A stretch of 64,000 nucleotides of DNA. Source: Campylobacter helveticus. Lineage in GTDB: Bacteria; Campylobacterota; Campylobacteria; Campylobacterales; Campylobacteraceae. The notes below the pieces were generated by a model that did not search any database, was not told the DNA's origin, and was given only the letters and a program-made list of their open reading frames with translations. A program made the translations under genes and the position numbers. Below, piece after piece: positions 1-64,000 of the stretch. Location: NCBI RefSeq assembly GCF_002080395.1, contig NZ_CP020478.1, positions 62,001 to 126,000 of the forward strand, read 5' to 3'. Position 1 is the first letter of the stretch; each line of letters starts with the position of its first letter.

Positions 1-79
1 TGAGCCATACAAAGGGAAGGGTGTGAAGTATTCTGATGAGCGTATTATCCGCAAAGCTGGTAAGACATCGAAGAAGTAA
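1..79 (+). CDS. rplF: Ribosomal protein L6, C-terminal end (partial)
   Basis: Twenty-five codons open from the window edge and end at TAA 77-79. The visible tail contains EPYKGKGVKY followed by a basic stretch ending KTSKK, the usual C-terminus of bacterial L6, a large-subunit protein near the peptidyl transferase and GTPase regions. It lies 9 bp upstream of rplR in the conserved spc ribosomal protein order, which supports the call; the start lies outside the window. Confidence 0.9.
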   Translation, partial: EPYKGKGVKYSDERIIRKAGKTSKK

Positions 80-88
80 GGATAGTAT

Positions 89-445
89 ATGAGAGCAAAT
101 GTATTAAAAAGAAAAATTAGTCTTAGAATTAAAAGAAAAAAAAGAATTAGAGCAAAAATTTCAGGTTGTGCTACTCTTCCTAGAATTTCGGTATTTAAGT
201 CTAACAGAACGCTATATATCCAAGCTATCGATGATGTAAAAAATGTAACTTTAGCTGCGGCCGATGGACACAAGTTAGGCATTAAGGCAAATAAAGAAGG
301 TGCAAAAAAAATCGGTGCAGAATTTGCAAAGACTCTTAAGGCACAAAAAATTGAAGAAGGTGTCTTTGATAGAAATGGCTATGTGTATCACGGAGTAATT
401 GCAGCCTTGGCAGAATCTTTGAGAGAAAATGGCATTAGGCTATAA
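89..445 (+). CDS. rplR: 50S ribosomal protein L18
   Basis: The 118-residue product matches L18, which binds 5S rRNA and helps dock it in the central protuberance of the large subunit. It has the strongly basic N-terminus (about residues 1-25), the [18 protein letters not shown] core and the [17 protein letters not shown] tail of the family. Length is normal. The start ATG follows an aaggatag ribosome-binding site, and the gene sits between rplF and rpsE in the standard spc order. Confidence 0.97.
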
Positions 446-454
446 GGAGAGATG

Positions 455-898
455 ATGGAAAAGTACAATAGAGAAGAATTTGAAGAAGTAATTGTTGATA
501 TAGGTAGAGTTACAAAGGTTGTTAAGGGTGGTAGAAGATTTCGCTTTACAGCATTAGTTATAGTAGGTAATAGAAAAGGGCTTGTTGGTGTAGGATATGG
601 TAAAGCTAAAGAGGTCCCTGATGCTATTCGTAAAGCTGTCGATGATGCTTTTAAAAATATGGTCGAGGTTAAAACAAAGGGTTCTACCATCGCTCACGAT
701 GTTGAGGTGAAATATAATGCTAGTCGCATTTTACTTAAGCCTGCTAGTGAGGGAACGGGTGTTATAGCCGGTGGTTTTACGCGTCCTATCGTGGAGCTTG
801 CTGGGATTAAAGATATTTTAACTAAATCTTTAGGTTCAAATAATTCGGCAAATGTGGTTCGTGCGACTATTAAAGCCTTAACTATGTTAAAAGGATAA
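455..898 (+). CDS. rpsE: 30S ribosomal protein S5
   Basis: A 147-residue S5 protein, which acts in decoding accuracy and 30S assembly. The double-stranded RNA-binding N-terminal half contains [20 protein letters not shown] and the C-terminal half contains EGTGVIAGG and [14 protein letters not shown], both diagnostic. Two consecutive ATG codons exist (452 and 455). The second is preferred because it gives better spacing from the aaggaga site and the usual N-terminus [11 protein letters not shown]. Confidence 0.97.
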
Positions 899-901
899 AC
901 G

Positions 902-1294
902 ATGAATTTAACAAAAGCAGCAGGTTCAACAAGAAAGATTAAAAGAATAGGTCGTGGTCAAGGTAGTGGTATGGGTAAAACCTCTACAAAAGGTGGTAAA
1001 GGTCAAACCGCAAGAAAAGGTTATAACGAAAAAAGAGGCTTTGAGGGTGGGCAGCAGCCACTTCAAAGAAGATTGCCAAAAGTAGGTTTTACTTCTAAGG
1101 TTGAAAAACCTTATGTGATTAATGTCGAAAAAATTACGGCGATAAAAAATTTGAGTGAAATTACTTTTGAAAGCATTAAATCCGTGCATAAAATTTCAAA
1201 ATCTGTTTGCAAAATTAAATTAATAGGTGCAAGTGCAAAAGATTTGAAATCTAAAGTTAAAGATGAAAATATTAGTGTCAGCGGAATAAAATAA
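902..1294 (+). CDS. rplO: 50S ribosomal protein L15
   Basis: A 130-residue L15, a late-assembling large-subunit protein. The glycine/arginine-rich N-terminus ([21 protein letters not shown], then [20 protein letters not shown]) is typical. Its TAA stop shares one base with the secY ATG (TAATG), so the two are probably translationally coupled, as in other spc operons. Confidence 0.97.
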
Positions 1295-2559
1295 TGAATA
1301 GAGCATTGACGAATAAAATTTTAATTACATTAGCATTTTTATTTGCTTATAGGGTTCTGGCTTATGTGCCAGTTCCCGGCGTCAATGCTGATGTTATTGC
1401 GGAATTTTTTAATAATAATGAAAATAATGCTTTAGGCTTGTTTAATGTTTTTAGTGGCGGTGCAGCGGAGAGATTTTCTATTATTTCTTTGGGGATTATG
1501 CCTTACATTACTGCTTCAATTATTATGGAGCTTTTAGCAGCCACTTTTCCAAATATCGGCAAAATGAAAAAAGAACGCGATGGTATGCAAAAATATATGC
1601 AAATTATACGCTATGCGACTATATTTATCACTTTGGTGCAAAGTATAGGGGTGGCTATAGGTTTGCAAAGTTTGCACGGACGCGGAGGCTCTAGTGCAAT
1701 TATGATAGAGGATTTAAACACTTTCATTGCATTGTGTGCGGTTTCAATGTTGGCTGGAACTATGCTTTTAATGTGGCTTGGAGAGCAAATTACTCAAAGA
1801 GGTGTTGGAAATGGAATTTCTCTTATCATTTTTGCAGGTATCGTTTCCACTATTCCTTCGGCTATTTCAAACACTGTGGGGCAAATTAACTCTGGTGAGA
1901 TGAATTTTCTAACAGCTTGTGCGATTTTACTGCTTATTTTACTTACCATAGGTGTAATTATTTATGTGGAACTTGGGGAGCGTAGAATTCCTATTTCTTA
2001 CTCTCGTAAAGTTGTGATGCAAAATCAAAATAAACGCATTATGAATTACATCCCTATCAAGGTGAATTTAAGTGGTGTGATACCGCCTATTTTTGCAAGT
2101 GCGATTTTAATGTTTCCAGCGACCATTTTGCAGACTAGCACCAATCCTTACATTTTAGCGATTAATGATTTTATTAATCCAAATTCTTATGCGTTTCACA
2201 TTTTAACCTTTTTGTTTGTAGTGTTTTTTGCTTATTTTTATGCGAGTATAGTGTTTAACGCCAAAGATATTTCAGAGAATCTTAAAAAACAGGGTGGTTT
2301 TATACCGGGAATTCGTCCGGGTGAGGGAACGGCTTTATATCTTAACGAAGTTGCTTCAAGACTCACGCTTTCAGGCTCAATCTATCTTGCTTTAGTGGCA
2401 ACCTTACCTTGGGTTTTGGTAAAATTTATGGGTGTGCCGTTTAATTTTGGTGGCACTTCCGTTTTGATTGTCGTTCAAGTCGCTTTGGATACGATGAGAA
2501 AAATCGAGGCTCAAATTTATATGAGCAAATACCAAACTCTAAGTGCAGTAGGTCTTTAA
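1294..2559 (+). CDS. secY: Preprotein translocase subunit SecY
   Basis: The 421-residue, ten-segment membrane channel of the Sec translocon, which takes unfolded proteins across or into the inner membrane with SecE, SecG and SecA. Recognised by the plug/lateral gate stretch PYITASIIMELL, by GNGISLIIFAGI, by the cytoplasmic loop ELGERRIPISYSRKV, and by GFIPGIRPGEGTALYL. Length is normal. It overlaps rplO by one base and ends the ribosomal protein run; fmt follows after 45 bp. Confidence 0.98.
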   Translation: MNRALTNKILITLAFLFAYRVLAYVPVPGVNADVIAEFFNNNENNALGLFNVFSGGAAERFSIISLGIMPYITASIIMELLAATFPNIGKMKKERDGMQKYMQIIRYATIFITLVQSIGVAIGLQSLHGRGGSSAIMIEDLNTFIALCAVSMLAGTMLLMWLGEQITQRGVGNGISLIIFAGIVSTIPSAISNTVGQINSGEMNFLTACAILLLILLTIGVIIYVELGERRIPISYSRKVVMQNQNKRIMNYIPIKVNLSGVIPPIFASAILMFPATILQTSTNPYILAINDFINPNSYAFHILTFLFVVFFAYFYASIVFNAKDISENLKKQGGFIPGIRPGEGTALYLNEVASRLTLSGSIYLALVATLPWVLVKFMGVPFNFGGTSVLIVVQVALDTMRKIEAQIYMSKYQTLSAVGL

Positions 2560-2576
2560 GCCCTCTCAAAGGGCTT
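2558..2576 (+). terminator. Hairpin at the secY stop, weak terminator candidate
   Basis: AAGCCCT (2558-2564) and AGGGCTT (2570-2576) form a perfect 7-bp stem with a 5-base loop, and the left arm includes the secY stop codon. No T run follows (ctccc), so it may be an attenuator or an mRNA-stabilising hairpin, not a full terminator. Confidence 0.45.
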
Positions 2577-2604
2577 CTCCCATAAATTTTTGAAAAGGTT
2601 TTGT

Positions 2605-3513
2605 ATGAAAAAGCTTGTATTTATGGGAACTCCAGCTTATGCAACTCTTATTTTACAAGAACTCTTAAAGCATTTTGAAGTTTTAGCACTTTTTACTCAG
2701 CCAGATAAGACTGTGGGAAGAAAACAAATTTTAAGCCCAAGTCATACTAAGGCTTTTTTACAGCAAAATGTTCCAAAAATTCCCATTTTTACGCCCAAGA
2801 GCTTAAAAGATGAGGAAGCGTTTGAAAATTTGAAGGGCTTAAAACCCGACTTTATAGTTGTGGCAGCTTATGGGAAAATTTTGCCACAAAGCATTTTGGA
2901 TTTAGCGCCTTGCATTAATCTTCACGCTTCGATTTTGCCCAAATATCGCGGCGCTAGCCCTATTCAAAGTGCGATTTTAAACGGCGATGAGACAAGCGGG
3001 GTTTGTTCTATGCTTATGGATGCTGGACTTGACACGGGTGCGATTTTACAAAGTGTGGAGTGTGATATAAAGGGTAAAAAAGCTAGTGAAGTTTTTGAGC
3101 TTTTTGGAGCTTTGGCGGCTTCCTTAGCGGTAGAAACTTTGCAAAATTTTTCTAAAATTATTCCGCAAAAACAAGATGAAAGCGGGGTAAGTATTTGCAA
3201 AAAAATTAAAAAAGAAGATGGCATGGTGGATTTGACAGATGCAAAAAAGCTTTATCAAAAATTTTTAGCTTTTCATCCTTGGCCTGGAATTTTTTTAGAA
3301 AATGGCTTGAAATTTTTAGATATAGAGCTTTATGATGAAAAAGAAAATGATAAAAAAGGTGTTATTTTATCTTTAGAAAAAGAAAGTTTTTTGTTGAGTT
3401 GTAAAAAAGGCACTTTGAGGATTAAAATTTTGCAAGAAAGTGGAAAAAAGCCACTTGATGGACGCACTTTTTTGAATGGGAAAAGGTTGAAGAGTGCAGA
3501 TTGTTTATGTTGA
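2605..3513 (+). CDS. fmt: Methionyl-tRNA formyltransferase
   Basis: The 302-residue enzyme formylates Met-tRNAfMet with 10-formyl-tetrahydrofolate for initiation. The N-terminal formyltransferase domain starts KKLVFMGTP. It carries the catalytic set N105 and H107 (INLHASILPKYRG) and D143 (GLDTG), followed by a smaller C-terminal domain. A TTG at 2590 in the same frame would add five residues, but ATG 2605 has the gaaaagg site at the right spacing and the normal family N-terminus. Its end overlaps birA by 20 bp. Confidence 0.96.
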   Translation: MKKLVFMGTPAYATLILQELLKHFEVLALFTQPDKTVGRKQILSPSHTKAFLQQNVPKIPIFTPKSLKDEEAFENLKGLKPDFIVVAAYGKILPQSILDLAPCINLHASILPKYRGASPIQSAILNGDETSGVCSMLMDAGLDTGAILQSVECDIKGKKASEVFELFGALAASLAVETLQNFSKIIPQKQDESGVSICKKIKKEDGMVDLTDAKKLYQKFLAFHPWPGIFLENGLKFLDIELYDEKENDKKGVILSLEKESFLLSCKKGTLRIKILQESGKKPLDGRTFLNGKRLKSADCLC

Positions 3514-4129
3514 AAAACTTGATTCAACTCAACTTTTTTTGTGTGAGCAAATAAGAACTGGTAAAATTACGAAAAATACGACGATTTGCGCTTTAGAGCA
3601 AACTTGTGGTATAGGGAGTAGGGATAATGCTTGGACAAGTTCTAAGGGGAATTTACATTTTTCTTTTTGCATAAAGGAAAAAGATTTGCCTAGCGATTTA
3701 CCTTTGGCTTCTGTTAGTATTTATTTTGCTTACCTTATGAAAGAGTTTTTGGCACAAAGAGGCTCAAGTATCTGGCTTAAGTGGTCAAATGATTTGTATT
3801 TAGAGGATAAAAAAGTCGGTGGAGTGATGAGTACTAAGATAGGCGAATTTATAGTGTGCGGTATAGGACTTAATCTTAAATTTGCTCCACAAAATGCCGC
3901 TTTATGCGATGTAAAAATAGATATTGAAGAATTGATTGAGGGTTTTTTGAAAGTTTTGGAAAAAAATTTTTTATGGAAGCGTATTTTTAGTAAGTATGTG
4001 TTAGAATTTGAGAAATCAAAAAAATTTAGTGTCCATTATGAAGGTAAGCTTTACGCATTAAAAGATGCCTTTTTATACGAAGATGGATCGATATTATTAG
4101 CAAATAAAAGGGTATATAGTTTAAGATGA
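3494..4129 (+). CDS. birA: Biotin-[acetyl-CoA-carboxylase] ligase, short form without repressor domain
   Basis: A 211-residue biotin protein ligase that attaches biotin to the carboxyl carrier protein. The catalytic core shows GSRDNAWTSSKGNLHFS (biotin-AMP loop, a variant of the usual GRGRxxxxW) and WLKWSNDLYLEDKKVGG. There is no N-terminal HTH, so it should not act as a DNA-binding repressor. Start is GTG 3494 inside the end of fmt; the stop overlaps the ATG of parA by four bases (ATGA), so fmt-birA-parA-parB read as one operon. Confidence 0.93.
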   Translation: MQIVYVEKLDSTQLFLCEQIRTGKITKNTTICALEQTCGIGSRDNAWTSSKGNLHFSFCIKEKDLPSDLPLASVSIYFAYLMKEFLAQRGSSIWLKWSNDLYLEDKKVGGVMSTKIGEFIVCGIGLNLKFAPQNAALCDVKIDIEELIEGFLKVLEKNFLWKRIFSKYVLEFEKSKKFSVHYEGKLYALKDAFLYEDGSILLANKRVYSLR

Positions 4130-4911
4130 GCGAAGTTATCACAATAGCAAATCAAAAGGGCGGTGTAGGCAAAACTACCACAGCAGTGAATTTAGCAGCT
4201 TCTTTGGCGGTAGCGGAAAAGAAAGTGCTTTTAATCGATGTAGATCCCCAAGCGAACGCGACGACAGGACTTGGTTTTAATAGAAATAATTATGAATATA
4301 ACATTTATCATGTTTTTATAGGCAGAAAAAAGCTTAGTGATATTATTTTAAAAACAGAACTTCCACAGCTTCATTTAGCCCCCTCAAATATAGGGCTTGT
4401 TGGCATAGAGCAAGAGATGGCAAAAGATGAGGGTAATGAAAAGAAAATGATACTTAAGAGGCAGCTTGAGGAGGTGGTGGATAAGTATGATTTTATTATT
4501 ATAGATTCTCCTCCAGCACTTGGTAACATTACCATCAACGCTTTTGCTGCAAGTGATAGCGTTATCATACCTATACAATGTGAATTTTACGCACTTGAAG
4601 GTGTGGCTATGGTATTAAATACCATTAAAATTATCAAAAAGACTATCAATTCAAAGCTTAAGGTTCGAGGCTTTTTGCCAACTATGTATAGTTCGCAAAA
4701 TAATCTTTCTAAAGATGTTGTGGAGGATTTGAAGCAAAATTTTAAAAAGCAACTTTTTATGGCAAAGAGTAGCGAGGAAGAGTTTATTGTAATTCCTCGA
4801 AATGTTAAACTTGCTGAAAGTCCAAGTTTTGGTAAGCCTATTATACTTTACGATATTAAATCGCCGGGTTCCTTAGCATATCAAAATTTGGCTTATTGTA
4901 TTTTAGGATAA
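4126..4911 (+). CDS. parA: Chromosome-partitioning ATPase ParA/Soj
   Basis: A 261-residue deviant Walker ATPase that drives chromosome origin segregation with ParB. The P-loop KGGVGKTT is at residues 11-18, the Walker A' region is LLIDVDPQANATTGLG and the switch region IIIDSPPALG. Length is typical of a chromosomal Soj without an extra DNA-binding domain. It is coupled to parB five bases downstream. It is distinct from the shorter plasmid ParA at 45207-45830. Confidence 0.96.
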   Translation: MSEVITIANQKGGVGKTTTAVNLAASLAVAEKKVLLIDVDPQANATTGLGFNRNNYEYNIYHVFIGRKKLSDIILKTELPQLHLAPSNIGLVGIEQEMAKDEGNEKKMILKRQLEEVVDKYDFIIIDSPPALGNITINAFAASDSVIIPIQCEFYALEGVAMVLNTIKIIKKTINSKLKVRGFLPTMYSSQNNLSKDVVEDLKQNFKKQLFMAKSSEEEFIVIPRNVKLAESPSFGKPIILYDIKSPGSLAYQNLAYCILG

Positions 4912-4915
4912 ATTG

Positions 4916-5755
4916 ATGGGTTTAAATAAAGATAAAGGTTTAAGTAGGCTCATTGGTGATATGGACGAGGTTTATAGCAGGGAATTAGGGCTTGATAAAA
5001 ATCAAGTCAATGAAATTCCTTTAACCAAGATAGACCTTAACCCTTACCAACCCAGAAAGCATTTTGATGAGGAAGCCTTAAAAGAACTTGCAAATTCTAT
5101 CGAAGAATATGGACTTATACAGCCTATTATCGTGCTTAAAAAAGGCGAACGCTATGTTTTAGTAGCGGGCGAGAGAAGACTTAGGGCAAGTAAAATTTTA
5201 GGACTTAAGACTATTTTGGCTTTTGTTGCTGACGCTGAAGAAAAAAGGCTTAGAGAACTTGCTTTAATAGAAAATATCCAAAGGGAAAATTTAAATCCTA
5301 TCGAGTTGGCACATTCTTATAAAAGTCTTATTGATGAGCATCAAATCACGCAGGAAAATTTAGCCTCTATCATACATAAAAGTCGCACACAGATTACAAA
5401 CACTTTAAGACTTTTAAATTTAGATGAAACGACGCAAAAATTGATTGCTGAGGGTAAAATTTCACAAGGACACGCTAAGATTTTGGTTGGGCTTAAGAAA
5501 GAAGACGAGAAAACTATGGTTGATAGTATCATAGGGCAAAAACTGAGCGTTAGAGATACGGAAAAGATTGTTCAAAATTTAAAAAATAAAAAAGCAAAAA
5601 ACGAAAATTTTTCTTTTGAATTTGATAGGGAAGTGCAGGAAATTAAAAGAATTTTAAATGGATATGGTTTAAAGTGTGAGAGTAAAAGAGAAAAACTAAC
5701 AATATATTTAACAAACAAAGATAAAATTAAAAAATTATTTGAAATTCTGGCTTAA
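4916..5755 (+). CDS. parB: Chromosome-partitioning protein ParB
   Basis: A 279-residue CTP-dependent DNA clamp that loads at parS. The ParB/Srx N-domain holds LNPYQPRKHFDEEALKELA and the CTP-binding GERRLRA. A central HTH (QENLASIIHKSRTQITNTLRLL) and a short C-terminal dimerisation domain follow. An in-frame TTG (4913) directly precedes ATG 4916; the ATG is preferred because of the agga site seven bases upstream. No full parS site was found in the window by eye. Confidence 0.96.
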   Translation: MGLNKDKGLSRLIGDMDEVYSRELGLDKNQVNEIPLTKIDLNPYQPRKHFDEEALKELANSIEEYGLIQPIIVLKKGERYVLVAGERRLRASKILGLKTILAFVADAEEKRLRELALIENIQRENLNPIELAHSYKSLIDEHQITQENLASIIHKSRTQITNTLRLLNLDETTQKLIAEGKISQGHAKILVGLKKEDEKTMVDSIIGQKLSVRDTEKIVQNLKNKKAKNENFSFEFDREVQEIKRILNGYGLKCESKREKLTIYLTNKDKIKKLFEILA

Positions 5756-5771
5756 AATTTGAAAAAATTTA

Positions 5772-5790
5772 GTTTGTTTTTGGATACAAT
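5772..5790 (+). promoter_or_regulatory. Promoter for the ATP synthase operon
   Basis: tttgtttttggaTACAAT: a T-rich stretch followed by an extended -10 box (TACAAT, 5785-5790), the common epsilonproteobacterial vegetative promoter form. It lies 30 bp before atpF' in the 64-bp gap after parB, the only gap before the atp genes. Confidence 0.6.
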
Positions 5791-5819
5791 TTTAAGATTT
5801 TTGTAATTAAAGGAAGATG

Positions 5820-6245
5820 ATGTTTTCGGATATGCATATTTCGGTAATGTTAGCTACTATGGCGATATTTTTAGCTATGGTTGTGATTTTAAATACTATG
5901 CTATATAAGCCTTTGTTAAAATTTATTGATGAGAGAAATAGTTCTATTAAAAATGATGAAAATAAGGTTAAGGAAAATTCTCAAGAAATGCTAGGGGCGA
6001 ATGATGAAGTGGAAAAAATTCATCAAAGCACAAAAGATGAGATTTATAAGATTAAACAAAGTGCGATAAATCAAGCCAAAGAAGAAGCACAGCTTGCTGT
6101 CCAAGTAAAGAAAGAAGAACTTGAGCGTAAAATGATGGGTTTTTATACTGAGCTTACTATGCAGAAAGAAGAATTAAGACAAATTTTATCAAAAAACTTA
6201 CCAGAGTATAAACAAATTTTAGAAAATAATATTAAGAAGATTTAA
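5820..6245 (+). CDS. atpF': F0F1 ATP synthase subunit B'
   Basis: A 141-residue peripheral-stalk subunit: one N-terminal membrane segment (about residues 5-25, LATMAIFLAMVVILNTMLY) followed by a long charged coiled coil. It pairs with AtpF to form a b/b' heterodimer, as in other epsilonproteobacteria and cyanobacteria. ATG 5817 and ATG 5820 are both possible; the second is preferred because the aaggaa site is otherwise only two bases away. Confidence 0.93.
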   Translation: MFSDMHISVMLATMAIFLAMVVILNTMLYKPLLKFIDERNSSIKNDENKVKENSQEMLGANDEVEKIHQSTKDEIYKIKQSAINQAKEEAQLAVQVKKEELERKMMGFYTELTMQKEELRQILSKNLPEYKQILENNIKKI

Positions 6246-6253
6246 GGAGAGTG

Positions 6254-6766
6254 ATGAAAAGGCTAATTTGTTTTATTTGTTTGTTGCCATTAAGTGTAGT
6301 CGCTGCACCAAGTGGGGGTGGAGATTATGATATTGTGCCTAGGGCTGTGAATTTTGTCATTTTTGTGGCGATACTTTATTATTTATTAGCTAATCCCGTA
6401 AAGCATTTTTATAAGAGTCGCATTTTAAAAATTTCATCTAGATTGGATGAAATTCAAAAAAAATTACTTGAAAGCAAATCTAAAAAACTTGATATGATGA
6501 AGAAACTAGAAGAGGCAAAAGCCAATGCCGCCGAAGCTTTGGTAACAGCTAAGAAAGAAGCTGAAATCTTAGCAAATAAGATTAAGGAAGAGACACGAGA
6601 GGAATTGGCTCTTTTAGATAGGCATTTTGAGGAACAAAAAGAATTTGAGTTGAGAAAAATGGAAAAAGAAGTTGTTTCTCAAATTTTAGCGGAACTTTTT
6701 GGTAGTAAAGGCTCAAGTCTTGAACAAAAAGAAATCGTTAGTATTATGATGAAAAAGGCTTCTTGA
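6254..6766 (+). CDS. atpF: F0F1 ATP synthase subunit B
   Basis: A 170-residue b subunit of the peripheral stalk. Unlike the enterobacterial protein it begins with a signal-peptide-like stretch (KRLICFICLLPLSVVA), then a second hydrophobic segment near residues 28-45 and a long charged coiled coil. ATG 6254 is preferred over GTG 6251 given the aaggag site. Its TGA stop overlaps the atpH ATG (TGATG). Confidence 0.93.
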   Translation: MKRLICFICLLPLSVVAAPSGGGDYDIVPRAVNFVIFVAILYYLLANPVKHFYKSRILKISSRLDEIQKKLLESKSKKLDMMKKLEEAKANAAEALVTAKKEAEILANKIKEETREELALLDRHFEEQKEFELRKMEKEVVSQILAELFGSKGSSLEQKEIVSIMMKKAS

Positions 6767-7284
6767 TGGATATGGTAGCAAAAAAGTATGCTAAAGCGAT
6801 TGCTTTAAGAGCGGATGCTGGGGAATTTTATGAAAATTTACGCCTTTTAATTTCGGCTTTTACTTTATCTAAATTTAGAATTATAGTCGAATCTGCAGAG
6901 GTTAAAAAAGAAAGAAAGTTGGAATTAATCCAATCTTTTTTTGAAAAACTTAGCCCAAGCTTTAATAATTTTCTTAGAATTTTAGTGGAAAATTCAAGGC
7001 TTTCTTTCGTGCCACAAATAGTCGAAGAGCTTGAAAGACAAAATGCTTTCAAGGAAAATATATTTTTGGGCGTAGTTTATGTAAGCGAAAAATTAGACGA
7101 TGAAAGCTTAAGGGAGCTTGAGGCTAGGCTTAGTGCGAAGTTTAATGTTAAAGTTAAATTGCGTATGCAAATCGCACAAATTGATGGAGTGAAAATTGCG
7201 TTGGAGGAGCTAGGATACGAGCTTTCTTTTTCTATGAAAACTTTGCAAAATAAATTAAGCGAGTTTATACTCAAAACTATTTAA
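6766..7284 (+). CDS. atpH: F0F1 ATP synthase subunit delta
   Basis: A 172-residue delta (OSCP) subunit linking the peripheral stalk to the alpha3-beta3 head. The N-terminal helical domain begins MDMVAKKYAKAIALRA and the C-terminal part has the conserved IDGVKIALEELGYELSFS stretch near the end. Start ATG 6766 overlaps the atpF stop; ATG 6772 is also possible. Confidence 0.93.
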   Translation: MDMVAKKYAKAIALRADAGEFYENLRLLISAFTLSKFRIIVESAEVKKERKLELIQSFFEKLSPSFNNFLRILVENSRLSFVPQIVEELERQNAFKENIFLGVVYVSEKLDDESLRELEARLSAKFNVKVKLRMQIAQIDGVKIALEELGYELSFSMKTLQNKLSEFILKTI

Positions 7285-7295
7285 GGAGAATATGA

Positions 7296-8801
7296 ATGAA
7301 ATTTAAAGCTGATGAAATCAGTTCTATCATTAAAGAAAGAATAGAGAATTTTGATTTAAATTTAGAAATTGAAGAAACGGGTAAGATTATATCCATTGCC
7401 GATGGTGTAGCTAAGGTTTATGGTCTTAAGAACATTATGGCTGGAGAAATGGTTGAATTTGAAAATGGCGAAAAGGGTATGGCGCTCAATCTTGAAGAAA
7501 GTAGCGTTGGTATAGTTGTTTTGGGAAAAGGCGATGGGCTTAAGGAAGGTGATTCTGTTAAAAGACTTAAAAAACTTCTTAAAGTTCCTGTTGGCGAAGC
7601 TTTGGTCGGTCGCGTGGTAAATGCATTAGGTGAGCCAATCGATGCAAAAGGACCTATTAATACAAGTGAATTTCGTTTTGTTGAAGAAAAAGCCAAGGGC
7701 ATTATGGCGAGAAAAAGTGTGCATGAACCCTTACATACTGGTATTAAGGCGATTGACGCACTTGTTCCTATCGGTAGGGGACAGAGGGAACTTATTATAG
7801 GTGATAGACAAACGGGTAAAACAACTGTTGCTATCGATACAATCATCTCTCAAAGAGGGCAGGGGGTAATTTGTATTTATGTTGCCATAGGACAGAAGCA
7901 AAGCACGGTTGCTCAAGTGGTAAAAAGACTTGAAGAGCACGGTGCTATGGAATATACCATAGTCGTAAATGCTGGCGCTTCAGATTCTGCTGCTTTGCAG
8001 TATTTAGCACCTTATTCTGGTGTAACTATGGGAGAGTATTTTAGAGATAGCTCAAGACACGCTTTGATTGTTTATGATGATTTAAGTAAGCATGCGGTGG
8101 CATATCGCGAGATGTCTTTGATTTTACGCCGTCCTCCCGGTCGTGAGGCTTATCCTGGTGATGTTTTTTATCTTCATTCAAGGCTTTTAGAAAGAGCTTC
8201 TAAATTGAATGATGAGCTTGGTGCTGGAAGTTTAACGGCTTTGCCTATCATAGAAACTCAAGCGGGTGATGTTTCGGCATATATTCCAACCAATGTTATT
8301 TCCATTACGGATGGACAAATTTTCTTAGAAACAGATTTGTTTAATTCAGGGATTCGTCCAGCGATTAATGTGGGATTATCTGTTTCTCGTGTGGGTGGAG
8401 CAGCACAGATTAAAGCTACCAAGCAAGTTTCTGGGACTTTAAGGCTTGATTTGGCGCAGTATAGGGAGCTTCAAGCTTTCGCTCAGTTTGCAAGTGATTT
8501 AGATGAAGCAAGTCGTAAGCAATTAGAACGCGGACAAAGAATGGTCGAGCTTTTAAAGCAACCGCCTTATTCGCCTTTATCTGTGGAAAAGCAAGTTGTG
8601 CTTATATTTGCAGGAACAAGAGGATTTTTAGATGATGTGGCGGTAAGCAAAATTAGAGAATTTGAAGATGGTATTTATCCTTTTGTTGAGGCGAAATATC
8701 CAGATCTTTTCGAGCAGATTTGCACCAAGAAGGCTTTAGATAAAGATTTAGAGGATAAATTAGCTAAGGCTATTGAAGAATTTAAAGCAAATCACTTGTA
8801 A
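7296..8801 (+). CDS. atpA: F0F1 ATP synthase subunit alpha
   Basis: A 501-residue non-catalytic nucleotide-binding subunit of F1. The P-loop GDRQTGKT is near residues 169-176, and the arginine-finger region ([18 protein letters not shown]) is present. Length and domain order (beta barrel, nucleotide domain, helical C-terminus) are normal. An aaggag site precedes the ATG. Confidence 0.98.
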
Positions 8802-8810
8802 GGTTCTTTT

Positions 8811-9698
8811 ATGTCTAATCTTAAAGAAATTAAAAGAAAGATAAAAAGCGTTCATAATACGCAGAAAACAACTAATGCGATGAAGCTTGTTTCTACTGCG
8901 AAACTTAAAAAAGCAGAAGAGGCGGCTAAAAGATCTAAGATTTATGCGCAAAAAATTGATGAAATGCTTAATGAAATTTCTTTCCAAATTCACAAAGCAA
9001 ATCAGGATGAAAAGGATATTCAGTTAAGCTGTTTTCAAAAAAGAGAAAAATTTAAAAATGTAGATATTATCTTTATTACTGCAGATAAAGGGCTTTGTGG
9101 TGGCTTTAATATTAAGACAATTAAAGCTGTAGATGAGCTTTTGGAAAATTATGAAAAGCAAAATATTGCCGTGAGATTAAGAGCTATAGGAAAAACTGGG
9201 ATAGAGTATTTTAATTTTCAAAAAAGAACGCTCTTAGAAAAGCATTTTCATCTTAGTTCAAGCCCTGACTATGAGAAGGCTTGTGAAGTGATAAGTGCTG
9301 CTGTTGAGGATTATTTAAGCGGTGCAACGGATGCAATTATTTTAGTTCATAATGGCTATAAAAATATGATTACACAAGAGCTTAAAATTAGCCATCTTAT
9401 CCCGGTAGAGCCTAAAGCTATAGATGAAAAATCTGCAACTTCGCTTTTGGAATTTGAACCAGAAGAAAGAGAGCTTTTGGAAGAGTTGATGAAAACATAT
9501 TTTGAATACAATATGTATTATGCTTTAATTGATTCTTTGGCAGCAGAGCATAGCGCTAGAATGCAGGCTATGGATAATGCTACAAATAATGCTAAGGCAA
9601 GGGTAAGGCAGCTAAATTTGGCTTATAACAAAGCAAGACAAGAATCTATCACCACCGAATTGATTGAAATTATCAGTGGTGTTGAATCAATGAAATAA
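8811..9698 (+). CDS. atpG: F0F1 ATP synthase subunit gamma
   Basis: A 295-residue central rotor shaft. The N-terminal helix ([20 protein letters not shown]) and the C-terminal helix ([19 protein letters not shown]) that form the coiled-coil shaft are both diagnostic. GLCGGFN begins the Rossmann-like middle domain. It lies between atpA and atpD, as expected. Confidence 0.97.
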
Positions 9699-9709
9699 GT
9701 AAATTTTAA

Positions 9710-11116
<1,407 letters not shown>

Positions 11117-11118
11117 AG

Positions 11119-11511
11119 ATGAATGATTTAATCAATATCGAAATAGTAACTCCCTTGGGAATGATTTATCAAGGTAGCGTTCGTGCTGTAACTTTGCCCG
11201 GAAGTGAGGGAGAATTTGGCGTTTTAAAGGGACACGCGACCTTGGTTTCTTCTTTAAAATCTGGCGTCATTGATATAGAAAAGCAGGATTTAAAGCACGA
11301 GTTAGTAGCTATAGATTCTGGTTATGCTAAAGTAGATGAGAGTAAAGTTTGCGTTTTGGCTAAGGGTGCGGTTTGGGTTTGCGGCTCAAGTGAAAGTGAG
11401 ATTGAGAAAAATCTTAACAACGCAAAAGATTTAATCAAAGCTATGAGTTCGGATAATGCTGCTTTAGCGGCAACTTTTTCCAAGCTTGACAATGCTAAGG
11501 TAAATGTATGA
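11119..11511 (+). CDS. atpC: F0F1 ATP synthase subunit epsilon
   Basis: A 130-residue epsilon subunit: an N-terminal beta sandwich (IVTPLGMIYQGSVRAVTLPGSEGEFGVLKGHA) and a C-terminal helical pair that can inhibit ATP hydrolysis. It starts two bases after atpD stops and its last four bases overlap the next ATG, so the Tol genes are joined to the atp operon. Confidence 0.96.
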   Translation: MNDLINIEIVTPLGMIYQGSVRAVTLPGSEGEFGVLKGHATLVSSLKSGVIDIEKQDLKHELVAIDSGYAKVDESKVCVLAKGAVWVCGSSESEIEKNLNNAKDLIKAMSSDNAALAATFSKLDNAKVNV

Positions 11512-12065
11512 ATTTCGAGGCAATATTTCATTTTTTCAATGAGTCAAGCCCTATCACTTATGTGGTGTTAGCTTGGCTTTCTTTTTATTTTATCCTTTCT
11601 TTTGCCATACTTTTCGCGAGATTGACTTTTTTGGCAAATTGGCGCAGTAAGGAAAAAGAGAGTTTGGAAAGTCTGCTTTTGGGAGAGAAAGATTTAAGTC
11701 GCACAGATTCTATTTTGAGAAAATGCACGGATACGAGTTTAGCACATTTAGAAATTTATAAAAATTTAGCCTCTCGTCGCTCTTCTTTGGGACTGACTTG
11801 GCTTAGTATCATCGCTTCGACTTCGCCTTTTATAGGGCTTTTTGGCACGGTTATCTCTATACTTGAGACTTTTGGGGGGCTTGGCACACAAAATTCTTTA
11901 AGTATCATCGCCCCAAAAATCAGCGAAGCCTTAGTTGCTACGGGTTGTGGAATTTTAGTTGCTATCCCAGCTTATACCTTTCATCTTATCATCAAAAGAA
12001 AGGCGTTTGAGCTTTTAAGCATTATAGATAGTGAAATTAAAGCTATTAGTTCGCATAGGGTTTAA
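11508..12065 (+). CDS. tolQ: TolQ/ExbB-type proton channel protein
   Basis: A 185-residue MotA/TolQ/ExbB protein with three membrane segments (about residues 15-35, 95-117 and 140-160) and the conserved pore region GLFGTVISILETFGGLG plus ISEALVATGCGILVAIPAY. With TolR it uses the proton gradient to energise TolA. The name TolQ, not ExbB, is inferred from the tolR-tolA-tolB-pal context downstream. In C. jejuni this gene is usually labelled exbB3. Confidence 0.9.
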   Translation: MNFEAIFHFFNESSPITYVVLAWLSFYFILSFAILFARLTFLANWRSKEKESLESLLLGEKDLSRTDSILRKCTDTSLAHLEIYKNLASRRSSLGLTWLSIIASTSPFIGLFGTVISILETFGGLGTQNSLSIIAPKISEALVATGCGILVAIPAYTFHLIIKRKAFELLSIIDSEIKAISSHRV

Positions 12066-12457
12066 TGATGCCATTTGATGATGAAAAACCTGAGCTTAAT
12101 ATTACGCCTTTGGTGGATATTATGCTTGTTTTATTAGCCATTTTGATGGTTACAGCTCCAAGTATTACCTATGAAGAAAAGGTTAATCTCCCTCAAGGCT
12201 CGCAAAAAAGTGCAAGTTCGCCGAGCGTGAAAAGTCTTATTGTAAGTGTCAATGCTAAAAAAGAAATTTTTATTAATCAAGAAAAATATGACTTCGTATC
12301 TTTCGCGGATAATCTCGCACAAAAAAAGACACAATTTAACACCGAAGAGCCTGTTTTCATAAGAGCGGATAAGAGTTTAAAGTATGATGATGTGATTTTC
12401 GTTTTAAGAAGTGTGAAAAATTTAGGCTTTAGTAAGGTCGCCTTACAGACTGAATAA
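12065..12457 (+). CDS. tolR: TolR/ExbD-type proton channel protein
   Basis: A 130-residue protein with one membrane segment. The N-terminal NITPLVDIMLVLLAILMV contains the proton-carrying aspartate, and a periplasmic domain follows. It partners TolQ to energise TolA. The start overlaps the tolQ stop (TAATG); a second ATG at 12068 is also possible. Confidence 0.9.
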   Translation: MMPFDDEKPELNITPLVDIMLVLLAILMVTAPSITYEEKVNLPQGSQKSASSPSVKSLIVSVNAKKEIFINQEKYDFVSFADNLAQKKTQFNTEEPVFIRADKSLKYDDVIFVLRSVKNLGFSKVALQTE

Positions 12458-13224
12458 TGATGAAAAATTATGGCTTGAGTAATCTTACCTCCTTTTGTCT
12501 CGCTTGTGGGGTTTATTTTATCGTTGTGGGCTTTGTCTTTTTTAGGCTAGTTACTATGCAAGAGCCTGTTTTAAGTTATACGGATATAAAAGATAGTTTT
12601 ATTAATGTCGATTTAAGTGAAGCTTCTACGCAAATTTCAAGCCCTAAGCCCACTCCTAAGCCTCAAGAAACTCCGCTTAATGTTAATGACCTTTTTGCAC
12701 AAACAACGAATAAAATGGTAAAAACGGAAAATGTTAATCAAAAAGCCACAGATTTTAACGCTCTTTTTGGCAATGTCAAAGAAATACAAGAAGAAAAAAG
12801 CACGCAAATTCAATCTTCCAAAAAATCAGGACAAGGCACAAATTCCCAAAGTGCCGCCGAATTATTAAAGCAATTAAATGACAATCTTATCCCAGAAGAA
12901 AGCACCGCAAACGGACAAAGCGCACAAGTGCAAAAAACAGGAATTTACGATGAGTTTTTAGGTAAGGTTGAAAGGGTGATTAAACAGCGTTGGAGTCAAT
13001 ACTATCCTAATCCTAAAAATATAGGCGTCAAGGTAAAAATTTTCATCGATAGCGAGGGGAAATTCGGCTACACTTCGGTAGAAAAGAGTTATGATAGCAT
13101 TTTTGACGCTAAGGTTTTGGAATTCTTAGAAAGTCAAAAAGGCAAATTCATCGCCTATCCTCCTAAAAATAAGGGCGTAGCTATAACGATGAATTTGAAG
13201 GACGAGGGCGTAAGTTCGTTGTAA
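12457..13224 (+). CDS. tolA: TolA-like periplasm-spanning protein with TonB/TolA C-terminal domain
   Basis: A 255-residue protein with an N-terminal membrane anchor (about residues 8-30) and a Pro/Lys/Gln-rich linker (PKPTPKPQETPLN). A C-terminal TonB/TolA fold runs from about residue 165 to 250 (VERVIKQRWSQYYPNPKNIGVKVKI). It links the inner-membrane TolQR motor to TolB-Pal at the outer membrane for envelope constriction in division. The linker is much shorter than in enterobacteria. The next Tol gene, tolB, is pushed 2 kb away by an inserted restriction system. Confidence 0.85.
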   Translation: MMKNYGLSNLTSFCLACGVYFIVVGFVFFRLVTMQEPVLSYTDIKDSFINVDLSEASTQISSPKPTPKPQETPLNVNDLFAQTTNKMVKTENVNQKATDFNALFGNVKEIQEEKSTQIQSSKKSGQGTNSQSAAELLKQLNDNLIPEESTANGQSAQVQKTGIYDEFLGKVERVIKQRWSQYYPNPKNIGVKVKIFIDSEGKFGYTSVEKSYDSIFDAKVLEFLESQKGKFIAYPPKNKGVAITMNLKDEGVSSL

Positions 13225-13252
13225 GGATAATAATAAAGATTGAAGGATAAAT

Positions 13253-14488
13253 TTGACAAAAATATTAGATAGGTGTAACAATGTAGCGTTATCCACGCAT
13301 AATAGCCATCTGCATACCATTTTGCAAAAATCACAAAAATATTTAAAACAAACTTTTAATCAAAAAGAATTAGCAAGATTCTACGCGCTTTTAGAGCCTC
13401 TTTATAAGCTGCAAGAAACAAAAGAGATTATTAAGGCTTTTGAAAAAATCTATTATGATTTTGTCAAAGAATGCTATCAATCACGCTATAAACACGATGC
13501 AAACCTAGAATCTTTTTTGCAAAATTCAAATTCTAAAAAAATCATTTGGGGCGATTGTCTGCAAGGCTTAAAGCAGATGAAAAGTGAATCTGTGGGGGCA
13601 ATGGTAACAAGTCCGCCTTATTATAATGCTAGGGCTTATGCGCAATGGAGCGATTTAGATTCTTATATGAATGATATGGAAGCCATTTTAAAAGAGTGTT
13701 ATAGAGTGCTTGATAATCACCGTGTTTTTGTCTTTAATGTGGGCGATATTTTTGATAACGATAACCTTTTCACGCGTTCTACTTGGGGCAAGAGGCGGCT
13801 GCCTTTGGGGGCGTATTTTATAATGCTTTTTGAAAAAGTGGGCTTTAGCTTTGTAGATGATATTATTTGGGATAAGGGGCAGGTGCAAAGTCAAAGGCAT
13901 AAAAATGGCGATAAGCCCTATCCCTACTATCAATACCCTATGAATTGCTATGAGCATATTTTGATTTTTCATAAGCATAGAAATGATGAGACACGCTATC
14001 CTTGCCCTGTGTGTGGCTGTTTGCAGGTTAATGGCAATGCTTACACAGAAAAAGGGCTTAGAAGCTGGGAGTGTAAGAATCTGGACTGCTTTGAGCGAAG
14101 CAAGGCAAATCGTGGGAAGCGATTTAGTGCAAAAACTTATTTCACGCAAAACGAAGCGTTTAATCAAGGCAATGAGATAGATAAAGACTTCATTTATGCG
14201 TGGCGTAGGGATATAAAGGCAATAAATCCTGTGATAAAGATAAATTCTAAAGGGCAAAATACACTAGGGCATACCGCACCCTTTCCAAAAGAGATTCCAG
14301 AATTTGCAGTGAAAATGTTTAGCTACAAGGGAGAGCGCGTTTTGGATCCGTTTATGGGACTTGGCACGAGTGTAAAAGTAGCAGATGGGCTAGGCAGGAT
14401 TGGCATTGGTATAGAGCGCGATATGAGTTTAAAAGAGAGCGTGTATAAATTCTTGGGTAAAGAAAATTTGGGGGAGTATGAGCTATGA
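13253..14488 (+). CDS. DNA methyltransferase (N4-cytosine/N6-adenine type) with zinc ribbon
   Basis: A 411-residue modification methyltransferase. Catalytic motif IV TSPPYYNARAY is near residue 120 and the AdoMet motif DPFMGLGT near residue 365, the IV-before-I order of beta-class enzymes. Between them a four-cysteine zinc ribbon (CPVCGC ... CKNLDC, about residues 251-280) probably helps bind DNA. Start is TTG 13253 after an aagga site; there is no early ATG. The overlap with the next gene (ATGA) and its nuclease-like sequence make this a type II restriction-modification pair. Target unknown. Confidence 0.88.
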   Translation: MTKILDRCNNVALSTHNSHLHTILQKSQKYLKQTFNQKELARFYALLEPLYKLQETKEIIKAFEKIYYDFVKECYQSRYKHDANLESFLQNSNSKKIIWGDCLQGLKQMKSESVGAMVTSPPYYNARAYAQWSDLDSYMNDMEAILKECYRVLDNHRVFVFNVGDIFDNDNLFTRSTWGKRRLPLGAYFIMLFEKVGFSFVDDIIWDKGQVQSQRHKNGDKPYPYYQYPMNCYEHILIFHKHRNDETRYPCPVCGCLQVNGNAYTEKGLRSWECKNLDCFERSKANRGKRFSAKTYFTQNEAFNQGNEIDKDFIYAWRRDIKAINPVIKINSKGQNTLGHTAPFPKEIPEFAVKMFSYKGERVLDPFMGLGTSVKVADGLGRIGIGIERDMSLKESVYKFLGKENLGEYEL

Positions 14489-15144
14489 GTGAGAAAAATA
14501 TAGAATTAAGTCTAGAAGATGAAAAGAAAAAGCAAGTTATAGGACTCTATGGTGAAATGCAGTTAGCAATGAAGCTACATAGCTTGGGGTGGCAGGTGCA
14601 TAGAAGCTATATTGATGAAGGGATTGACTTTGTCATCTCAAAATATTACTGCAAAGCTTGTGAAAAATTTAGCAATCAGTTTATAAGGCAGGATTCTTGG
14701 CAAGGCAAAAGTGCGAAATGCGTAACCAACCTTTGTGAATCTTGCAAGAAAGAAAGGCTTGATATTGTTACAAAATATTTGCAAGTCAAAACCAGCGAAG
14801 GGAAGCCTATTTATAATAAAGATAGACTTGTAGAAAATGAGCGAAATTTTAGCTTCCACCCCAAAATCCGCTATGATATGGATAATTGTGTATTTTATGT
14901 GTGGATAGCTGTTTTTGCGGACAGTGAAAATTTAGAACAAGCCACAATCCATTATTACATTTTCCATTCAAGTGCGGTAGTAAAATTTGATGATATAAGC
15001 CTACCTACTTATCAAATTACTGATAATCAAAAAACCACTTTGCGCATCAATAAGCAAGGACAAATTCTAAATAAAGGCAAGAAATATAACTATGGGTGTT
15101 TTAAGGAATTTTATAATTATTTTGAAATATTAGAAAAATTTTAA
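14485..15144 (+). CDS. Probable type II restriction endonuclease (PD-(D/E)XK-like, zinc-finger containing)
   Basis: A 219-residue protein translationally coupled to the methyltransferase before it. The N-terminus has the layout of a PD-(D/E)XK nuclease: a helix with a glutamate (GEMQLAMKL), then DEGIDFVIS near residue 45, then LQVKTS near residue 99 as the QxK variant of the catalytic strand. Inserted between the last two are CKAC and CESC pairs, a probable zinc site. Function as the cognate endonuclease is inferred from position and motif order; I do not recognise a named family. Confidence 0.65.
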   Translation: MSEKNIELSLEDEKKKQVIGLYGEMQLAMKLHSLGWQVHRSYIDEGIDFVISKYYCKACEKFSNQFIRQDSWQGKSAKCVTNLCESCKKERLDIVTKYLQVKTSEGKPIYNKDRLVENERNFSFHPKIRYDMDNCVFYVWIAVFADSENLEQATIHYYIFHSSAVVKFDDISLPTYQITDNQKTTLRINKQGQILNKGKKYNYGCFKEFYNYFEILEKF

Positions 15145-15213
15145 AATTAATGTTTTTTGAATTGAAGCAATTATAAATTTTTGTATTAAATTTTGATTAA
15201 CATTAAGCTTTTT

Positions 15214-15227
15214 GTTTTTGCTAGAAT
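15214..15227 (+). promoter_or_regulatory. Promoter of tolB
   Basis: gtttttgcTAGAAT: T-rich -16 region followed by a -10 box at 15222-15227, 25 bp before the tolB ATG. It lies in the 107-bp gap after the restriction gene and would let tolB be transcribed despite the insertion upstream. Confidence 0.6.
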
Positions 15228-15251
15228 TTGCCGATTAACTAAGGAGAAAAA

Positions 15252-16460
15252 ATGAAAAAAATTTTATTGATTTTTTTGGCTATTTTTAGTATGGCGTGGG
15301 CGGAGGACCCTGTTATTGATGTTGTCAATAAGGGCGTTGTGCTACCAAAAATCGTTGTGAAGGACAATTCAAATTTAAGCGATGCAAATTTAAAGCGTAG
15401 TTTTTACAATATGATTGTCAATGACCTTAAGGTGAGTTCGAATTTTGAGGTAGTAAGTGAGGGGAGTGAGAATTTTAATTATACTTTTGAATATGCCCTT
15501 TCAAAAAGCGGGGAGAAGTTAAGTCTTAATGTCAAAATTAAAGCGGGTGGAGCGCAAAAGTCAAATCAGGATTATGTTTTAAATAAAGTTGAGCAATATC
15601 CTTTTTTAGCACACAAGGGCGTTAAAGATTCTGTGAAATTTTTAGGCTTAGCACCTGTGGAGTGGATGGACCATAAAATTCTCATCGCTAGAACAAGCTC
15701 TTCTAAACGCAGTCAAATTATAATGGCAGATTATACGCTCACTTATCAAAGAGTTATAGTTGATGGGGGTTTAAACTTATTCCCTAAATGGGCAAATGAA
15801 GCACAGACGATGTTTTATTACACAGCGTATGATCACGATAAACCAACGCTTTTTCGTTTTGATTTGACAAATAATAAAGCGACAAAAATTCTTTCAAGTG
15901 GTGGTATGGTTGTCGCTAGTGATGTGAATAAAAATGGCGATAAAATTTTGGTAACTATGGCACCGCAAGATCAGCCTGATGTATATTTATATGATTTAAA
16001 TAATAAAAATTTAAGTAAGCTAACAAATTATTCTGGTATTGATGTGAATGCAAATTTTATAGGTGAGGATGAGACAAAGGTTGTTTTTGTTTCCGATAGA
16101 CTTGGATATCCTAATATTTTTATGCAAAATTTAGGCAGCACTTCGGCTGAACAGGTCGTTTTCCACGGAAAAAACAATTCGGCTGTTTCGACTTATAAAG
16201 ATTTTTTAGTCTATTCTAGTCGTGAGCCAAAACAAGCTGGAGTTTTTAATATTTATTTAATGTCTATTAAGAGTGATTACATTAGACAACTTAGTGCAAA
16301 TGGTAAAAATTTGTTCCCTCGCTTTTCTAGCGATGGAGGAAGTATTGTTTTTATCAAGTATTTAGGTAATCAAAGCGCTTTAGGTGTTGTTCGTGTTAAT
16401 GCAAATAAAACTTTTTACTTTCCATTAAAAGTGGGTAAAATTCAGTCAATTGATTGGTAA
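15252..16460 (+). CDS. tolB: Tol-Pal system protein TolB
   Basis: A 402-residue periplasmic protein with a signal peptide (KKILLIFLAIFSMAWA) followed by the mature protein starting near EDPVIDVV. The C-terminal half has beta-propeller repeats (KANEAQ-, FVSDRLGYPNIFMQ- and FPRFSSDGGSIVFIKY-like units). It docks on Pal and signals to TolA. The aaggag site is seven bases before the ATG. In C. jejuni it follows tolA directly, as I recall. Confidence 0.94.
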   Translation: MKKILLIFLAIFSMAWAEDPVIDVVNKGVVLPKIVVKDNSNLSDANLKRSFYNMIVNDLKVSSNFEVVSEGSENFNYTFEYALSKSGEKLSLNVKIKAGGAQKSNQDYVLNKVEQYPFLAHKGVKDSVKFLGLAPVEWMDHKILIARTSSSKRSQIIMADYTLTYQRVIVDGGLNLFPKWANEAQTMFYYTAYDHDKPTLFRFDLTNNKATKILSSGGMVVASDVNKNGDKILVTMAPQDQPDVYLYDLNNKNLSKLTNYSGIDVNANFIGEDETKVVFVSDRLGYPNIFMQNLGSTSAEQVVFHGKNNSAVSTYKDFLVYSSREPKQAGVFNIYLMSIKSDYIRQLSANGKNLFPRFSSDGGSIVFIKYLGNQSALGVVRVNANKTFYFPLKVGKIQSIDW

Positions 16461-16490
16461 AATTTTTACTTTTTGGTTAAAAATTAATAA

Positions 16491-16504
16491 TTTTTAGTTA
16501 TAAT
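16491..16504 (+). promoter_or_regulatory. Promoter of pal
   Basis: tttttagtTATAAT: T-run then a consensus -10 (16499-16504), 35 bp before the pal ATG in the 78-bp tolB-pal gap. This fits separate high expression of the abundant Pal lipoprotein. Confidence 0.65.
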
Positions 16505-16538
16505 TCTTTGGAATTTAACAAACTTTGAAAGGTCTTAA

Positions 16539-17036
16539 ATGAAGAAAATTCTTTTTGCTTCAATTGCAACTCTTGCGATTGTTATTAGTGGTTGTAGTAC
16601 TAAAAGTACTAGTGTAAGTGGTGGCACAGATGTAGATGGCACTCGTGGTTCAGGTGGTAGTGATGGTTGGGATATCGACTCAAAAATTTCTCAGCTTAAT
16701 GACACTTTAGGCAAGGTTTATTTTGATTTTGATAAATTCAATATCAGAGGCGATATGCAGTCAGTTGTTAGCACAAATGCGAATATTTTCAACACTGAAG
16801 TAAGTGGCACAAGCATTACTGTTGAAGGAAACTGCGATGAGTGGGGAACTGATGAGTATAATCAGGCTTTGGGACTTAAAAGAGCGAAGGCTGTGAAAGA
16901 TGCTCTTATTTCACAAGGTGTAAATTCTGATAGAATTTCTGTAAAAAGTTATGGCGAAACTAATCCTGTTTGCACCGAAAAAACTAAAACTTGCGATGCA
17001 CAAAATCGCCGTGCAGAATTTAAATTAGCAAGATAA
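16539..17036 (+). CDS. pal: Peptidoglycan-associated lipoprotein Pal
   Basis: A 165-residue outer-membrane lipoprotein. The signal peptide ends in lipobox ISGC (lipidated Cys19). A Gly/Ser linker and an OmpA-type peptidoglycan-binding domain follow (GKVYFDFDKFNI ... ITVEGNCDEWGTDEYN ... NRRAEF). It tethers the outer membrane to the cell wall and binds TolB. Its TAA stop shares a base with the ATG of the following gene. Confidence 0.96.
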   Translation: MKKILFASIATLAIVISGCSTKSTSVSGGTDVDGTRGSGGSDGWDIDSKISQLNDTLGKVYFDFDKFNIRGDMQSVVSTNANIFNTEVSGTSITVEGNCDEWGTDEYNQALGLKRAKAVKDALISQGVNSDRISVKSYGETNPVCTEKTKTCDAQNRRAEFKLAR

Positions 17037-17962
17037 TGAAAAAAATTACTCTAGTAGCTCTTTTAGGAGCTACTTTTCTTTATGCAGAAACTTCCGCTTT
17101 TGGTGCAGGAAATTTAACAAGTAATTCAGCCTATGGATTAACTTCAAACGAGAAATTGTTTAAAGATAAGCTCGATGCTTTAAGCAATGAATATTCTTCG
17201 CTTAATGCCAAGATAAATGAAACAAACGAGAAATTAGAGGGTTTGCAAAGTGTGCTTGAGGGGATAAATTCCCAGTATGCTAAATCAAATTCGCGCTTAT
17301 CTCAACTTGAAACAAGTGGAGAAAATATAGAAAATAACCTTAGCTTAGAACTTAAAAATCTTAAGGCTTATGTTGAAGAAAGCAGAAAAATTCAAGATAC
17401 AAATCATAAGCAGGTTAAGAAAATTTTAACTGAACTCAGCTCTTTAGTTGATTCTATTAACAATAATTATGTTTCTAAAAACGATTCTAGTGATGTAAAT
17501 AATACAAAAATAAACCTTGCTACAATAGTAAATGATAATAATGCTACTAATGAAGAAAATGTTAGTGTAGCTCCAAAGGAAGTCAAGGTTGATGATAGCT
17601 GGAAAAAAGAGAAGCACAGTGAAATTCTAAAATTGGCGATTAAAGATTTAAATGAAAATCTTTTTGAAAATTCTAAAGCAAAATTGAATTATCTTATTGA
17701 AAAACATTATAAACCAGCAAGGGCAAATTTTTGGCTTGGCGAGGTAGAGTATAAGCAGAAAAATTATAATAATGCTATTGTCTATTATAAGAAGAGTTCA
17801 AGTATAAGCACTAAGGGAGATTATTTTCCAAAGCTTTTATATCACACGGCTATCTCTTTGGATAAGGTTGGAGATACAAAAAGTGCGAATGGTTTTTATA
17901 AAGCTTTAAAAACAAATTATCCTAACACTCCGGAAGCAAAAGCTTCACCAAATCGCAAATAA
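17036..17962 (+). CDS. cpoB: Tol-associated periplasmic coordinator CpoB/YbgF
   Basis: A 308-residue secreted protein. It has a signal peptide (KKITLVALLGATFLYA), a central coiled coil (about residues 40-130), a low-complexity Asn/Asp linker, and a C-terminal TPR region (about residues 190-300) with ANFWLGEVEYKQKNYNNAIVYYKKS as a clear repeat. CpoB coordinates Tol-Pal activity with peptidoglycan synthesis in other bacteria. Position directly after pal supports the call. Confidence 0.9.
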   Translation: MKKITLVALLGATFLYAETSAFGAGNLTSNSAYGLTSNEKLFKDKLDALSNEYSSLNAKINETNEKLEGLQSVLEGINSQYAKSNSRLSQLETSGENIENNLSLELKNLKAYVEESRKIQDTNHKQVKKILTELSSLVDSINNNYVSKNDSSDVNNTKINLATIVNDNNATNEENVSVAPKEVKVDDSWKKEKHSEILKLAIKDLNENLFENSKAKLNYLIEKHYKPARANFWLGEVEYKQKNYNNAIVYYKKSSSISTKGDYFPKLLYHTAISLDKVGDTKSANGFYKALKTNYPNTPEAKASPNRK

Positions 17963-17981
17963 TAAATTACAAGGAGAAATA

Positions 17982-18545
17982 ATGGCTATAGAAAAAAATA
18001 GTGTAGTGTCAATGTTTTATGAGTTAAAAGATGCTAATACAAATGAGATTTTAGAATCAAATATTAATGCTCAACCCATTGCATTTATAGTGGGAAAGGG
18101 ACAAATTTTAGATAGCTTGGAAGAGGAAGTGATGAAGCTTGATTGCCCTTCAAATGCCGATGTGCTTATTAAAAAGGATAGGGCTTTGGGCGATTATGAT
18201 GAGAGTGCGATACAAACTTTGCCTAAAGAGCAATTTGCTGGTATAGATTTAAAAGTCGATATGGAGCTTTTTGGCGAGGGTGAAGACGGACAAACCGTGC
18301 GTGTTCGTGTGAAAGAGATAGGAGATAGTGAAGTTACGATAGATTATAATCATCCTTATGCTGGTAGGGATTTACTTTTTTCTCTCAACATAGTCGATGC
18401 TAGAGAGGCGAGTGAGGATGAAATTTTAACGGGTATTATAGCTGGAAGTCATAGTTGTTGCGGAGGTGGCGGACATCACCATCATCACAATGGAGGCGGA
18501 GGCTGCTGCGGAGGCGGAGGTGGCGGTTGTGGTTGCCACGGATGA
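17982..18545 (+). CDS. slyD: FKBP-type peptidyl-prolyl isomerase SlyD with metal-binding tail
   Basis: A 187-residue SlyD-family chaperone and prolyl isomerase. The FKBP core has VSMFYELKDANTNEILESN and FIVGKGQILDSLEEEV, with the inserted-flap domain in the middle (DYDESAIQTLPKEQF). The last ~30 residues are almost only Gly, His and Cys: CC, five consecutive His, CC and CGC, giving six Cys and seven His, a strong nickel/zinc-binding tail related to hydrogenase and urease metal supply. The coding bases of the tail are GC-rich and repetitive. The stop overlaps the fabD ATG. Confidence 0.93.
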   Translation: MAIEKNSVVSMFYELKDANTNEILESNINAQPIAFIVGKGQILDSLEEEVMKLDCPSNADVLIKKDRALGDYDESAIQTLPKEQFAGIDLKVDMELFGEGEDGQTVRVRVKEIGDSEVTIDYNHPYAGRDLLFSLNIVDAREASEDEILTGIIAGSHSCCGGGGHHHHHNGGGGCCGGGGGGCGCHG

Positions 18546-19465
18546 GTTATGCGTTAATATTCCCAGGTCAAGGCTCTCAAAGTCTTGGTATGGGAAAGGA
18601 TTTTTATGAGAATTCTCTTAAGGCAAAAGCCCTTTTAGATGAAGCTAGTGAATATAGCAAGATAGATTTTAAACGCCTTCTTTTTACACAAAATGATGAC
18701 TTAAATAAAAGCGAATTTACGCAACCCGCTGTTGTTTTGACTTCTTTGATGGCTTATGTGGCTTTGTTGGAAAGAGAGCCAGAATTTCATCATAAAATCG
18801 CTTTAGGACATTCTTTAGGTGAATTTAGTGCTTTGGCTGTTAATGGAGCTTTTGAATTTTTAGAAGCAATCACTTTGGTCCATAAGCGTGGGATTTATAT
18901 GCAAGAAGATTGTGCTAGGATTGAAGCGGGTATGATGGTAATTTTGGGATTAAAAGATGCTGTTGTTGAGGCACTTTGTGATGAAGCACAAGGGCAGGGT
19001 AAGAGCATTTTTGCTGCAAATTATAATTGTGATGGACAAATTGTTGTGGCGGGTTTGAAATCTCATTTGTTGGAATATGAGATGAAATTTAAAGAGGCTG
19101 GAGCTAAGAGGGCTATGCTTTTAAATATGAGCGTGGCAAGCCATTGTCCGCTTTTAAGTGAAGCATCAAATAAACTTAGTAAAGAGCTTGAAAGAATTGT
19201 AAAGCCTAATTTTTTGCCAGTGCTTTCAAATGTTACGGCTAAACCCTACGAAAGCAAAAGTGAAGCTTTAAATTTATTAAAAGCTCAGTTGGTTTCCCCT
19301 GTGCTTTATAAACAAAGTATCCAAAACACACAAGATGAGGTTGATTTTTTTGTTGAATTGGGTGCGAGTGTTTTAAAAGGACTTAATAAAAAAATTACCA
19401 CAAAAGAAACCTATGCTTTGACAAATTTAAATGAAATTGATGAATTTTTAAAGGTTGTAAAATGA
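18542..19465 (+). CDS. fabD: Malonyl CoA-acyl carrier protein transacylase
   Basis: A 307-residue transacylase that moves malonyl from CoA to ACP in fatty acid synthesis. The N-terminus YALIFPGQGSQ, the catalytic serine motif GHSLGEFSAL and the active-site histidine in SVASHCPLL are present. The frame stays open further upstream, but that extension is the arginine-rich misread of the slyD tail. ATG 18542, overlapping the slyD stop, is the real start. It overlaps mtnN by four bases. Confidence 0.96.
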   Translation: MSYALIFPGQGSQSLGMGKDFYENSLKAKALLDEASEYSKIDFKRLLFTQNDDLNKSEFTQPAVVLTSLMAYVALLEREPEFHHKIALGHSLGEFSALAVNGAFEFLEAITLVHKRGIYMQEDCARIEAGMMVILGLKDAVVEALCDEAQGQGKSIFAANYNCDGQIVVAGLKSHLLEYEMKFKEAGAKRAMLLNMSVASHCPLLSEASNKLSKELERIVKPNFLPVLSNVTAKPYESKSEALNLLKAQLVSPVLYKQSIQNTQDEVDFFVELGASVLKGLNKKITTKETYALTNLNEIDEFLKVVK

Positions 19466-20148
19466 AAATAGCAATACTTGGTGCAATGGAAGAAGAAATA
19501 GCGCCCTTACTTGAGATTTTAAAAGATTATAGAAGTGAAGAATATGCTAACAATGTATATTATTTTGCAGATTATAAAGAGCATAAACTTATTTTGGCTT
19601 ATTCTAAAATCGGCAAGGTAAATTCCACTCTAAGTGCGAGTGTGATGATAGAAAGATATGGTGCGCAAACATTGCTTTTTACAGGTGTAGCGGGGGCTTT
19701 TAATCCTAGCTTAGAAATCGGTGATTTGCTTTATGCTAAAAGTTTGGTGCAATATGACTTAGATATTACTGCTTTTGGACATCCTTTGGGTTTTGTGCCG
19801 GGTAATGAAATTTTCATTAAGACCGATGAGCGTTTAAATGCTCTTGCTCTTGAGGTGGCTAAGGAATTAAATGTTAAACTTAGAGAGGGGATTATCGCAA
19901 CGGGCGATGAATTTATTTGCGATGAAGCAAAAAAAGCAAAAATTAGAGAAATTTTTAATGCTGATGCTTGTGAGATGGAGGGGGCAAGTGTGGCACTTGT
20001 ATGCAATGCTTTAAAAGTGCCTTGTTTTATTTTAAGAGCGATGAGTGATAAGGCTGGAGAAAAGGCAGAATTTGATTTTGATGAATTTGTTGTAAATTCT
20101 GCTAAAGTTTCTGCTAATTTTGTGCTTAAAATGTGCGATAAATTATGA
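19462..20148 (+). CDS. mtnN: 5'-methylthioadenosine/S-adenosylhomocysteine nucleosidase
   Basis: A 228-residue nucleosidase (Pfs) acting on MTA, SAH and, in epsilonproteobacteria, 6-amino-6-deoxyfutalosine in the menaquinone pathway. Motifs: KIAILGAMEEEI at the N-terminus, GVAGAF, the substrate-binding ACEMEGASVALVC and RAMSDKAGEKA with the catalytic aspartate. It supports both the methyl cycle and, with mqnD elsewhere in this window, menaquinone synthesis. The stop overlaps the next gene by four bases. Confidence 0.95.
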   Translation: MKIAILGAMEEEIAPLLEILKDYRSEEYANNVYYFADYKEHKLILAYSKIGKVNSTLSASVMIERYGAQTLLFTGVAGAFNPSLEIGDLLYAKSLVQYDLDITAFGHPLGFVPGNEIFIKTDERLNALALEVAKELNVKLREGIIATGDEFICDEAKKAKIREIFNADACEMEGASVALVCNALKVPCFILRAMSDKAGEKAEFDFDEFVVNSAKVSANFVLKMCDKL

Positions 20149-20897
20149 TTAATCTCAGCAAAAAGCTCATAAGGCAAGTTGCCCAGGCTAATGCAAAATT
20201 TAAACTTATAGAAGATAATGATAGGGTGCTTTTAGGACTTAGTGGAGGTAAAGACTCTTTAGCTTTAGCTCATCTTTTAAAGCGTATGCAAATGCACGCA
20301 CCTTTTAAATTTGAATTTGAGGCGGCGACTTTAAGTTATGGTATGGGGGAGGATTATTCTAAACTTCACGCACACTGCGAGGAACACGGCATTAAGCATA
20401 GTGTGATTGAAAGCAATATCTATGAAATTTCTGGCGATACTATTAGGGAAAATTCGAGTTTTTGTAGTTATTTTTCGCGTATGAGGCGTGGAGCTTTATA
20501 TACTTATGCGCTTGAAAATGGGTTTAATAAACTTGCAATCGCGCATCATTTAGATGACGCTGCCGAAAGCTTTTTTATGAATTTTATCCATAATGGTGCT
20601 TTAAGAACTCTTGCACCGATTTATAAAAGTAAAAGGGGTGTTGTTATAATACGCCCTTTGATATTTGTGCGTGAAAGACAGCTAAGAGACAACGCTTTGA
20701 TGAATGAACTTGAGGTTATAGGTAATGAATTTTGCCCTGGTATGAAACTCAGCGAGAAAAATATTAAATTCCCTCACGCAAGAGAAGAGGCAAAAGCTCT
20801 TTTGAATGAACTTGAGAGCAAACATCCTAAACTTTTTATCAGTCTTAAAAGTGCATTTTCAAATTTACATAGTGAAACTTTTTGGGAAGAACGATGA
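20145..20897 (+). CDS. TtcA-like PP-loop ATPase, incomplete Fe-S cysteine set
   Basis: A 250-residue member of the tRNA 2-thiocytidine synthetase family. The PP-loop SGGKDSLAL is at residues 33-41 and AIAHHLDDAAESFFMN is a strong family signature. In TtcA a CxxC and a third cysteine hold a 4Fe-4S cluster. Here the pair reads C107-S-Y-F110, so the second ligand is phenylalanine, while C197 remains. It may bind an altered cluster or act on another substrate. It overlaps mtnN (ATGA) and the nicotinamidase gene. Confidence 0.75.
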   Translation: MINLSKKLIRQVAQANAKFKLIEDNDRVLLGLSGGKDSLALAHLLKRMQMHAPFKFEFEAATLSYGMGEDYSKLHAHCEEHGIKHSVIESNIYEISGDTIRENSSFCSYFSRMRRGALYTYALENGFNKLAIAHHLDDAAESFFMNFIHNGALRTLAPIYKSKRGVVIIRPLIFVRERQLRDNALMNELEVIGNEFCPGMKLSEKNIKFPHAREEAKALLNELESKHPKLFISLKSAFSNLHSETFWEER

Positions 20898-21412
20898 AAA
20901 AAGCGTTTGTTTTGGTGGATTATCAAAATGATTTTATTGACGGAAGTTTAGGTTTTGAAAAGGCTATTAGCTTAAAAAGTGAAATTTTGAAACTTTTAAG
21001 CGAATTTGAGGGAGATTTGCTTATTACTTACGATACGCATTTAGAGGATTATTTACAGACAAGGGAGGGGCAGAATTTGCCCATAAAGCACTGCATTAAA
21101 GGCACTAAAGGTTGGGATATGCCCAGCGAATTTGCGCCTTTTTTATCAAAAGCAAAGAAAATTTTTCATAAAAACACTTTTGGTAGCATAGAATTTGCAA
21201 ATTTTATAGAAAAAAGCGATTATGAAGAAATTCATTTTTGCGGACTTGTATCACATATCTGTGTATTTTTTAATGTTATTCTAGCTTTTTGTGCGAAGCC
21301 AAATGCTGCTTTAATTCTTCATAAAAATGCAACTACAAGTTTTGATGAAGCTTTGGAAAATCACGCCTTTGAGCTTTTAAAGTCTTACGGAGTAAAGCTT
21401 GTAGGTGAGTAA
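20894..21412 (+). CDS. pncA: Nicotinamidase/isochorismatase-like hydrolase
   Basis: A 172-residue cysteine hydrolase. The catalytic aspartate is in LVDYQNDF and the nucleophilic cysteine in FCGLVSHICVFFN. The metal-binding DTH motif is present (TYDTHLEDY). The likely role is nicotinamide to nicotinate in NAD salvage. A TTG frame opening at 20882 is less likely than ATG 20894, which overlaps the previous stop in the ATGA form. Confidence 0.82.
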   Translation: MKKAFVLVDYQNDFIDGSLGFEKAISLKSEILKLLSEFEGDLLITYDTHLEDYLQTREGQNLPIKHCIKGTKGWDMPSEFAPFLSKAKKIFHKNTFGSIEFANFIEKSDYEEIHFCGLVSHICVFFNVILAFCAKPNAALILHKNATTSFDEALENHAFELLKSYGVKLVGE

Positions 21413-21430
21413 ATTTTTTGTAAGAAAAAG

Positions 21431-21440
21431 TTGTTATAAT
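21431..21440 (+). promoter_or_regulatory. Promoter, consensus -10 box
   Basis: ttgtTATAAT with -10 at 21435-21440, 27 bp before the ATG of the hypothetical gene at 21468; an aaaggata site lies between them. Confidence 0.6.
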
Positions 21441-21467
21441 ACTCATTTTAATTAAAAAAGGATAGCG

Positions 21468-22097
21468 ATGTTAAGAGAGCTTTTGGAAATCAAAAAAGAA
21501 ATGGAGCCCATCATCAAAGAAGCTAATGTAAAGCTTAATGTCCTAGCGCGTGAAGTTATCGTGCGTAAAAAAGAGTATGAAATTTATGGACCTATGGTTG
21601 ATAGGGTGTATTTGGATAATGCTATTTATGTCAAAGTTATGTCAAGTGGGCGTGATGCAAAAAGTGATAATGTGCCAATTAAAAATGGTTTTTATATGGT
21701 TTTTGTCGCACCAGAAAAAGAAAGCACTAAAGATATTAAAAACAAGCTAAAAGTTGCTTATGAGGGTGTGGATAATAAATTTATTTCAACGCTTATTAGA
21801 CAATGTCAAAGATTTAAAGAGATAATTTCTAAAACTCAAGCTACTCTTTCAAAAGCTTCCCAGATGAATGTTGTTGTGGAGACAAATTTGGGTGAAACTT
21901 CTGCAGCTTTGAAATTTAATATCACCATTAAATACACAAAAGAAAATCAAAAATTGACGCGTGAAAATTCTAAATCTGCCGGAAGTTTTAGAGATACAAA
22001 AACCTGCATTAATCTTGTCGTAGAAAAAAATACAGATTCTCGTGTGTGTGAAAAGTTGCTTGATGATGTGGAGAAATACTTTATTGGAGCGGGGTGA
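21468..22097 (+). CDS. Conserved hypothetical cytoplasmic protein
   Basis: A 209-residue soluble protein with no signal peptide or membrane segment. The N-terminal ~45 residues look helical and charged (LRELLEIKKEMEPIIKEAN), and the rest alternates strands and Lys/Glu-rich helices. I recall that C. jejuni carries an uncharacterised gene at the same place after the nicotinamidase gene, but I recognise no domain. It has its own promoter and ends exactly where a convergent gene ends, with no spacer. Confidence 0.8.
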   Translation: MLRELLEIKKEMEPIIKEANVKLNVLAREVIVRKKEYEIYGPMVDRVYLDNAIYVKVMSSGRDAKSDNVPIKNGFYMVFVAPEKESTKDIKNKLKVAYEGVDNKFISTLIRQCQRFKEIISKTQATLSKASQMNVVVETNLGETSAALKFNITIKYTKENQKLTRENSKSAGSFRDTKTCINLVVEKNTDSRVCEKLLDDVEKYFIGAG

Positions 22098-22841
22098 TTA
22101 GATTTTTAAATTTCTCGTTTCTTTTTGTATGACTTCAGCCAACATTTGGGGCATTTCGTTTAATACTTCTTCTAGGTTTTTTTTAGCGTCTTGATTATTA
22201 TTTAAGGCGAGTTTGAGGTGGATATTTTTGGATTTGATTAAGCCTTTGGAACTTGAGACAATTTTTAGATTTATATTTGCGTGAGCACTTGTGCTTTGAG
22301 CAATGAAATAATTTGTAAGATTAATGTAAAATTCATTTAGATTAATGACAATGAGATAGTCCATAAACTGGGCGTAAATTTTATCTTTATTTTTTTCGTG
22401 TTTTAAAAAAGGTGCGACATTGACCAATTTTGCATTTTGAGGGCTAAAATCACGCAAAACTTTTTGGCTTTGATAAATACCATTTGCGGTAGCATTTAAA
22501 AAATTAAGTTCCAAATTTCGTAGAGTTTTTTGCGTAAAAGAGTGAGAAAAGTCTTTGGCGCTGACTTTGTAGCGATTTAAAAAATAGTGAAATTTCTCGT
22601 TAAAGCTAAAAACAATACCATAATCAAGTGTCCTATCTTTACTTACGCTACTTTTTTCTTTAGGTTTTAGGGTGGAGCTGTCAAATACTGCTTTTTGTTG
22701 GTCTATATGTTCTTTTTTAACTTCTTGATTTAAATCGATAAGCTCAAAATTATCTTGTTCTTGCATTTTGATAATTTGCTTTTGTGAAAACTCTGCTTGT
22801 AAAAAATTAACAATCATAAAAAGTACTAAAAATAAACGCAT
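22098..22841 (-). CDS. Predicted periplasmic protein, Campylobacter-type
   Basis: A 247-residue secreted protein: signal peptide RLFLVLFMIVNFLQA, then a polar mature domain without membrane segments. I do not recognise a domain. It lies downstream of cysQ and gltA, as does a periplasmic protein in C. jejuni. Its stop abuts the stop of the convergent gene at 21468-22097. The aaggaa site precedes the ATG. Confidence 0.8.
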   Translation of the reverse strand: MRLFLVLFMIVNFLQAEFSQKQIIKMQEQDNFELIDLNQEVKKEHIDQQKAVFDSSTLKPKEKSSVSKDRTLDYGIVFSFNEKFHYFLNRYKVSAKDFSHSFTQKTLRNLELNFLNATANGIYQSQKVLRDFSPQNAKLVNVAPFLKHEKNKDKIYAQFMDYLIVINLNEFYINLTNYFIAQSTSAHANINLKIVSSSKGLIKSKNIHLKLALNNNQDAKKNLEEVLNEMPQMLAEVIQKETRNLKI

Positions 22842-22877
22842 AATTTTCCTTTATAGTTTTTCAAATTATAGCGTAAT

Positions 22878-23642
22878 TTAATAATCAAAATCCTGTAAAA
22901 ATTCTTTCTTTGATACAGCAATGAAGTAATCCGCCCTTAAATTCTGCTCATTGTAAGAAAGCAAATTGTTGTCAAATTTCCCCATAAAACCTCCGTTTTG
23001 ATTCAGCAGGAAATCTCCAGCAGCGATATCCCAAATATTTAAATTTTCTTTACGCCTGTAAATTCCAGCTTTTCCCTCTAAAAGTGCGCTAAATTTAAGT
23101 CCCGAACTTATATTTAGAGCCTTTAATTTGTATTTAATAGCAAATTCTTCATCTTCTTTGCAAAGATGATTGATGCTTAGAAGTGCCGTATATTGATTTT
23201 CTTTAAAAAAAGCCTCATTTTTTTGAAGAGGATTTGAGTTTTTATAAACTTTACTTTCTTTGTGAGCGTAGAAAATTTCATCTTTTTCGGGACTTTTGAT
23301 AAGTGCTAAGATAGGGCGTTTTTGGTGGATTAAACTTATCATTATGCAGTATTCATCTTGTCCTTTTATAAAGCCTTTTGTGCCATCAAGGGGGTCGATG
23401 AGCCAAAAATATTCCAAATTTTTTCTTTCTTCATAGCTTAAAATTTTTTCTTCCGATAGTATTTTAAAATCTGATTTTGAAAGCATTTCGCTAAGAATTT
23501 CATTTGAGGCTATGTCGGCTGAAGTGAGTGCCGTGCCGTCTTCTTTGGATAAAATTTTAAGGTTTTCTTTTTCTTTTAATATGGCTTTAGACGCTTTTTC
23601 TGCAGCATCTAAAGCGAGATTGAGATAGGCGTCTAAATTCAT
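22878..23642 (-). CDS. cysQ: 3'(2'),5'-bisphosphate nucleotidase / inositol monophosphatase family protein
   Basis: A 254-residue Mg-dependent phosphatase. It has the metal-binding motif DPLDGTKGFIKGQ near residue 80 and the C-terminal NIWDIAAGDFLL aspartate motif. CysQ removes 3'-phosphoadenosine 5'-phosphate made in sulfate assimilation. The call within the inositol-phosphatase superfamily rests on the GTKGFI variant. Its ATG overlaps the stop of gltA by four bases, so they are coupled. Confidence 0.88.
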   Translation of the reverse strand: MNLDAYLNLALDAAEKASKAILKEKENLKILSKEDGTALTSADIASNEILSEMLSKSDFKILSEEKILSYEERKNLEYFWLIDPLDGTKGFIKGQDEYCIMISLIHQKRPILALIKSPEKDEIFYAHKESKVYKNSNPLQKNEAFFKENQYTALLSINHLCKEDEEFAIKYKLKALNISSGLKFSALLEGKAGIYRRKENLNIWDIAAGDFLLNQNGGFMGKFDNNLLSYNEQNLRADYFIAVSKKEFLQDFDY

Positions 23643-24904
23643 TTTTCTACTTCACCTAGGTAAAGTTGTCTTGGACGCACGATTTTAAGGCTATCTTGTT
23701 CTTTTTGCTCTATCCATTGTGCTATCCAGCCCGGCGTTCTTCCAATCACAAAAAGTGTGGCAAACATTTCATTTGGAATCCCCAATGCTTTTAAAATCAA
23801 GCCGCTGTGAAAATCAACATTTGGGTAAAGATTTCTCTGCACAAAATAATCATCTTGCAGAGCGATTTCCTCTATCCTAGAAGCAACTTTGATGAGGTTG
23901 GTATCTATGCCGATTTCATCGATGAGCTGGTCTCTTAATTTTTTAAGCACCTTAGCACGAGGGTCGAAATTCTTATAAACTCTGTGTCCAAAGCCCATAA
24001 GTCTAAATGGGTCATTTTTATCTTTTGCTCTTTTGATAAATTCATTGACTTTATCAACCGTGCCTATGGTTTCAAGCATACGGATAACGCCCTCATTTGC
24101 CCCTCCGTGTGCGTGTCCCCAAAGTGCGCCGATGCCAGCACTAATGCAAGCATAAGGGTGTGCGTGTGTTGAGCCTACTGCACGAACGGTTGAAGTAGAG
24201 GCATTTTGCTCGTGGTCCGCGTGAAGCATAAATACCGTATCAAGCGCCTTAACTTCGATAGGCTTAAGCTTAACATGGTCATAAGGATAGGTGCGAAGCA
24301 TATACAAGAAATTTTCTGTAAAGCCTCTATCTAAATTTGGATAAGCCATAGGAAAGCCGTGTTTATAGCGATAAGCCGTAGCGACTATGGTTGGAATTTT
24401 AGCGACAATTCTAGCAGCCATTTCCATATATTGCTCTTTAACATCCATATTTAAATGGTCGGGATAAAAAGTAGAAAGCGAGGCAACGCCTGCTTGTAAA
24501 ACAGCCATAGGGTGTGCGTTATTTGGAAAAGCGTCAAAAAGTTTGTGCATACCCTCGTGTATGAAAGAGCGTTTTTTAAGCTCATAGCGAAACGATTCTA
24601 ATCTTTCCACACTTGGAAGTTCTTTGTAAAGTAAAAGATGCACAACATCTAAAAAAAGCTTATTTTCTGCAAGCCATTCAATAGGATAACCGCGATGTTT
24701 CAAAATCCCTTTTTCTCCATCAATGTAAGTAATTTTTGATTTGCAGGTCGCGGTGGAAGTCAAACCCTCATCATAGCAAAACATACCCGTTTGCTTATAA
24801 AAGCTTGATATATCAACGACACTAGGACCTAAGGTTGCATCGTAGATAGGAAGTTCGTAACTTTTGCCATTTCTATTGTCGGTTAGGGTCATTGTGTTTG
24901 ACAT
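23639..24904 (-). CDS. gltA: Citrate synthase
   Basis: A 421-residue type I citrate synthase condensing acetyl-CoA and oxaloacetate. Catalytic regions are LHADHEQNASTSTVRAVGS and WGHAHGGANEGVI (histidines) and FHSGLILKALGIP (aspartate-region signature). Length is normal for the hexameric gram-negative form. The aaggac site precedes the ATG. It is the first gene of a minus-strand unit with cysQ. Confidence 0.97.
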   Translation of the reverse strand: MSNTMTLTDNRNGKSYELPIYDATLGPSVVDISSFYKQTGMFCYDEGLTSTATCKSKITYIDGEKGILKHRGYPIEWLAENKLFLDVVHLLLYKELPSVERLESFRYELKKRSFIHEGMHKLFDAFPNNAHPMAVLQAGVASLSTFYPDHLNMDVKEQYMEMAARIVAKIPTIVATAYRYKHGFPMAYPNLDRGFTENFLYMLRTYPYDHVKLKPIEVKALDTVFMLHADHEQNASTSTVRAVGSTHAHPYACISAGIGALWGHAHGGANEGVIRMLETIGTVDKVNEFIKRAKDKNDPFRLMGFGHRVYKNFDPRAKVLKKLRDQLIDEIGIDTNLIKVASRIEEIALQDDYFVQRNLYPNVDFHSGLILKALGIPNEMFATLFVIGRTPGWIAQWIEQKEQDSLKIVRPRQLYLGEVEK

Positions 24905-24936
24905 TTGTTGTCCTTTTGTTTTAGTTTGTTTTTATT

Positions 24937-24952
24937 ATTGTAACAAATAAGA
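24937..24952 (-). promoter_or_regulatory. Promoter of gltA
   Basis: On the minus strand, ttcttatttgtTACAAT with -10 at 24942-24937, 33 bp before the gltA ATG. The surrounding 126-bp gap (24905-25030) is otherwise AT-rich sequence with runs of T. Confidence 0.5.
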
Positions 24953-25030
24953 AAAATTTAAAGCTTTTTAAAAAATAATTTACAAAATATTTATTTTTAT
25001 TTGAGTAAGAAAGTAACAATTTTTTTAAAA

Positions 25031-26206
25031 TTATTTGTAGGAATTTGAGAGAAATTTAATCATACTCATAATTAAAACGGCTTCTAAAAATGCTGTTAGA
25101 ATTAGAGCTGAGTAAAGATTTGGCGTGATGAGCTTGGCAGAGTAAGAAAGTGTGGCTGTGGCAATAAGCAAGGTAAGAGGCATAGAATGACTTAAAGCAA
25201 AGAGCAGCATATTTTTAAAGCCGATTTTTTTGTAAAAAATGAGAGCGCTTATTATCCTTAAAATTACCATTGAAAACATTAAAAAGAATGCCTGTAAAAC
25301 AACCTCATAATTTAAAAGCAAAGAGAGGTCAAAGGTTGTGCCGATGTAGAGGAAAAAAATGGGGATTAAAAATCCATAGCCAAAACTTGAAAGTTTATGC
25401 TCCAAATCCTTTTTGTGATTAAAAAAAGTGGAGATGAAAGAACCAGCGATAAAAGCACCTAAAACAACTTCAAGCTTTGTTATCATCATAGTTACTACGA
25501 TAAAGATAAAAATTGCAACACAAAATCTTATATCTTTTTCATTTTTATCGTCCCAGGGCATTAGCAGAGTTTGAAGCTGAGGATACCACCAAAATAGCAC
25601 TTTAAGCAGTTTAAAGCCTATAATGCAAAGTGCGAGGAAAAGATTAAGATAAAGCACACTTTTAGCTACATCAAGCGCACTTGTTTCTTCATTTAAAAAT
25701 GCTCCAACCAGCGTTAAAAGCACTATGGATACAACTTCGGCTAAGGTAGCAACAAGCATAGAAACATTAAGCCAGTAGCATTCTCTACCAAAATCTTTAT
25801 AGAGCATTGACAAAAGTCCCACACTCATTACGGGAATAATTAAGATGAAGATATAATGCAGTCCAAAAGTCCATACTAACAAAGAAGAAAGTGTGTAAAG
25901 CAAGAGGATATATAAAAAACTTTTTTGTGCGAGTTTTTTATCCATACTAAAAAAATTGTGTAAATTTACCTCCATACCCGCGATAAACATAAGATAAGCA
26001 AAGCCTATGTTAGCCAAAAGCTTAAAATTTCCACTTTCTCCAACGAGTCCAAAGTATGCCACCAAAGCCCCAAGCATAATTTCAGTTGCCGAAAGACTTA
26101 AGCGAAGAAATTTGGCTATATGTGGCGATAAAAGCAAACAAACAGCAATAATAATGAGAATTTTAAGGTCGATAAGATTTTGCGGGTCAATGACACTCGG
26201 ATGCAA
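25031..26206 (-). CDS. Cation/proton antiporter, Kef/NhaP-like (CPA2 family)
   Basis: A 391-residue inner-membrane protein with about 11-12 hydrophobic segments and a Na+/H+ exchanger fold. Signatures include ANIGFAYLMFIAGMEVNLHNF near residue 66 and LEVVLGAFIAGSF. No C-terminal nucleotide-binding (TrkA-N) domain is present, so it is a bare transporter. Start is TTG 26206, inside the last 20 bases of bioB; no ATG lies near. Ion specificity cannot be read from sequence. Confidence 0.83.
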   Translation of the reverse strand: MHPSVIDPQNLIDLKILIIIAVCLLLSPHIAKFLRLSLSATEIMLGALVAYFGLVGESGNFKLLANIGFAYLMFIAGMEVNLHNFFSMDKKLAQKSFLYILLLYTLSSLLVWTFGLHYIFILIIPVMSVGLLSMLYKDFGRECYWLNVSMLVATLAEVVSIVLLTLVGAFLNEETSALDVAKSVLYLNLFLALCIIGFKLLKVLFWWYPQLQTLLMPWDDKNEKDIRFCVAIFIFIVVTMMITKLEVVLGAFIAGSFISTFFNHKKDLEHKLSSFGYGFLIPIFFLYIGTTFDLSLLLNYEVVLQAFFLMFSMVILRIISALIFYKKIGFKNMLLFALSHSMPLTLLIATATLSYSAKLITPNLYSALILTAFLEAVLIMSMIKFLSNSYK

Positions 26207-27023
26207 AACTAAATCCCATTTCTTTAAGCTTTAAAATATCCTTACTAGGCTCTTCTCCTCGTGTGGTAAGATAATCACCCACCACAATAGCCCCCGCCCC
26301 AGCTTCAAAAATTTCATATTGTCTATTTCCAAGCACCACTTCACGCCCCCCAGCTACCATCAAAACAGAATTTGGCAGAGCCTTTTTGCTATCTTTTATG
26401 ATTTGCAAGGCTTCATCGGCACTTAATTTTGGCACTTTTAAATTTAAATTTTCATTTGCGATGAAAAAATTAATGGGACTTGAGAAAGGCTCAAGCTCTT
26501 TTAAAGATTTTCTAAAACTCATTCTATCTTCTTCACTCTCTCCCATTCCATAAATTCCACCACAACAAAGCATAAGTCCAGCCTCTTTAGCGTTTAAATT
26601 TGTTTCAAGGCGACTTTCCCAAGTGTGCGTGGTGCAAATTTGTGGAAAAAATTCGCGTGAAGTTTCAAGGTTATGATTATAAGAGAAAATTCCTGCCTTT
26701 TTAAGTTCTTTAAGTTGCTCTAAACTCGCTTTGCCATTACAAGCGATTAAAAGCAAATTTGGCTCGGCTTTTTTTACAGCAAAAGCCGCTTCGCATACAT
26801 ATTCAAGTTTTTCATCATCAAGTCCAAGCCCCGCTGTAACAAGGCAAAAGCCCAGAGCTTCATTTTTTTTAGCCATTTTGGCTTCTAGAACAATTTGGTC
26901 GATTTCTTTGCGGCGATATTTTTGGATATTAGTTTTTACAAAGGCACTTTGGGTGCAATATTTGCAGTCTTCAGAGCAATTTCCGCTAGCGATATTACAA
27001 ATCGCACAAAGCATAATTTGCAT
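26187..27023 (-). CDS. bioB: Biotin synthase
   Basis: A 278-residue radical-SAM enzyme inserting sulfur into dethiobiotin. The radical-SAM cluster motif CSEDCKYCTQS follows NIASGN at the N-terminus. GGIYGMGESEEDRMS and VAGGREVVLGNRQ are family signatures. An upstream in-frame codon would add ten residues, but ATG 27023 has a ggaga site and gives the normal N-terminus MQIMLCAICN. The product is about 40 residues shorter than E. coli BioB, as is usual in epsilonproteobacteria. Confidence 0.93.
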   Translation of the reverse strand: MQIMLCAICNIASGNCSEDCKYCTQSAFVKTNIQKYRRKEIDQIVLEAKMAKKNEALGFCLVTAGLGLDDEKLEYVCEAAFAVKKAEPNLLLIACNGKASLEQLKELKKAGIFSYNHNLETSREFFPQICTTHTWESRLETNLNAKEAGLMLCCGGIYGMGESEEDRMSFRKSLKELEPFSSPINFFIANENLNLKVPKLSADEALQIIKDSKKALPNSVLMVAGGREVVLGNRQYEIFEAGAGAIVVGDYLTTRGEEPSKDILKLKEMGFSFASECH

Positions 27024-27059
27024 ATTTTCTCCTTTTTGGGCGTATTGTAGCAAATTTTT

Positions 27060-27836
27060 TTAAAGGATTATGACCTCGTTTTCAAGCTTTATGCCAAATT
27101 CCTCAAAAACCCTTTTTCTCGCAAGTTCGATAAGAAAAATTGCATCATCAAAGGTGGCATTTTTTTTGTTAATGAGAAAATTTGCGTGTTTTTCACTTAG
27201 TTTAGCGTCATTTTTACTAAAGCCCTTAAGTCCAACGGATTCGATTAAACGCCCAGCAAAATCTCCACTAGGATTTTTAAAAATAGAGCCAAAACTTGCC
27301 CCACTTGGTTGATTATTTCTTGCAAGTTTTAATGCCACATCTTTTTCTGTGTCAAAGCCGTAATTTAGCTTAAATTCCGCCCAAAAAAATGGCATATTTA
27401 AAGGACAAAAGCGATAAGAAAAGGCGATATCTTCGCGTTTTATCTCTCCTTTTGCTGTCATAATTTTGCTTAAATTTGTGCTGATATTGCAGTCCTTAAG
27501 TCCCGCATTCATTTTTAAAAGTCCCCCGAGTTTGCCCGGGATTTTGGTTAAAAATTCAAAACCTTTTAAGTTGTGTTGTTTTGCAAACTGATACATCGTG
27601 CTTGATTTTGTTGCGCAGCCGATTTGAAGCGTGATAAATTCGGTATTTTTATCAAGGATTTTAATGAAGTCAAATTTATCGCTTAAAATGCCCATTTTTT
27701 TAGGTGTATCGCTGATTAAAAGATTATTTGCCCCGCCTATAAGGAAGCCATCAAATTCCGCCACGCTATCCAAAAGCTCGACTTCAAACACGCTTCCTAT
27801 ACGCACTGAGGAATATTTTTTAAAATCAATTATCAT
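27060..27836 (-). CDS. murB: UDP-N-acetylenolpyruvoylglucosamine reductase, short form
   Basis: A 258-residue flavoenzyme making UDP-MurNAc for peptidoglycan. It is the compact form: FLIGGANNLLI (FAD loop), IPGKLGGLLKMNAG, the catalytic-serine motif PSGASFGSIFKNP and KHANFLINKKNATFDDA are all present. Its ATG overlaps the fliQ stop by four bases, an odd but tight pairing of a wall enzyme with a flagellar export gene. Confidence 0.93.
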   Translation of the reverse strand: MIIDFKKYSSVRIGSVFEVELLDSVAEFDGFLIGGANNLLISDTPKKMGILSDKFDFIKILDKNTEFITLQIGCATKSSTMYQFAKQHNLKGFEFLTKIPGKLGGLLKMNAGLKDCNISTNLSKIMTAKGEIKREDIAFSYRFCPLNMPFFWAEFKLNYGFDTEKDVALKLARNNQPSGASFGSIFKNPSGDFAGRLIESVGLKGFSKNDAKLSEKHANFLINKKNATFDDAIFLIELARKRVFEEFGIKLENEVIIL

Positions 27837-28102
27837 TTAATGAAAGTTGGAATTTGATTGAGTATATTCTCAGTAAAATCAATCATCGTTGAGGTCATCC
27901 AAGGCATTAAAAAGATGATAACAACGACAACTAAAATGATTTTAGGAACGAAAGAAAGAGTCATTTCGTTTATCTGTGTTGTTGCTTGGAAAATGCTAAT
28001 GATAAGTCCCGCAATAAGTCCCGCTAAAAGCATAGGTAAGGAAAGCAAAAGCGTTACCTTAAAAGTTGCTACGCCAAGTGCCACAAGGGTGCTTTCTTCC
28101 AT
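27833..28102 (-). CDS. fliQ: Flagellar export apparatus protein FliQ
   Basis: An 89-residue protein with two membrane segments (about residues 15-40 and 52-76), part of the FliPQR gate of the flagellar type III export apparatus. GLIISIFQATTQINEMTLSFVPKI is the family hallmark. Length is normal. It is the middle gene of mqnD-fliQ-murB on the minus strand. Confidence 0.95.
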   Translation of the reverse strand: MEESTLVALGVATFKVTLLLSLPMLLAGLIAGLIISIFQATTQINEMTLSFVPKIILVVVVIIFLMPWMTSTMIDFTENILNQIPTFIK

Positions 28103-28111
28103 ACTTTTCCT

Positions 28112-28969
28112 TTATAAATTCCTAGCTTCTTCATACTCACTAGGGATAAGATAGTCATTTGCTTTTAGGATTTTATCATAAAATTTATAATCATAACCCA
28201 GCTTAAAGAGCATATCTAGAGCTTGCAACTGTATTTCGCTCATCGAAATGGAATTTTTATTTGCGTAGAGGTTTAAATAAGTGTCAAGTTTAGCCTCATC
28301 TACGCGGATTAAGCCTCTTTCCATAAGCATTGGTGCTAAGATGGAGCGATTATGATGTGCTAAAAAAACAGCTTTTGTTAAATCTTTTTCTATCTTAATC
28401 GCATCGCTTAAAGGAAGGGAGCGTCTAAGTGCCATTCCACCAAGAGGCAGGGGCAAATTTTCTTTAGTAAGTTCTAGCCAAATATCCCAAAGTTCTGCTT
28501 CAACACATAAGCTTTCATTAAATTCTAAAATGCTTTCGTGGATTAAAACCCCTGCATCGACTTCATTTTCTAGCACGGCTTTTTCTATTTCTAGGAAATT
28601 TTTATAAATAATTCTTGCTTCTGGGTATTTAATGCGAAAAATAAGAGCATTTGTTGTATTTGCACCACTTAGGGCGACTTTAAAATTGCGTTTTAAAACT
28701 TTATCTTTTTTTTTGATGAGTTTAGGTCCATAACCCTCACCAAAGCTTACAGCTGTGCGTAAAAGAGCATAATCTTTTGCGATGAGCGGATAAAGTGCAA
28801 AAGAAATGGCTGTGGCGTCAAATTCATTTTTTAAGGCTAAATTATTAAGGGTTTGGATATCTAGGGCTTGATTATGGTAAGTAAAAGCACCAATCCAACC
28901 AAATTTAATCGCCATATACATAAAAATATCATCGGCATCTGGAGAATGTGCTATGTGAATTTCTTTCAT
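28112..28969 (-). CDS. mqnD: 1,4-dihydroxy-6-naphthoate synthase (futalosine menaquinone pathway)
   Basis: A 285-residue periplasmic-binding-like enzyme that cleaves cyclic dehypoxanthinyl futalosine. Signatures are IAHSPDADDIFMYMA at the N-terminus, FDATAISFALYP, SFGEGYGPKLI, and LTKENLPLPLGGMALRR. No signal peptide is present, consistent with the cytoplasmic MqnD branch and not a solute-binding protein. The MtnN encoded at 19462 can supply an earlier step. Confidence 0.85.
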   Translation of the reverse strand: MKEIHIAHSPDADDIFMYMAIKFGWIGAFTYHNQALDIQTLNNLALKNEFDATAISFALYPLIAKDYALLRTAVSFGEGYGPKLIKKKDKVLKRNFKVALSGANTTNALIFRIKYPEARIIYKNFLEIEKAVLENEVDAGVLIHESILEFNESLCVEAELWDIWLELTKENLPLPLGGMALRRSLPLSDAIKIEKDLTKAVFLAHHNRSILAPMLMERGLIRVDEAKLDTYLNLYANKNSISMSEIQLQALDMLFKLGYDYKFYDKILKANDYLIPSEYEEARNL

Positions 28970-29011
28970 AAATTTTTTCCTATATTTTGATTTGGCAATA
29001 AATTATTATTT

Positions 29012-29034
29012 TTATTTGGTTAGAATTCTAACCA
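29012..29034 (+). promoter_or_regulatory. recA promoter overlapped by an 18-bp perfect palindrome
   Basis: The -10 box TAGAAT (29021-29026) with T-rich upstream sequence lies inside tggttagaattctaacca (29017-29034), a perfect 18-bp palindrome centred 34 bp before the recA ATG. The overlap is what an operator for a dimeric repressor would look like. I recognise no matching known operator. Confidence 0.6.
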
Positions 29035-29059
29035 TATTTTTTAAATTTTAAGGATTATA

Positions 29060-31590
<2,531 letters not shown>

Positions 31591-31604
<14 letters not shown>

Positions 31605-32244
31605 GTGGATTTTGTTTTTTTTGATTTTCGGCTTTATTTATGCAAATGAAAATCCTTTCGGTGGCGAACAAAATGCTAGTATTGTAACTCCAGCACCTTT
31701 TGTAAGGGGTGATGCGAAATTTAATTCTAATGCAAGAATTTTAAAAAGTATCAGCTTTAATTATATTAATTTAGACGGCACAGAAGATACCCTTGTGCTA
31801 GATGTTAATAAAAGCATAGATTGGCACGATACCTACACCATAATGCGTTCTAAAAGTCCCGAGCCATCTAAAATTTTAGATGTTTCTGTCACCATACCTA
31901 AGGGAAGTGCAGATGCAAATCTTTCTATGGAGGTAGAGCTTCCAATTCAAAGCGGAAGCATAGATAAGCTTTTAACTTATAGTATTTATAAAAATAAAAT
32001 TCGTCTCAATGCAAATGACGAGTTGATGTCCGATTTTTCTATAGGCAATCCTAGCAAAATCGTAATGGACTTTAAATCAGAACAAATAAGTCCTAGCAAA
32101 ATCGTAAGGATAAAAAATTCTTTTTTTAAAAGATTGGATTTTGGCTCACATAAGGGGTACTATCGTTTAGTATTATATTTAGATGGTAAGTATAATTACA
32201 AAATAGAAAAAGACGCGAGTGGCTACACAATCTTTGTTTTATAA
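31591..32244 (+). CDS. AMIN-domain periplasmic protein
   Basis: A 217-residue secreted protein. ATG 31591 gives a proper signal peptide (KKNKWILFFLIFGFIYA, mature from about NENPFGG). The frame opens earlier, but that part overlaps the previous gene and lacks a signal. The C-terminal ~110 residues resemble an AMIN peptidoglycan-targeting domain (KIVMDFKSEQ ... IVRIKNSFFKRLDFGSHKGYYRLVLYLDG). Probable role in the envelope or division, matching its FtsB-like neighbour. Confidence 0.75.
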
Positions 32245-33094
32245 AATTTTTACTCTTGCTTTTTTGGCTTATTTTGCCTTAGCGGATGAGGTGCTTTTGC
32301 TTAATAAATTTGAGCCAAAGCATTTTAAGGATGTTAATTTAAGCACATATTTAATGAGCGAGAAGCTTGACGGAGTGCGAGGAATTTGGGATGGGAAGGA
32401 TTTTAAAAGCAGGAAAAATCACCCCATAAAAAGCCCTGAATATTTTAGAAAAAATTTGCCTCCTTTTGCGCTTGATGGGGAGCTTTATTTGGGTAAAAAT
32501 TCTTTTGATGCGATTTCTGCTTTAATTCGAAAAGATGATGAGGAAAATTTACTTTGGAAAAAGGTAAGCTACAATGTCTTTGATGTGCCAGAGGCTTGTG
32601 AGGAATTTAAGCTTTATCCTTGCTCTCTTGAAAATAGACTGCGTGTTTTAGAGAAGTATTTAGAAAAATATCCAAATCCTTACATAAAAATTATTCCTCA
32701 TTTTGAAATTAAAAGTCAAAAAAATTTGGAGGAATTTTATCAAAAAGTGCTTAAAGAGGGTGGAGAAGGGGTTGTTATTAGAAAAAATAATGCCCCTTAT
32801 GAAAAAGGACGCAGTTATAATGCCTTTAAGCTCAAGCCCTATGAAGATGCGGAATGTAAAGTTGTAGGATATACGCAAGGCAAGGGGAAATTTGAAGGCA
32901 AGGTCGGTGCTTTACTTTGTCAAATGCCAAATGGTAAAATCATCAAAATCGGCTCAGGCTTAAAGGATAAAGATAGGGCAAATCCCCCAGAGGTGAATGC
33001 CACCATCACTTATAAATTTAGCGGACTAACGAAAAATAATTTGCCGCGCTTCCCTGTATTTTTACGCATTAGAGAGCCTCAGTCCTTACAATGA
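32219..33094 (+). CDS. ATP-dependent DNA ligase with signal peptide
   Basis: A 291-residue minimal ligase. The nucleotidyl-transfer lysine motif is [13 protein letters not shown] (KxDGxR), followed by [31 protein letters not shown] and a small OB-fold-like C-terminus. A hydrophobic N-terminal stretch ([16 protein letters not shown]) looks like a signal peptide, so it probably acts in the periplasm, as reported for the small ligases of Haemophilus and Campylobacter. Start is GTG 32219, overlapping the previous gene by 26 bp. It also overlaps the convergent ybeY end. Confidence 0.85.
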
Positions 33095-33476
33095 GACTTT
33101 GGGGAAGTTTAAAGAGGCGTATGAGCTCTTCTTCTTTTTGACGCATTTCACCTTTATCTACTTCGTGGTCAAATCCTAGTAAATGTAGCATTGCGTGGAT
33201 AAAAAGTAAAGCAATTTCCTCATCTAGACTATGATGAAGCTCTTTGGCTTTTTCTTGTGCTAGAGTTTTGTTGATAACTATGCTACCAAGTGGGAGAGCG
33301 GAATTTACAGCTTCAAGGGGGAAAGATAGCACATCTGTGCTTTTGTTTTTGCCTCTATGTTTAAGATTAAGCTCTTTCATTTCTTCATCTTCCACAAAGA
33401 TAAGTTCAACATCTTTAGGGCTTAAGAAATTTGCGATATTTTGTAAAAATTCACATTCTTCTTCACATAGTATCAT
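33069..33476 (-). CDS. ybeY: Endoribonuclease YbeY
   Basis: A 135-residue metal-dependent RNase in 16S rRNA maturation and quality control. The zinc motif [16 protein letters not shown] (HxxxHxxxxxH form) is near residue 98, preceded by [17 protein letters not shown]. Length is slightly short but complete. It converges on the ligase gene and overlaps it by 26 bp. Confidence 0.93.
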
Positions 33477-33530
33477 TTGAAATCCTTGAAATTTGGGTGT
33501 TATTATATATTTTTTACAAGATAAATTGAT

Positions 33531-33550
33531 AAGGGCTTATAAAAGCCCTT
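33531..33550 (-). terminator. Hairpin after putP
   Basis: AAGGGCTT and AAGCCCTT form a perfect 8-bp stem with loop ataa, three bases past the putP stop. No strong T run follows in either direction, so termination strength is uncertain; it separates putP from the divergently placed ybeY start. Confidence 0.5.
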
Positions 33551-33553
33551 AAA

Positions 33554-35035
33554 TTAAAGATTTTTCAGCATAGTTTCATAAGCTTTTTGAGTGCCAGAAC
33601 GCACCTGAGACATTAAGCTTACTATAATGATAACAAGACTTGCACACACAAAACCCGGCACGATTTCATAGATAGGGAAGCCCAAAGCTGCTGCTAGATA
33701 GTTCTTCCAAGCAACCACTACGACCGCCCCTGTAATCATACCTGCGATTGCTCCTAAACGCGTCATTCTACTCCAAAAGAGCGAAAAGAGCATTACAGAG
33801 CCAAAACTCGCTCCAAATCCAGCCCACGCATAAGCAACGATGCTTAAAACGCTTGAATTTTTGTCTGTTGAAATAAGAAAAGCGATAAGGGCTACAAGTA
33901 AAACGCCTATCCTACCTAGTTTCATTACCATTTGCGAACTTGCATCTTGTTTGAAAATGCGGCGGTAAAAATCTTCCGCCAAAGTTGAGCTAGAAACTAA
34001 AAGCTGCGAACTCGCTGTACTCATAATTGCGGCTAAAATTGCACTTAGTAAAATTCCAGCTATCCAAGGATTAAATAATAATTGACTCATAACGATAAAT
34101 ATTTTTTCAGGGTCTTGCAAATTTAAATTAAATTTATGCACATATGCTATCCCCAAAATCCCTATAAAACAAGCCCCTATAAGAGAAATCACCATCCAAG
34201 AAATCCCCACAAAAGTCGCCGTTGGTATATCTTTTGTAGAGCGGATAGACATAAAGCGCACTAGAATGTGAGGCTGTCCAAAATACCCAAGCCCCCAAGC
34301 AAGAGCTGAGATGATAGAGATAGCAGAAATTCCCTCGCCCATAGATAAATTTTGCGGTTTGATTTCGCTCACGATGTTTATAGCGGCTTCATAGCCACCT
34401 AGATTTGAAAGCATTACCAAAGGCACGACAATTAATGCGCTCATCATTAAAAGCCCTTGAATCATATCCGTCCAGCATACCGCCTTATATCCGCCTAAAA
34501 AAGTATAAAGCACGATGATAAATGTGCCTGTGGTAAGTGCGTGGGTGTAGTCAATGCCAAAAGTGCTTTCAAATAATTTCGCTCCACCTACAAGTCCAGA
34601 AGAAACATAAAAGGTAAAAAATACTAAAATTACTATCGCACACACGATACGCAAAATATGCTTATCATCATCAAAACGCGTTTCAAAATAATCTGGAATT
34701 GTAATACTATTAGCAATCACACTTGTATAAATTCTAAGTCTTTTTGCCACAAAAATCCAGTTTAAAAATGCCCCTATACTCAGTCCTATGGCAATGTAGC
34801 TTTCCACAAAGCCGCTCACATACAAAGCACCCGGTAAGCCCATCAAAAGCCAACCGCTCATATCGCTCGCCCCAGCAGAAAGAGCTGAGACCACAGGACC
34901 TAGAGAGCGCCCCCCTAGGAAATAATCCTCTGTATTTTTATTTTTCTTATAAAAGTAAAAACCTATGAAAAGCATCAGTGCCGAATAGGCGATAAAAGTG
35001 ATAGCAATTTCTGTATTAATTTGCACAATTTCCAT
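33554..35035 (-). CDS. putP: Sodium/proline symporter
   Basis: A 493-residue solute:sodium symporter with about 13 membrane segments. Family signatures are [30 protein letters not shown] near the N-terminus and the central [19 protein letters not shown]. PutP imports proline for oxidation by PutA, encoded 12 bp upstream on the same strand. Proline is a main carbon source for many campylobacters. Confidence 0.95.
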
Positions 35036-35047
35036 TTTCTCTCCTTT

Positions 35048-38000
35048 TTAATGTTTTAAGGCGCGTATGCCGAGATTCCCATAGCGATGATAGGATATGC
35101 TTAACGCCTTTTCGTTGTGATAATAGAGTAGCTCAAAGCGTCCATTCAGCAAGGGCTTTTCACGGATAATGATTTTCGCCTCTTTTGCAGCGGCTTGATA
35201 GAGTGGGTCGCTTTTATCCGCCTTAGCGTGATAGCGGATTCTCTCAAATGAAGCCATTTTAGCGATAAAGTCTTCCTTGCTCTCCTTTGCAAATTCCGCA
35301 TTAAGCCCCACTGCCTTGCATAGCTCTTTAGCTAGGGCGATTTGCTCGTGAGATTCATAGCTGATAGATAGCGGGACATCAGCGGTATTTGCTCCCAGAA
35401 TCACGCCCAAAATATCTTGCAAACTATCATCATCACTCACTCTAAAGCCGCAATTTTTGATTTTTGTATAGGAGAAAAGATTATCCTCGCCGCGGATATG
35501 CACATAGTCCTTTGCCACGCTAAATTCGTGCCTGTGATGATAGGCATAGGATTGCGCCATTATTTTTGCATTTTCTAGGGCTTGTTTATCGCTTTTTTCC
35601 GCGCTTATATCAAGCTTTTGCATGGCTTGTGAGAAGTGATTCCCCGATAGATTCTCATCAGATTCTGATTCTATATCCATAAACTGCGTGATGTAGTTAT
35701 AAATCCCCACCTTTCTCCCAAAGCCGATAGCGGACTTTTTCACCCCACCAAAAGGCTGACGCAGCACGATAGCACCAGTGGTTGGCTTATTGATATAGAT
35801 ATTTCCCGCTTCAATGTGCGTGTGGAAATACTCCCACTCTCTTTCATCTAGGCTTTCAAACCCAGCCGTAAGCCCATAGCCTGTGGCATTGACTATCTCA
35901 ATAGCATCTTGCAAATCTTTTGCCTTCATCACGCTAAGAATAGGCGCGAAAAGCTCATTCATATGCGTGAAAGCTCCCCTTTTCACGCCGTATTTAATGC
36001 CCGGTGTCATAAGGTGTGGATTGTCATTCACAAATGTAGGCTTTAATGCCCACTCCTCGCCAGATTCTAGCTCGTTTATAGCTTTTAGCACTTTCTCACT
36101 TGGTTTATCACACAGTGCGCCGAGTTTATTTTTAAATACAAATGGACTTCCCACGGCAAGCGATTGCGCGGCATCTACAAGGGCTTTTTTAAACTCCTCA
36201 TCATTATAGACTTCATCTTCTAGCACAAGCAGCGAAGTAGCCGAGCATTTTTGCCCAGAATTTGAAAACGCGGAGTGGATAATGTTTTTCACCGCGCTAT
36301 CCCTATCGGCAAATTTTGATACGATGGTGGCATTTTTACCCCCTGTCTCAGCACTTAAAAGCAAAGTAGGATTTGCCTTTAACATCGCATACGCCGTATC
36401 CTCTCCGCCTGTAAGAATAGAGAATTTCACCGCTTCATCGCTTAAAAGATAAGTAGAAATATCCCTGCCCTTTGCAGGCAAGAATATTAGCGCATCTTTT
36501 GGAATCCCAGCGTCCCAGAAACACTCGCAAAGCTTATAGCCTGTGAGCGTGGAGAGTGAAGAGGGCTTATAAATCACCACATTCCCAGCCGCTAAGGGCG
36601 CGGCAATGGTCCCCACAGAAATGCCCACAGGGAAATTCCACGGCGCGATAGTAACGCCTATGCCTTTGGGTTTAAAGGTCGTTTTGGGATTTTGCGATTT
36701 GAGCTTTTCTAGTGAATGCGGATAAAACTCCACAAAGTCAATCGCCTCACTCACCTCTGGGTCAATCTCTAAAAATGTCTTGCCCGTTTCAAGCGCAGCT
36801 ATACCGATTAAATCCCCCCTGCGTTCGCGTAAAAGCTGCGCGGCTTTTGAAAGAATCTTATAAATCTCATCACTACTTTTTTGAGAAAAGTTAGAATCTT
36901 TTGCTACTTTTAACGCGTGGGCGATTTGTTTTTCCCCTGCGAGATAGGCTCTGCCGATAGGGCGATTCTCAATTTTATCTCCCACTTCTAGAGCATTTAG
37001 ATTCTCCTGTGTGAAGTCCATATCCCCAGCCACAGGATAGACATTAAAATGCGTTAAATTCTCGTATTTTGCCTTGATTTCTTGCGCCCATAGGCGATTT
37101 TGTGGCAGGATAAAATCCGTATCGCTTTCATTGTTAAACTGCTTACTCTCATACGAGCTTAGCACTTTTTGCACCTTTGTCCTATCTTGCTTTCTGTGCG
37201 TGGAGTTATCAAGGCTAGCAATACCTTTAAGAGAATCTAAAAAGAGATTTTTTTGCTCCTCCCACGCTTTGGAGCTCACTTTGAGATTGAAAAAATGGCG
37301 CATAAAATTATCTTCGCTTGTGTTTTCATCTAAACGGCGCACAAGGTAAGCAATGGCGTTATTAAAATGCGCTTCATCACACACAGGCGCGTATAAAATG
37401 AGATTGTGCATTTTAGATAGCTCATAAGAGCATTGCAAGCTCATACCCTCTAGCATTTCAAAAGTAAAGCTCTCACCCGCTCCAGCTTCCATAATACGCG
37501 TATAGGCATAGGCGATTTCAAAGATATTATGACTTGCAATACCGATGTTAATGTATTTGTAATTTTCATTTTCTAGGACTAAATCTAGCATTTTGTTGTA
37601 GTTGCTATCAGTGTCAATCTTGCGATGAAAGGTCGGTAGCTCCCAGCCTCTTTGGCTTGCTATGGTCTCTTCACTCTCCATATTTGCACCCTTAACAAAG
37701 CGGATTTTAATAGGCTTCATTCCCTTCTCAACCCGCTCTTTTGAAAAGGCAAGCAGAATCTTAAGATACTCATAAGAATCTGGGATATAAGCCTGCAGCA
37801 CGATTCCAGCTTTGATGTCAAATTTACTCACACTCTCCATAAACGCCGCCACAGTCAGCTCTAAATCCCTAAACTCCTCCATATCAAGATTGATAAATTT
37901 GCTCACACCCTGCCTTTTCTCCTCTTCAAGTGCTAGAGCGTAGAGCGTATCAAGCCGTTTTACCACTTCAGCCTTAGAGTAGTCAAAATCTATAATGTTA

Positions 38001-38548
38001 ATCTGTGAAAAAATCGTAGTGATTTTGATAGAAATGTAAGTGATGTAGCTTGATTTTAGGGCTTCTTCGTATTTTTGCATTCGGTAATGGCTCTCCGCCT
38101 CGCCCAGCACCTCTTCGCCGATGAGATTGACATTAAGCGTGATATTTTGCTCACTCTTGCGTTTAGCGATGTGAGGCGATAAAAAGCTTTCATTAGAATC
38201 TAGCACCATAGCCTTAGTATCATTACGCAAATGCGAGATGAAAAATGGCACGCTAAGCTTAGGGACAAATCGCCCAGCATTCAAAAAGCAAAGAAGCAAA
38301 AATTTCTCAAACGCAGAGAAAAAGTCCGCTATGCCAAATTTATGCAGTGTATGCTCTATAAGCTCAAAGCTCGCTGCCCTATCCTTGCAGCGAAAGGAGC
38401 GGTCTAGCAGCTCTATCAGCATTACTTTATTTTGGGGATTATTTAGGAGCTTTTGCATTTTGGCGTGAAATGCTCGCTCGCTAGAAGAGAGATTCTGCTC
38501 TATTTTATTTTGTAGCGTTTCGGCTAGGGCTAGGGATTTTTGTATCAT
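35048..38548 (-). CDS. putA: Bifunctional proline dehydrogenase / delta-1-pyrroline-5-carboxylate dehydrogenase
   Basis: A 1166-residue enzyme oxidising proline to glutamate. The FAD-linked proline dehydrogenase half is near residues 130-430 (RFVKGANMESEE near 286). The aldehyde dehydrogenase half has IAPWNFP near 634, the glutamate motif AETGGKN, and the catalytic cysteine in NSGQKCSATS near 766. A C-terminal tail of ~170 residues follows. No N-terminal DNA-binding domain is present, so it should not self-repress. The gene is clearly more GC-rich than its neighbours (two sampled 60-base lines gave 42% and 57%), which suggests transfer. Confidence 0.95.
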   Translation of the reverse strand: MIQKSLALAETLQNKIEQNLSSSERAFHAKMQKLLNNPQNKVMLIELLDRSFRCKDRAASFELIEHTLHKFGIADFFSAFEKFLLLCFLNAGRFVPKLSVPFFISHLRNDTKAMVLDSNESFLSPHIAKRKSEQNITLNVNLIGEEVLGEAESHYRMQKYEEALKSSYITYISIKITTIFSQINIIDFDYSKAEVVKRLDTLYALALEEEKRQGVSKFINLDMEEFRDLELTVAAFMESVSKFDIKAGIVLQAYIPDSYEYLKILLAFSKERVEKGMKPIKIRFVKGANMESEETIASQRGWELPTFHRKIDTDSNYNKMLDLVLENENYKYINIGIASHNIFEIAYAYTRIMEAGAGESFTFEMLEGMSLQCSYELSKMHNLILYAPVCDEAHFNNAIAYLVRRLDENTSEDNFMRHFFNLKVSSKAWEEQKNLFLDSLKGIASLDNSTHRKQDRTKVQKVLSSYESKQFNNESDTDFILPQNRLWAQEIKAKYENLTHFNVYPVAGDMDFTQENLNALEVGDKIENRPIGRAYLAGEKQIAHALKVAKDSNFSQKSSDEIYKILSKAAQLLRERRGDLIGIAALETGKTFLEIDPEVSEAIDFVEFYPHSLEKLKSQNPKTTFKPKGIGVTIAPWNFPVGISVGTIAAPLAAGNVVIYKPSSLSTLTGYKLCECFWDAGIPKDALIFLPAKGRDISTYLLSDEAVKFSILTGGEDTAYAMLKANPTLLLSAETGGKNATIVSKFADRDSAVKNIIHSAFSNSGQKCSATSLLVLEDEVYNDEEFKKALVDAAQSLAVGSPFVFKNKLGALCDKPSEKVLKAINELESGEEWALKPTFVNDNPHLMTPGIKYGVKRGAFTHMNELFAPILSVMKAKDLQDAIEIVNATGYGLTAGFESLDEREWEYFHTHIEAGNIYINKPTTGAIVLRQPFGGVKKSAIGFGRKVGIYNYITQFMDIESESDENLSGNHFSQAMQKLDISAEKSDKQALENAKIMAQSYAYHHRHEFSVAKDYVHIRGEDNLFSYTKIKNCGFRVSDDDSLQDILGVILGANTADVPLSISYESHEQIALAKELCKAVGLNAEFAKESKEDFIAKMASFERIRYHAKADKSDPLYQAAAKEAKIIIREKPLLNGRFELLYYHNEKALSISYHRYGNLGIRALKH

Positions 38549-38671
38549 TTTGTAATATCCTTTTTAAGTCAGTTTTCTAAATGATACAATTAAAGATTAA
38601 TTTTTGCTTTCCAAGTTTTATTTTTACGCTTAGATTTTTGCTCTTATGTATAGTTTGGTAACATTTAAAAT

Positions 38672-39694
38672 TTAAAGAATTGAAATTTCACACTTCTCTT
38701 TTGTCTCGCAATTTCCTATAATTTTTGCGTCAATTCCCTCATTATTAAGAGCCTGAAGTAAATTTTGAGAATTTTTTTCATCGATGGTAATTAAAAGCCC
38801 ACCAGAAGTTTCAGGACTGCAAAATAAAAGGGCTTCTTCTTGCAAATGCGGACAGATTGTTTTTATAAATTCATAGTTTTGATAAGCCCCCGCTGGGATT
38901 AAGCCCATATCAAAATAATCCCTCACGCCTTTTAAAAGCGGAATTGTATCTTTAAATAGTGTAATGGAAATTTGAGGATTTAGCATTTCTCTTAAATGTC
39001 CCAAAAGTCCAAAGCCTGTTACATCACTCATTGCACTAGCGTTAAATTTTACCGCCAAACGACTTGCTTTTAGGTTGAGAGAAAGCATACTTTCAAGCAT
39101 ACTTTCAAGGTGTATTTGTTTTAAAATCCCCCCTTTTAAAGCCGTGCTTAAAATTCCAACGCCCAAAGGTTTGGTTAAGATGATGACATCACCTATTTTT
39201 GCGGTGTTATTTGCGATGAATTTATTAGGATGCACCCTGCCTGTTACGCTTAATCCAAAAAACATTTCTGTGCTTTCTATGGTGTGTCCGCCTAGAGTTA
39301 GGGTGTTTGCCTCTTTGACTTTATCATTTGCCCCTTGCAAAATTTCTTGCAAAATTTCTAAATTGTGATTTTTACTATCAAATCCTACGATATTTAAAGC
39401 ATTTATCGCCTCAGCACCCATAGCAAAAATATCACTTAAAGCATTTGCCGCAGCGATAGCTCCAAAATGATAAGCGCTATCCACAATGGGCGTGATAAAA
39501 TCAAGACTTTGCACGAGGGCTAAATTTTCGTCTATCTTATAAATACTCGCATCTTCGTTGTTGCCGATACCACTAAGCAAAGCGGGGCTTGTTTGCATAA
39601 AGTTTAGGATTGTTTTAAGACCGCACGGGCTTAACTTCGCTGCTCAACCTGCCGCTTTAACAAAGTGGGTTAAATTTTGATTTTTATATTTCAT
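38672..39694 (-). CDS. selD: Selenophosphate synthase, contains selenocysteine
   Basis: A 340-residue SelD making selenophosphate from selenide and ATP. A plain reading starts only at 39598 and loses the active site. Extending upstream gives ATG 39694 and KAAG-U-AAKLSPCG, where an in-frame TGA (39646-39644) occupies the catalytic Sec/Cys17 position and the conserved lysine follows three residues later. The frame then runs without further stops, with DFITPIVDSAY, FAMGA and SDVTGFGLLGHL. It is the last gene of the fdhD-modE-yedF-selD operon. SelD thus needs its own product to be made. Confidence 0.93.
39615..39646 (-). promoter_or_regulatory. UGA selenocysteine codon and candidate SECIS hairpin in selD
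   Basis: The UGA at 39646-39644 is followed nine bases later by TTAAG-CCCGTGCGGT-CTTAA (39634-39615). It forms a 5-bp outer stem with an inner CCG/CGG pairing and a GGTCT segment, at the distance used by bacterial SECIS elements that recruit SelB. Confidence 0.65.
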
Positions 39695-39701
39695 TGAAGC
39701 C

Positions 39702-40274
39702 TTATAAAGTGATGATTTTTGCTTTGCTAAAAAGCTCATTTAAAGTGGCATAAGCATTGCCTATGGTGCCGATTTTTAGTTCCTTAGTTTTGCCAAAAAA
39801 TTCTAAACACGCTCCACAGCTTATAATTTCTATGCCAAATTTCTCAAGCTCAAGCATAGCTTCGTGGGCTTTGTGGTTTTTATCGGTATTTATCAAAACG
39901 CTTTCATTGACGCAAATTATCTTACTAGGGCGATTTTCCAAGCTTTTTAGTGTGGATAAAAAGCCGACAAGTAAATTTTCGCCTAGTTCCCCCTCTCCCA
40001 CTTTAGTGCTTTTAAGAAATAAAATGCTTTCATTTTGCGTTTCATCAAAGCTTAATTCACAAGTGCTTTTTTGCACTTTTATACAAAATTCCTCGCCATT
40101 TTCCTCGCAAGTGTGGGCTAAATTTAAGGAAGTTAAAAATTTCATTACATTATTTTTTGACACGCTAGAATTTAAAAGAATTTCTAGCTCATCATCATTT
40201 TCAAGTTTTTCTAGGGCGTTTTTTGTTTCTATAACGGGCTTGGGACAAGCAAGATTACGGCAGTCAATTTTCAT
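39702..40274 (-). CDS. yedF: YedF-like selenium/sulfur carrier protein (TusA + DsrE domains)
   Basis: A 190-residue protein. The N-terminal TusA/SirA domain has the sulfur-carrier cysteine in DCRNLACPKPVIETK, and the C-terminal DsrE-like domain has IISCGACLEFFGKT. YedF-type proteins accompany selD and are thought to deliver selenium or sulfur. A longer frame reaches 40355, but ATG 40274 with a gaggaaa site gives the family N-terminus. Its start overlaps modE by 11 bp and its stop lies seven bases before selD. Confidence 0.85.
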   Translation of the reverse strand: MKIDCRNLACPKPVIETKNALEKLENDDELEILLNSSVSKNNVMKFLTSLNLAHTCEENGEEFCIKVQKSTCELSFDETQNESILFLKSTKVGEGELGENLLVGFLSTLKSLENRPSKIICVNESVLINTDKNHKAHEAMLELEKFGIEIISCGACLEFFGKTKELKIGTIGNAYATLNELFSKAKIITL

Positions 40275-41022
40275 TGTTTTTCCTCTTATTGATTTGATTT
40301 TTGTCTTCCTCTTTGAAAAATAGTTCTTTAAAGCGCTTGTTGGCATATTCTTCAATGTCTTTTTGTAAGATAGTGTAATTTTCCATTAATTCTAAGGCTT
40401 TTGGTGTGAGTTTTGTGCCCGATTTACTTGAACGCCCTTGTCTCGATTTAACAAGCACCTCTTGAGAATTTAGCTGAAGCGTTTGTAAATGCGTCCAAGC
40501 TTTTTTATAATTTATCCCCATAAGTTTAGAGGCGTGAAGTAAGCTTCCTGTTTGTGCGATGAGTTCCAAAAGCTCGGTTTTGCCCTTGCCAAAAAGCAAA
40601 TCCCCATCCGCATTTTCTATCCAAGTTTTTGTTTTTACGACAAATTGCTTTCCTCTTTTTTCTTTAAAGCAACCTAATTTGCAGTATTTTACATCTATTT
40701 TGTAGGTTTTAAGACTTGAGCGGACATTTTTAAGCCCAAAGCCTTGTTTGGCAACATCTCTTGCGTCTTTGCAAAAAATGCGTTTTTTCTCATCTAAAAA
40801 AGGCTCAAGAGCCTTTAGTGTTTCGATTTTGCCTTTTTCAAAATCTAGATGTCCAAATTGTCCTAATTCACAATTATCAATGCGAATTCCATTTTCGTTA
40901 GCGATTTTGCCGATTTCTTCGACTTTTTTATCAAATTTTTTAGCGATTTTAAACGCTGTTCCGCAGTCTAGTTTCTCGTTGCTATTTAAAAGCTCTTTCA
41001 TATAATTTACAATTTCATTCAT
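40264..41022 (-). CDS. modE: ModE-like transcription factor with HTH at the C-terminal end
   Basis: A 252-residue protein. The ModE-type winged helix (ELLELIAQTGSLLHASKLMGINYKKAW, then SRQGRSSKSGTKLTPKA) lies in the last ~100 residues, whereas classical ModE has it at the N-terminus followed by molybdate-binding TOBE domains. Here no TOBE is seen. Instead the first ~130 residues contain two similar units (IDNCELGQFG and VKYCKLGCFKEKRGK), each preceded by a C..A..IAK-like helix. It probably senses molybdenum or cofactor status for the formate dehydrogenase genes. ATG 41022 overlaps the fdhD stop. Confidence 0.75.
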   Translation of the reverse strand: MNEIVNYMKELLNSNEKLDCGTAFKIAKKFDKKVEEIGKIANENGIRIDNCELGQFGHLDFEKGKIETLKALEPFLDEKKRIFCKDARDVAKQGFGLKNVRSSLKTYKIDVKYCKLGCFKEKRGKQFVVKTKTWIENADGDLLFGKGKTELLELIAQTGSLLHASKLMGINYKKAWTHLQTLQLNSQEVLVKSRQGRSSKSGTKLTPKALELMENYTILQKDIEEYANKRFKELFFKEEDKNQINKRKNNEN

Positions 41023-41797
41023 CAATTCTAAATTCTCCGTTGTAAATGTTGATTTTATCTTCTCTTGCAAAGCCACAAAGGGTGAGATTAAATTTCCTCG
41101 CTATCATCACGCCAAGGCAAGTTGGTGCGGTGCGTGAAACAAGCACTGGGATTTTGTGCATTACCGCTTTTGCTACCATTTCGGAGCTTAATCTCCCACT
41201 CACCATTAAAAAACAATCTTGCAAATCAACCCCCGCAAGTCTTGCTTTGCCAAGTGCTTTATCTATAGTGTTGTGCTGGGCGATGTCCTCGCCGATGAAA
41301 AAGCTTTTTTCATCAACAAAAAGTTTTGCCGTATGCACACAGCCTGTTTTTTCGTATAAATCACATTGCGTATAAAATTCGCCCATTTGTTTAAGAATTT
41401 GTGTTTTGCTAAATTTGGCTTTAGAGTTGATTTGACTTGCTTGTATGGCTTCTGGGTCGATGTTTGCCGTGTGCGCTCTCCCACACCCACTAATGACAAC
41501 GCCCTCAGCATTAAGTTTTGCTAAATTTGCTTCATCAATTTTTGCTTTGATATGAACGCTCATTCCGTCATTTTGGCTTTCTATGTTTTGTATATCGCTT
41601 ACTTTAGCGATGATATTTTCACTCATTAAATAACCCACCGCTAAGGCTTGTTCGTCTGTGGGTGTAGCCATTAAAGCACCGATTTTTTCATCATTGACAA
41701 AAATTTCAAGCTTAATTTCACGCACTAAAGTATCTTCGCAAATGAGCCTCTCATCGCCCCTATATTTTACAATCTCGGTTGTAAATAAAGCCTCCAT
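41015..41797 (-). CDS. fdhD: Formate dehydrogenase accessory sulfurtransferase FdhD
   Basis: A 260-residue protein that passes sulfur to the molybdenum cofactor of formate dehydrogenase. DEQALAVGYLMSENI, the middle cysteine loop and APTCLGVMIARKFNLTLCGFAR at the C-terminus are diagnostic. The functional CxxC of E. coli FdhD is reduced to C105-G-R-A108 here, so only one cysteine remains. A strong ggagg site precedes the ATG and a TATAAT box (41826-41821, minus strand) lies 24 bp upstream, next to the end of the inserted plasmid. Confidence 0.92.
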   Translation of the reverse strand: MEALFTTEIVKYRGDERLICEDTLVREIKLEIFVNDEKIGALMATPTDEQALAVGYLMSENIIAKVSDIQNIESQNDGMSVHIKAKIDEANLAKLNAEGVVISGCGRAHTANIDPEAIQASQINSKAKFSKTQILKQMGEFYTQCDLYEKTGCVHTAKLFVDEKSFFIGEDIAQHNTIDKALGKARLAGVDLQDCFLMVSGRLSSEMVAKAVMHKIPVLVSRTAPTCLGVMIARKFNLTLCGFAREDKINIYNGEFRIDE

Positions 41798-41834
41798 AGC
41801 CTCCGCCTTAAGTTTTTTTTATTATATTCCGCTT

Positions 41835-42032
41835 TTATAATTCTAGTAATTTCTTTGCCAAATCATCGTTAATTCTTAAAACATTTCGACAATTATAAGC
41901 ATTAACTTCATCTAAATATCCTAGATTGCTTTTAATGTTTTTTCGCATAAAAACAACAAATTCTCTACATTTTTCATTTCTTTCATCTCTTTTACTCATC
42001 ATACAATTTGCTACTTCTTTAAAATCGCTCAA
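41835..42032 (-). CDS. Small hypothetical protein next to a homopolymer tract
   Basis: A 65-residue charged product read from TTG 42032, three bases from the G9-AA-C14 tract. No ribosome-binding site precedes it and the frame continues upstream through the tract without an ATG. It may therefore be the tail of a gene cut or frame-switched at the tract. No family recognised. Its 3' end abuts the fdhD promoter. Confidence 0.35.
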   Translation of the reverse strand: MSDFKEVANCMMSKRDERNEKCREFVVFMRKNIKSNLGYLDEVNAYNCRNVLRINDDLAKKLLEL

Positions 42033-42034
42033 AT

Positions 42035-42059
42035 GGGGGGGGGAACCCCCCCCCCCCCC
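42035..42059. repeat. Mirrored homopolymer G9-AA-C14
   Basis: Nine G (42035-42043), AA, then fourteen C (42046-42059), in sequence that is otherwise very AT-rich. Single-strand copies could fold as a 9-bp G:C snapback. Long G/C runs in Campylobacter change length during replication. This one lies between the HTH gene at 42083 and the 65-residue frame. Confidence 0.9.
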
Positions 42060-42082
42060 ACTTATGAAAGTTCAATAATTTT

Positions 42083-42484
42083 TTACTTTTTAACTTCTAA
42101 TGCTAATTTTTCTAAAACTTCAAGTTCTTTTTGAAGCTCCGCATTTTTATTTTTCAATTCTTCAAGGGAAAGATTATTTGAAACAGCTTTTACTCTTTTT
42201 ATCAAATTTCTTTTATCTTTTTTTAATAATTTTGCTTTCTTTATTTTTTTTTCATTCAACTTTGATTTTAAATTTAATAAGAAACTTTTAAATTCATCAG
42301 CATTAAATTCCCTGTTTAGCTTTAATAGAAAAAAAATATTTCTAAGAAATTTTGGGTATTCGCTTCTTCCATTAAGCCAATTATTCGCAACATTTGAGCT
42401 TAAATAACCCATTTTTCTTAAAAATCCTGAATCACTGCTAAAACCAGCTTCTGCTCTTAATTGCTTAAATTCTTCTTTCGTCAT
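42083..42484 (-). CDS. HTH (XRE-like) protein with C-terminal coiled coil
   Basis: A 133-residue basic protein. The first ~60 residues look like a Cro/C1-type HTH (FKQLRAEAGF, then MGYLSSNVANNWLNGRSEYPKF as the recognition part). The rest is a Lys-rich linker and a leucine-periodic coiled coil (LSLEELKNKNAELQKELEVLEKLAL). It has the same plan as the protein at 44717. It is probably a plasmid regulator acting on the hairpin-rich divergent region next to it (42485-42733). Specific function unknown. Confidence 0.65.
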   Translation of the reverse strand: MTKEEFKQLRAEAGFSSDSGFLRKMGYLSSNVANNWLNGRSEYPKFLRNIFFLLKLNREFNADEFKSFLLNLKSKLNEKKIKKAKLLKKDKRNLIKRVKAVSNNLSLEELKNKNAELQKELEVLEKLALEVKK

Positions 42485-42554
42485 AAAGTTATTATATAAA
42501 ATTGTTGCTTAATTTTTGCTTATAGCTCAATGAACCCTACGGTTTCATTTCGAG

Positions 42555-42641
42555 TTTTGTGAGCCTAAGGTCTCACAAAAATGCGGGCTAACGCCCTTGA
42601 AAAAAAGGGGGAAAGGGAGAGAATATGGGCGAGGGGGGGGG
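42555..42641. repeat. Hairpin cluster and G9 tract in the divergent intergenic region
   Basis: TTTTGTGAG (42555-42563) and CTCACAAAA (42572-42580) are a perfect 9-bp inverted repeat around cctaaggt. GGGC-taac-GCCC follows (42585-42596), then a G-rich stretch and nine G (42633-42641). The 249-bp gap 42485-42733 has no gene. It could hold operators, a transfer origin or a primase site; I cannot choose among them. Confidence 0.55.
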
Positions 42642-42679
42642 TTAAATGTTTTTAGTTTTTATTATATTAAGCTTTTTTA

Positions 42680-42698
42680 AGTGTTTTTAGTATATAAT
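42680..42698 (+). promoter_or_regulatory. Promoter of the 42734-44008 gene group
   Basis: A T-rich block followed by TATAAT at 42693-42698, 35 bp before the first ATG, with an agaaaggaaa ribosome-binding cassette between. Confidence 0.6.
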
Positions 42699-42733
42699 TT
42701 TAACAATAACAACAAAGAAAGGAAACCAGAAAA

Positions 42734-43288
42734 ATGGTAAATGTTAAAGAATTAGAAGAGCTAAGAGCCGAGAACGAAAGGCACGACTATTTAAGGGCTT
42801 ATTGCGAAGTTGTAGAGAGTGCGGAGGCAAAACTTTACCCAGTTAATATTAACTGGGCTTTAAATTATGTTAAGGATTATAATTTATGTGCTTATGATAA
42901 TTATTACAGTGCGGGAATTTACTTAAGCGAGGCTCTTGAATCTTTCCAAGAAAAATACGAGGACATCGAAAAAAGCAAAGAATATAAGGAATTTATAGGG
43001 CGAGAAGGTTTATTTTTAGCCATAGGGGATAAAGTTTTAGAAGAGGCAAACAGCTTTTTAGAAAGTCATGGCTTAAAAGAATTTAACGAAGTTGATTTTT
43101 TTAGTGATGGAGTAAGTTTAAGTATAGACACCAATCAAGAGCATTTAAAAGAGGAATTAGACACACTTTTAAAAGAACTTGATTTAAACAAAATCGAACA
43201 AGAATTAAGCGGAAGAGATTTAAAAGACGAAAGCTTTTTAAATCTTAAACACCTTATTTATTTGATTAACGAGGCTTATGGGGATTAG
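42734..43288 (+). CDS. Acidic plasmid protein of unknown function
   Basis: A 184-residue strongly acidic protein (about 42 Asp/Glu against 19 Lys/Arg), no signal peptide or membrane segment. Such charge is seen in DNA-mimic antirestriction proteins, and this is the first gene of a plasmid leading group, but I see no ArdA or other named signature. The stop codon lies in a perfect hairpin (GGGGATT-ag-AATCCCC, 43280-43295). Transcribed with the next two genes. Confidence 0.7.
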   Translation: MVNVKELEELRAENERHDYLRAYCEVVESAEAKLYPVNINWALNYVKDYNLCAYDNYYSAGIYLSEALESFQEKYEDIEKSKEYKEFIGREGLFLAIGDKVLEEANSFLESHGLKEFNEVDFFSDGVSLSIDTNQEHLKEELDTLLKELDLNKIEQELSGRDLKDESFLNLKHLIYLINEAYGD

Positions 43289-43311
43289 AATCCCCTTAAG
43301 AAAGGTTAAAA

Positions 43312-43581
43312 ATGAAAAACTTAGAAACAATTAAAGCCTACATAAAGGCTTTAAAAGAACAAGGACACCTTAAAGAGGACGAGGAGATAAAAACGCTTTT
43401 AAATATGGTTTTAAATACCAATTTACAAAGCGAGGATTTAAAGAGTTTAGAAAGTTTTAAAACTTTCTTTTTTGAAAACTTTAAAAAATGTAAGGCTTGC
43501 CATTTTATAGAAAACATTAAGGGGCTTGACTTAGGTTATTGTTATGAATGTAATACATTTTTAAACAAAAAAGGAGCATAA
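43312..43581 (+). CDS. Small protein with zinc ribbon
   Basis: An 89-residue protein with a helical N-terminal half and a C-terminal four-cysteine knuckle (CKAC and CYEC, about residues 63-81). Probably binds zinc and perhaps nucleic acid. It lies between two other unknown genes of the same transcript, one base before the next start. No family recognised. Confidence 0.6.
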   Translation: MKNLETIKAYIKALKEQGHLKEDEEIKTLLNMVLNTNLQSEDLKSLESFKTFFFENFKKCKACHFIENIKGLDLGYCYECNTFLNKKGA

Positions 43582-43582
43582 A

Positions 43583-44008
43583 ATGAATTTAGCACAAAGA
43601 ATTAAGCAAATTGATTTAATAGGGCTTAACAGCCTTAATAAGTTTAAAACAAGTTATGTAGAGCTTAACGCCCTTGCTTGCTATTTAGATTTAGATTTTT
43701 TCCAAAACAAAAACGACTTTTATTTATTTAAACGAAAAAGTTTAATTTATAAGGCAAAAAGCCCCAAACAAATCAAAGAATTTTTAAAAAGCCTTTTAAA
43801 ACAAAAACTAGACTTAAAGGCAAAAAAAGAAGCAAAAAAAGCGGATTTTTTAAGAGCTAAGGCACTTAAAAAAGAAAAACACACGAGGGAAATTATAAGA
43901 GCTAATCAAGGCGGCTTATTTTCTAGTGAAATGTTAGTTAGTTATTTAGCTAAGAGAGGGGGCGTGAAAAAGCCCCCTTATGAAAACATAAGAAAGGAAA
44001 CAAGATGA
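43583..44008 (+). CDS. Lysine-rich plasmid hypothetical protein
   Basis: A 141-residue basic protein (long Lys/Ala/Glu helix around residues 70-100, KAKKEAKKADFLRAKALKKEK). It has no membrane segment or known motif. The frame starts with MNLAQRIKQIDLIGLN after an aaaggagc site. Near its end is a GGGGGC/GCCCCC hairpin (43958-43977). A few-codon frame ending in TAA follows at 44005; I see nothing else in 44009-44114, which is AT-rich with aattaatttaaa repeats. Confidence 0.6.
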   Translation: MNLAQRIKQIDLIGLNSLNKFKTSYVELNALACYLDLDFFQNKNDFYLFKRKSLIYKAKSPKQIKEFLKSLLKQKLDLKAKKEAKKADFLRAKALKKEKHTREIIRANQGGLFSSEMLVSYLAKRGGVKKPPYENIRKETR

Positions 44009-44114
44009 AAGAATTAATTTTAAATTAATTAAAAAATATTTTAAAATAATTTAAAATATATGTAAAAATAAAAAAGGCTTCACCAAGCCGAGCAAAAAAG
44101 CAAAAAGGATTAAA

Positions 44115-44363
44115 ATGAAAAAAGAATTAAGGAAAAAAGCGTTTAAAAGCTTTGCTTTATGGTTTGTGCTTATTAACTTTCTAGGAATAGGTTTAAATGC
44201 TTTGCTTTATTATTTTGATTTGCCAAACCAAATAGAATATGTGCTTTTTAATATTGATAATGTGGCAGTGATGAGTTTAGTGGTATTTATTTATGTGATG
44301 ATGAGCTTGTTGCTTTATTTGGCAATTAATTTAAATCATTTCTTTAAAAGTATAGATAAGTGA
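44115..44363 (+). CDS. Small two-segment membrane protein
   Basis: An 82-residue protein with a basic N-terminus and two hydrophobic segments (about residues 13-33 and 48-72). An aaaaagg site precedes the ATG. No family recognised; as part of a mobilizable element it could be an accessory membrane protein for exclusion or a small toxin, but neither is shown. Confidence 0.55.
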   Translation: MKKELRKKAFKSFALWFVLINFLGIGLNALLYYFDLPNQIEYVLFNIDNVAVMSLVVFIYVMMSLLLYLAINLNHFFKSIDK

Positions 44364-44367
44364 AGTC

Positions 44368-44384
44368 GTGGGAAAAAATCCCAC
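44368..44384. terminator. Hairpin between convergent genes
   Basis: GTGGGA-aaaaa-TCCCAC, a perfect 6-bp stem in the 26-bp gap between the plus-strand membrane gene and the minus-strand lipoprotein gene. No T run, so it may be only a weak bidirectional terminator. Confidence 0.4.
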
Positions 44385-44389
44385 ACTTG

Positions 44390-44706
44390 TTAGCTTCTAT
44401 CATCTAAATAGACATAAGTTGCAAACTTACAATTTTTTCTATTAATCACATCGACTATTTTTGTATCTTCGGGATATAAAGATTCCACTATATCATGTGG
44501 ATATTTTTTTCCAGCTTTGACTTCTTCTAAAATTTTTTCTTCTTCAAGATTAAATTTTTCAAAACACCATTTAGCTTTCTTTGTGGCTTCTTCTCTATTG
44601 TCCTCATAATACTTTACATCTTTAACTATGGTATCTTCCATATCTCCACAAGCACTTAAAATAAACCAGCTGTCAAAGCAACCAAACCTAATTTTGTCAA
44701 TTTCAT
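44390..44706 (-). pseudogene. EexN-family entry-exclusion lipoprotein, frameshifted
   Basis: ATG 44706 with an aaaggag site starts a signal peptide (KLTKLGLVALTAG), then reads into TAA. One base out of frame the sequence continues FILSACGD, a perfect lipobox, followed by VKYYEDNREEATKKAKWC and a late cysteine in NRKNCKFA, the EexN pattern. One extra T near 44661-44666 would restore the gene. Only the mature part (from 44641) is open now. EexN proteins block entry of related plasmids. It could be a true mutation, a slippage switch or a base-calling error. Confidence 0.7.
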
Positions 44707-44716
44707 TTTTACTCCT

Positions 44717-45094
44717 TTAAGATTTAATTATTTTTTGTTTCAATTTTAAAATTTTAGCCTCTAAAGCTTTATTTTCTTTAATTAGAGCAAGTATTTTTTT
44801 ACTTTCCTCTAATTCTTTTAAAACTTCTTCTTTTTTCTTTTCTAAACTATCTTCTTTTAAGAAATCAAAATTACCTCCTTGTGCCTCATATTTATTTTTC
44901 AATTCTATTAAAAGGTTTAAAATAGGCTCTACATAATTTGGAATGGAATATCTTTCAACTAACCAACCATATTCTATACTTTGCTTTTCACAACAAATTA
45001 GTTCAGCAAAAAAATCAACACTAAGCCCAAGCTTTTCTAATCTATCAACAAACATTTCTTTTTTCATACTTTTAAAATTATATATAATTATCAT
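44717..45094 (-). CDS. HTH-like protein with coiled coil, upstream partner of the lipoprotein
   Basis: A 125-residue product if read from 45094; ATG 45067 (MKKEMFVDRLEKLG) is the more likely start, giving 116 residues. The N-terminal part resembles a degenerate XRE-type HTH (LGLSVDFFAELICCEKQSIEYGWL). The C-terminus is a long Lys/Glu/Leu coiled coil. The plan matches the protein at 42083. It shares a transcript with the EexN-like gene, whose ribosome-binding site overlaps its stop codon. Confidence 0.6.
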   Translation of the reverse strand: MIIIYNFKSMKKEMFVDRLEKLGLSVDFFAELICCEKQSIEYGWLVERYSIPNYVEPILNLLIELKNKYEAQGGNFDFLKEDSLEKKKEEVLKELEESKKILALIKENKALEAKILKLKQKIIKS

Positions 45095-45170
45095 TAATTT
45101 TTACTTAAATAAATAAAATCTAGTAAAAATATTCCACAATGAAAACAACTTTAATTATTATTTAAAGTTT

Positions 45171-45183
45171 ATTTTGATATAAT
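45171..45183 (+). promoter_or_regulatory. Promoter of plasmid parA
   Basis: attttgaTATAAT with -10 at 45178-45183, 23 bp before the parA ATG; aaaaagg site in between. Confidence 0.6.
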
Positions 45184-45206
45184 TATACAAATTAAAAAGG
45201 ATTAAA

Positions 45207-45830
45207 ATGATAGTTTCAGTCATCAACGAAAAAGGCGGAAGTGGAAAAACGAGTTTAGCGATTAATTTGGCTTGTAAATTAAATGATGAGGGGGATAAAG
45301 TTTTATTTTTAGATTTAGACCCTCAAAGAAGTGCCGAAATCTTTGTTAATATTAGAAAAGGCGAGAAACTTCAAAAGGCTTTTGATTACGAAAGAAAACC
45401 AAACCTCTTAAACACTTATGATAGTATCATCATAGATACAGGCGGAAGAGATAGTAAGGAAATGCACTTTGCTCTAAAAAATGCTGACATTGTTTTAATC
45501 CCCACTTATCCTAGTCAATATGATTTAGCAGTCTTAAATAATATGATAGAGCTTTTCATCAAAGAAGCTAAGAAGGAAGCAAAATGCTTTATCATTATTA
45601 ATAGAGCTTTTACAAATGCAAGTTTAAAAAATAGAATTTTAGATTTTAAAGAGCTTGTCAAAAACAAAACAAATCAAAACATTTTTTTAATGGATAGCAT
45701 ACTTTATGATAGAGAAGCAATAAGAAAAGCCACAAGTGAGGGCTTAGGCATATCTCAAACTCAAAATAATAAAGCAAAAAGAGACTTCTCTTTATTTTTT
45801 GATGAATTGATAGAAAAATACAACAATTAA
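45207..45830 (+). CDS. parA: Plasmid partition ATPase ParA
   Basis: A 207-residue type Ib-like ParA without a DNA-binding N-domain. Deviant P-loop NEKGGSGKTS is at residues 7-16, FLDLDPQRSA forms the Walker A' region and IIIDTGGRDS the switch II. It segregates the element when it is free. No obvious ParB follows; the AT-rich repeats just downstream could be the centromere and the small gene after them a candidate partner, but that gene reads better as an antitoxin. Confidence 0.88.
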   Translation: MIVSVINEKGGSGKTSLAINLACKLNDEGDKVLFLDLDPQRSAEIFVNIRKGEKLQKAFDYERKPNLLNTYDSIIIDTGGRDSKEMHFALKNADIVLIPTYPSQYDLAVLNNMIELFIKEAKKEAKCFIIINRAFTNASLKNRILDFKELVKNKTNQNIFLMDSILYDREAIRKATSEGLGISQTQNNKAKRDFSLFFDELIEKYNN

Positions 45831-45986
45831 TTTTACACTATTTTTAAATCAATTAAAAAATAATTTTAAATTAATTAAATAATATTTTTAAATTAATTTT
45901 AAAATACTTTATTTTATAATCTTATTTGATAAGGATTGCTATACCGAAATTAAACAGATTGAAAGCGAAATTAAAAAGGAAATAAA
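45831..45986. repeat. AT-rich repeat region after parA with promoter
   Basis: Repeated aattttaaattaatta-type units (45850-45905) resemble those at 44011-44050, so the two patches flank the parA region. A TATAAT box (45915-45920) then precedes the toxin-antitoxin genes. Directly before the antitoxin ATG is an open stretch reading FDKDCYTEIKQIESEIKKEIK that ends in the ATGA overlap, possibly the tail of a lost gene. Candidate centromere or regulator-binding array. Confidence 0.45.
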
Positions 45987-46253
45987 ATGAAAAATTGTGG
46001 AATTACAATCAAAAACTTCGATGAAAGTTTTTTACCTATTTTTGAAGCTATGGCTAAAAGTATTCAAGCAGAATATAAATTATTATCAACAAAGACTAAA
46101 ACACAAAAAAAGCAAGTTTTAACCGAAAATGGTTATACCCCTGAGTTTGAAGCAAAAATGTTAAAAGAAGCTAAAGACATAAAGGAAAATCCTCATTTGT
46201 ATAAAAGCTATAAAAATGTCGATAAAATGTTTAAGGATATTTTAAATGACTAA
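45987..46253 (+). CDS. Antitoxin partner of YafQ-like toxin (RelB/DinJ type)
   Basis: An 88-residue protein overlapping the toxin start by eight bases. The N-terminus ITIKNFDESFLPIFEAMAKSI could be a short strand-helix dimerisation region, and the C-terminal half (NGYTPEFEAKMLKEAKDIKENPHLYKSYKNVDKMF) is the charged toxin-wrapping tail common to RelB-family antitoxins. The assignment rests mostly on the coupled YafQ gene. Confidence 0.75.
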   Translation: MKNCGITIKNFDESFLPIFEAMAKSIQAEYKLLSTKTKTQKKQVLTENGYTPEFEAKMLKEAKDIKENPHLYKSYKNVDKMFKDILND

Positions 46254-46524
46254 ATATGAAATTAAATATTTAAAGCCTTTTAAAACAAATTTGAAAAAAA
46301 TTAAACACGATAAAGAGAACCTAAAATGTATTAAAGACATTATAGAAAAACTTGCCAACGATGAAGTTTTAGATAAAAAACATAAAGACCACGCATTAAA
46401 GGGTAATTTAAAGGCTTTTAGAGAATGCCACATTAAACCTGATTTACTTTTAATCTATCAAAAACTAGAAAAAAAGCTAATTTTGTATTGTATCAATATA
46501 GGCTCACATGGTGAGATATTTTAA
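46246..46524 (+). CDS. YafQ-family mRNA interferase toxin
   Basis: A 92-residue RelE/ParE-superfamily toxin that cleaves mRNA on the ribosome. The YafQ catalytic set is present: H49 (HKDHALKGNLKAFR), H62 and D66 (ECHIKPDLLLIY) and H88 (INIGSHGEIF). With the preceding antitoxin it stabilises the element by killing plasmid-free cells. Confidence 0.88.
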   Translation: MTKYEIKYLKPFKTNLKKIKHDKENLKCIKDIIEKLANDEVLDKKHKDHALKGNLKAFRECHIKPDLLLIYQKLEKKLILYCINIGSHGEIF

Positions 46525-46554
46525 GAAAACGAAACATTTTAGAAAGGAAAAACA

Positions 46555-46794
46555 ATGACTTTAAACGCCATTATTGAAAAAGATGACAATGGATATTTTG
46601 CTTATGTGCCTGAATTAAAAGGTTGCATAAGCGAGGGAAACACTTATGAAGAGGCTCTTGCAAATATTAAAGAGGCGAGTGAGCTTTATTTGGAATCCTT
46701 ACAAGAAGAGGAAATTAAAACTCTACAAACAAAATCAATCTCTATTACCTCAATACAAGTAAAATCACCTATACAAGTAGGATTAAATGCCTGA
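46555..46794 (+). CDS. hicB: HicB-family antitoxin
   Basis: A 79-residue HicB with the partial RNase H-like fold (AIIEKDDNGYFAYVPELKGCISEGNTYEEALANIKEASELYLE). There is no clear C-terminal DNA-binding domain. It comes before hicA, the reverse of the classical hicA-hicB order, and overlaps it. The leader attttagaaaggaaaaac is identical to the one before the gene at 47009. Confidence 0.88.
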   Translation: MTLNAIIEKDDNGYFAYVPELKGCISEGNTYEEALANIKEASELYLESLQEEEIKTLQTKSISITSIQVKSPIQVGLNA

Positions 46795-46987
46795 ATTGCC
46801 TAAATTAACCGCTAAAGAGGCTGAGAAAATTTTACTTATCAATGGTTTTAGTCTTGATAGGCAAAAAGGTAGTCATAGAATTTATATTAAAAGCTCATAT
46901 AGGGTTGTTTTGCCTCATCATAGTGGAAAGATTTTACACCCCAAAATTATCAAAGAGCTTTTTAATATCATAGTGCTAGCCAAATAA
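46787..46987 (+). CDS. hicA: HicA-family mRNA interferase toxin
   Basis: A 66-residue HicA toxin with a double-stranded RNA-binding-like fold. The catalytic histidine is H30 in QKGSHRIY, followed by HHSGKILHPKIIKELF. Its ATG overlaps the hicB stop. It forms the second toxin-antitoxin module in the same direction after YafQ. Confidence 0.88.
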   Translation: MPELPKLTAKEAEKILLINGFSLDRQKGSHRIYIKSSYRVVLPHHSGKILHPKIIKELFNIIVLAK

Positions 46988-47008
46988 ATATTTTAGAAAG
47001 GAAAAACA

Positions 47009-47266
47009 ATGAGCGTTTTAAAGAAAAATCATTTCAAAGACATTAGCATTAAAAAGGATAATCACAATTCTTTTGATGAGCTTATGGAAAAAGAAAGCGA
47101 AATAGAAACTAAAAAGACAAGAGGCAGACCTAAAAAAACAAATAAAAAAGACTGCACCTATACTTTTTACTGCACCAAAGAAGAATTAAAAGAACTCGCC
47201 CTAAGAGCAGAAAAAAGGTATCTTAGTATGAGTGAATATTTTAGAATGAGGCTCTTTGCAGAATAA
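47009..47266 (+). CDS. Small DNA-binding protein with AT-hook and ribbon-helix-helix-like end
   Basis: An 85-residue basic protein. The middle has a perfect AT-hook core (KKTRGRPKKTNKK) and the C-terminal ~40 residues (CTYTFYCTKEELKELALRAEKRYLSMSEYFRMRLF) look like a ribbon-helix-helix domain of plasmid MobC/CopG type. It lies eight bases before the alarmone synthetase gene, so it may be its repressor or antitoxin, or a relaxosome accessory protein for the relaxase on the other strand. Confidence 0.65.
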   Translation: MSVLKKNHFKDISIKKDNHNSFDELMEKESEIETKKTRGRPKKTNKKDCTYTFYCTKEELKELALRAEKRYLSMSEYFRMRLFAE

Positions 47267-47274
47267 GGCTAATA

Positions 47275-48237
47275 ATGATTACAAAAGCACTCATTAGAAC
47301 AATCGGCAACCATTTAAGAGCTAATACTCAAAGTGATGAAGATTTAGAAAAACTTAATCTTTATAGAAACACCCATATTCTAGTGATGAATACACTCATT
47401 AATACCATTAAGGATAAAACTCCTAAACCTTTATTTATCGCCAGAAGATTAAAAAGATTAAGCTCCATTAAAAGCAAACTTAAACGCTTTTGTTCTATGC
47501 AACTTGATAGAATGCAAGATATAGGGGGAGTTAGAGCTGTTTTTAAAGATATTAAACAAGCAAAAGAATATAAGGATAAAATAGAATTACTTTATAAAAA
47601 TGAAAAAAGAGCCTTAAAAATTGTAAAAATTAATGATTATGTAACTTACCCAAAAGAAGACGGATATAGGGGCTATCATATCGTTTTTGAATATCATAAA
47701 GGCAAAGAGGAATTAAAGAGCTACAAAATAGAATTTCAAATTAGGGACTTAAAGCAACATTACTGGGCGACTGCTGTTGAAATCTTTTCTTTAATCTCTA
47801 AGCATAACCTTAAAAGCGGTGAGGGAGAAGAAGAGCATAAAAGTTTTTTTTATCTCTGCTCTAAACTTATCCACAATGAAGCAAATAAAAAGGAATTAAA
47901 CACCCTTAAAAAACTCAATCAAAAACATAAAATTCTTTCTCTTTTAAGCGGAATTAACCTAGCCTTTCATCATATCGACACTAAACAAAAAGACTTATAT
48001 TATTTAATTGCACTTAATTTTAATAAAAAACAACTCAGCTCTTATATTTTTCATAAAAATGAATTAGATATGGCAAGTTTTTTATATGAAAAGCTTGAAA
48101 AAGATGAAAGCATTAACGCCGTTTTAATTGATATTGATAGCATTAAAAACCTAAAAAAAGCCTATCCTAATTATTTTGGAAATGCTAAGGAATTTATCAA
48201 ACTTATCCAAGAAAAACTTAACAATGAGACTCTTTAA
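47275..48237 (+). CDS. RelA/SpoT-domain alarmone synthetase, small type (possible toxSAS)
   Basis: A 320-residue protein. The synthetase domain occupies about residues 40-200: DRMQDIGGVRAVF (near 80), EDGYRGYHIVFEY (near 130) and IEFQIRDLKQHYWATAVE (near 152) keep the catalytic aspartate, tyrosine and glutamate. No HD hydrolase domain is present. The C-terminal ~120 residues have no recognised domain. It could make (p)ppGpp or pyrophosphorylate tRNA, as toxic small alarmone synthetases do; those usually sit beside an antitoxin, and the candidate here is the AT-hook gene. Confidence 0.8.
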   Translation: MITKALIRTIGNHLRANTQSDEDLEKLNLYRNTHILVMNTLINTIKDKTPKPLFIARRLKRLSSIKSKLKRFCSMQLDRMQDIGGVRAVFKDIKQAKEYKDKIELLYKNEKRALKIVKINDYVTYPKEDGYRGYHIVFEYHKGKEELKSYKIEFQIRDLKQHYWATAVEIFSLISKHNLKSGEGEEEHKSFFYLCSKLIHNEANKKELNTLKKLNQKHKILSLLSGINLAFHHIDTKQKDLYYLIALNFNKKQLSSYIFHKNELDMASFLYEKLEKDESINAVLIDIDSIKNLKKAYPNYFGNAKEFIKLIQEKLNNETL

Positions 48238-48429
48238 ATGGCAAGTCAAGCACTTAATCTCGCCAAAAAAGATAAATTTGATGAATTTTATACTAAGCTT
48301 AGTGATATAGAAAAAGAATTAAGCCATTATAAAGAGCATTTTAAGGGCAAAATTATACTTTGCAATTGTGATGACCCTAAAATTAGCGCTTATTGCGTGG
48401 GGTTATTGGCGAATTTGCTTTTTAATTAA
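48238..48429 (+). pseudogene. N-terminal stump of an EcoRI-like adenine methyltransferase
   Basis: A 63-residue frame starting directly after the alarmone synthetase stop (TAAATG). DEFYTKLSDIEKELSHYKEHFKG and IILCNCDDPKIS match the N-terminus of the EcoRI-type N6-adenine methyltransferase family, usually over 300 residues. The frame then turns into unrelated residues and stops ten bases before the relaxase end. The remainder of the gene is gone, so a deletion has joined this stump to the mobilisation region. Confidence 0.7.
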
Positions 48430-48439
48430 ATCCCAACCC

Positions 48440-50119
48440 TTAAAAGCTCCGCCCCATATTATTATTTTGCTCTTTTAAAGAAGCTTGTTTTTGATTATTT
48501 TTTTGCGGATTATTATATTTTTGCTGAATTTCTTCATAAAGATTTCTATGCACTTTTTTCTCACCCATTAAAGCTTTTCTACCACCCACTTCACTCATAT
48601 TTGAAGCACTACTTAACACTTTTTTTACTTTATTTTCAAGTCCTAAAAACTCACAACCTCTACTATATTCTCTTAATAAAAAATTATTTTTACCTCCTTT
48701 TAATATAAGCTCTTTTTCGATTGTTTTAAAGCGATTTTTATAGATTTCTCCTATATAAGAAAGGTTTTTTTTCAAATCTAAAAGATAATTCTCGCTTTCT
48801 TGTTTTAAAAAATAATCCATATTCTTTAAAATGTAAATATTTTCATTTAAAGCCTTAGTTTTTTTCTCAAGCTCAAATAAATTTGTATTCTCAAAAGTAT
48901 AATCTTTATAATAATTTTTGCTATACAATAAGACATTTTCTTTTATCTCTTTTGTTTCAAGCTCTAAAGACTTTTTAACCCTATAATAATTTTGTATATC
49001 TTTTTTACTTGCTCCTTTGTGAAGCGGATACATCTTCTCATAAGACCTTAAAAAATTTCTTTTATATTGTGAGCTTTCAAAACGAGAAAGCGTGTGAATT
49101 TTTAAATCATTTTTAGAATTATCAAGTGAGCGATTTAATCTTTTTAATTCCTTACTTTCTTTAATAAGTTCTTTACCCAATCGCTTTAATTTTAATCCGT
49201 GTTCTTTAATTTGTTTAGCTAAAATAAATTTTCTTTTGTTTTGGTGTCTTATATATTGTTCTAATAATTTTTGAAGCTCGGTGTGATGATTTTTTACTTC
49301 TTCAAATTCTATTTTTAACGCTTTAACTCTTTGTTCTTTATCTTTAATTTTTTGATTAAAAGATTTATAAATATCTTCATAAATTGTCGAAATACCAAAT
49401 TGAGAATCTGCTTTTAAAAGCCTGTCTGTTCTTTGCACTTTTTTTATACTTTCTTCTAGGTTTTTTTCTAAAGGACTGCGATTAATATACTGCATTCCTC
49501 TTATACTTAAAGCAAGGGCAAACTCTTCTCTTAAACTATCAAATAAATATTTTATATCCGTTTTTTTTGCAAAATGCAAACGCTTATATTCTAAAAAATT
49601 AAACTTATTTAATACAACATGAACATGCGGTCTAGCTTGGTGTTTATGAATCACAAAAGCATATTTGCGTCCAAAAAAATGACTTGCCATTACATCTTTA
49701 ACACTTTCTTTTAAAGCTCTTTCTTTTTTGGGTGTTAAATAATCTTCATCTAAAGAAAAAACTAAATGCCACGCCTCTTTAGAATTTTCTCTATTTAAAA
49801 AATTTTTGCTCCAATCTTTCATAAGCTCTTCTAAAAAAACCTCTTCCCCCTTTTCATTAATTGCAAAAGTATTTTCACTATTTTCTATAATATAATTTAA
49901 AGCATTATAGGTTCTTTTTGCTCCCATATTCCCTATTAATTTTACTAAGACTTGCTTATGATTTTTAACTTTGTTTTCAACTTTTTTAAAAGTTCTAAGG
50001 CTAACAACTCTTCCAAAAATATAATGGTGTTTAGCAGGCAAATCAGTTTTTGTAAAAGCACTTCTTTTAACTTTTAATTCTTCAATAAATTCTTCTAAAT
50101 AACTTTTATTCTCACGCAT
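48440..50119 (-). CDS. Relaxase / mobilization protein (MOB_P-like)
   Basis: A 559-residue relaxase that nicks the transfer origin and pilots the strand. The catalytic tyrosine is probably Y71 in MGAKRTYNALNYI, and the metal-binding triad lies in IHKHQARPHVHVV (H158, H160, H165, H167). The rest is long charged helices (about 230-480), as is common in Mob proteins. The name motif order fits Pfam Relaxase. Its ~800-bp upstream gap should hold oriT. No type IV secretion genes are present, so transfer would need a helper. Confidence 0.85.
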   Translation of the reverse strand: MRENKSYLEEFIEELKVKRSAFTKTDLPAKHHYIFGRVVSLRTFKKVENKVKNHKQVLVKLIGNMGAKRTYNALNYIIENSENTFAINEKGEEVFLEELMKDWSKNFLNRENSKEAWHLVFSLDEDYLTPKKERALKESVKDVMASHFFGRKYAFVIHKHQARPHVHVVLNKFNFLEYKRLHFAKKTDIKYLFDSLREEFALALSIRGMQYINRSPLEKNLEESIKKVQRTDRLLKADSQFGISTIYEDIYKSFNQKIKDKEQRVKALKIEFEEVKNHHTELQKLLEQYIRHQNKRKFILAKQIKEHGLKLKRLGKELIKESKELKRLNRSLDNSKNDLKIHTLSRFESSQYKRNFLRSYEKMYPLHKGASKKDIQNYYRVKKSLELETKEIKENVLLYSKNYYKDYTFENTNLFELEKKTKALNENIYILKNMDYFLKQESENYLLDLKKNLSYIGEIYKNRFKTIEKELILKGGKNNFLLREYSRGCEFLGLENKVKKVLSSASNMSEVGGRKALMGEKKVHRNLYEEIQQKYNNPQKNNQKQASLKEQNNNMGRSF

Positions 50120-50919
50120 ACTAAAGCTAAACCTTTTTTAAAATATAACAAACAAATTAGCAAACATTTTTCACAAAAACACAAAAAACATTTTTCATTT
50201 TTCAATCCAAATTTTTGCTAATCTTTGCGAAAATTTTTACAAAAACTCACAAAAAGTTTTTCATAAGTTTTAATGAAAAGTATAGTAAAAAATAAAATGT
50301 GTGTAAAGGTGCAGGATAACCCTAAAGGTATATAGTAAATCTAAATAAAGCCCTATAAAATAGGACTTTATATAAGATTTTTTCATTTTTTAAAAAAATG
50401 GAAAAATAAAAAACGAGGTTTTTTTAAATCTTTTCAAAAAAGATTTTATTCTTTTTGCTTCACTTTTTTTTAAAATTTTTACAAATCACTCATTAAAATC
50501 CATCAAAATAAAACAAAACTTTTCAAAGCATTTTCAATTTAACTAAGCAATATTTTTTAACAAAATAAGCAATTTTTTAATAAACTAAGAAATTTTTTAA
50601 GCCTAACACCCAAAGCAACACTTTGCATAAAAATGCAATAAAAAATAACTAAGCAATGATAAAAAAACTAAGCTTTATTATTAAGCTATGCAATCAATAT
50701 TTTTTAGAAAATAAAGAAAAGAATTTGAAAATTTTAGCAAAGGGTAATTCTTGCGGATTTTAAAAATCATCAAATAAAAATTTTTTCATACTTTGCTAAA
50801 AAGAAAGGTAAATGAAAAAAATATTTTTTAGCAAATTTTAAGCAAAAACAAATCCTTATTATTCCCTATTTTTCTACTCAATTATTAAAAAAGTATTCCG
50901 CAAAAACTACCCTTTTTAT
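50120..50919. other. 800-bp non-coding region between relaxase and rep
   Basis: No gene is visible. The relaxase-proximal part has aaacatttttcacaaaaac-like repeats and gtgcaggataaccctaaagg (50310-50329), the least AT-rich segment and a reasonable nick-site candidate. A hairpin follows (AAAG-CCCTAT / ATAGG-CTTT, about 50353-50375). Next come aaatcttttc/aaaaagattt pairs near 50425-50445. TTTTAGCAAAG (50732-50742) is mirrored by CTTTGCTAAAA (50791-50801). This layout suits oriT plus oriV. Confidence 0.55.
50541..50679. repeat. Iteron-like repeats, candidate replication origin
   Basis: Imperfect copies of aactaagcaattttttaa start at 50541, 50563 and 50583, spaced 20-22 bp, with shorter copies (aactaagcaatg, aactaagctt) at 50646 and 50665. 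Spacing of two helical turns beside a Rep_3 gene is typical of an iteron origin. The array lies downstream of rep, about 240 bp past its stop. Confidence 0.65.
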
Positions 50920-51816
50920 TTAATTTTTTATTGTTCTTTTTTCAAAAACAAACTGAAAACCTGTAACTTTTTTTCTCTCATTATTCCAAGTATAAAGCTT
51001 TTCATAGGTTAAATTTTTAAAAGATGAGCTTTTTCCGTTTAATTCTTTTAAAGAGGGGATTACCACAAAGCAATCTAGCTGCGACATTTTATAATTGCTC
51101 GGCGTATCCATAAATTTTATAAACTCACCCTTAGTCATAGAAATTGCTTTTATGCTAGGGTTTTCTTTATCTGCGTAAAAATTTGAGTTCTCATATTGCT
51201 TAAGAAGTCTAAAGAGTGATTTGGTATATTTGTTTTCAAAAGAGCAAAACTCATTCATATCAAAACTCATAAAATTACCAAATTCATTTAGCATAGAGTA
51301 GGCATAAGGGGTAAATTCTAAATAAAGCTCTTCTTTTTCTTCATCAAGTATATAATTTTTTATAAAAACCGCACCTTTTAACTTTCTCTTGCCATTATCC
51401 AAATCTTTCATTGTTCCGTCTTCTTGCGCCATTTCATCATATTCAATACTATCTACACCAACTAATTTTAGTTTATATTTAACAAATTTAGCAATTTCAT
51501 CAAAAAACCTCTTTTTGTTTTTCATTTGAGGAAGAAAGATTCTTAAATCGCTAAATTTAATTTTAACACCTCTTAAAGTTTTTCTTTTGTAGTTACGCTT
51601 AATTCCAAAATAGCAAATTGTAAAAAAGAGATTGAAATCCATAGCTGAAAAATTAGGAAATTTAATCGTATTCATTTCATTACGATACACAATATTAGAA
51701 TCTTTAGAAATCCCAATTTTAACTTTGACTAAATCCTTTGCCTGATTTTCCTTTGTCATTTTCAAAATATAATTCCCTTCCACAAAGTCAAAGGTTACTA
51801 ATTTTTTACAGCCCAT
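50920..51816 (-). CDS. Replication initiator, Rep_3 family
   Basis: A 298-residue initiator with two winged-helix parts. The stretch FNLFFTICYFGIKRNYKRKTLRG, the central ELYLEFTPYAYSMLNEF and SFENKYTKSLFRLLKQYENS are typical of Rep_3 (RepB/RepE) proteins that bind iterons. ATG 51816 has aaggag eight bases upstream; an earlier in-frame start at 51852 has none. It suggests the element can replicate by itself, or did before insertion. Confidence 0.85.
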   Translation of the reverse strand: MGCKKLVTFDFVEGNYILKMTKENQAKDLVKVKIGISKDSNIVYRNEMNTIKFPNFSAMDFNLFFTICYFGIKRNYKRKTLRGVKIKFSDLRIFLPQMKNKKRFFDEIAKFVKYKLKLVGVDSIEYDEMAQEDGTMKDLDNGKRKLKGAVFIKNYILDEEKEELYLEFTPYAYSMLNEFGNFMSFDMNEFCSFENKYTKSLFRLLKQYENSNFYADKENPSIKAISMTKGEFIKFMDTPSNYKMSQLDCFVVIPSLKELNGKSSSFKNLTYEKLYTWNNERKKVTGFQFVFEKRTIKN

Positions 51817-52031
51817 AATAACTACTCCTTGTATTAAAAAATTATTTATCACTTTATGACATAATTTTAATAATAGAAAGTTATAATAATTTCCTTAGAA
51901 GAGGATAGTTGTGGGGTGAGATTCTCTTCCCTTAATATTTTAAATAGAAAAAAACATAAAAACTATAAATGCCTAAAATGGGTGTTTATGAATATTGGTT
52001 AAAACTCAATGGGACATTTTAAGGGCTTCAT
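51817..52031. other. Right end of the element and recO leader
   Basis: A 215-bp gap with no clear gene. GAAGAG (51898-51903) and CTCTTC (51924-51929) make a loose inverted repeat. A 17-codon frame (ATG 51969 to TAA 52022, MPKMGVYEYWLKLNGTF) ends over the recO ribosome-binding site and could be a leader or a gene remnant. The plasmid-chromosome junction should lie here. Confidence 0.4.
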
Positions 52032-52646
52032 TTGCAAGGCTTCATTTTACACACGCAAAGGGTTAAGGACGAGGATTTAATCGTCTCTATCTTAAGCCCC
52101 AAAGCACTTTTAAAAACATATCGGTTTTATGGATTAAGACACTCAAGCATACTAAATGGCTACAAAATCGACTTTGCACTTGAAGAAAACGCCACCTTTC
52201 TTCCCCGCCTTAAAGATGTGCTTCATTTGGGATTTTCGTGGATTTTGGAACGAGAAAAAATGCTTTTTTGGCAAGAATTTATCCGCTTATTGTATCAGCA
52301 TTTAAAGGAAGTTAGTGAGCTTGATAGCTTTTATTTTGACTTGCTTGATGAGTGTGCCAAACGCTTTTTAAAACAAAATCCAAAACGAGTTATTTGTGAT
52401 GCTTATGTAAAAATTTTGGAATTTGAGGGGAGACTGCATAAAAATTTTGTTTGCTTTGCTTGTGATGAAAAGATACAGGGAAACATCACGCTTTTAAGAG
52501 CTTTTTTGCCCTCTCACGCTCTTTGTGCTTTTTCTTATGAATTCCCACGCCAAAAACTTGAAATTTTTTACGAGAAAAAAAACTGCTCCATTTTTGATGA
52601 TGAAGAAATAAATCAAATTTACGAACTCATCAAACAAGGCTTATGA
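52032..52646 (+). CDS. recO: DNA repair protein RecO
   Basis: A 204-residue RecO, a recombination mediator that loads RecA with RecR. The N-terminal OB fold (MQGFILHTQRVKDEDLIVSILSP) and a helical C-terminal domain with a reduced zinc site (FVCFACDEKI) are seen; the product is shorter than E. coli RecO, as usual in epsilonproteobacteria. Start is TTG 52032 with aaggg six bases upstream. Its end overlaps the convergent gene by six bases. Confidence 0.8.
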   Translation: MQGFILHTQRVKDEDLIVSILSPKALLKTYRFYGLRHSSILNGYKIDFALEENATFLPRLKDVLHLGFSWILEREKMLFWQEFIRLLYQHLKEVSELDSFYFDLLDECAKRFLKQNPKRVICDAYVKILEFEGRLHKNFVCFACDEKIQGNITLLRAFLPSHALCAFSYEFPRQKLEIFYEKKNCSIFDDEEINQIYELIKQGL

Positions 52647-54491
52647 TTCTTCTTGCAAAAATTCCAAAAAAGGCGTTTTGAGCACATTAATCTCACTTTC
52701 ATCATATTCCACCTCACGCTTAATTCCGCTTGTTTCTAAATGATAAAATCCGGTTTGTTTAAGTTCTAAACAAAAGCTTTTCCCATCGCTAGCAAATTCT
52801 AAAATATTATCCTCATCTTTTGGCTTACTTTGGATATAAATTTTTGCCTTAAATACCATATTCGAAAGGCTTTTAAGTCTTCTTTTTATCTCAAATCTTA
52901 ACTTAATAAGTTTTTTATACTCCAAAACTTCTTCTTCATATCTTGCTAAAACTCCCTCATAAAGCTCCATAATCTTAACATCGATATTATGGATATTTTC
53001 ACTTTTTCTAAGTTTTATGATTCTTGCCTGATTTTTCACAAGATAAGCATAAAAATTTTGCTTTTGCTTAAGTAAATTTGCCAACTTAACATCAAGCCTA
53101 TAAAGCAAAGCCTCAAGTTCTTTAATCTCATCTTTACATTCATTATTGATAAAAATTTCTGGGGAAACTTTTATAAAATTATTTGCTTTTATATTTTTAA
53201 GAATCACTAAATTTTTCTTAGGATAAAGCTTATTATCCATAAAAAGGTCCTCAACGAAAATATTATCTGCTTCTATCCTAGAAGCAATGCACCGCTTCAC
53301 ATAAACATTTTTTGCTTTTATCTCACCGCGTTCTAAATTATTGACAAAAACAATGTCTCCCTCAAAAGAGCCTTTATGATTAGCAATAAAAGCTGTTTTT
53401 GCATAAATTTTCGACTTTGCGTGAGTTGCGCCTGCGATTTGAAGTTTAGCAGCTTCTAATTTCGTCGCCCCTATATGCCCTTCTATATTGACATTAGCGG
53501 CTTTTATATTGACTATGCCAGATTTCACTGCATCATCATTAAAATTTTTATTTGCAACCTCGATATTAACCTCTTCATTTAAATCAGCCTTAATCGAGCC
53601 TGTATTTTTTAAATCCACCCTTGAAACTTTTAAAGAATTTCTTACACTAAAACCGCCTATATCCTTTGTCAAAAAACCATAATTTGCACTAAAATACTGC
53701 AATCTATCCGGTAAATTCTCCACATAAATGCTATCATCTTTTAATTCTATAAAATTAAGCACTTCTTCCGATGGGGCGATTTTTAGCAATTCACCCCTTA
53801 AATTTCTTCCCTCTCTTCCTAATTTTTTATGGATAAATTCAAACAAAAGTTCATCTTTTTTCACAGGCTTAGAATAATCTCCCTCATCATAACCCTTATC
53901 CTCACATACAATTTCTTCTATATTTCTGTGAAAAATAAGTTCAGCACTTTGATGTTTTATTTCGCTCACACCATTTGCAACCACAAATTCAAAGCCCTTA
54001 GCTTTATTTTCTTTAAGTAAGCGAACGCATTTATCTAAATTATCCTCCAACTCTTTATCTAAACGAATAATGAGAATTTTATGTTTAATTAAAGTTTGAT
54101 ATAAAGCTTGTCTTAAATCCTCTTTTAAATCTAAATTAAGTTCGAAATTTTCATAGTCCAAACACACTTTTAAAAGCGTTAAATTTGCATTTGTTTTTAA
54201 GGCAAATTTAAAAGGATTATCCTTTATTTTTGTAAAAATTTCTATTTTAAACTCTTGATATATCACATCATAATTTTTTACAAAAAAATCATCTGCATAA
54301 AACACCTCAAGCTCATCTTGCGTGTAAATTTTGCTTCTTTGAGGAAATTTTTTTGTGCCAAAAGTTACAAAATCTAAAATGCGAAAATCCAGCTCGAAAT
54401 CCCACTTTGCTTGCTCAAATTTCAAAGTCTCAAAAGGATTTGCCACTTGTATAGTTTTATTTTGAAACACGAATTTTTCCCATCTTTGCAA
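52641..54491 (-). CDS. FapA (DUF342)-like protein
   Basis: A 616-residue soluble protein. An N-terminal mixed domain (about 1-230) precedes a run of short strands (about 260-420; SIKADLNEEVNIEVANKNF, VNIKAANVNIEGHIGATKL, FIANHKGSFEGDIVF), the polymer-like beta-helix of FapA/DUF342 proteins. A coiled coil follows (about 440-560). Function is unknown; FapA proteins are linked to cell-shape or bactofilin-like scaffolds. It starts 35 bp inside the end of the hemerythrin gene, so they are co-transcribed. Confidence 0.75.
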   Translation of the reverse strand: MQRWEKFVFQNKTIQVANPFETLKFEQAKWDFELDFRILDFVTFGTKKFPQRSKIYTQDELEVFYADDFFVKNYDVIYQEFKIEIFTKIKDNPFKFALKTNANLTLLKVCLDYENFELNLDLKEDLRQALYQTLIKHKILIIRLDKELEDNLDKCVRLLKENKAKGFEFVVANGVSEIKHQSAELIFHRNIEEIVCEDKGYDEGDYSKPVKKDELLFEFIHKKLGREGRNLRGELLKIAPSEEVLNFIELKDDSIYVENLPDRLQYFSANYGFLTKDIGGFSVRNSLKVSRVDLKNTGSIKADLNEEVNIEVANKNFNDDAVKSGIVNIKAANVNIEGHIGATKLEAAKLQIAGATHAKSKIYAKTAFIANHKGSFEGDIVFVNNLERGEIKAKNVYVKRCIASRIEADNIFVEDLFMDNKLYPKKNLVILKNIKANNFIKVSPEIFINNECKDEIKELEALLYRLDVKLANLLKQKQNFYAYLVKNQARIIKLRKSENIHNIDVKIMELYEGVLARYEEEVLEYKKLIKLRFEIKRRLKSLSNMVFKAKIYIQSKPKDEDNILEFASDGKSFCLELKQTGFYHLETSGIKREVEYDESEINVLKTPFLEFLQEES

Positions 54492-55158
54492 ATTCTTTTG
54501 CTAAAAATGCAAAATCTTTATCTTCTTCATCTTCCTCTAAAAAAACTAAAATTTGTCCGCAAGTTTCACATTTTAAAACACTTTCCTCACTTAAAAGCTC
54601 TTCGTGAATGCTCTTTGGTACATTATGAATTTTATCCTCGCACATACAAAGATAGCTAAATTTTGCTTCTTGTTCTATGTTGGGATTCCTTAAAGTTTTT
54701 AAAATTTTGTAAGTTTCTAAACTAAAATGCACCTCATTAAGATGAATCGCCTTATGTATATAAGCTTCAATCCACTTATCATCCACGCAAAAATGCCTTG
54801 CTATCCAGTCTTTTGTCAAAATGGCAAGTTCTTTTGCAAAAATTTGAGGCTCTTTAGAATAATTTAAAATTTCTTTAGTTTTCTCCACCAAAACCTTATG
54901 TGCGGCTCTATGCTCTTCAAATAGTGGAAAATCAATATCTTTCATATAAGTTTCTTCATCTTTAAAATGAATTTTAATGTAATTAAAAAGCTTTACAATC
55001 GTCTTCTTAAGCTCTTCTTGTAAAGCATCATCGCAATTTTGCAAAACCTTATGTGCAAGTTCATTAGCGTGATTTGTAATTTCAAATATAAGTTCGTGCT
55101 GTTTATCAAGTGCGTAGTTATTAATGCTAAATTCCTTAGTCCAGTCAATCTTTTTCAT
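54457..55158 (-). CDS. Bacteriohemerythrin with C-terminal zinc-ribbon extension
   Basis: A 233-residue protein. The first ~130 residues keep all seven diiron ligands of hemerythrin: H21, H64, E68, H83, H87, H122 and D127. A further ~100 residues carry CMC (near 173) and CETCGQ (near 199), a probable zinc ribbon. It should bind oxygen and may act as an oxygen sensor or protect iron-sulfur enzymes in this microaerophile. Two ATGs occur in a row; the second has better spacing from aaggaa. Confidence 0.88.
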   Translation of the reverse strand: MKKIDWTKEFSINNYALDKQHELIFEITNHANELAHKVLQNCDDALQEELKKTIVKLFNYIKIHFKDEETYMKDIDFPLFEEHRAAHKVLVEKTKEILNYSKEPQIFAKELAILTKDWIARHFCVDDKWIEAYIHKAIHLNEVHFSLETYKILKTLRNPNIEQEAKFSYLCMCEDKIHNVPKSIHEELLSEESVLKCETCGQILVFLEEDEEDKDFAFLAKEFAKMGKIRVSK

Positions 55159-55252
55159 CATAAATTCCTTATATTTTTAATATTACAATACCAAAAAAAA
55201 AAAAAATAAAATAAATTATCAAAAAATTTATTTACATTTTAGGCTAAATCGT

Positions 55253-55258
55253 TATAAT
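55253..55258 (+). promoter_or_regulatory. Promoter of the SRP RNA gene
   Basis: A consensus TATAAT box preceded by aggctaaatcgt, six bases before the first paired base of the SRP RNA. Confidence 0.65.
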
Positions 55259-55263
55259 TCCCT

Positions 55264-55370
55264 GCCTTTTCTCAGACCTGTGCAATGTTTTCTTTAAGCA
55301 AAGCTTCAGGGTGGGAACACAGCAGAGCACTTGAATTTAATGTGTGCCGCAGTCATCTGGGGAGAGGTTT
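55264..55370 (+). ncRNA. ffs: Signal recognition particle RNA (4.5S)
   Basis: The conserved domain IV is clear: tcagggtGGAAcacagcag-like order (TCAGG 55306-55310, then a GGGAA loop, then AGCAG), the Ffh-binding hairpin. Outer strands CCTTTTCTCAGA (55265-55276) and TCTGGGGAGAGG (55356-55367) pair over 12 bp, including G:U pairs, closing a ~105-nt hairpin. It forms the signal recognition particle with Ffh for co-translational targeting. Its 3' arm overlaps the convergent end of queC by about 30 bp. Confidence 0.88.
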
Positions 55371-56032
55371 TGATACCTTATCTTATCTTTTACTCCCGCT
55401 TTTTCAAAGCCTTTTAATCTTAACAAGCAGCTATCACAAGCACCACAAGCACTATCTTCACTCTCATAACAAGACCAAGTAAGCTCCAAAGGCACATTTT
55501 CTTTTAAAGCAAGGCTTACAATTTCAGCTTTACCTAAATGCACCAAAGGCGTTTTAATGCTTAATGTAAAGTCTTTGCTAGTGCCTTCATTGATGAAATT
55601 TTCAGCCTTTTTAATAAAGCTTTCACTACAATCAGGATAGCCGCTACTATCCTCTTGCACCACGCCAATATACAAAGCCTCACAGCCCTCTTTTTCTGCT
55701 AAAGAAGCCGCTATGCTTAAAAATATGCCGTTTCTAAAAGGCACATAAGTGTTAGGTAGGGCATTTTGATGTAGGGCATTTTTAGGTACGGCAAGGCTTT
55801 CATCAACCAAAGCATTTCCACCTATATCTTTAAGAAAATTTGCATTTAAAATATAGCGTTTTAAAACGCCTAAATTTTCACAAATTTTGACAAAGCACTC
55901 GCGTTCTTTCGTTTCTGTGCGCTGCTGATAATCAAAATGCAAAGCGATAATTTCATAGCCCTCACTCTTCGCCAAATACGCACACAATGTGCTATCCATT
56001 CCGCCGCTAATCACACACAAAGCCTTTTTCAT
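55337..56032 (-). CDS. queC: 7-cyano-7-deazaguanine synthase
   Basis: A 231-residue PP-loop enzyme making preQ0 for queuosine. The ATP loop SGGMDSTLC is at residues 9-17, and the zinc site is in [20 protein letters not shown] near the end. The last ~10 codons are read from the antisense of the SRP RNA 3' arm, so its C-terminus (SPDDCGTH) is shaped by that RNA. Confidence 0.95.
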
Positions 56033-56118
56033 CTTCCACCTTGTTAATCAATTTGTTTTACAGCATATCGACAAATCAATTTAAAAAATAATATCTTGCA
56101 AAAAAAATTATAAAAATC

Positions 56119-56124
56119 TATAAT
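56119..56124 (+). promoter_or_regulatory. Promoter of the HD-domain gene
   Basis: TATAAT, 25 bp before ATG 56149, with an aaagga site between. Confidence 0.55.
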
Positions 56125-56148
56125 TACGCCAAATTTAAAGGATTTAAG

Positions 56149-57375
56149 ATGATAAACATTAAACTCATAGAACACATTTTTAAAGCTGCCTCCATAAGCC
56201 GCTGGAATGACTACCCTAGGATGGCAAATTTGGTCGAGCTTGATAAACAAGCGCATAAATTTATCATTGCCTATTTCATCGCCAAAATGGAAAAAAATGT
56301 CGATATGAGAGTGATTATCGAAGGGGGGATTTTTGAATTTCTAAGCCGCGTTGCGGTAACCGACATACGCCCGGATGTGTATCACCAAATCGTCCGCCAA
56401 AAGAAAAATGAAGTCAATAGCTGGGTCTTTAGCATTTTAGAGCCTATGCTAGAAAATATCGAAAATGGTGCGTTTTTAAAACGATTTGAAGCTTATATCA
56501 ATGGAAATGATTATCCAAAAGAAAGATTGATTTTAAAGGCGGCTTCTTATTTTGCGACGCGTTGGGAATTTAACATTATCTATCAAACCTCCTCTTTTTT
56601 AAATGATATTGAGGAGATTAAAAATAAAGTCGAGGAAGAGCTAGAGGACTATTATGAGCTTATCGGTGCTAGGAAAATCGCTCTTAATCAAAAAATCGCC
56701 AAACTTGTGGATTTAAGCGGGAGATTACGCTTTCAAAAACGCTGGGCGCAAACGCCTCGCATACCTGAAACTGCCGTGCTAGGACATATGCTTGTTGTGG
56801 CGATTTTGAGTTATTTTTATTCCCTTAGCATTAAAGCTTGTGATAAAAGATTAGAAAATAATTTTTATTGTGCCTTATTTCACGACCTACCAGAAAGCCT
56901 TACGCGCGACATTATAAGCCCTGTAAAGTATGGCATAGACGGACTTCATACTATTATAAATGATTATGAAATGCAACTCATCAATGATAAAATTCTTCCC
57001 TTTGTGCCTGAAAATTTGAGAGAGGAATTTTCCTATATCTTAGGCATTAGAGAGGGGAGAGAAAATGAAGAAAAATGGGTTAAAAATGAATTTGAAAACC
57101 GCACTTTTAAAAATGGCAAGATAGAGCTTTGTAGTGGAAGTTTAAGCGTTTGTAATGATGATGAATTTGGGGCGATTGATGGCAAAGCTCTTAAATACTG
57201 CGACAAACTAGCCGCCTTCATCGAAGCAGGACTTTCCATAAGTTATGGGGTAAAATCTAAAGAGCTTTTAAGTGGTTTTAATGAAATGTTTAAATTTTTC
57301 TCTCAAAACAAAAGTATCGATGGAGTTAATTTCCTCGCCCTTTGTGAAGAGTTAAAAAGTGAATTTGAGATATGA
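56149..57375 (+). CDS. HD-domain phosphohydrolase-like protein
   Basis: A 408-residue soluble protein. The HD metal site is GHMLVVAIL (His), FHDLPESLTRDIISPVK (His-Asp, then Asp) and KYCDKLAAFIEAG (last Asp). The middle resembles YfbR-type nucleotidases (HDLPE...D...PVK), but an N-terminal ~190-residue helical part is extra. The substrate is unknown; nucleotides are the natural guess. It ends at a strong terminator. Confidence 0.75.
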   Translation: MINIKLIEHIFKAASISRWNDYPRMANLVELDKQAHKFIIAYFIAKMEKNVDMRVIIEGGIFEFLSRVAVTDIRPDVYHQIVRQKKNEVNSWVFSILEPMLENIENGAFLKRFEAYINGNDYPKERLILKAASYFATRWEFNIIYQTSSFLNDIEEIKNKVEEELEDYYELIGARKIALNQKIAKLVDLSGRLRFQKRWAQTPRIPETAVLGHMLVVAILSYFYSLSIKACDKRLENNFYCALFHDLPESLTRDIISPVKYGIDGLHTIINDYEMQLINDKILPFVPENLREEFSYILGIREGRENEEKWVKNEFENRTFKNGKIELCSGSLSVCNDDEFGAIDGKALKYCDKLAAFIEAGLSISYGVKSKELLSGFNEMFKFFSQNKSIDGVNFLALCEELKSEFEI

Positions 57376-57406
57376 GAGACTAAAACGATAATTAAAGTAA
57401 AAGGAC

Positions 57407-57435
57407 CCTAAAGTTGCGAAAACTTTAGGACATAT
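57407..57435. terminator. Terminator between HD gene and lipoprotein gene
   Basis: CCTAAAGTT-gcgaa-AACTTTAGG, a perfect 9-bp stem (57407-57429), followed by acatatttttatttt on the plus strand. Placed between two convergent genes, it may work in both directions. Confidence 0.75.
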
Positions 57436-57437
57436 TT

Positions 57438-57767
57438 TTATTTTCCTAACAAAGGATTAGAATTTCCAGAACCTTTAGTTTTGTATTTTTTAATCAAAAC
57501 GCCCTTAGAATTAAATTCAAAAACGGCACTTTCATCTACATTTCCGCCGAAAGGATTATGGCTGATTTTTGTGAAATCATAATACCACACCTCTTTATTT
57601 CCTAAAGTTGTTTTGCGTGTAGGATAACCCGCGATTCGCTCCACATCACTTTGTTTGCTCTTGTTAATTGTTAAAGAATTAAATGTTTGTTCACTTACTT
57701 CAGTGCCTGTGGTATAAGCACAAGCAGTGATAAACAAAGCCGTTATTAAAAGTAAAAGGAATTTCAT
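57438..57767 (-). CDS. BamE/SmpA-like outer-membrane lipoprotein
   Basis: A 109-residue lipoprotein: signal KFLLLLITALFITAC with lipidated Cys16, then a short BamE-like fold (FNSLTINKSKQSDVERIAGYPTRKTTLGNKEVWYYDF ... AVFEFNSKGVLIKKY). BamE stabilises the outer-membrane protein assembly machine, but other small lipoproteins share this fold. Transcription appears to depend on a -10 box adjoining a G10 tract, so it may be phase variable. Confidence 0.78.
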   Translation of the reverse strand: MKFLLLLITALFITACAYTTGTEVSEQTFNSLTINKSKQSDVERIAGYPTRKTTLGNKEVWYYDFTKISHNPFGGNVDESAVFEFNSKGVLIKKYKTKGSGNSNPLLGK

Positions 57768-57828
57768 CTTTTTCTCCTATTGAATTTTTTTGCGTTGATT
57801 GAGGTAAAAATCAAACCAATAGAAGCGT

Positions 57829-57864
57829 ATTATACCCCCCCCCCTTAATTTCGACTGAAATTAA
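57829..57864 (-). promoter_or_regulatory. Candidate phase-variable promoter: G10 next to TATAAT, with inverted repeat
   Basis: On the minus strand ten G (57844-57835) run straight into TATAAT (57834-57829), 61 bp before the lipoprotein ATG. Directly upstream is a perfect inverted repeat TTAATTTC-gact-GAAATTAA (57864-57845). Tract slippage would shift the spacing between the -10 box and anything bound upstream. Confidence 0.6.
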
Positions 57865-57882
57865 TTTTACTTGTTTTTGAAA

Positions 57883-57916
57883 GAATAAAAAAGAGCTAGG
57901 CTAGTTTTCTAGCCTA
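57883..57916 (-). terminator. Rho-independent terminator of trxB
   Basis: On the minus strand, TAGGCTAG-aaaa-CTAGCCTA (perfect 8-bp stem) followed by gctcttttttatt, nine bases past the trxB stop. A classic intrinsic terminator. Confidence 0.88.
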
Positions 57917-57924
57917 AAGAAGTA

Positions 57925-58863
57925 TTAGTGTAAATTTTCTATGTAAGATAAAGCCGAAAGTGCCGCCACAGCTCCATCACCTGCCGCACAAATGACTTGC
58001 TTTGGAGCGTCTTTTCTCAAATCGCCCGCCGCAAAAAGCCCCGCAACATTCGTTTGCATTTTAAGATTAACGCTTACTTGTCCGCCAGCTTCCATTTCGC
58101 ATAAAAATGTGCCGTCATCTTGTTTTAAAATTTCGTTACGCACATCAAGCCCCACAAAAGTAAAAATTCCCGGAACTTTCAAATCCCTCTCTGCGTCTTT
58201 TAATTTTAATTTTACCCCTAAAACTCCACTTGCATCGCCATAAACCTCATCGACACTCGCACTAGTGATTAATTCTATCTTATCGCTTTTCTTCACTTTT
58301 TCCACCGTGCCTGGTGCGGCTCTAAATTCTTCACGGCGATGGATTAAATAAACTTTTGAGCAAATATTTGCCAAATATAAAGCCTCTTCCAGTGCGGTAT
58401 CTCCACCACCCAAAACTGCGACTTCCTTATTTTTATAAAAAAAGCCATCGCAAGTCGCACAAGTGCTAACCCCACGCCCAAAAAATTCTTCCTCCCCTTT
58501 AAAACCCGCTTTTCTAGGCGCTGAACCTGTGCAAACGATAACAGCTTTTGCGTTTTCACTTTTTCCCCCCTCAAGCTTAATGCAAAAACTTCCGTCCGTA
58601 TTTTTACTCACTTGCTCGACACCGACCATTTCGTGCTTTAAGCCAAAACGCATACATTGCTCACTCCAAGGCGTCATAAAAGAAATTCCATCCATTACCG
58701 TAGTCACACCCGGGTAATTTTCAATCTCCGAACTTGAAGTAATCTGCCCTCCGGGCATACCCTTTTCAAACATCACAACATTTTTAAGTCCGCCTCTTGT
58801 CGCGTAAAGTCCCGCACTAAGTCCCGCAGGACCACCACCTATAATCGCTAAATCTAACATCAT
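57925..58863 (-). CDS. trxB: Thioredoxin reductase
   Basis: A 312-residue FAD/NADPH enzyme reducing thioredoxin. The FAD loop [17 protein letters not shown] is at the N-terminus, the redox pair is CATC ([12 protein letters not shown], near residue 134), the NADPH loop is [14 protein letters not shown], and the C-terminal FAD contact is [23 protein letters not shown]. Length is normal. Confidence 0.96.
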
Positions 58864-58950
58864 TTTTCCTTTAAATTTTTATTTATGCCAAATGATACAA
58901 AAAATTTCTTAAGGCTAGTTAATAAAAATTATTATTTACAAAAATTTGTG

Positions 58951-60141
58951 TCAAGGCATAAAAATAATATCGACCAAAGCTCCACTTTCAAGCTTTTCAC
59001 ACTCTTTTGGGGCTATCATTAAAGCGGCTTTATTGTTAAGATTATTGATAATCGCACTTGAACCCTCTTTTTTACCCTTTAAATTCACGCACACCCTGCC
59101 CTCTTTAAGCTCCACATTACACGCGACAAATTCCAAATAAGGACTTTTTTTAATATAATCTTGCTCCAAAAAAGCCTGTGCGACATAATCTTTCTTCTGT
59201 AAAAGCCACGCGTTTAAAATTTCTCTCGCATACAAGTTAAACATCACCATAGCAGAATAAGGAAATCCCGGCAACGCTAAGATAAATTTTTCCTCAAATT
59301 TAGCGATTTTAATGTGTCGTCCCGGCTTTATATCTACCTTATCGATGATAAGCTCATACTCCCTTACAGCCTTTTTTAAAAAGTCAAAATCCCCCATAGA
59401 AACGCCACCTGTGGTAATTAAAATATCACAACTTTTAAGAGCGTTTTTTAGCGTGGAAAAAGTGGTTTTTTCCTCATCTTTTAAAAGAGGAAAAACTCTC
59501 ACTTCGCAGCCTAATTTTCGCGCTAAATTTGCCAGGGCAATGTGATTTGAAGAGCGAATTTGCGCAGGATTTTCTAAGCTCTCTCCCAAATCTTTTATCT
59601 CACTCCCACTGCTTAAAACCCCCACAACAGGACGGATAAAAACACTAATGTGAAAAAAACCAAGCTCAGCCAAAAGTGCTATCTCGCTATAATCAAGCTT
59701 CGTTCCTTTAGCAAGTAAAAGCTCATCTTTTTTATAACTCTCCCCTATCTTTCTTACCGCAAAGCCCTCTTTAACCGCCTCTTTAATGTAAATTTGCCCC
59801 TCTTTAAACTCTACATTTTCCACAGGCACTAAGGTATCACTACCCTCGCTCATCAAAGAACCTGTGAAAGTTTTGACGCAAGTGCCACTTTCTACCTTGA
59901 ACTCTGGCATTTTCCCAGCTGGAGTTACGCCAAGCACTTTTAAAGCTTTATTTTGTTCGCCAAATTTCACAGCATAGCCATCCATCGCAGAAATAGGGAA
60001 TTTTGGATAATCCTCCAAAGCTCTTAAATCCTCCGCCAAAATGCATCCTAAGCACTGCGTTATAGCGACTTTTTCCACCTTTTCATAAGGTTTGATATGA
60101 GAGTGTAAAATTTTTAAACTTTCTTCGTAAGCCATTAACAT
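58951..60141 (-). CDS. moeA: Molybdopterin molybdenumtransferase MoeA
   Basis: A 396-residue enzyme that inserts molybdate (or tungstate) into adenylated molybdopterin. Signatures are FPISAMDGYAVK near residue 48, GSLMSEGSDTLVPVE, and the MoCF domain VGVLSSGSEIKDLGE ... ITTGGVSMGDFDFLKKAV. ATG at 60141 or 60135 are both possible. It is downstream of moaD-moaE and serves formate dehydrogenase and other Mo/W enzymes. Confidence 0.95.
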   Translation of the reverse strand: MLMAYEESLKILHSHIKPYEKVEKVAITQCLGCILAEDLRALEDYPKFPISAMDGYAVKFGEQNKALKVLGVTPAGKMPEFKVESGTCVKTFTGSLMSEGSDTLVPVENVEFKEGQIYIKEAVKEGFAVRKIGESYKKDELLLAKGTKLDYSEIALLAELGFFHISVFIRPVVGVLSSGSEIKDLGESLENPAQIRSSNHIALANLARKLGCEVRVFPLLKDEEKTTFSTLKNALKSCDILITTGGVSMGDFDFLKKAVREYELIIDKVDIKPGRHIKIAKFEEKFILALPGFPYSAMVMFNLYAREILNAWLLQKKDYVAQAFLEQDYIKKSPYLEFVACNVELKEGRVCVNLKGKKEGSSAIINNLNNKAALMIAPKECEKLESGALVDIIFMP

Positions 60142-60150
60142 TTTTTATCC

Positions 60151-60606
60151 TTAAGCTAAAATTCCCGCACCTTTAAGCTTGTAAGAGCGTTTTTTAGCAT
60201 AAATTTTTTCTCTATTTATCACATCGTATTTCCAAATGGGAGCATTGTGCTTAAAGTCCTCCACAAAATCATTTAAAAGCTTTAAGCCAAGCGTTCTGTT
60301 TTTACTCAATACCCCTGCCAAATAAGAGCTTTGATGAATTTTAACCTCACCTAAAGAATGTGCGAAAAAAAAGCTCACGCCCTCGTCTTTAAATTTCTCT
60401 TCCCACTCTTTAAACCACGCTTTTAAAAGTGGCTCGTAAATTTCAAAACTAAGAGCCTCCACAATGCCCTTTTTTTCATCGCTTTGCTCTTCGCGCACTA
60501 TGCCACAAAATGTCAAAAACGCCCCGCAATTTTTATCCTTAAGCCCTTCATACCACTTAGCATAAATCGCGCTCACATCTAAAGCACCCTCGTAAATTTC
60601 AAACAT
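60151..60606 (-). CDS. moaE: Molybdopterin synthase catalytic subunit
   Basis: A 151-residue MoaE, which with thiocarboxylated MoaD puts sulfur on precursor Z. GAFLTFCGIVREEQSDEKKGIVEALSFEIYEP and the catalytic-lysine end YDVINREKIYAKKRSYKLKGAG are present. Its ATG follows the moaD stop with no gap. Confidence 0.94.
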   Translation of the reverse strand: MFEIYEGALDVSAIYAKWYEGLKDKNCGAFLTFCGIVREEQSDEKKGIVEALSFEIYEPLLKAWFKEWEEKFKDEGVSFFFAHSLGEVKIHQSSYLAGVLSKNRTLGLKLLNDFVEDFKHNAPIWKYDVINREKIYAKKRSYKLKGAGILA

Positions 60607-60840
60607 CTAACCCCCACAAACAGGCGGTAAAAGGGCGATTTTATCCCCCGCTTTTAAAATTGTATTTTCATCAAAAATCATCACATCGTTTAAAGAAATC
60701 GCACAAAGCTCAAGCCACTCTTTAAGACTCTCATCTTGTTTTAAAATTTCTTTAAGCTCTTTTAAAGAGCCAACATCAAGCTCCAACCTTGCCTTGTTTA
60801 TAGGTCCCAAAAACTCAACACTAATCAAATTTGCTCCCAA
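60607..60840 (-). CDS. moaD: Molybdopterin synthase sulfur carrier subunit
   Basis: A 77-residue ubiquitin-like protein ending in LLPPVCGG, the double glycine that is thiocarboxylated. First gene of moaD-moaE-moeA. As I recall, C. jejuni has the same trio directly beside a multicopper oxidase gene; here a restriction-modification pair lies between. Confidence 0.94.
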   Translation of the reverse strand: MGANLISVEFLGPINKARLELDVGSLKELKEILKQDESLKEWLELCAISLNDVMIFDENTILKAGDKIALLPPVCGG

Positions 60841-60905
60841 TTTTAAAGTATTTTAGTATAGCATTAGATTGTTTAAAGTCTATTGATTTAGTTTTTTACC
60901 CAAAT

Positions 60906-61664
60906 TCATTTATCAAATCGCTTAAAATATTCATCAATCTCTTCTCGCATCTCAATCCCAACTTCCTCAAATGCTTCTAGTAGCATTTTATAGCTTCCCA
61001 CCCCACCTAGAAAATCCCAAAATTCATCTGTTACTTTTAACTCAAACTCTAAATCTAGCATTCCTGTCATAGTCCATCTTTCATAAGGTTTTGGTTCATA
61101 AGGATTATAAGGGATAGCAATAAGTGTGTGAATCTCGCTTTGTGGATTTGCGTAGGCATAACTTGCCACCCAAGTAAGAAGTGTGCGTTTGAATTCCTTA
61201 AAGCCTCCCTTGTTAGGTTTAGCGGTTTTAATATCAATAAGATACACGCTAAAATCTTTTTGCAAAAATAAGTCAATTTTTGTAGGTTTTATCGTGCTTG
61301 TTTCTCCACTTTGCGCTACTTCTAAAATTCTAGTAATTTCACTTTGTTTATTTGGTTTAGCATTTGCGCTTTCTAAACTATCCATAATTTCTTGTATCAC
61401 TCTTTGAGCTTTTTTGCTTATAGTATCCCCTGCGCTTATTTGGCGTTTAATGCTATCAAATTTCGTTAATCCTAGCTCTTCTGCAACAGGTTCAAAAATA
61501 CTTGTGCCAAAATTTGTATTAAGACTTTGGATAAAGCTATATAGTGCCATTCTATCCTTGCCTAAAAGCCTTGTGTGAAAGGGCATATAGCTACTTTCTG
61601 GCTTATAGTTTTCAAATTTATTTCTTAAAGCTTGAATGAGTCTATTTTTAATGGCTTGTTTCAT
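60906..61664 (-). CDS. Type II restriction endonuclease, TdeIII-like
   Basis: A 252-residue nuclease. The catalytic core is PTKIDLFLQKDFSVYLIDIKTAKPNKGG (PD-(D/E)XK form with D..DxK, near residues 126-154). HTLIAIPYNPYEPKPYERWTM is typical of the TdeIII/MjaII family, whose known members cut GGNCC. GGNCC specificity here is inferred from the family. It overlaps the methyltransferase gene by 17 bp, so expression is coupled with the methylase first. Confidence 0.82.
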   Translation of the reverse strand: MKQAIKNRLIQALRNKFENYKPESSYMPFHTRLLGKDRMALYSFIQSLNTNFGTSIFEPVAEELGLTKFDSIKRQISAGDTISKKAQRVIQEIMDSLESANAKPNKQSEITRILEVAQSGETSTIKPTKIDLFLQKDFSVYLIDIKTAKPNKGGFKEFKRTLLTWVASYAYANPQSEIHTLIAIPYNPYEPKPYERWTMTGMLDLEFELKVTDEFWDFLGGVGSYKMLLEAFEEVGIEMREEIDEYFKRFDK

Positions 61665-63246
61665 TCTTGTCCTTTAAATGAAAAATGCTCTCACTGTAAG
61701 CATTTGTATCCTTTTCGCTACGATTTAGCACGGGTCTATCATAGCGTTTAACAATCTGCATTCCCGCCATTTGGGCAATACTTGGATAGAGATTAAATTT
61801 ATCATTTGCTACTAAAAACACATTGTAATCTTGCTTTAAAAAGTTTTTTGCGTTGTTTAAAGCCATTGCGATTGCTTTTGCATAGTTTTCTTTAGCATTC
61901 TTGCTTTGCCCCTTTAGTTTCGCACCTATCTCTAAGGCATCTTTTCGTTCCAAATTAAATAGTTCATAACTATAAGCGTGTTGCTCGTGATAGTCTATCA
62001 ATCCCACATAAGGTGGGGAGCTAAAGATTCCAGCAATTTTTTGCGAATGCAAGAGATTAGCAAAAGTGGGATTTTGCTTTTTTACTTCGTTTATAATATC
62101 CACATTGCAAGAATCTGCATTAAGACATAAACTAAAACAATCGCTTCTTAAAGTCTCAAACTCTTTGATTCTCTTTAGCGTATCCTTTGCATAGCTTTTA
62201 AACCATTTTAAAGAGCTAAAAAGTGGCTTACAAATCCTGCCGTGCTTTTTGCAATAATAGCTCTTTAACATAGGCTCTTTTAAAGTAGTCAAATCAGCGT
62301 GTGTTGTCGCTCTACAACTGCGTGCTGTTCGGCTTAAGATAATGCTTAAAATATTTTGCAAGTCTTTGGGAGCTTTTATAATTTCATTTTTCAGTAAAAT
62401 AAGTTCTTTCTTGATGGATTCTATATACCAAAAATCTAAAAAACTTCCATTATTTTTAACATTTAAATCAATATTGAATTGCTTAACTAGCTTGTCATAA
62501 ATGCTTAAAAATTCTCTTTCTTTTATTTCTCCATAGACTTTTTCATCAATTTCTTTTAGCACCACTTTGCGTTTAAATTCTTTAGGAAAAAACTCTGCAT
62601 TAAACGCATTTAAATGTTGAGTTAAAGTCTCTTCAAAAGCCTTTATATTGCTATTTTCATAAAAAGATTCTAAAACTTGGATAAGTCTATAGCATTCACT
62701 TTCTAAAAGATTACTATCATAACGCCCTAATTTTGCATTAACAAGCATAGTATTAAAGCAAGAAATGTCAATCCCAATGCTGTGCATCCCCAATTCACTC
62801 GCCACACATAAAGTCGTGCCACTTCCCGCAAAAATATCTAGCACAATATCGCCTTTTTGAAAGCAAGATTCTGTCTTTAGTGTATCAGTATGAGAGTCTA
62901 AAAAATACTCCACAAGCTGAGGGATAAATTTGCCTTTGTAGGGGTGGAGTCTATGGATATGCTTAGTTGTCTCTACTTCTTTATAATTTGCAAAAGCGAG
63001 TGGGTGGCTATGGCTTTCTTGTGTGTAAAGCGTATCATAATAGGCTTTTAACTCATCTTTGCTAATCAAGTTTTCCTTAGAATTTGTCGCATAATTTGCT
63101 ACTTTGCCATAGTTGATAAGATAGAGAATGTTTGAGCTTGTTACATTTTTGTTAAGATACGCACTAGCCCAGACGCTTGCTTCTTTTGGTGCAAAAAACT
63201 GCTTAAAATTATTTATTCCTTGTGCCATTCCCCAATTCCCACTCAA
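61648..63246 (-). CDS. DNA methyltransferase of the TdeIII-like system
   Basis: A 532-residue modification enzyme. AdoMet motif IVLDIFAGSGTTLC is at residues 134-147 and catalytic SSPPYVGLIDYHEQH near residue 410. The SPPY form indicates N4-cytosine or N6-adenine methylation, and the long spacer should hold the target-recognition part. Motif order I then IV differs from the enzyme at 13253, so the two systems are unrelated. A second in-frame ATG lies at residue 7. Confidence 0.87.
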   Translation of the reverse strand: MSGNWGMAQGINNFKQFFAPKEASVWASAYLNKNVTSSNILYLINYGKVANYATNSKENLISKDELKAYYDTLYTQESHSHPLAFANYKEVETTKHIHRLHPYKGKFIPQLVEYFLDSHTDTLKTESCFQKGDIVLDIFAGSGTTLCVASELGMHSIGIDISCFNTMLVNAKLGRYDSNLLESECYRLIQVLESFYENSNIKAFEETLTQHLNAFNAEFFPKEFKRKVVLKEIDEKVYGEIKEREFLSIYDKLVKQFNIDLNVKNNGSFLDFWYIESIKKELILLKNEIIKAPKDLQNILSIILSRTARSCRATTHADLTTLKEPMLKSYYCKKHGRICKPLFSSLKWFKSYAKDTLKRIKEFETLRSDCFSLCLNADSCNVDIINEVKKQNPTFANLLHSQKIAGIFSSPPYVGLIDYHEQHAYSYELFNLERKDALEIGAKLKGQSKNAKENYAKAIAMALNNAKNFLKQDYNVFLVANDKFNLYPSIAQMAGMQIVKRYDRPVLNRSEKDTNAYSESIFHLKDKNETSH

Positions 63247-63261
63247 TCGTCCCCAAATTTA

Positions 63262-64000
63262 TCACTCTCTTAGCTCCAAATTTCCCATCATTCCTAAATC
63301 TTCGTGTTCTAAAATATGACAATGATACATTCTAAGCCCTTTGAAATCCTGCTTCATTCTAAGTCTTAGCTCCTCTTTAGGACGCACATTGATAGTATCT
63401 CTTAAGGCTCTAAATTCAGCTTTTTGCACCTTGCCATTAAGCTTTGAAGAAATCAGCTCAAATTGTGTGCCGTGTATGTGAAAAGGGTGGTCCATATGCG
63501 ACTTATTAATAATAATCCAGTCTTCAACCTCCCCCACACGCGAACTAAAATCTACACGCTTCATATCAAAAATTTTTCCATTCAGCAAAAACATAGAAGC
63601 AAGGCTATTTTTTAACTCATCTTGCGTTTTTTTAGCGATGCCGTGCATTTTAGCGTGGTCTTCACTCAATATCACTTCTTTAAATTCCTTAGGCTCATCT
63701 AAAGGCTTAAATTTTCGAAGCTCTTTAGGAATTTCAAGGGGAGGGTTTTTAATCTCAACACTCGCTAAAAATAAGTCTTTTTTCTCTTCTTTAACAAGCA
63801 TTTTATCCCTATCATAGTAAAGACTTTCAAGCTTAAATTCTCCCTTAGGCGCTAGGATAAAAACTTCCGCCCTTGAAGCAGGGCTTAAAAAAAGCTCTTC
63901 TTTCTCTACACCCCTTTCAAGCAAACCTCCGTCCGTCCCAACAAGTAAGAATTTAGCCCCTTTAATACGCAGTCTTAAATATCTAGCACTGCAACAATTA
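63262..64000 (-). CDS. Multicopper oxidase (CueO-like), C-terminal part, runs off the window
   Basis: At least 245 codons are open to the window edge, reading ARYLRLRIKGAKFLLVG before the visible DGGL. Copper-binding motifs are HPFHIHGTQFEL and HCHILEHEDLGMMGNL, so the type 1 and trinuclear copper sites are intact. A short form from TTG 63924 would be only a fragment and is rejected. It oxidises Cu(I) in the periplasm for copper tolerance. The N-terminus with its expected Tat signal lies outside the window. Confidence 0.9.
   Translation of the reverse strand, partial: NCCSARYLRLRIKGAKFLLVGTDGGLLERGVEKEELFLSPASRAEVFILAPKGEFKLESLYYDRDKMLVKEEKKDLFLASVEIKNPPLEIPKELRKFKPLDEPKEFKEVILSEDHAKMHGIAKKTQDELKNSLASMFLLNGKIFDMKRVDFSSRVGEVEDWIIINKSHMDHPFHIHGTQFELISSKLNGKVQKAEFRALRDTINVRPKEELRLRMKQDFKGLRMYHCHILEHEDLGMMGNLELRE

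Follow-up and report, generated by a model that had tools for sequence, protein, structure and literature searches.

A predicted fused CapRel carried as cargo by an integrated mobilisable plasmid-like element of Campylobacter helveticus

The closest described relatives of the synthetase analysed here are the fused CapRel proteins, among which CapRel-SJ46 and CapRel-Ebc are characterised. CapRel-SJ46 of Salmonella phage SJ46 [PDB: 7ztb, 9erv (PMC9712102; PMC11578894)] is triggered by the capsid protein or by Gp54, and CapRel-Ebc by Gp0.4 together with FtsZ (PMC9712102; PMC11578894; PMC13423816). PADLOC holds a model, PDC-S33 (phage defence candidate, single gene), which is the only PADLOC family matched by CapRel-SJ46 (E = 7e-87) and is best taken as a model label, not as a separate system. 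The bicistronic toxSAS FaRel2/ATfaRel2 (PMC11782079) has a related toxSYNTH domain and a pseudo-zinc-finger domain (pZFD) with a YXXY motif, but its antitoxin is a separate, circularly permuted gene, whereas the antitoxin of the protein described here is fused. The first-pass annotation of this DNA had proposed an undescribed system; the existence of a family model and of characterised members places the locus within a known one. A literature search on PDC-S33 and on CapRel in Campylobacter found nothing relevant.

The window, a stretch of 64,000 nucleotides, covers positions 62,001–126,000 of the 1,758,726-bp contig NZ_CP020478.1 (G000:C1:62001-126000) of C. helveticus. Three open reading frames, all on the + strand, lie at 47009–47266, 47275–48237 and 48238–48429, with gaps of 8 bp and 0 bp. 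From this spacing co-transcription is plausible; promoter and terminator scans gave matches at chance level only.

The middle frame (capRel; 47275–48237, +) encodes a protein of 320 residues whose sole Pfam domain is RelA_SpoT synthetase (PF04607, E = 2.6e-15). The absence of a hydrolase domain agrees with the first reading of the sequence. A phmmer search of the PDB aligns residues 19–313 with CapRel-SJ46 [7ztb_A, E = 2.8e-31, 112 bits; 9erv is likewise CapRel-SJ46], and PADLOC matches PDC-S33 over residues 3–315 (E = 7.5e-92). The gene has the same domain order as CapRel-SJ46, the same pZFD topology and, like it, is a single gene free of a companion. When the functional residues reported for CapRel-SJ46 (PMC9712102) are mapped by alignment, R58, R87 and the G-loop tyrosine Y131 of the toxSYNTH pyrophosphokinase domain (residues ~50–175; 47422–47799, +) correspond to R79, R116 and Y155, and the YXXY neutralisation motif Y297-P-N-Y300 (48163–48174, +) corresponds to Y352/Y355. 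Of the interface scaffold residues, A77, V338, L339 and A351 have identical equivalents in A56, V283, L284 and A296. A341, whose change to lysine makes CapRel-SJ46 a toxic enzyme, is replaced by D286, a position at which 62 of the 75 homologues have S or A. The two proteins differ in length (320 against 373 residues), share ~33% identity overall and differ in the pZFD, the loops of which are shorter in the C. helveticus protein. Because the C-terminal domain is shorter and has no equivalent of L307 of CapRel-SJ46, neither known CapRel trigger can be transferred to it.

An AlphaFold2 model built from an alignment of 75 sequences has a mean pLDDT of 92.3 and a pTM of 0.89. The synthetase is followed by three helices (186–225), strands 241–248 and 253–260, helix 261–275 and strand 280–287; the chain closes with a short helix (298–301) that covers the YXXY motif and a last helix (305–319). 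The block 241–287 (pLDDT ~89–92) forms the core of the predicted pseudo-zinc-finger antitoxin/sensor domain (residues ~239–289; 47989–48141, +), with the β-β-α-β topology of CapRel-SJ46 (PMC9712102), and the predicted fold follows the order of anchor and pseudo-zinc-finger described for that protein. Foldseek against the PDB ranks 7ztb and 9erv first (7ztb: E = 1.3e-20, 348 columns). The superposition on both is poor (TM-score 0.66–0.69, r.m.s.d. 10–11 Å, ~350 columns), which may mean that the two domains are closed on each other in one structure and open in the other. A structure search of viral proteins returned weak and partial matches only.

Sequence and model thus indicate that 47275–48237 encodes an intact fused CapRel, in which the domain of a toxic small alarmone synthetase precedes an antitoxin/sensor domain of its own at the C-terminus. 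The first-pass annotation had guessed at a C-terminal trigger or antitoxin domain, as in fused CapRel proteins, and the end-to-end alignment with CapRel-SJ46, the PDC-S33 match, the conserved residues including YXXY and the AlphaFold2/Foldseek result bear it out. The ~120 C-terminal residues that it called uncharacterised correspond to the predicted CapRel antitoxin/sensor domain.

Relatives were found once an alignment was used as the query: single-sequence searches of genome contigs and viral contigs returned nothing, and profile searches gave at least 559 relatives among at least 585 pattern matches in bacterial genomes and 193 relatives among 198 pattern matches in viral contigs. In the order of the source organism, 13 of 399 genomes carry capRel. 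The nearest relatives among the matches listed, 47–48% identical overall and ~60–63% in the synthetase, are CapRels of Campylobacteraceae prophages (L069, L070 and L074) and of viral contigs (L159 and L162), the former sitting among prophage early genes. Their pZFD is 31% identical to that of the C. helveticus protein, so their triggers are probably different. In another genome of the genus capRel is a lone gene, placed after a flagellar hook-like gene.

The catalytic and neutralising residues are strongly conserved: R58, R87, Y131 and Y297 are invariant in all 75 homologues and Y300 is kept in 72. Median identity to the C. helveticus protein over the same set is 42% for the synthetase, 29% for the pseudo-zinc-finger core, 29% for the linker and 50% for the YXXY hinge; an enzyme better conserved than its sensor matches what is reported for CapRel sensors.

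The same data bear on what the enzyme makes. A small alarmone synthetase that produces (p)ppGpp or (pp)pApp, acting in stress signalling or as a metabolism-targeting toxin and not in tRNA modification or phage defence, would also carry a RelA_SpoT domain, which is common to RelQ and RelP and from which the product is unreadable by sequence alone. We regard this as very unlikely. CapRel alone matches over the whole length, whereas RelQ and RelP match the domain only (~120 residues) at 43–55 bits or less, against 112 bits for CapRel-SJ46; neutralisation of the donor site by YXXY/pZFD goes with tRNA-modifying toxSAS (PMC11782079); and in the tree the C. helveticus protein groups with Campylobacteraceae and viral-contig CapRels (SH-aLRT 98%), with long Rel proteins and Listeria SAS outside on long branches. 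Tree and domain-limited matches also dispose of a housekeeping Rel, a placement that the first-pass annotation had named as fatal to its proposal; on this count the synthetase candidate survives.

The first-pass annotation had taken the locus to be plasmid-borne. Since the window belongs to a contig of 1,758,726 bp, the locus is chromosomal in assembly GCF_002080395.1, and it lies inside an integrated element whose genes are of plasmid type. The gene of CapRel-SJ46, in contrast, is on a phage-plasmid. The element is bordered by fdhD on the left (41018–41797) and recO on the right (52032). G+C content falls to 22–31% over ~42–52 kb of the window, compared with 33–45% in the chromosome just to the left and 28–41% to the right. 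These ~10 kb hold a Rep3-type replication initiator (50920–51852, −; PF01051 E = 8.2e-10, PF21205 E = 2.9e-9) and a ParA partition ATPase of 207 residues (45207–45830, +; NF041546 E = 8.4e-36, below the curated cut-off), both element backbone, as well as a MobA/VirD2-like relaxase (48440–50119, −; PF03432 E = 8.6e-10) and two toxin-antitoxin pairs. The relaxase is ~32% identical to those of C. jejuni plasmids and 47.5% identical to the relaxase of an integrated element in the same genus. The two pairs, already recognised in the earlier reading as preceding the synthetase operon, consist of a YafQ/RelE-type mRNA interferase toxin (46246–46524, +; PF15738 E = 8.9e-28, TIGR02385 E = 2.2e-21) with a putative antitoxin of 88 residues (45987–46253, +), which is immediately upstream, overlaps the toxin gene and has no significant Pfam family, and of a HicB-like antitoxin (46555–46794, +; PF15919 E = 2.1e-10) with a HicA toxin (46787–46987, +; PF07927 E = 2.7e-12).

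The same-genus element (L252; G035:C1:1574000-1590000) resembles this one in relaxase (47.5% identity), ParA (58%), HicA (77%), HicB (63%) and ribbon-helix-helix (RHH) protein (47%), and it has a tyrosine-recombinase-like frame at 11462–12586 of its locus. It has no capRel, from which we conclude that capRel is optional cargo. Searching plasmids at the DNA level turned up neither capRel nor the complete element; the matches were confined to fragments of methylase, YafQ and HicA.

As to how the element arrived, the order in two close relatives is ribD–tRNA-Ala–tRNA-Val–recO, with both tRNA genes preceding recO. In C. helveticus recO borders the element (window 52015–52035), and the tRNA pair is found ~21 kb further on, on the opposite strand (L066 9097–9253 = G000:C1:135097-135253); the frame beside this pair, judged by eye, looks like a tyrosine integrase gene cut short after its start. 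The likeliest reading, and an inference, is integration of the element at tRNA-Val, followed by an inversion that split it.

A 27-nt leader, AAACATTTTAGAAAGGAAAAACAATGA, stands before hicB (46532–46558) and again before the small AT-hook/RHH gene (46986–47012), the copies being 96% identical; a search of the whole genome allowing up to 2 mismatches found no third copy. With hicBA flanked by direct repeats that have no other copy in the genome, the arrangement suggests a cassette-like insertion of hicBA. A 506-bp part of the Rep3 gene (window 51312–51817) is 99% identical to a second site in the same genome (L037 10064–10569 = G000:C1:1105063-1105568), at which the N-terminal part of Rep continues into another C-terminal frame, within a conjugative-type region adjoining tRNA-Asn; the duplication may reflect a chimeric Rep gene or a recent recombination. 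Near the left border, window 42036–42060 consists of a G run, two A and a longer C run, and a second G run follows at ~42630–42642. The runs at 42036–42060 are a possible phase-variable tract or a weak spot of the assembly.

The frame upstream of capRel (47009–47266, +) encodes a protein of 85 residues with a NikA-like RHH region (PF21983, E = 3.8e-7) and a GRPKK AT-hook-like motif (sub-threshold, E = 0.22), as the first-pass annotation had described it. Among type II antitoxins RHH proteins are frequent. The gene is adjacent to capRel, 8 bp away and on the same strand, an arrangement that would suit the main idea of the first-pass annotation, a two-gene toxSAS module with the AT-hook/RHH protein as antitoxin or regulator of the synthetase. 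We nonetheless hold such a module to be extremely improbable. Neither 160 capRel loci of the collections nor 20 others, 180 loci that include some near-copies, yielded a relative of the AT-hook gene nearby, so that the conserved pairing expected of the two genes is lacking there, an outcome that the first-pass annotation had itself named as refuting the module; nor do these loci share any companion gene beyond groups of closely related phage contexts. The synthetase, moreover, already has a complete antitoxin domain with YXXY, which also argues against a bicistronic toxSAS of the FaRel or PhRel type.

The relatives of the AT-hook gene are found in another setting. In plasmids, and in integrated elements or contigs from related genomes, they come after parA, with no capRel found there. 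PF21983 is above cut-off in four of these relatives and weaker in two more. In six of the seven Campylobacter and Helicobacter plasmids sampled a small gene comes directly after parA, and one also follows parA in three related elements or contigs. Of the five such plasmid genes examined, Pfam recognises four as NikA-like (three exceed the cut-off and one falls just short of it); that of one C. jejuni plasmid gave no NikA-like match. The order parA, small RHH gene, convergent relaxase of the C. coli and C. vicugnae plasmids is the same as in the window, with the difference that in the window two toxin-antitoxin pairs separate parA from the RHH gene, and capRel with the methylase stump separates the RHH gene from the relaxase. 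Given this association with parA in Campylobacterota plasmids and elements, the AT-hook gene is best read as coding for a putative partition or relaxosome DNA-binding protein of the element, and was rejected as an antitoxin or partner of CapRel. Because the two genes are 8 bp apart it may lend capRel a promoter, any read-through being an accident of insertion.

The frame downstream of capRel (48238–48429, +) is the stump of an adenine methylase of EcoRI type (PF13651, E = 2e-20), which upholds the methyltransferase stump of the first-pass annotation. It matches approximately the first 49 residues of the family (positions 2–49 of 345) and then diverges; among the other capRel loci one distant methylase relative was found, at one locus (L094). 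The stump is a remnant and not a component of the capRel system. A truncated neighbour, in a chromosome that is rearranged around the element and that has no tRNA-Val at its expected place beside recO, is also what one might see if capRel itself were decaying cargo with no current function. This we judge very improbable: the frame is open over 320 codons and has lost none of the key residues, even though identity to the nearest relatives is only 47–48%, from which we conclude that it was under selection until recently.

We consider it very likely that the gene encodes a self-contained fused CapRel, autoinhibited through its YXXY motif, released by phage and carried as cargo of a mobilisable plasmid-like element. 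In such a protein the toxSYNTH domain would be kept inactive by its own C-terminal pZFD; from the conserved residues and homology, Y297 and Y300 would sit between R58 and R87 as a plug of the ATP site. Binding of a phage product, or of a host protein in complex with one, to the C-terminal domain would release the plug. By homology to CapRel-SJ46, the freed enzyme would pyrophosphorylate tRNA 3′-CCA ends, translation would stop and the infection would abort. The gene itself would ride in the slot between the parA-associated RHH gene and the relaxase of the integrated element. As the sensor is shorter than that of CapRel-SJ46 and 31% identical to its nearest relatives, its trigger is not predictable from known CapRels. 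A more elaborate version, in which capRel is expressed from the operon of the partition or relaxosome protein, so that copy number or transfer of the element controls defence, and in which the short divergent sensor recognises a trigger unlike those of CapRel-SJ46 and CapRel-Ebc, seems to us unlikely.

The gene is best regarded as an ordinary member of the fused CapRel family that probably stops protein synthesis on phage infection. A precise CapRel identity replaces the candidate for a new system, and what is known of CapRel biology offers a starting point for tests. The family gains a Campylobacter-type CapRel whose carrier is a mobilisable, integrated element, with a divergent sensor (~31% identity to its nearest relatives, against ~60% for the enzyme) that fits the known diversification of CapRel sensors against phage triggers. 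For Campylobacterota plasmids, the comparison indicates that their small AT-hook genes go with parA and not with neighbouring toxin genes.
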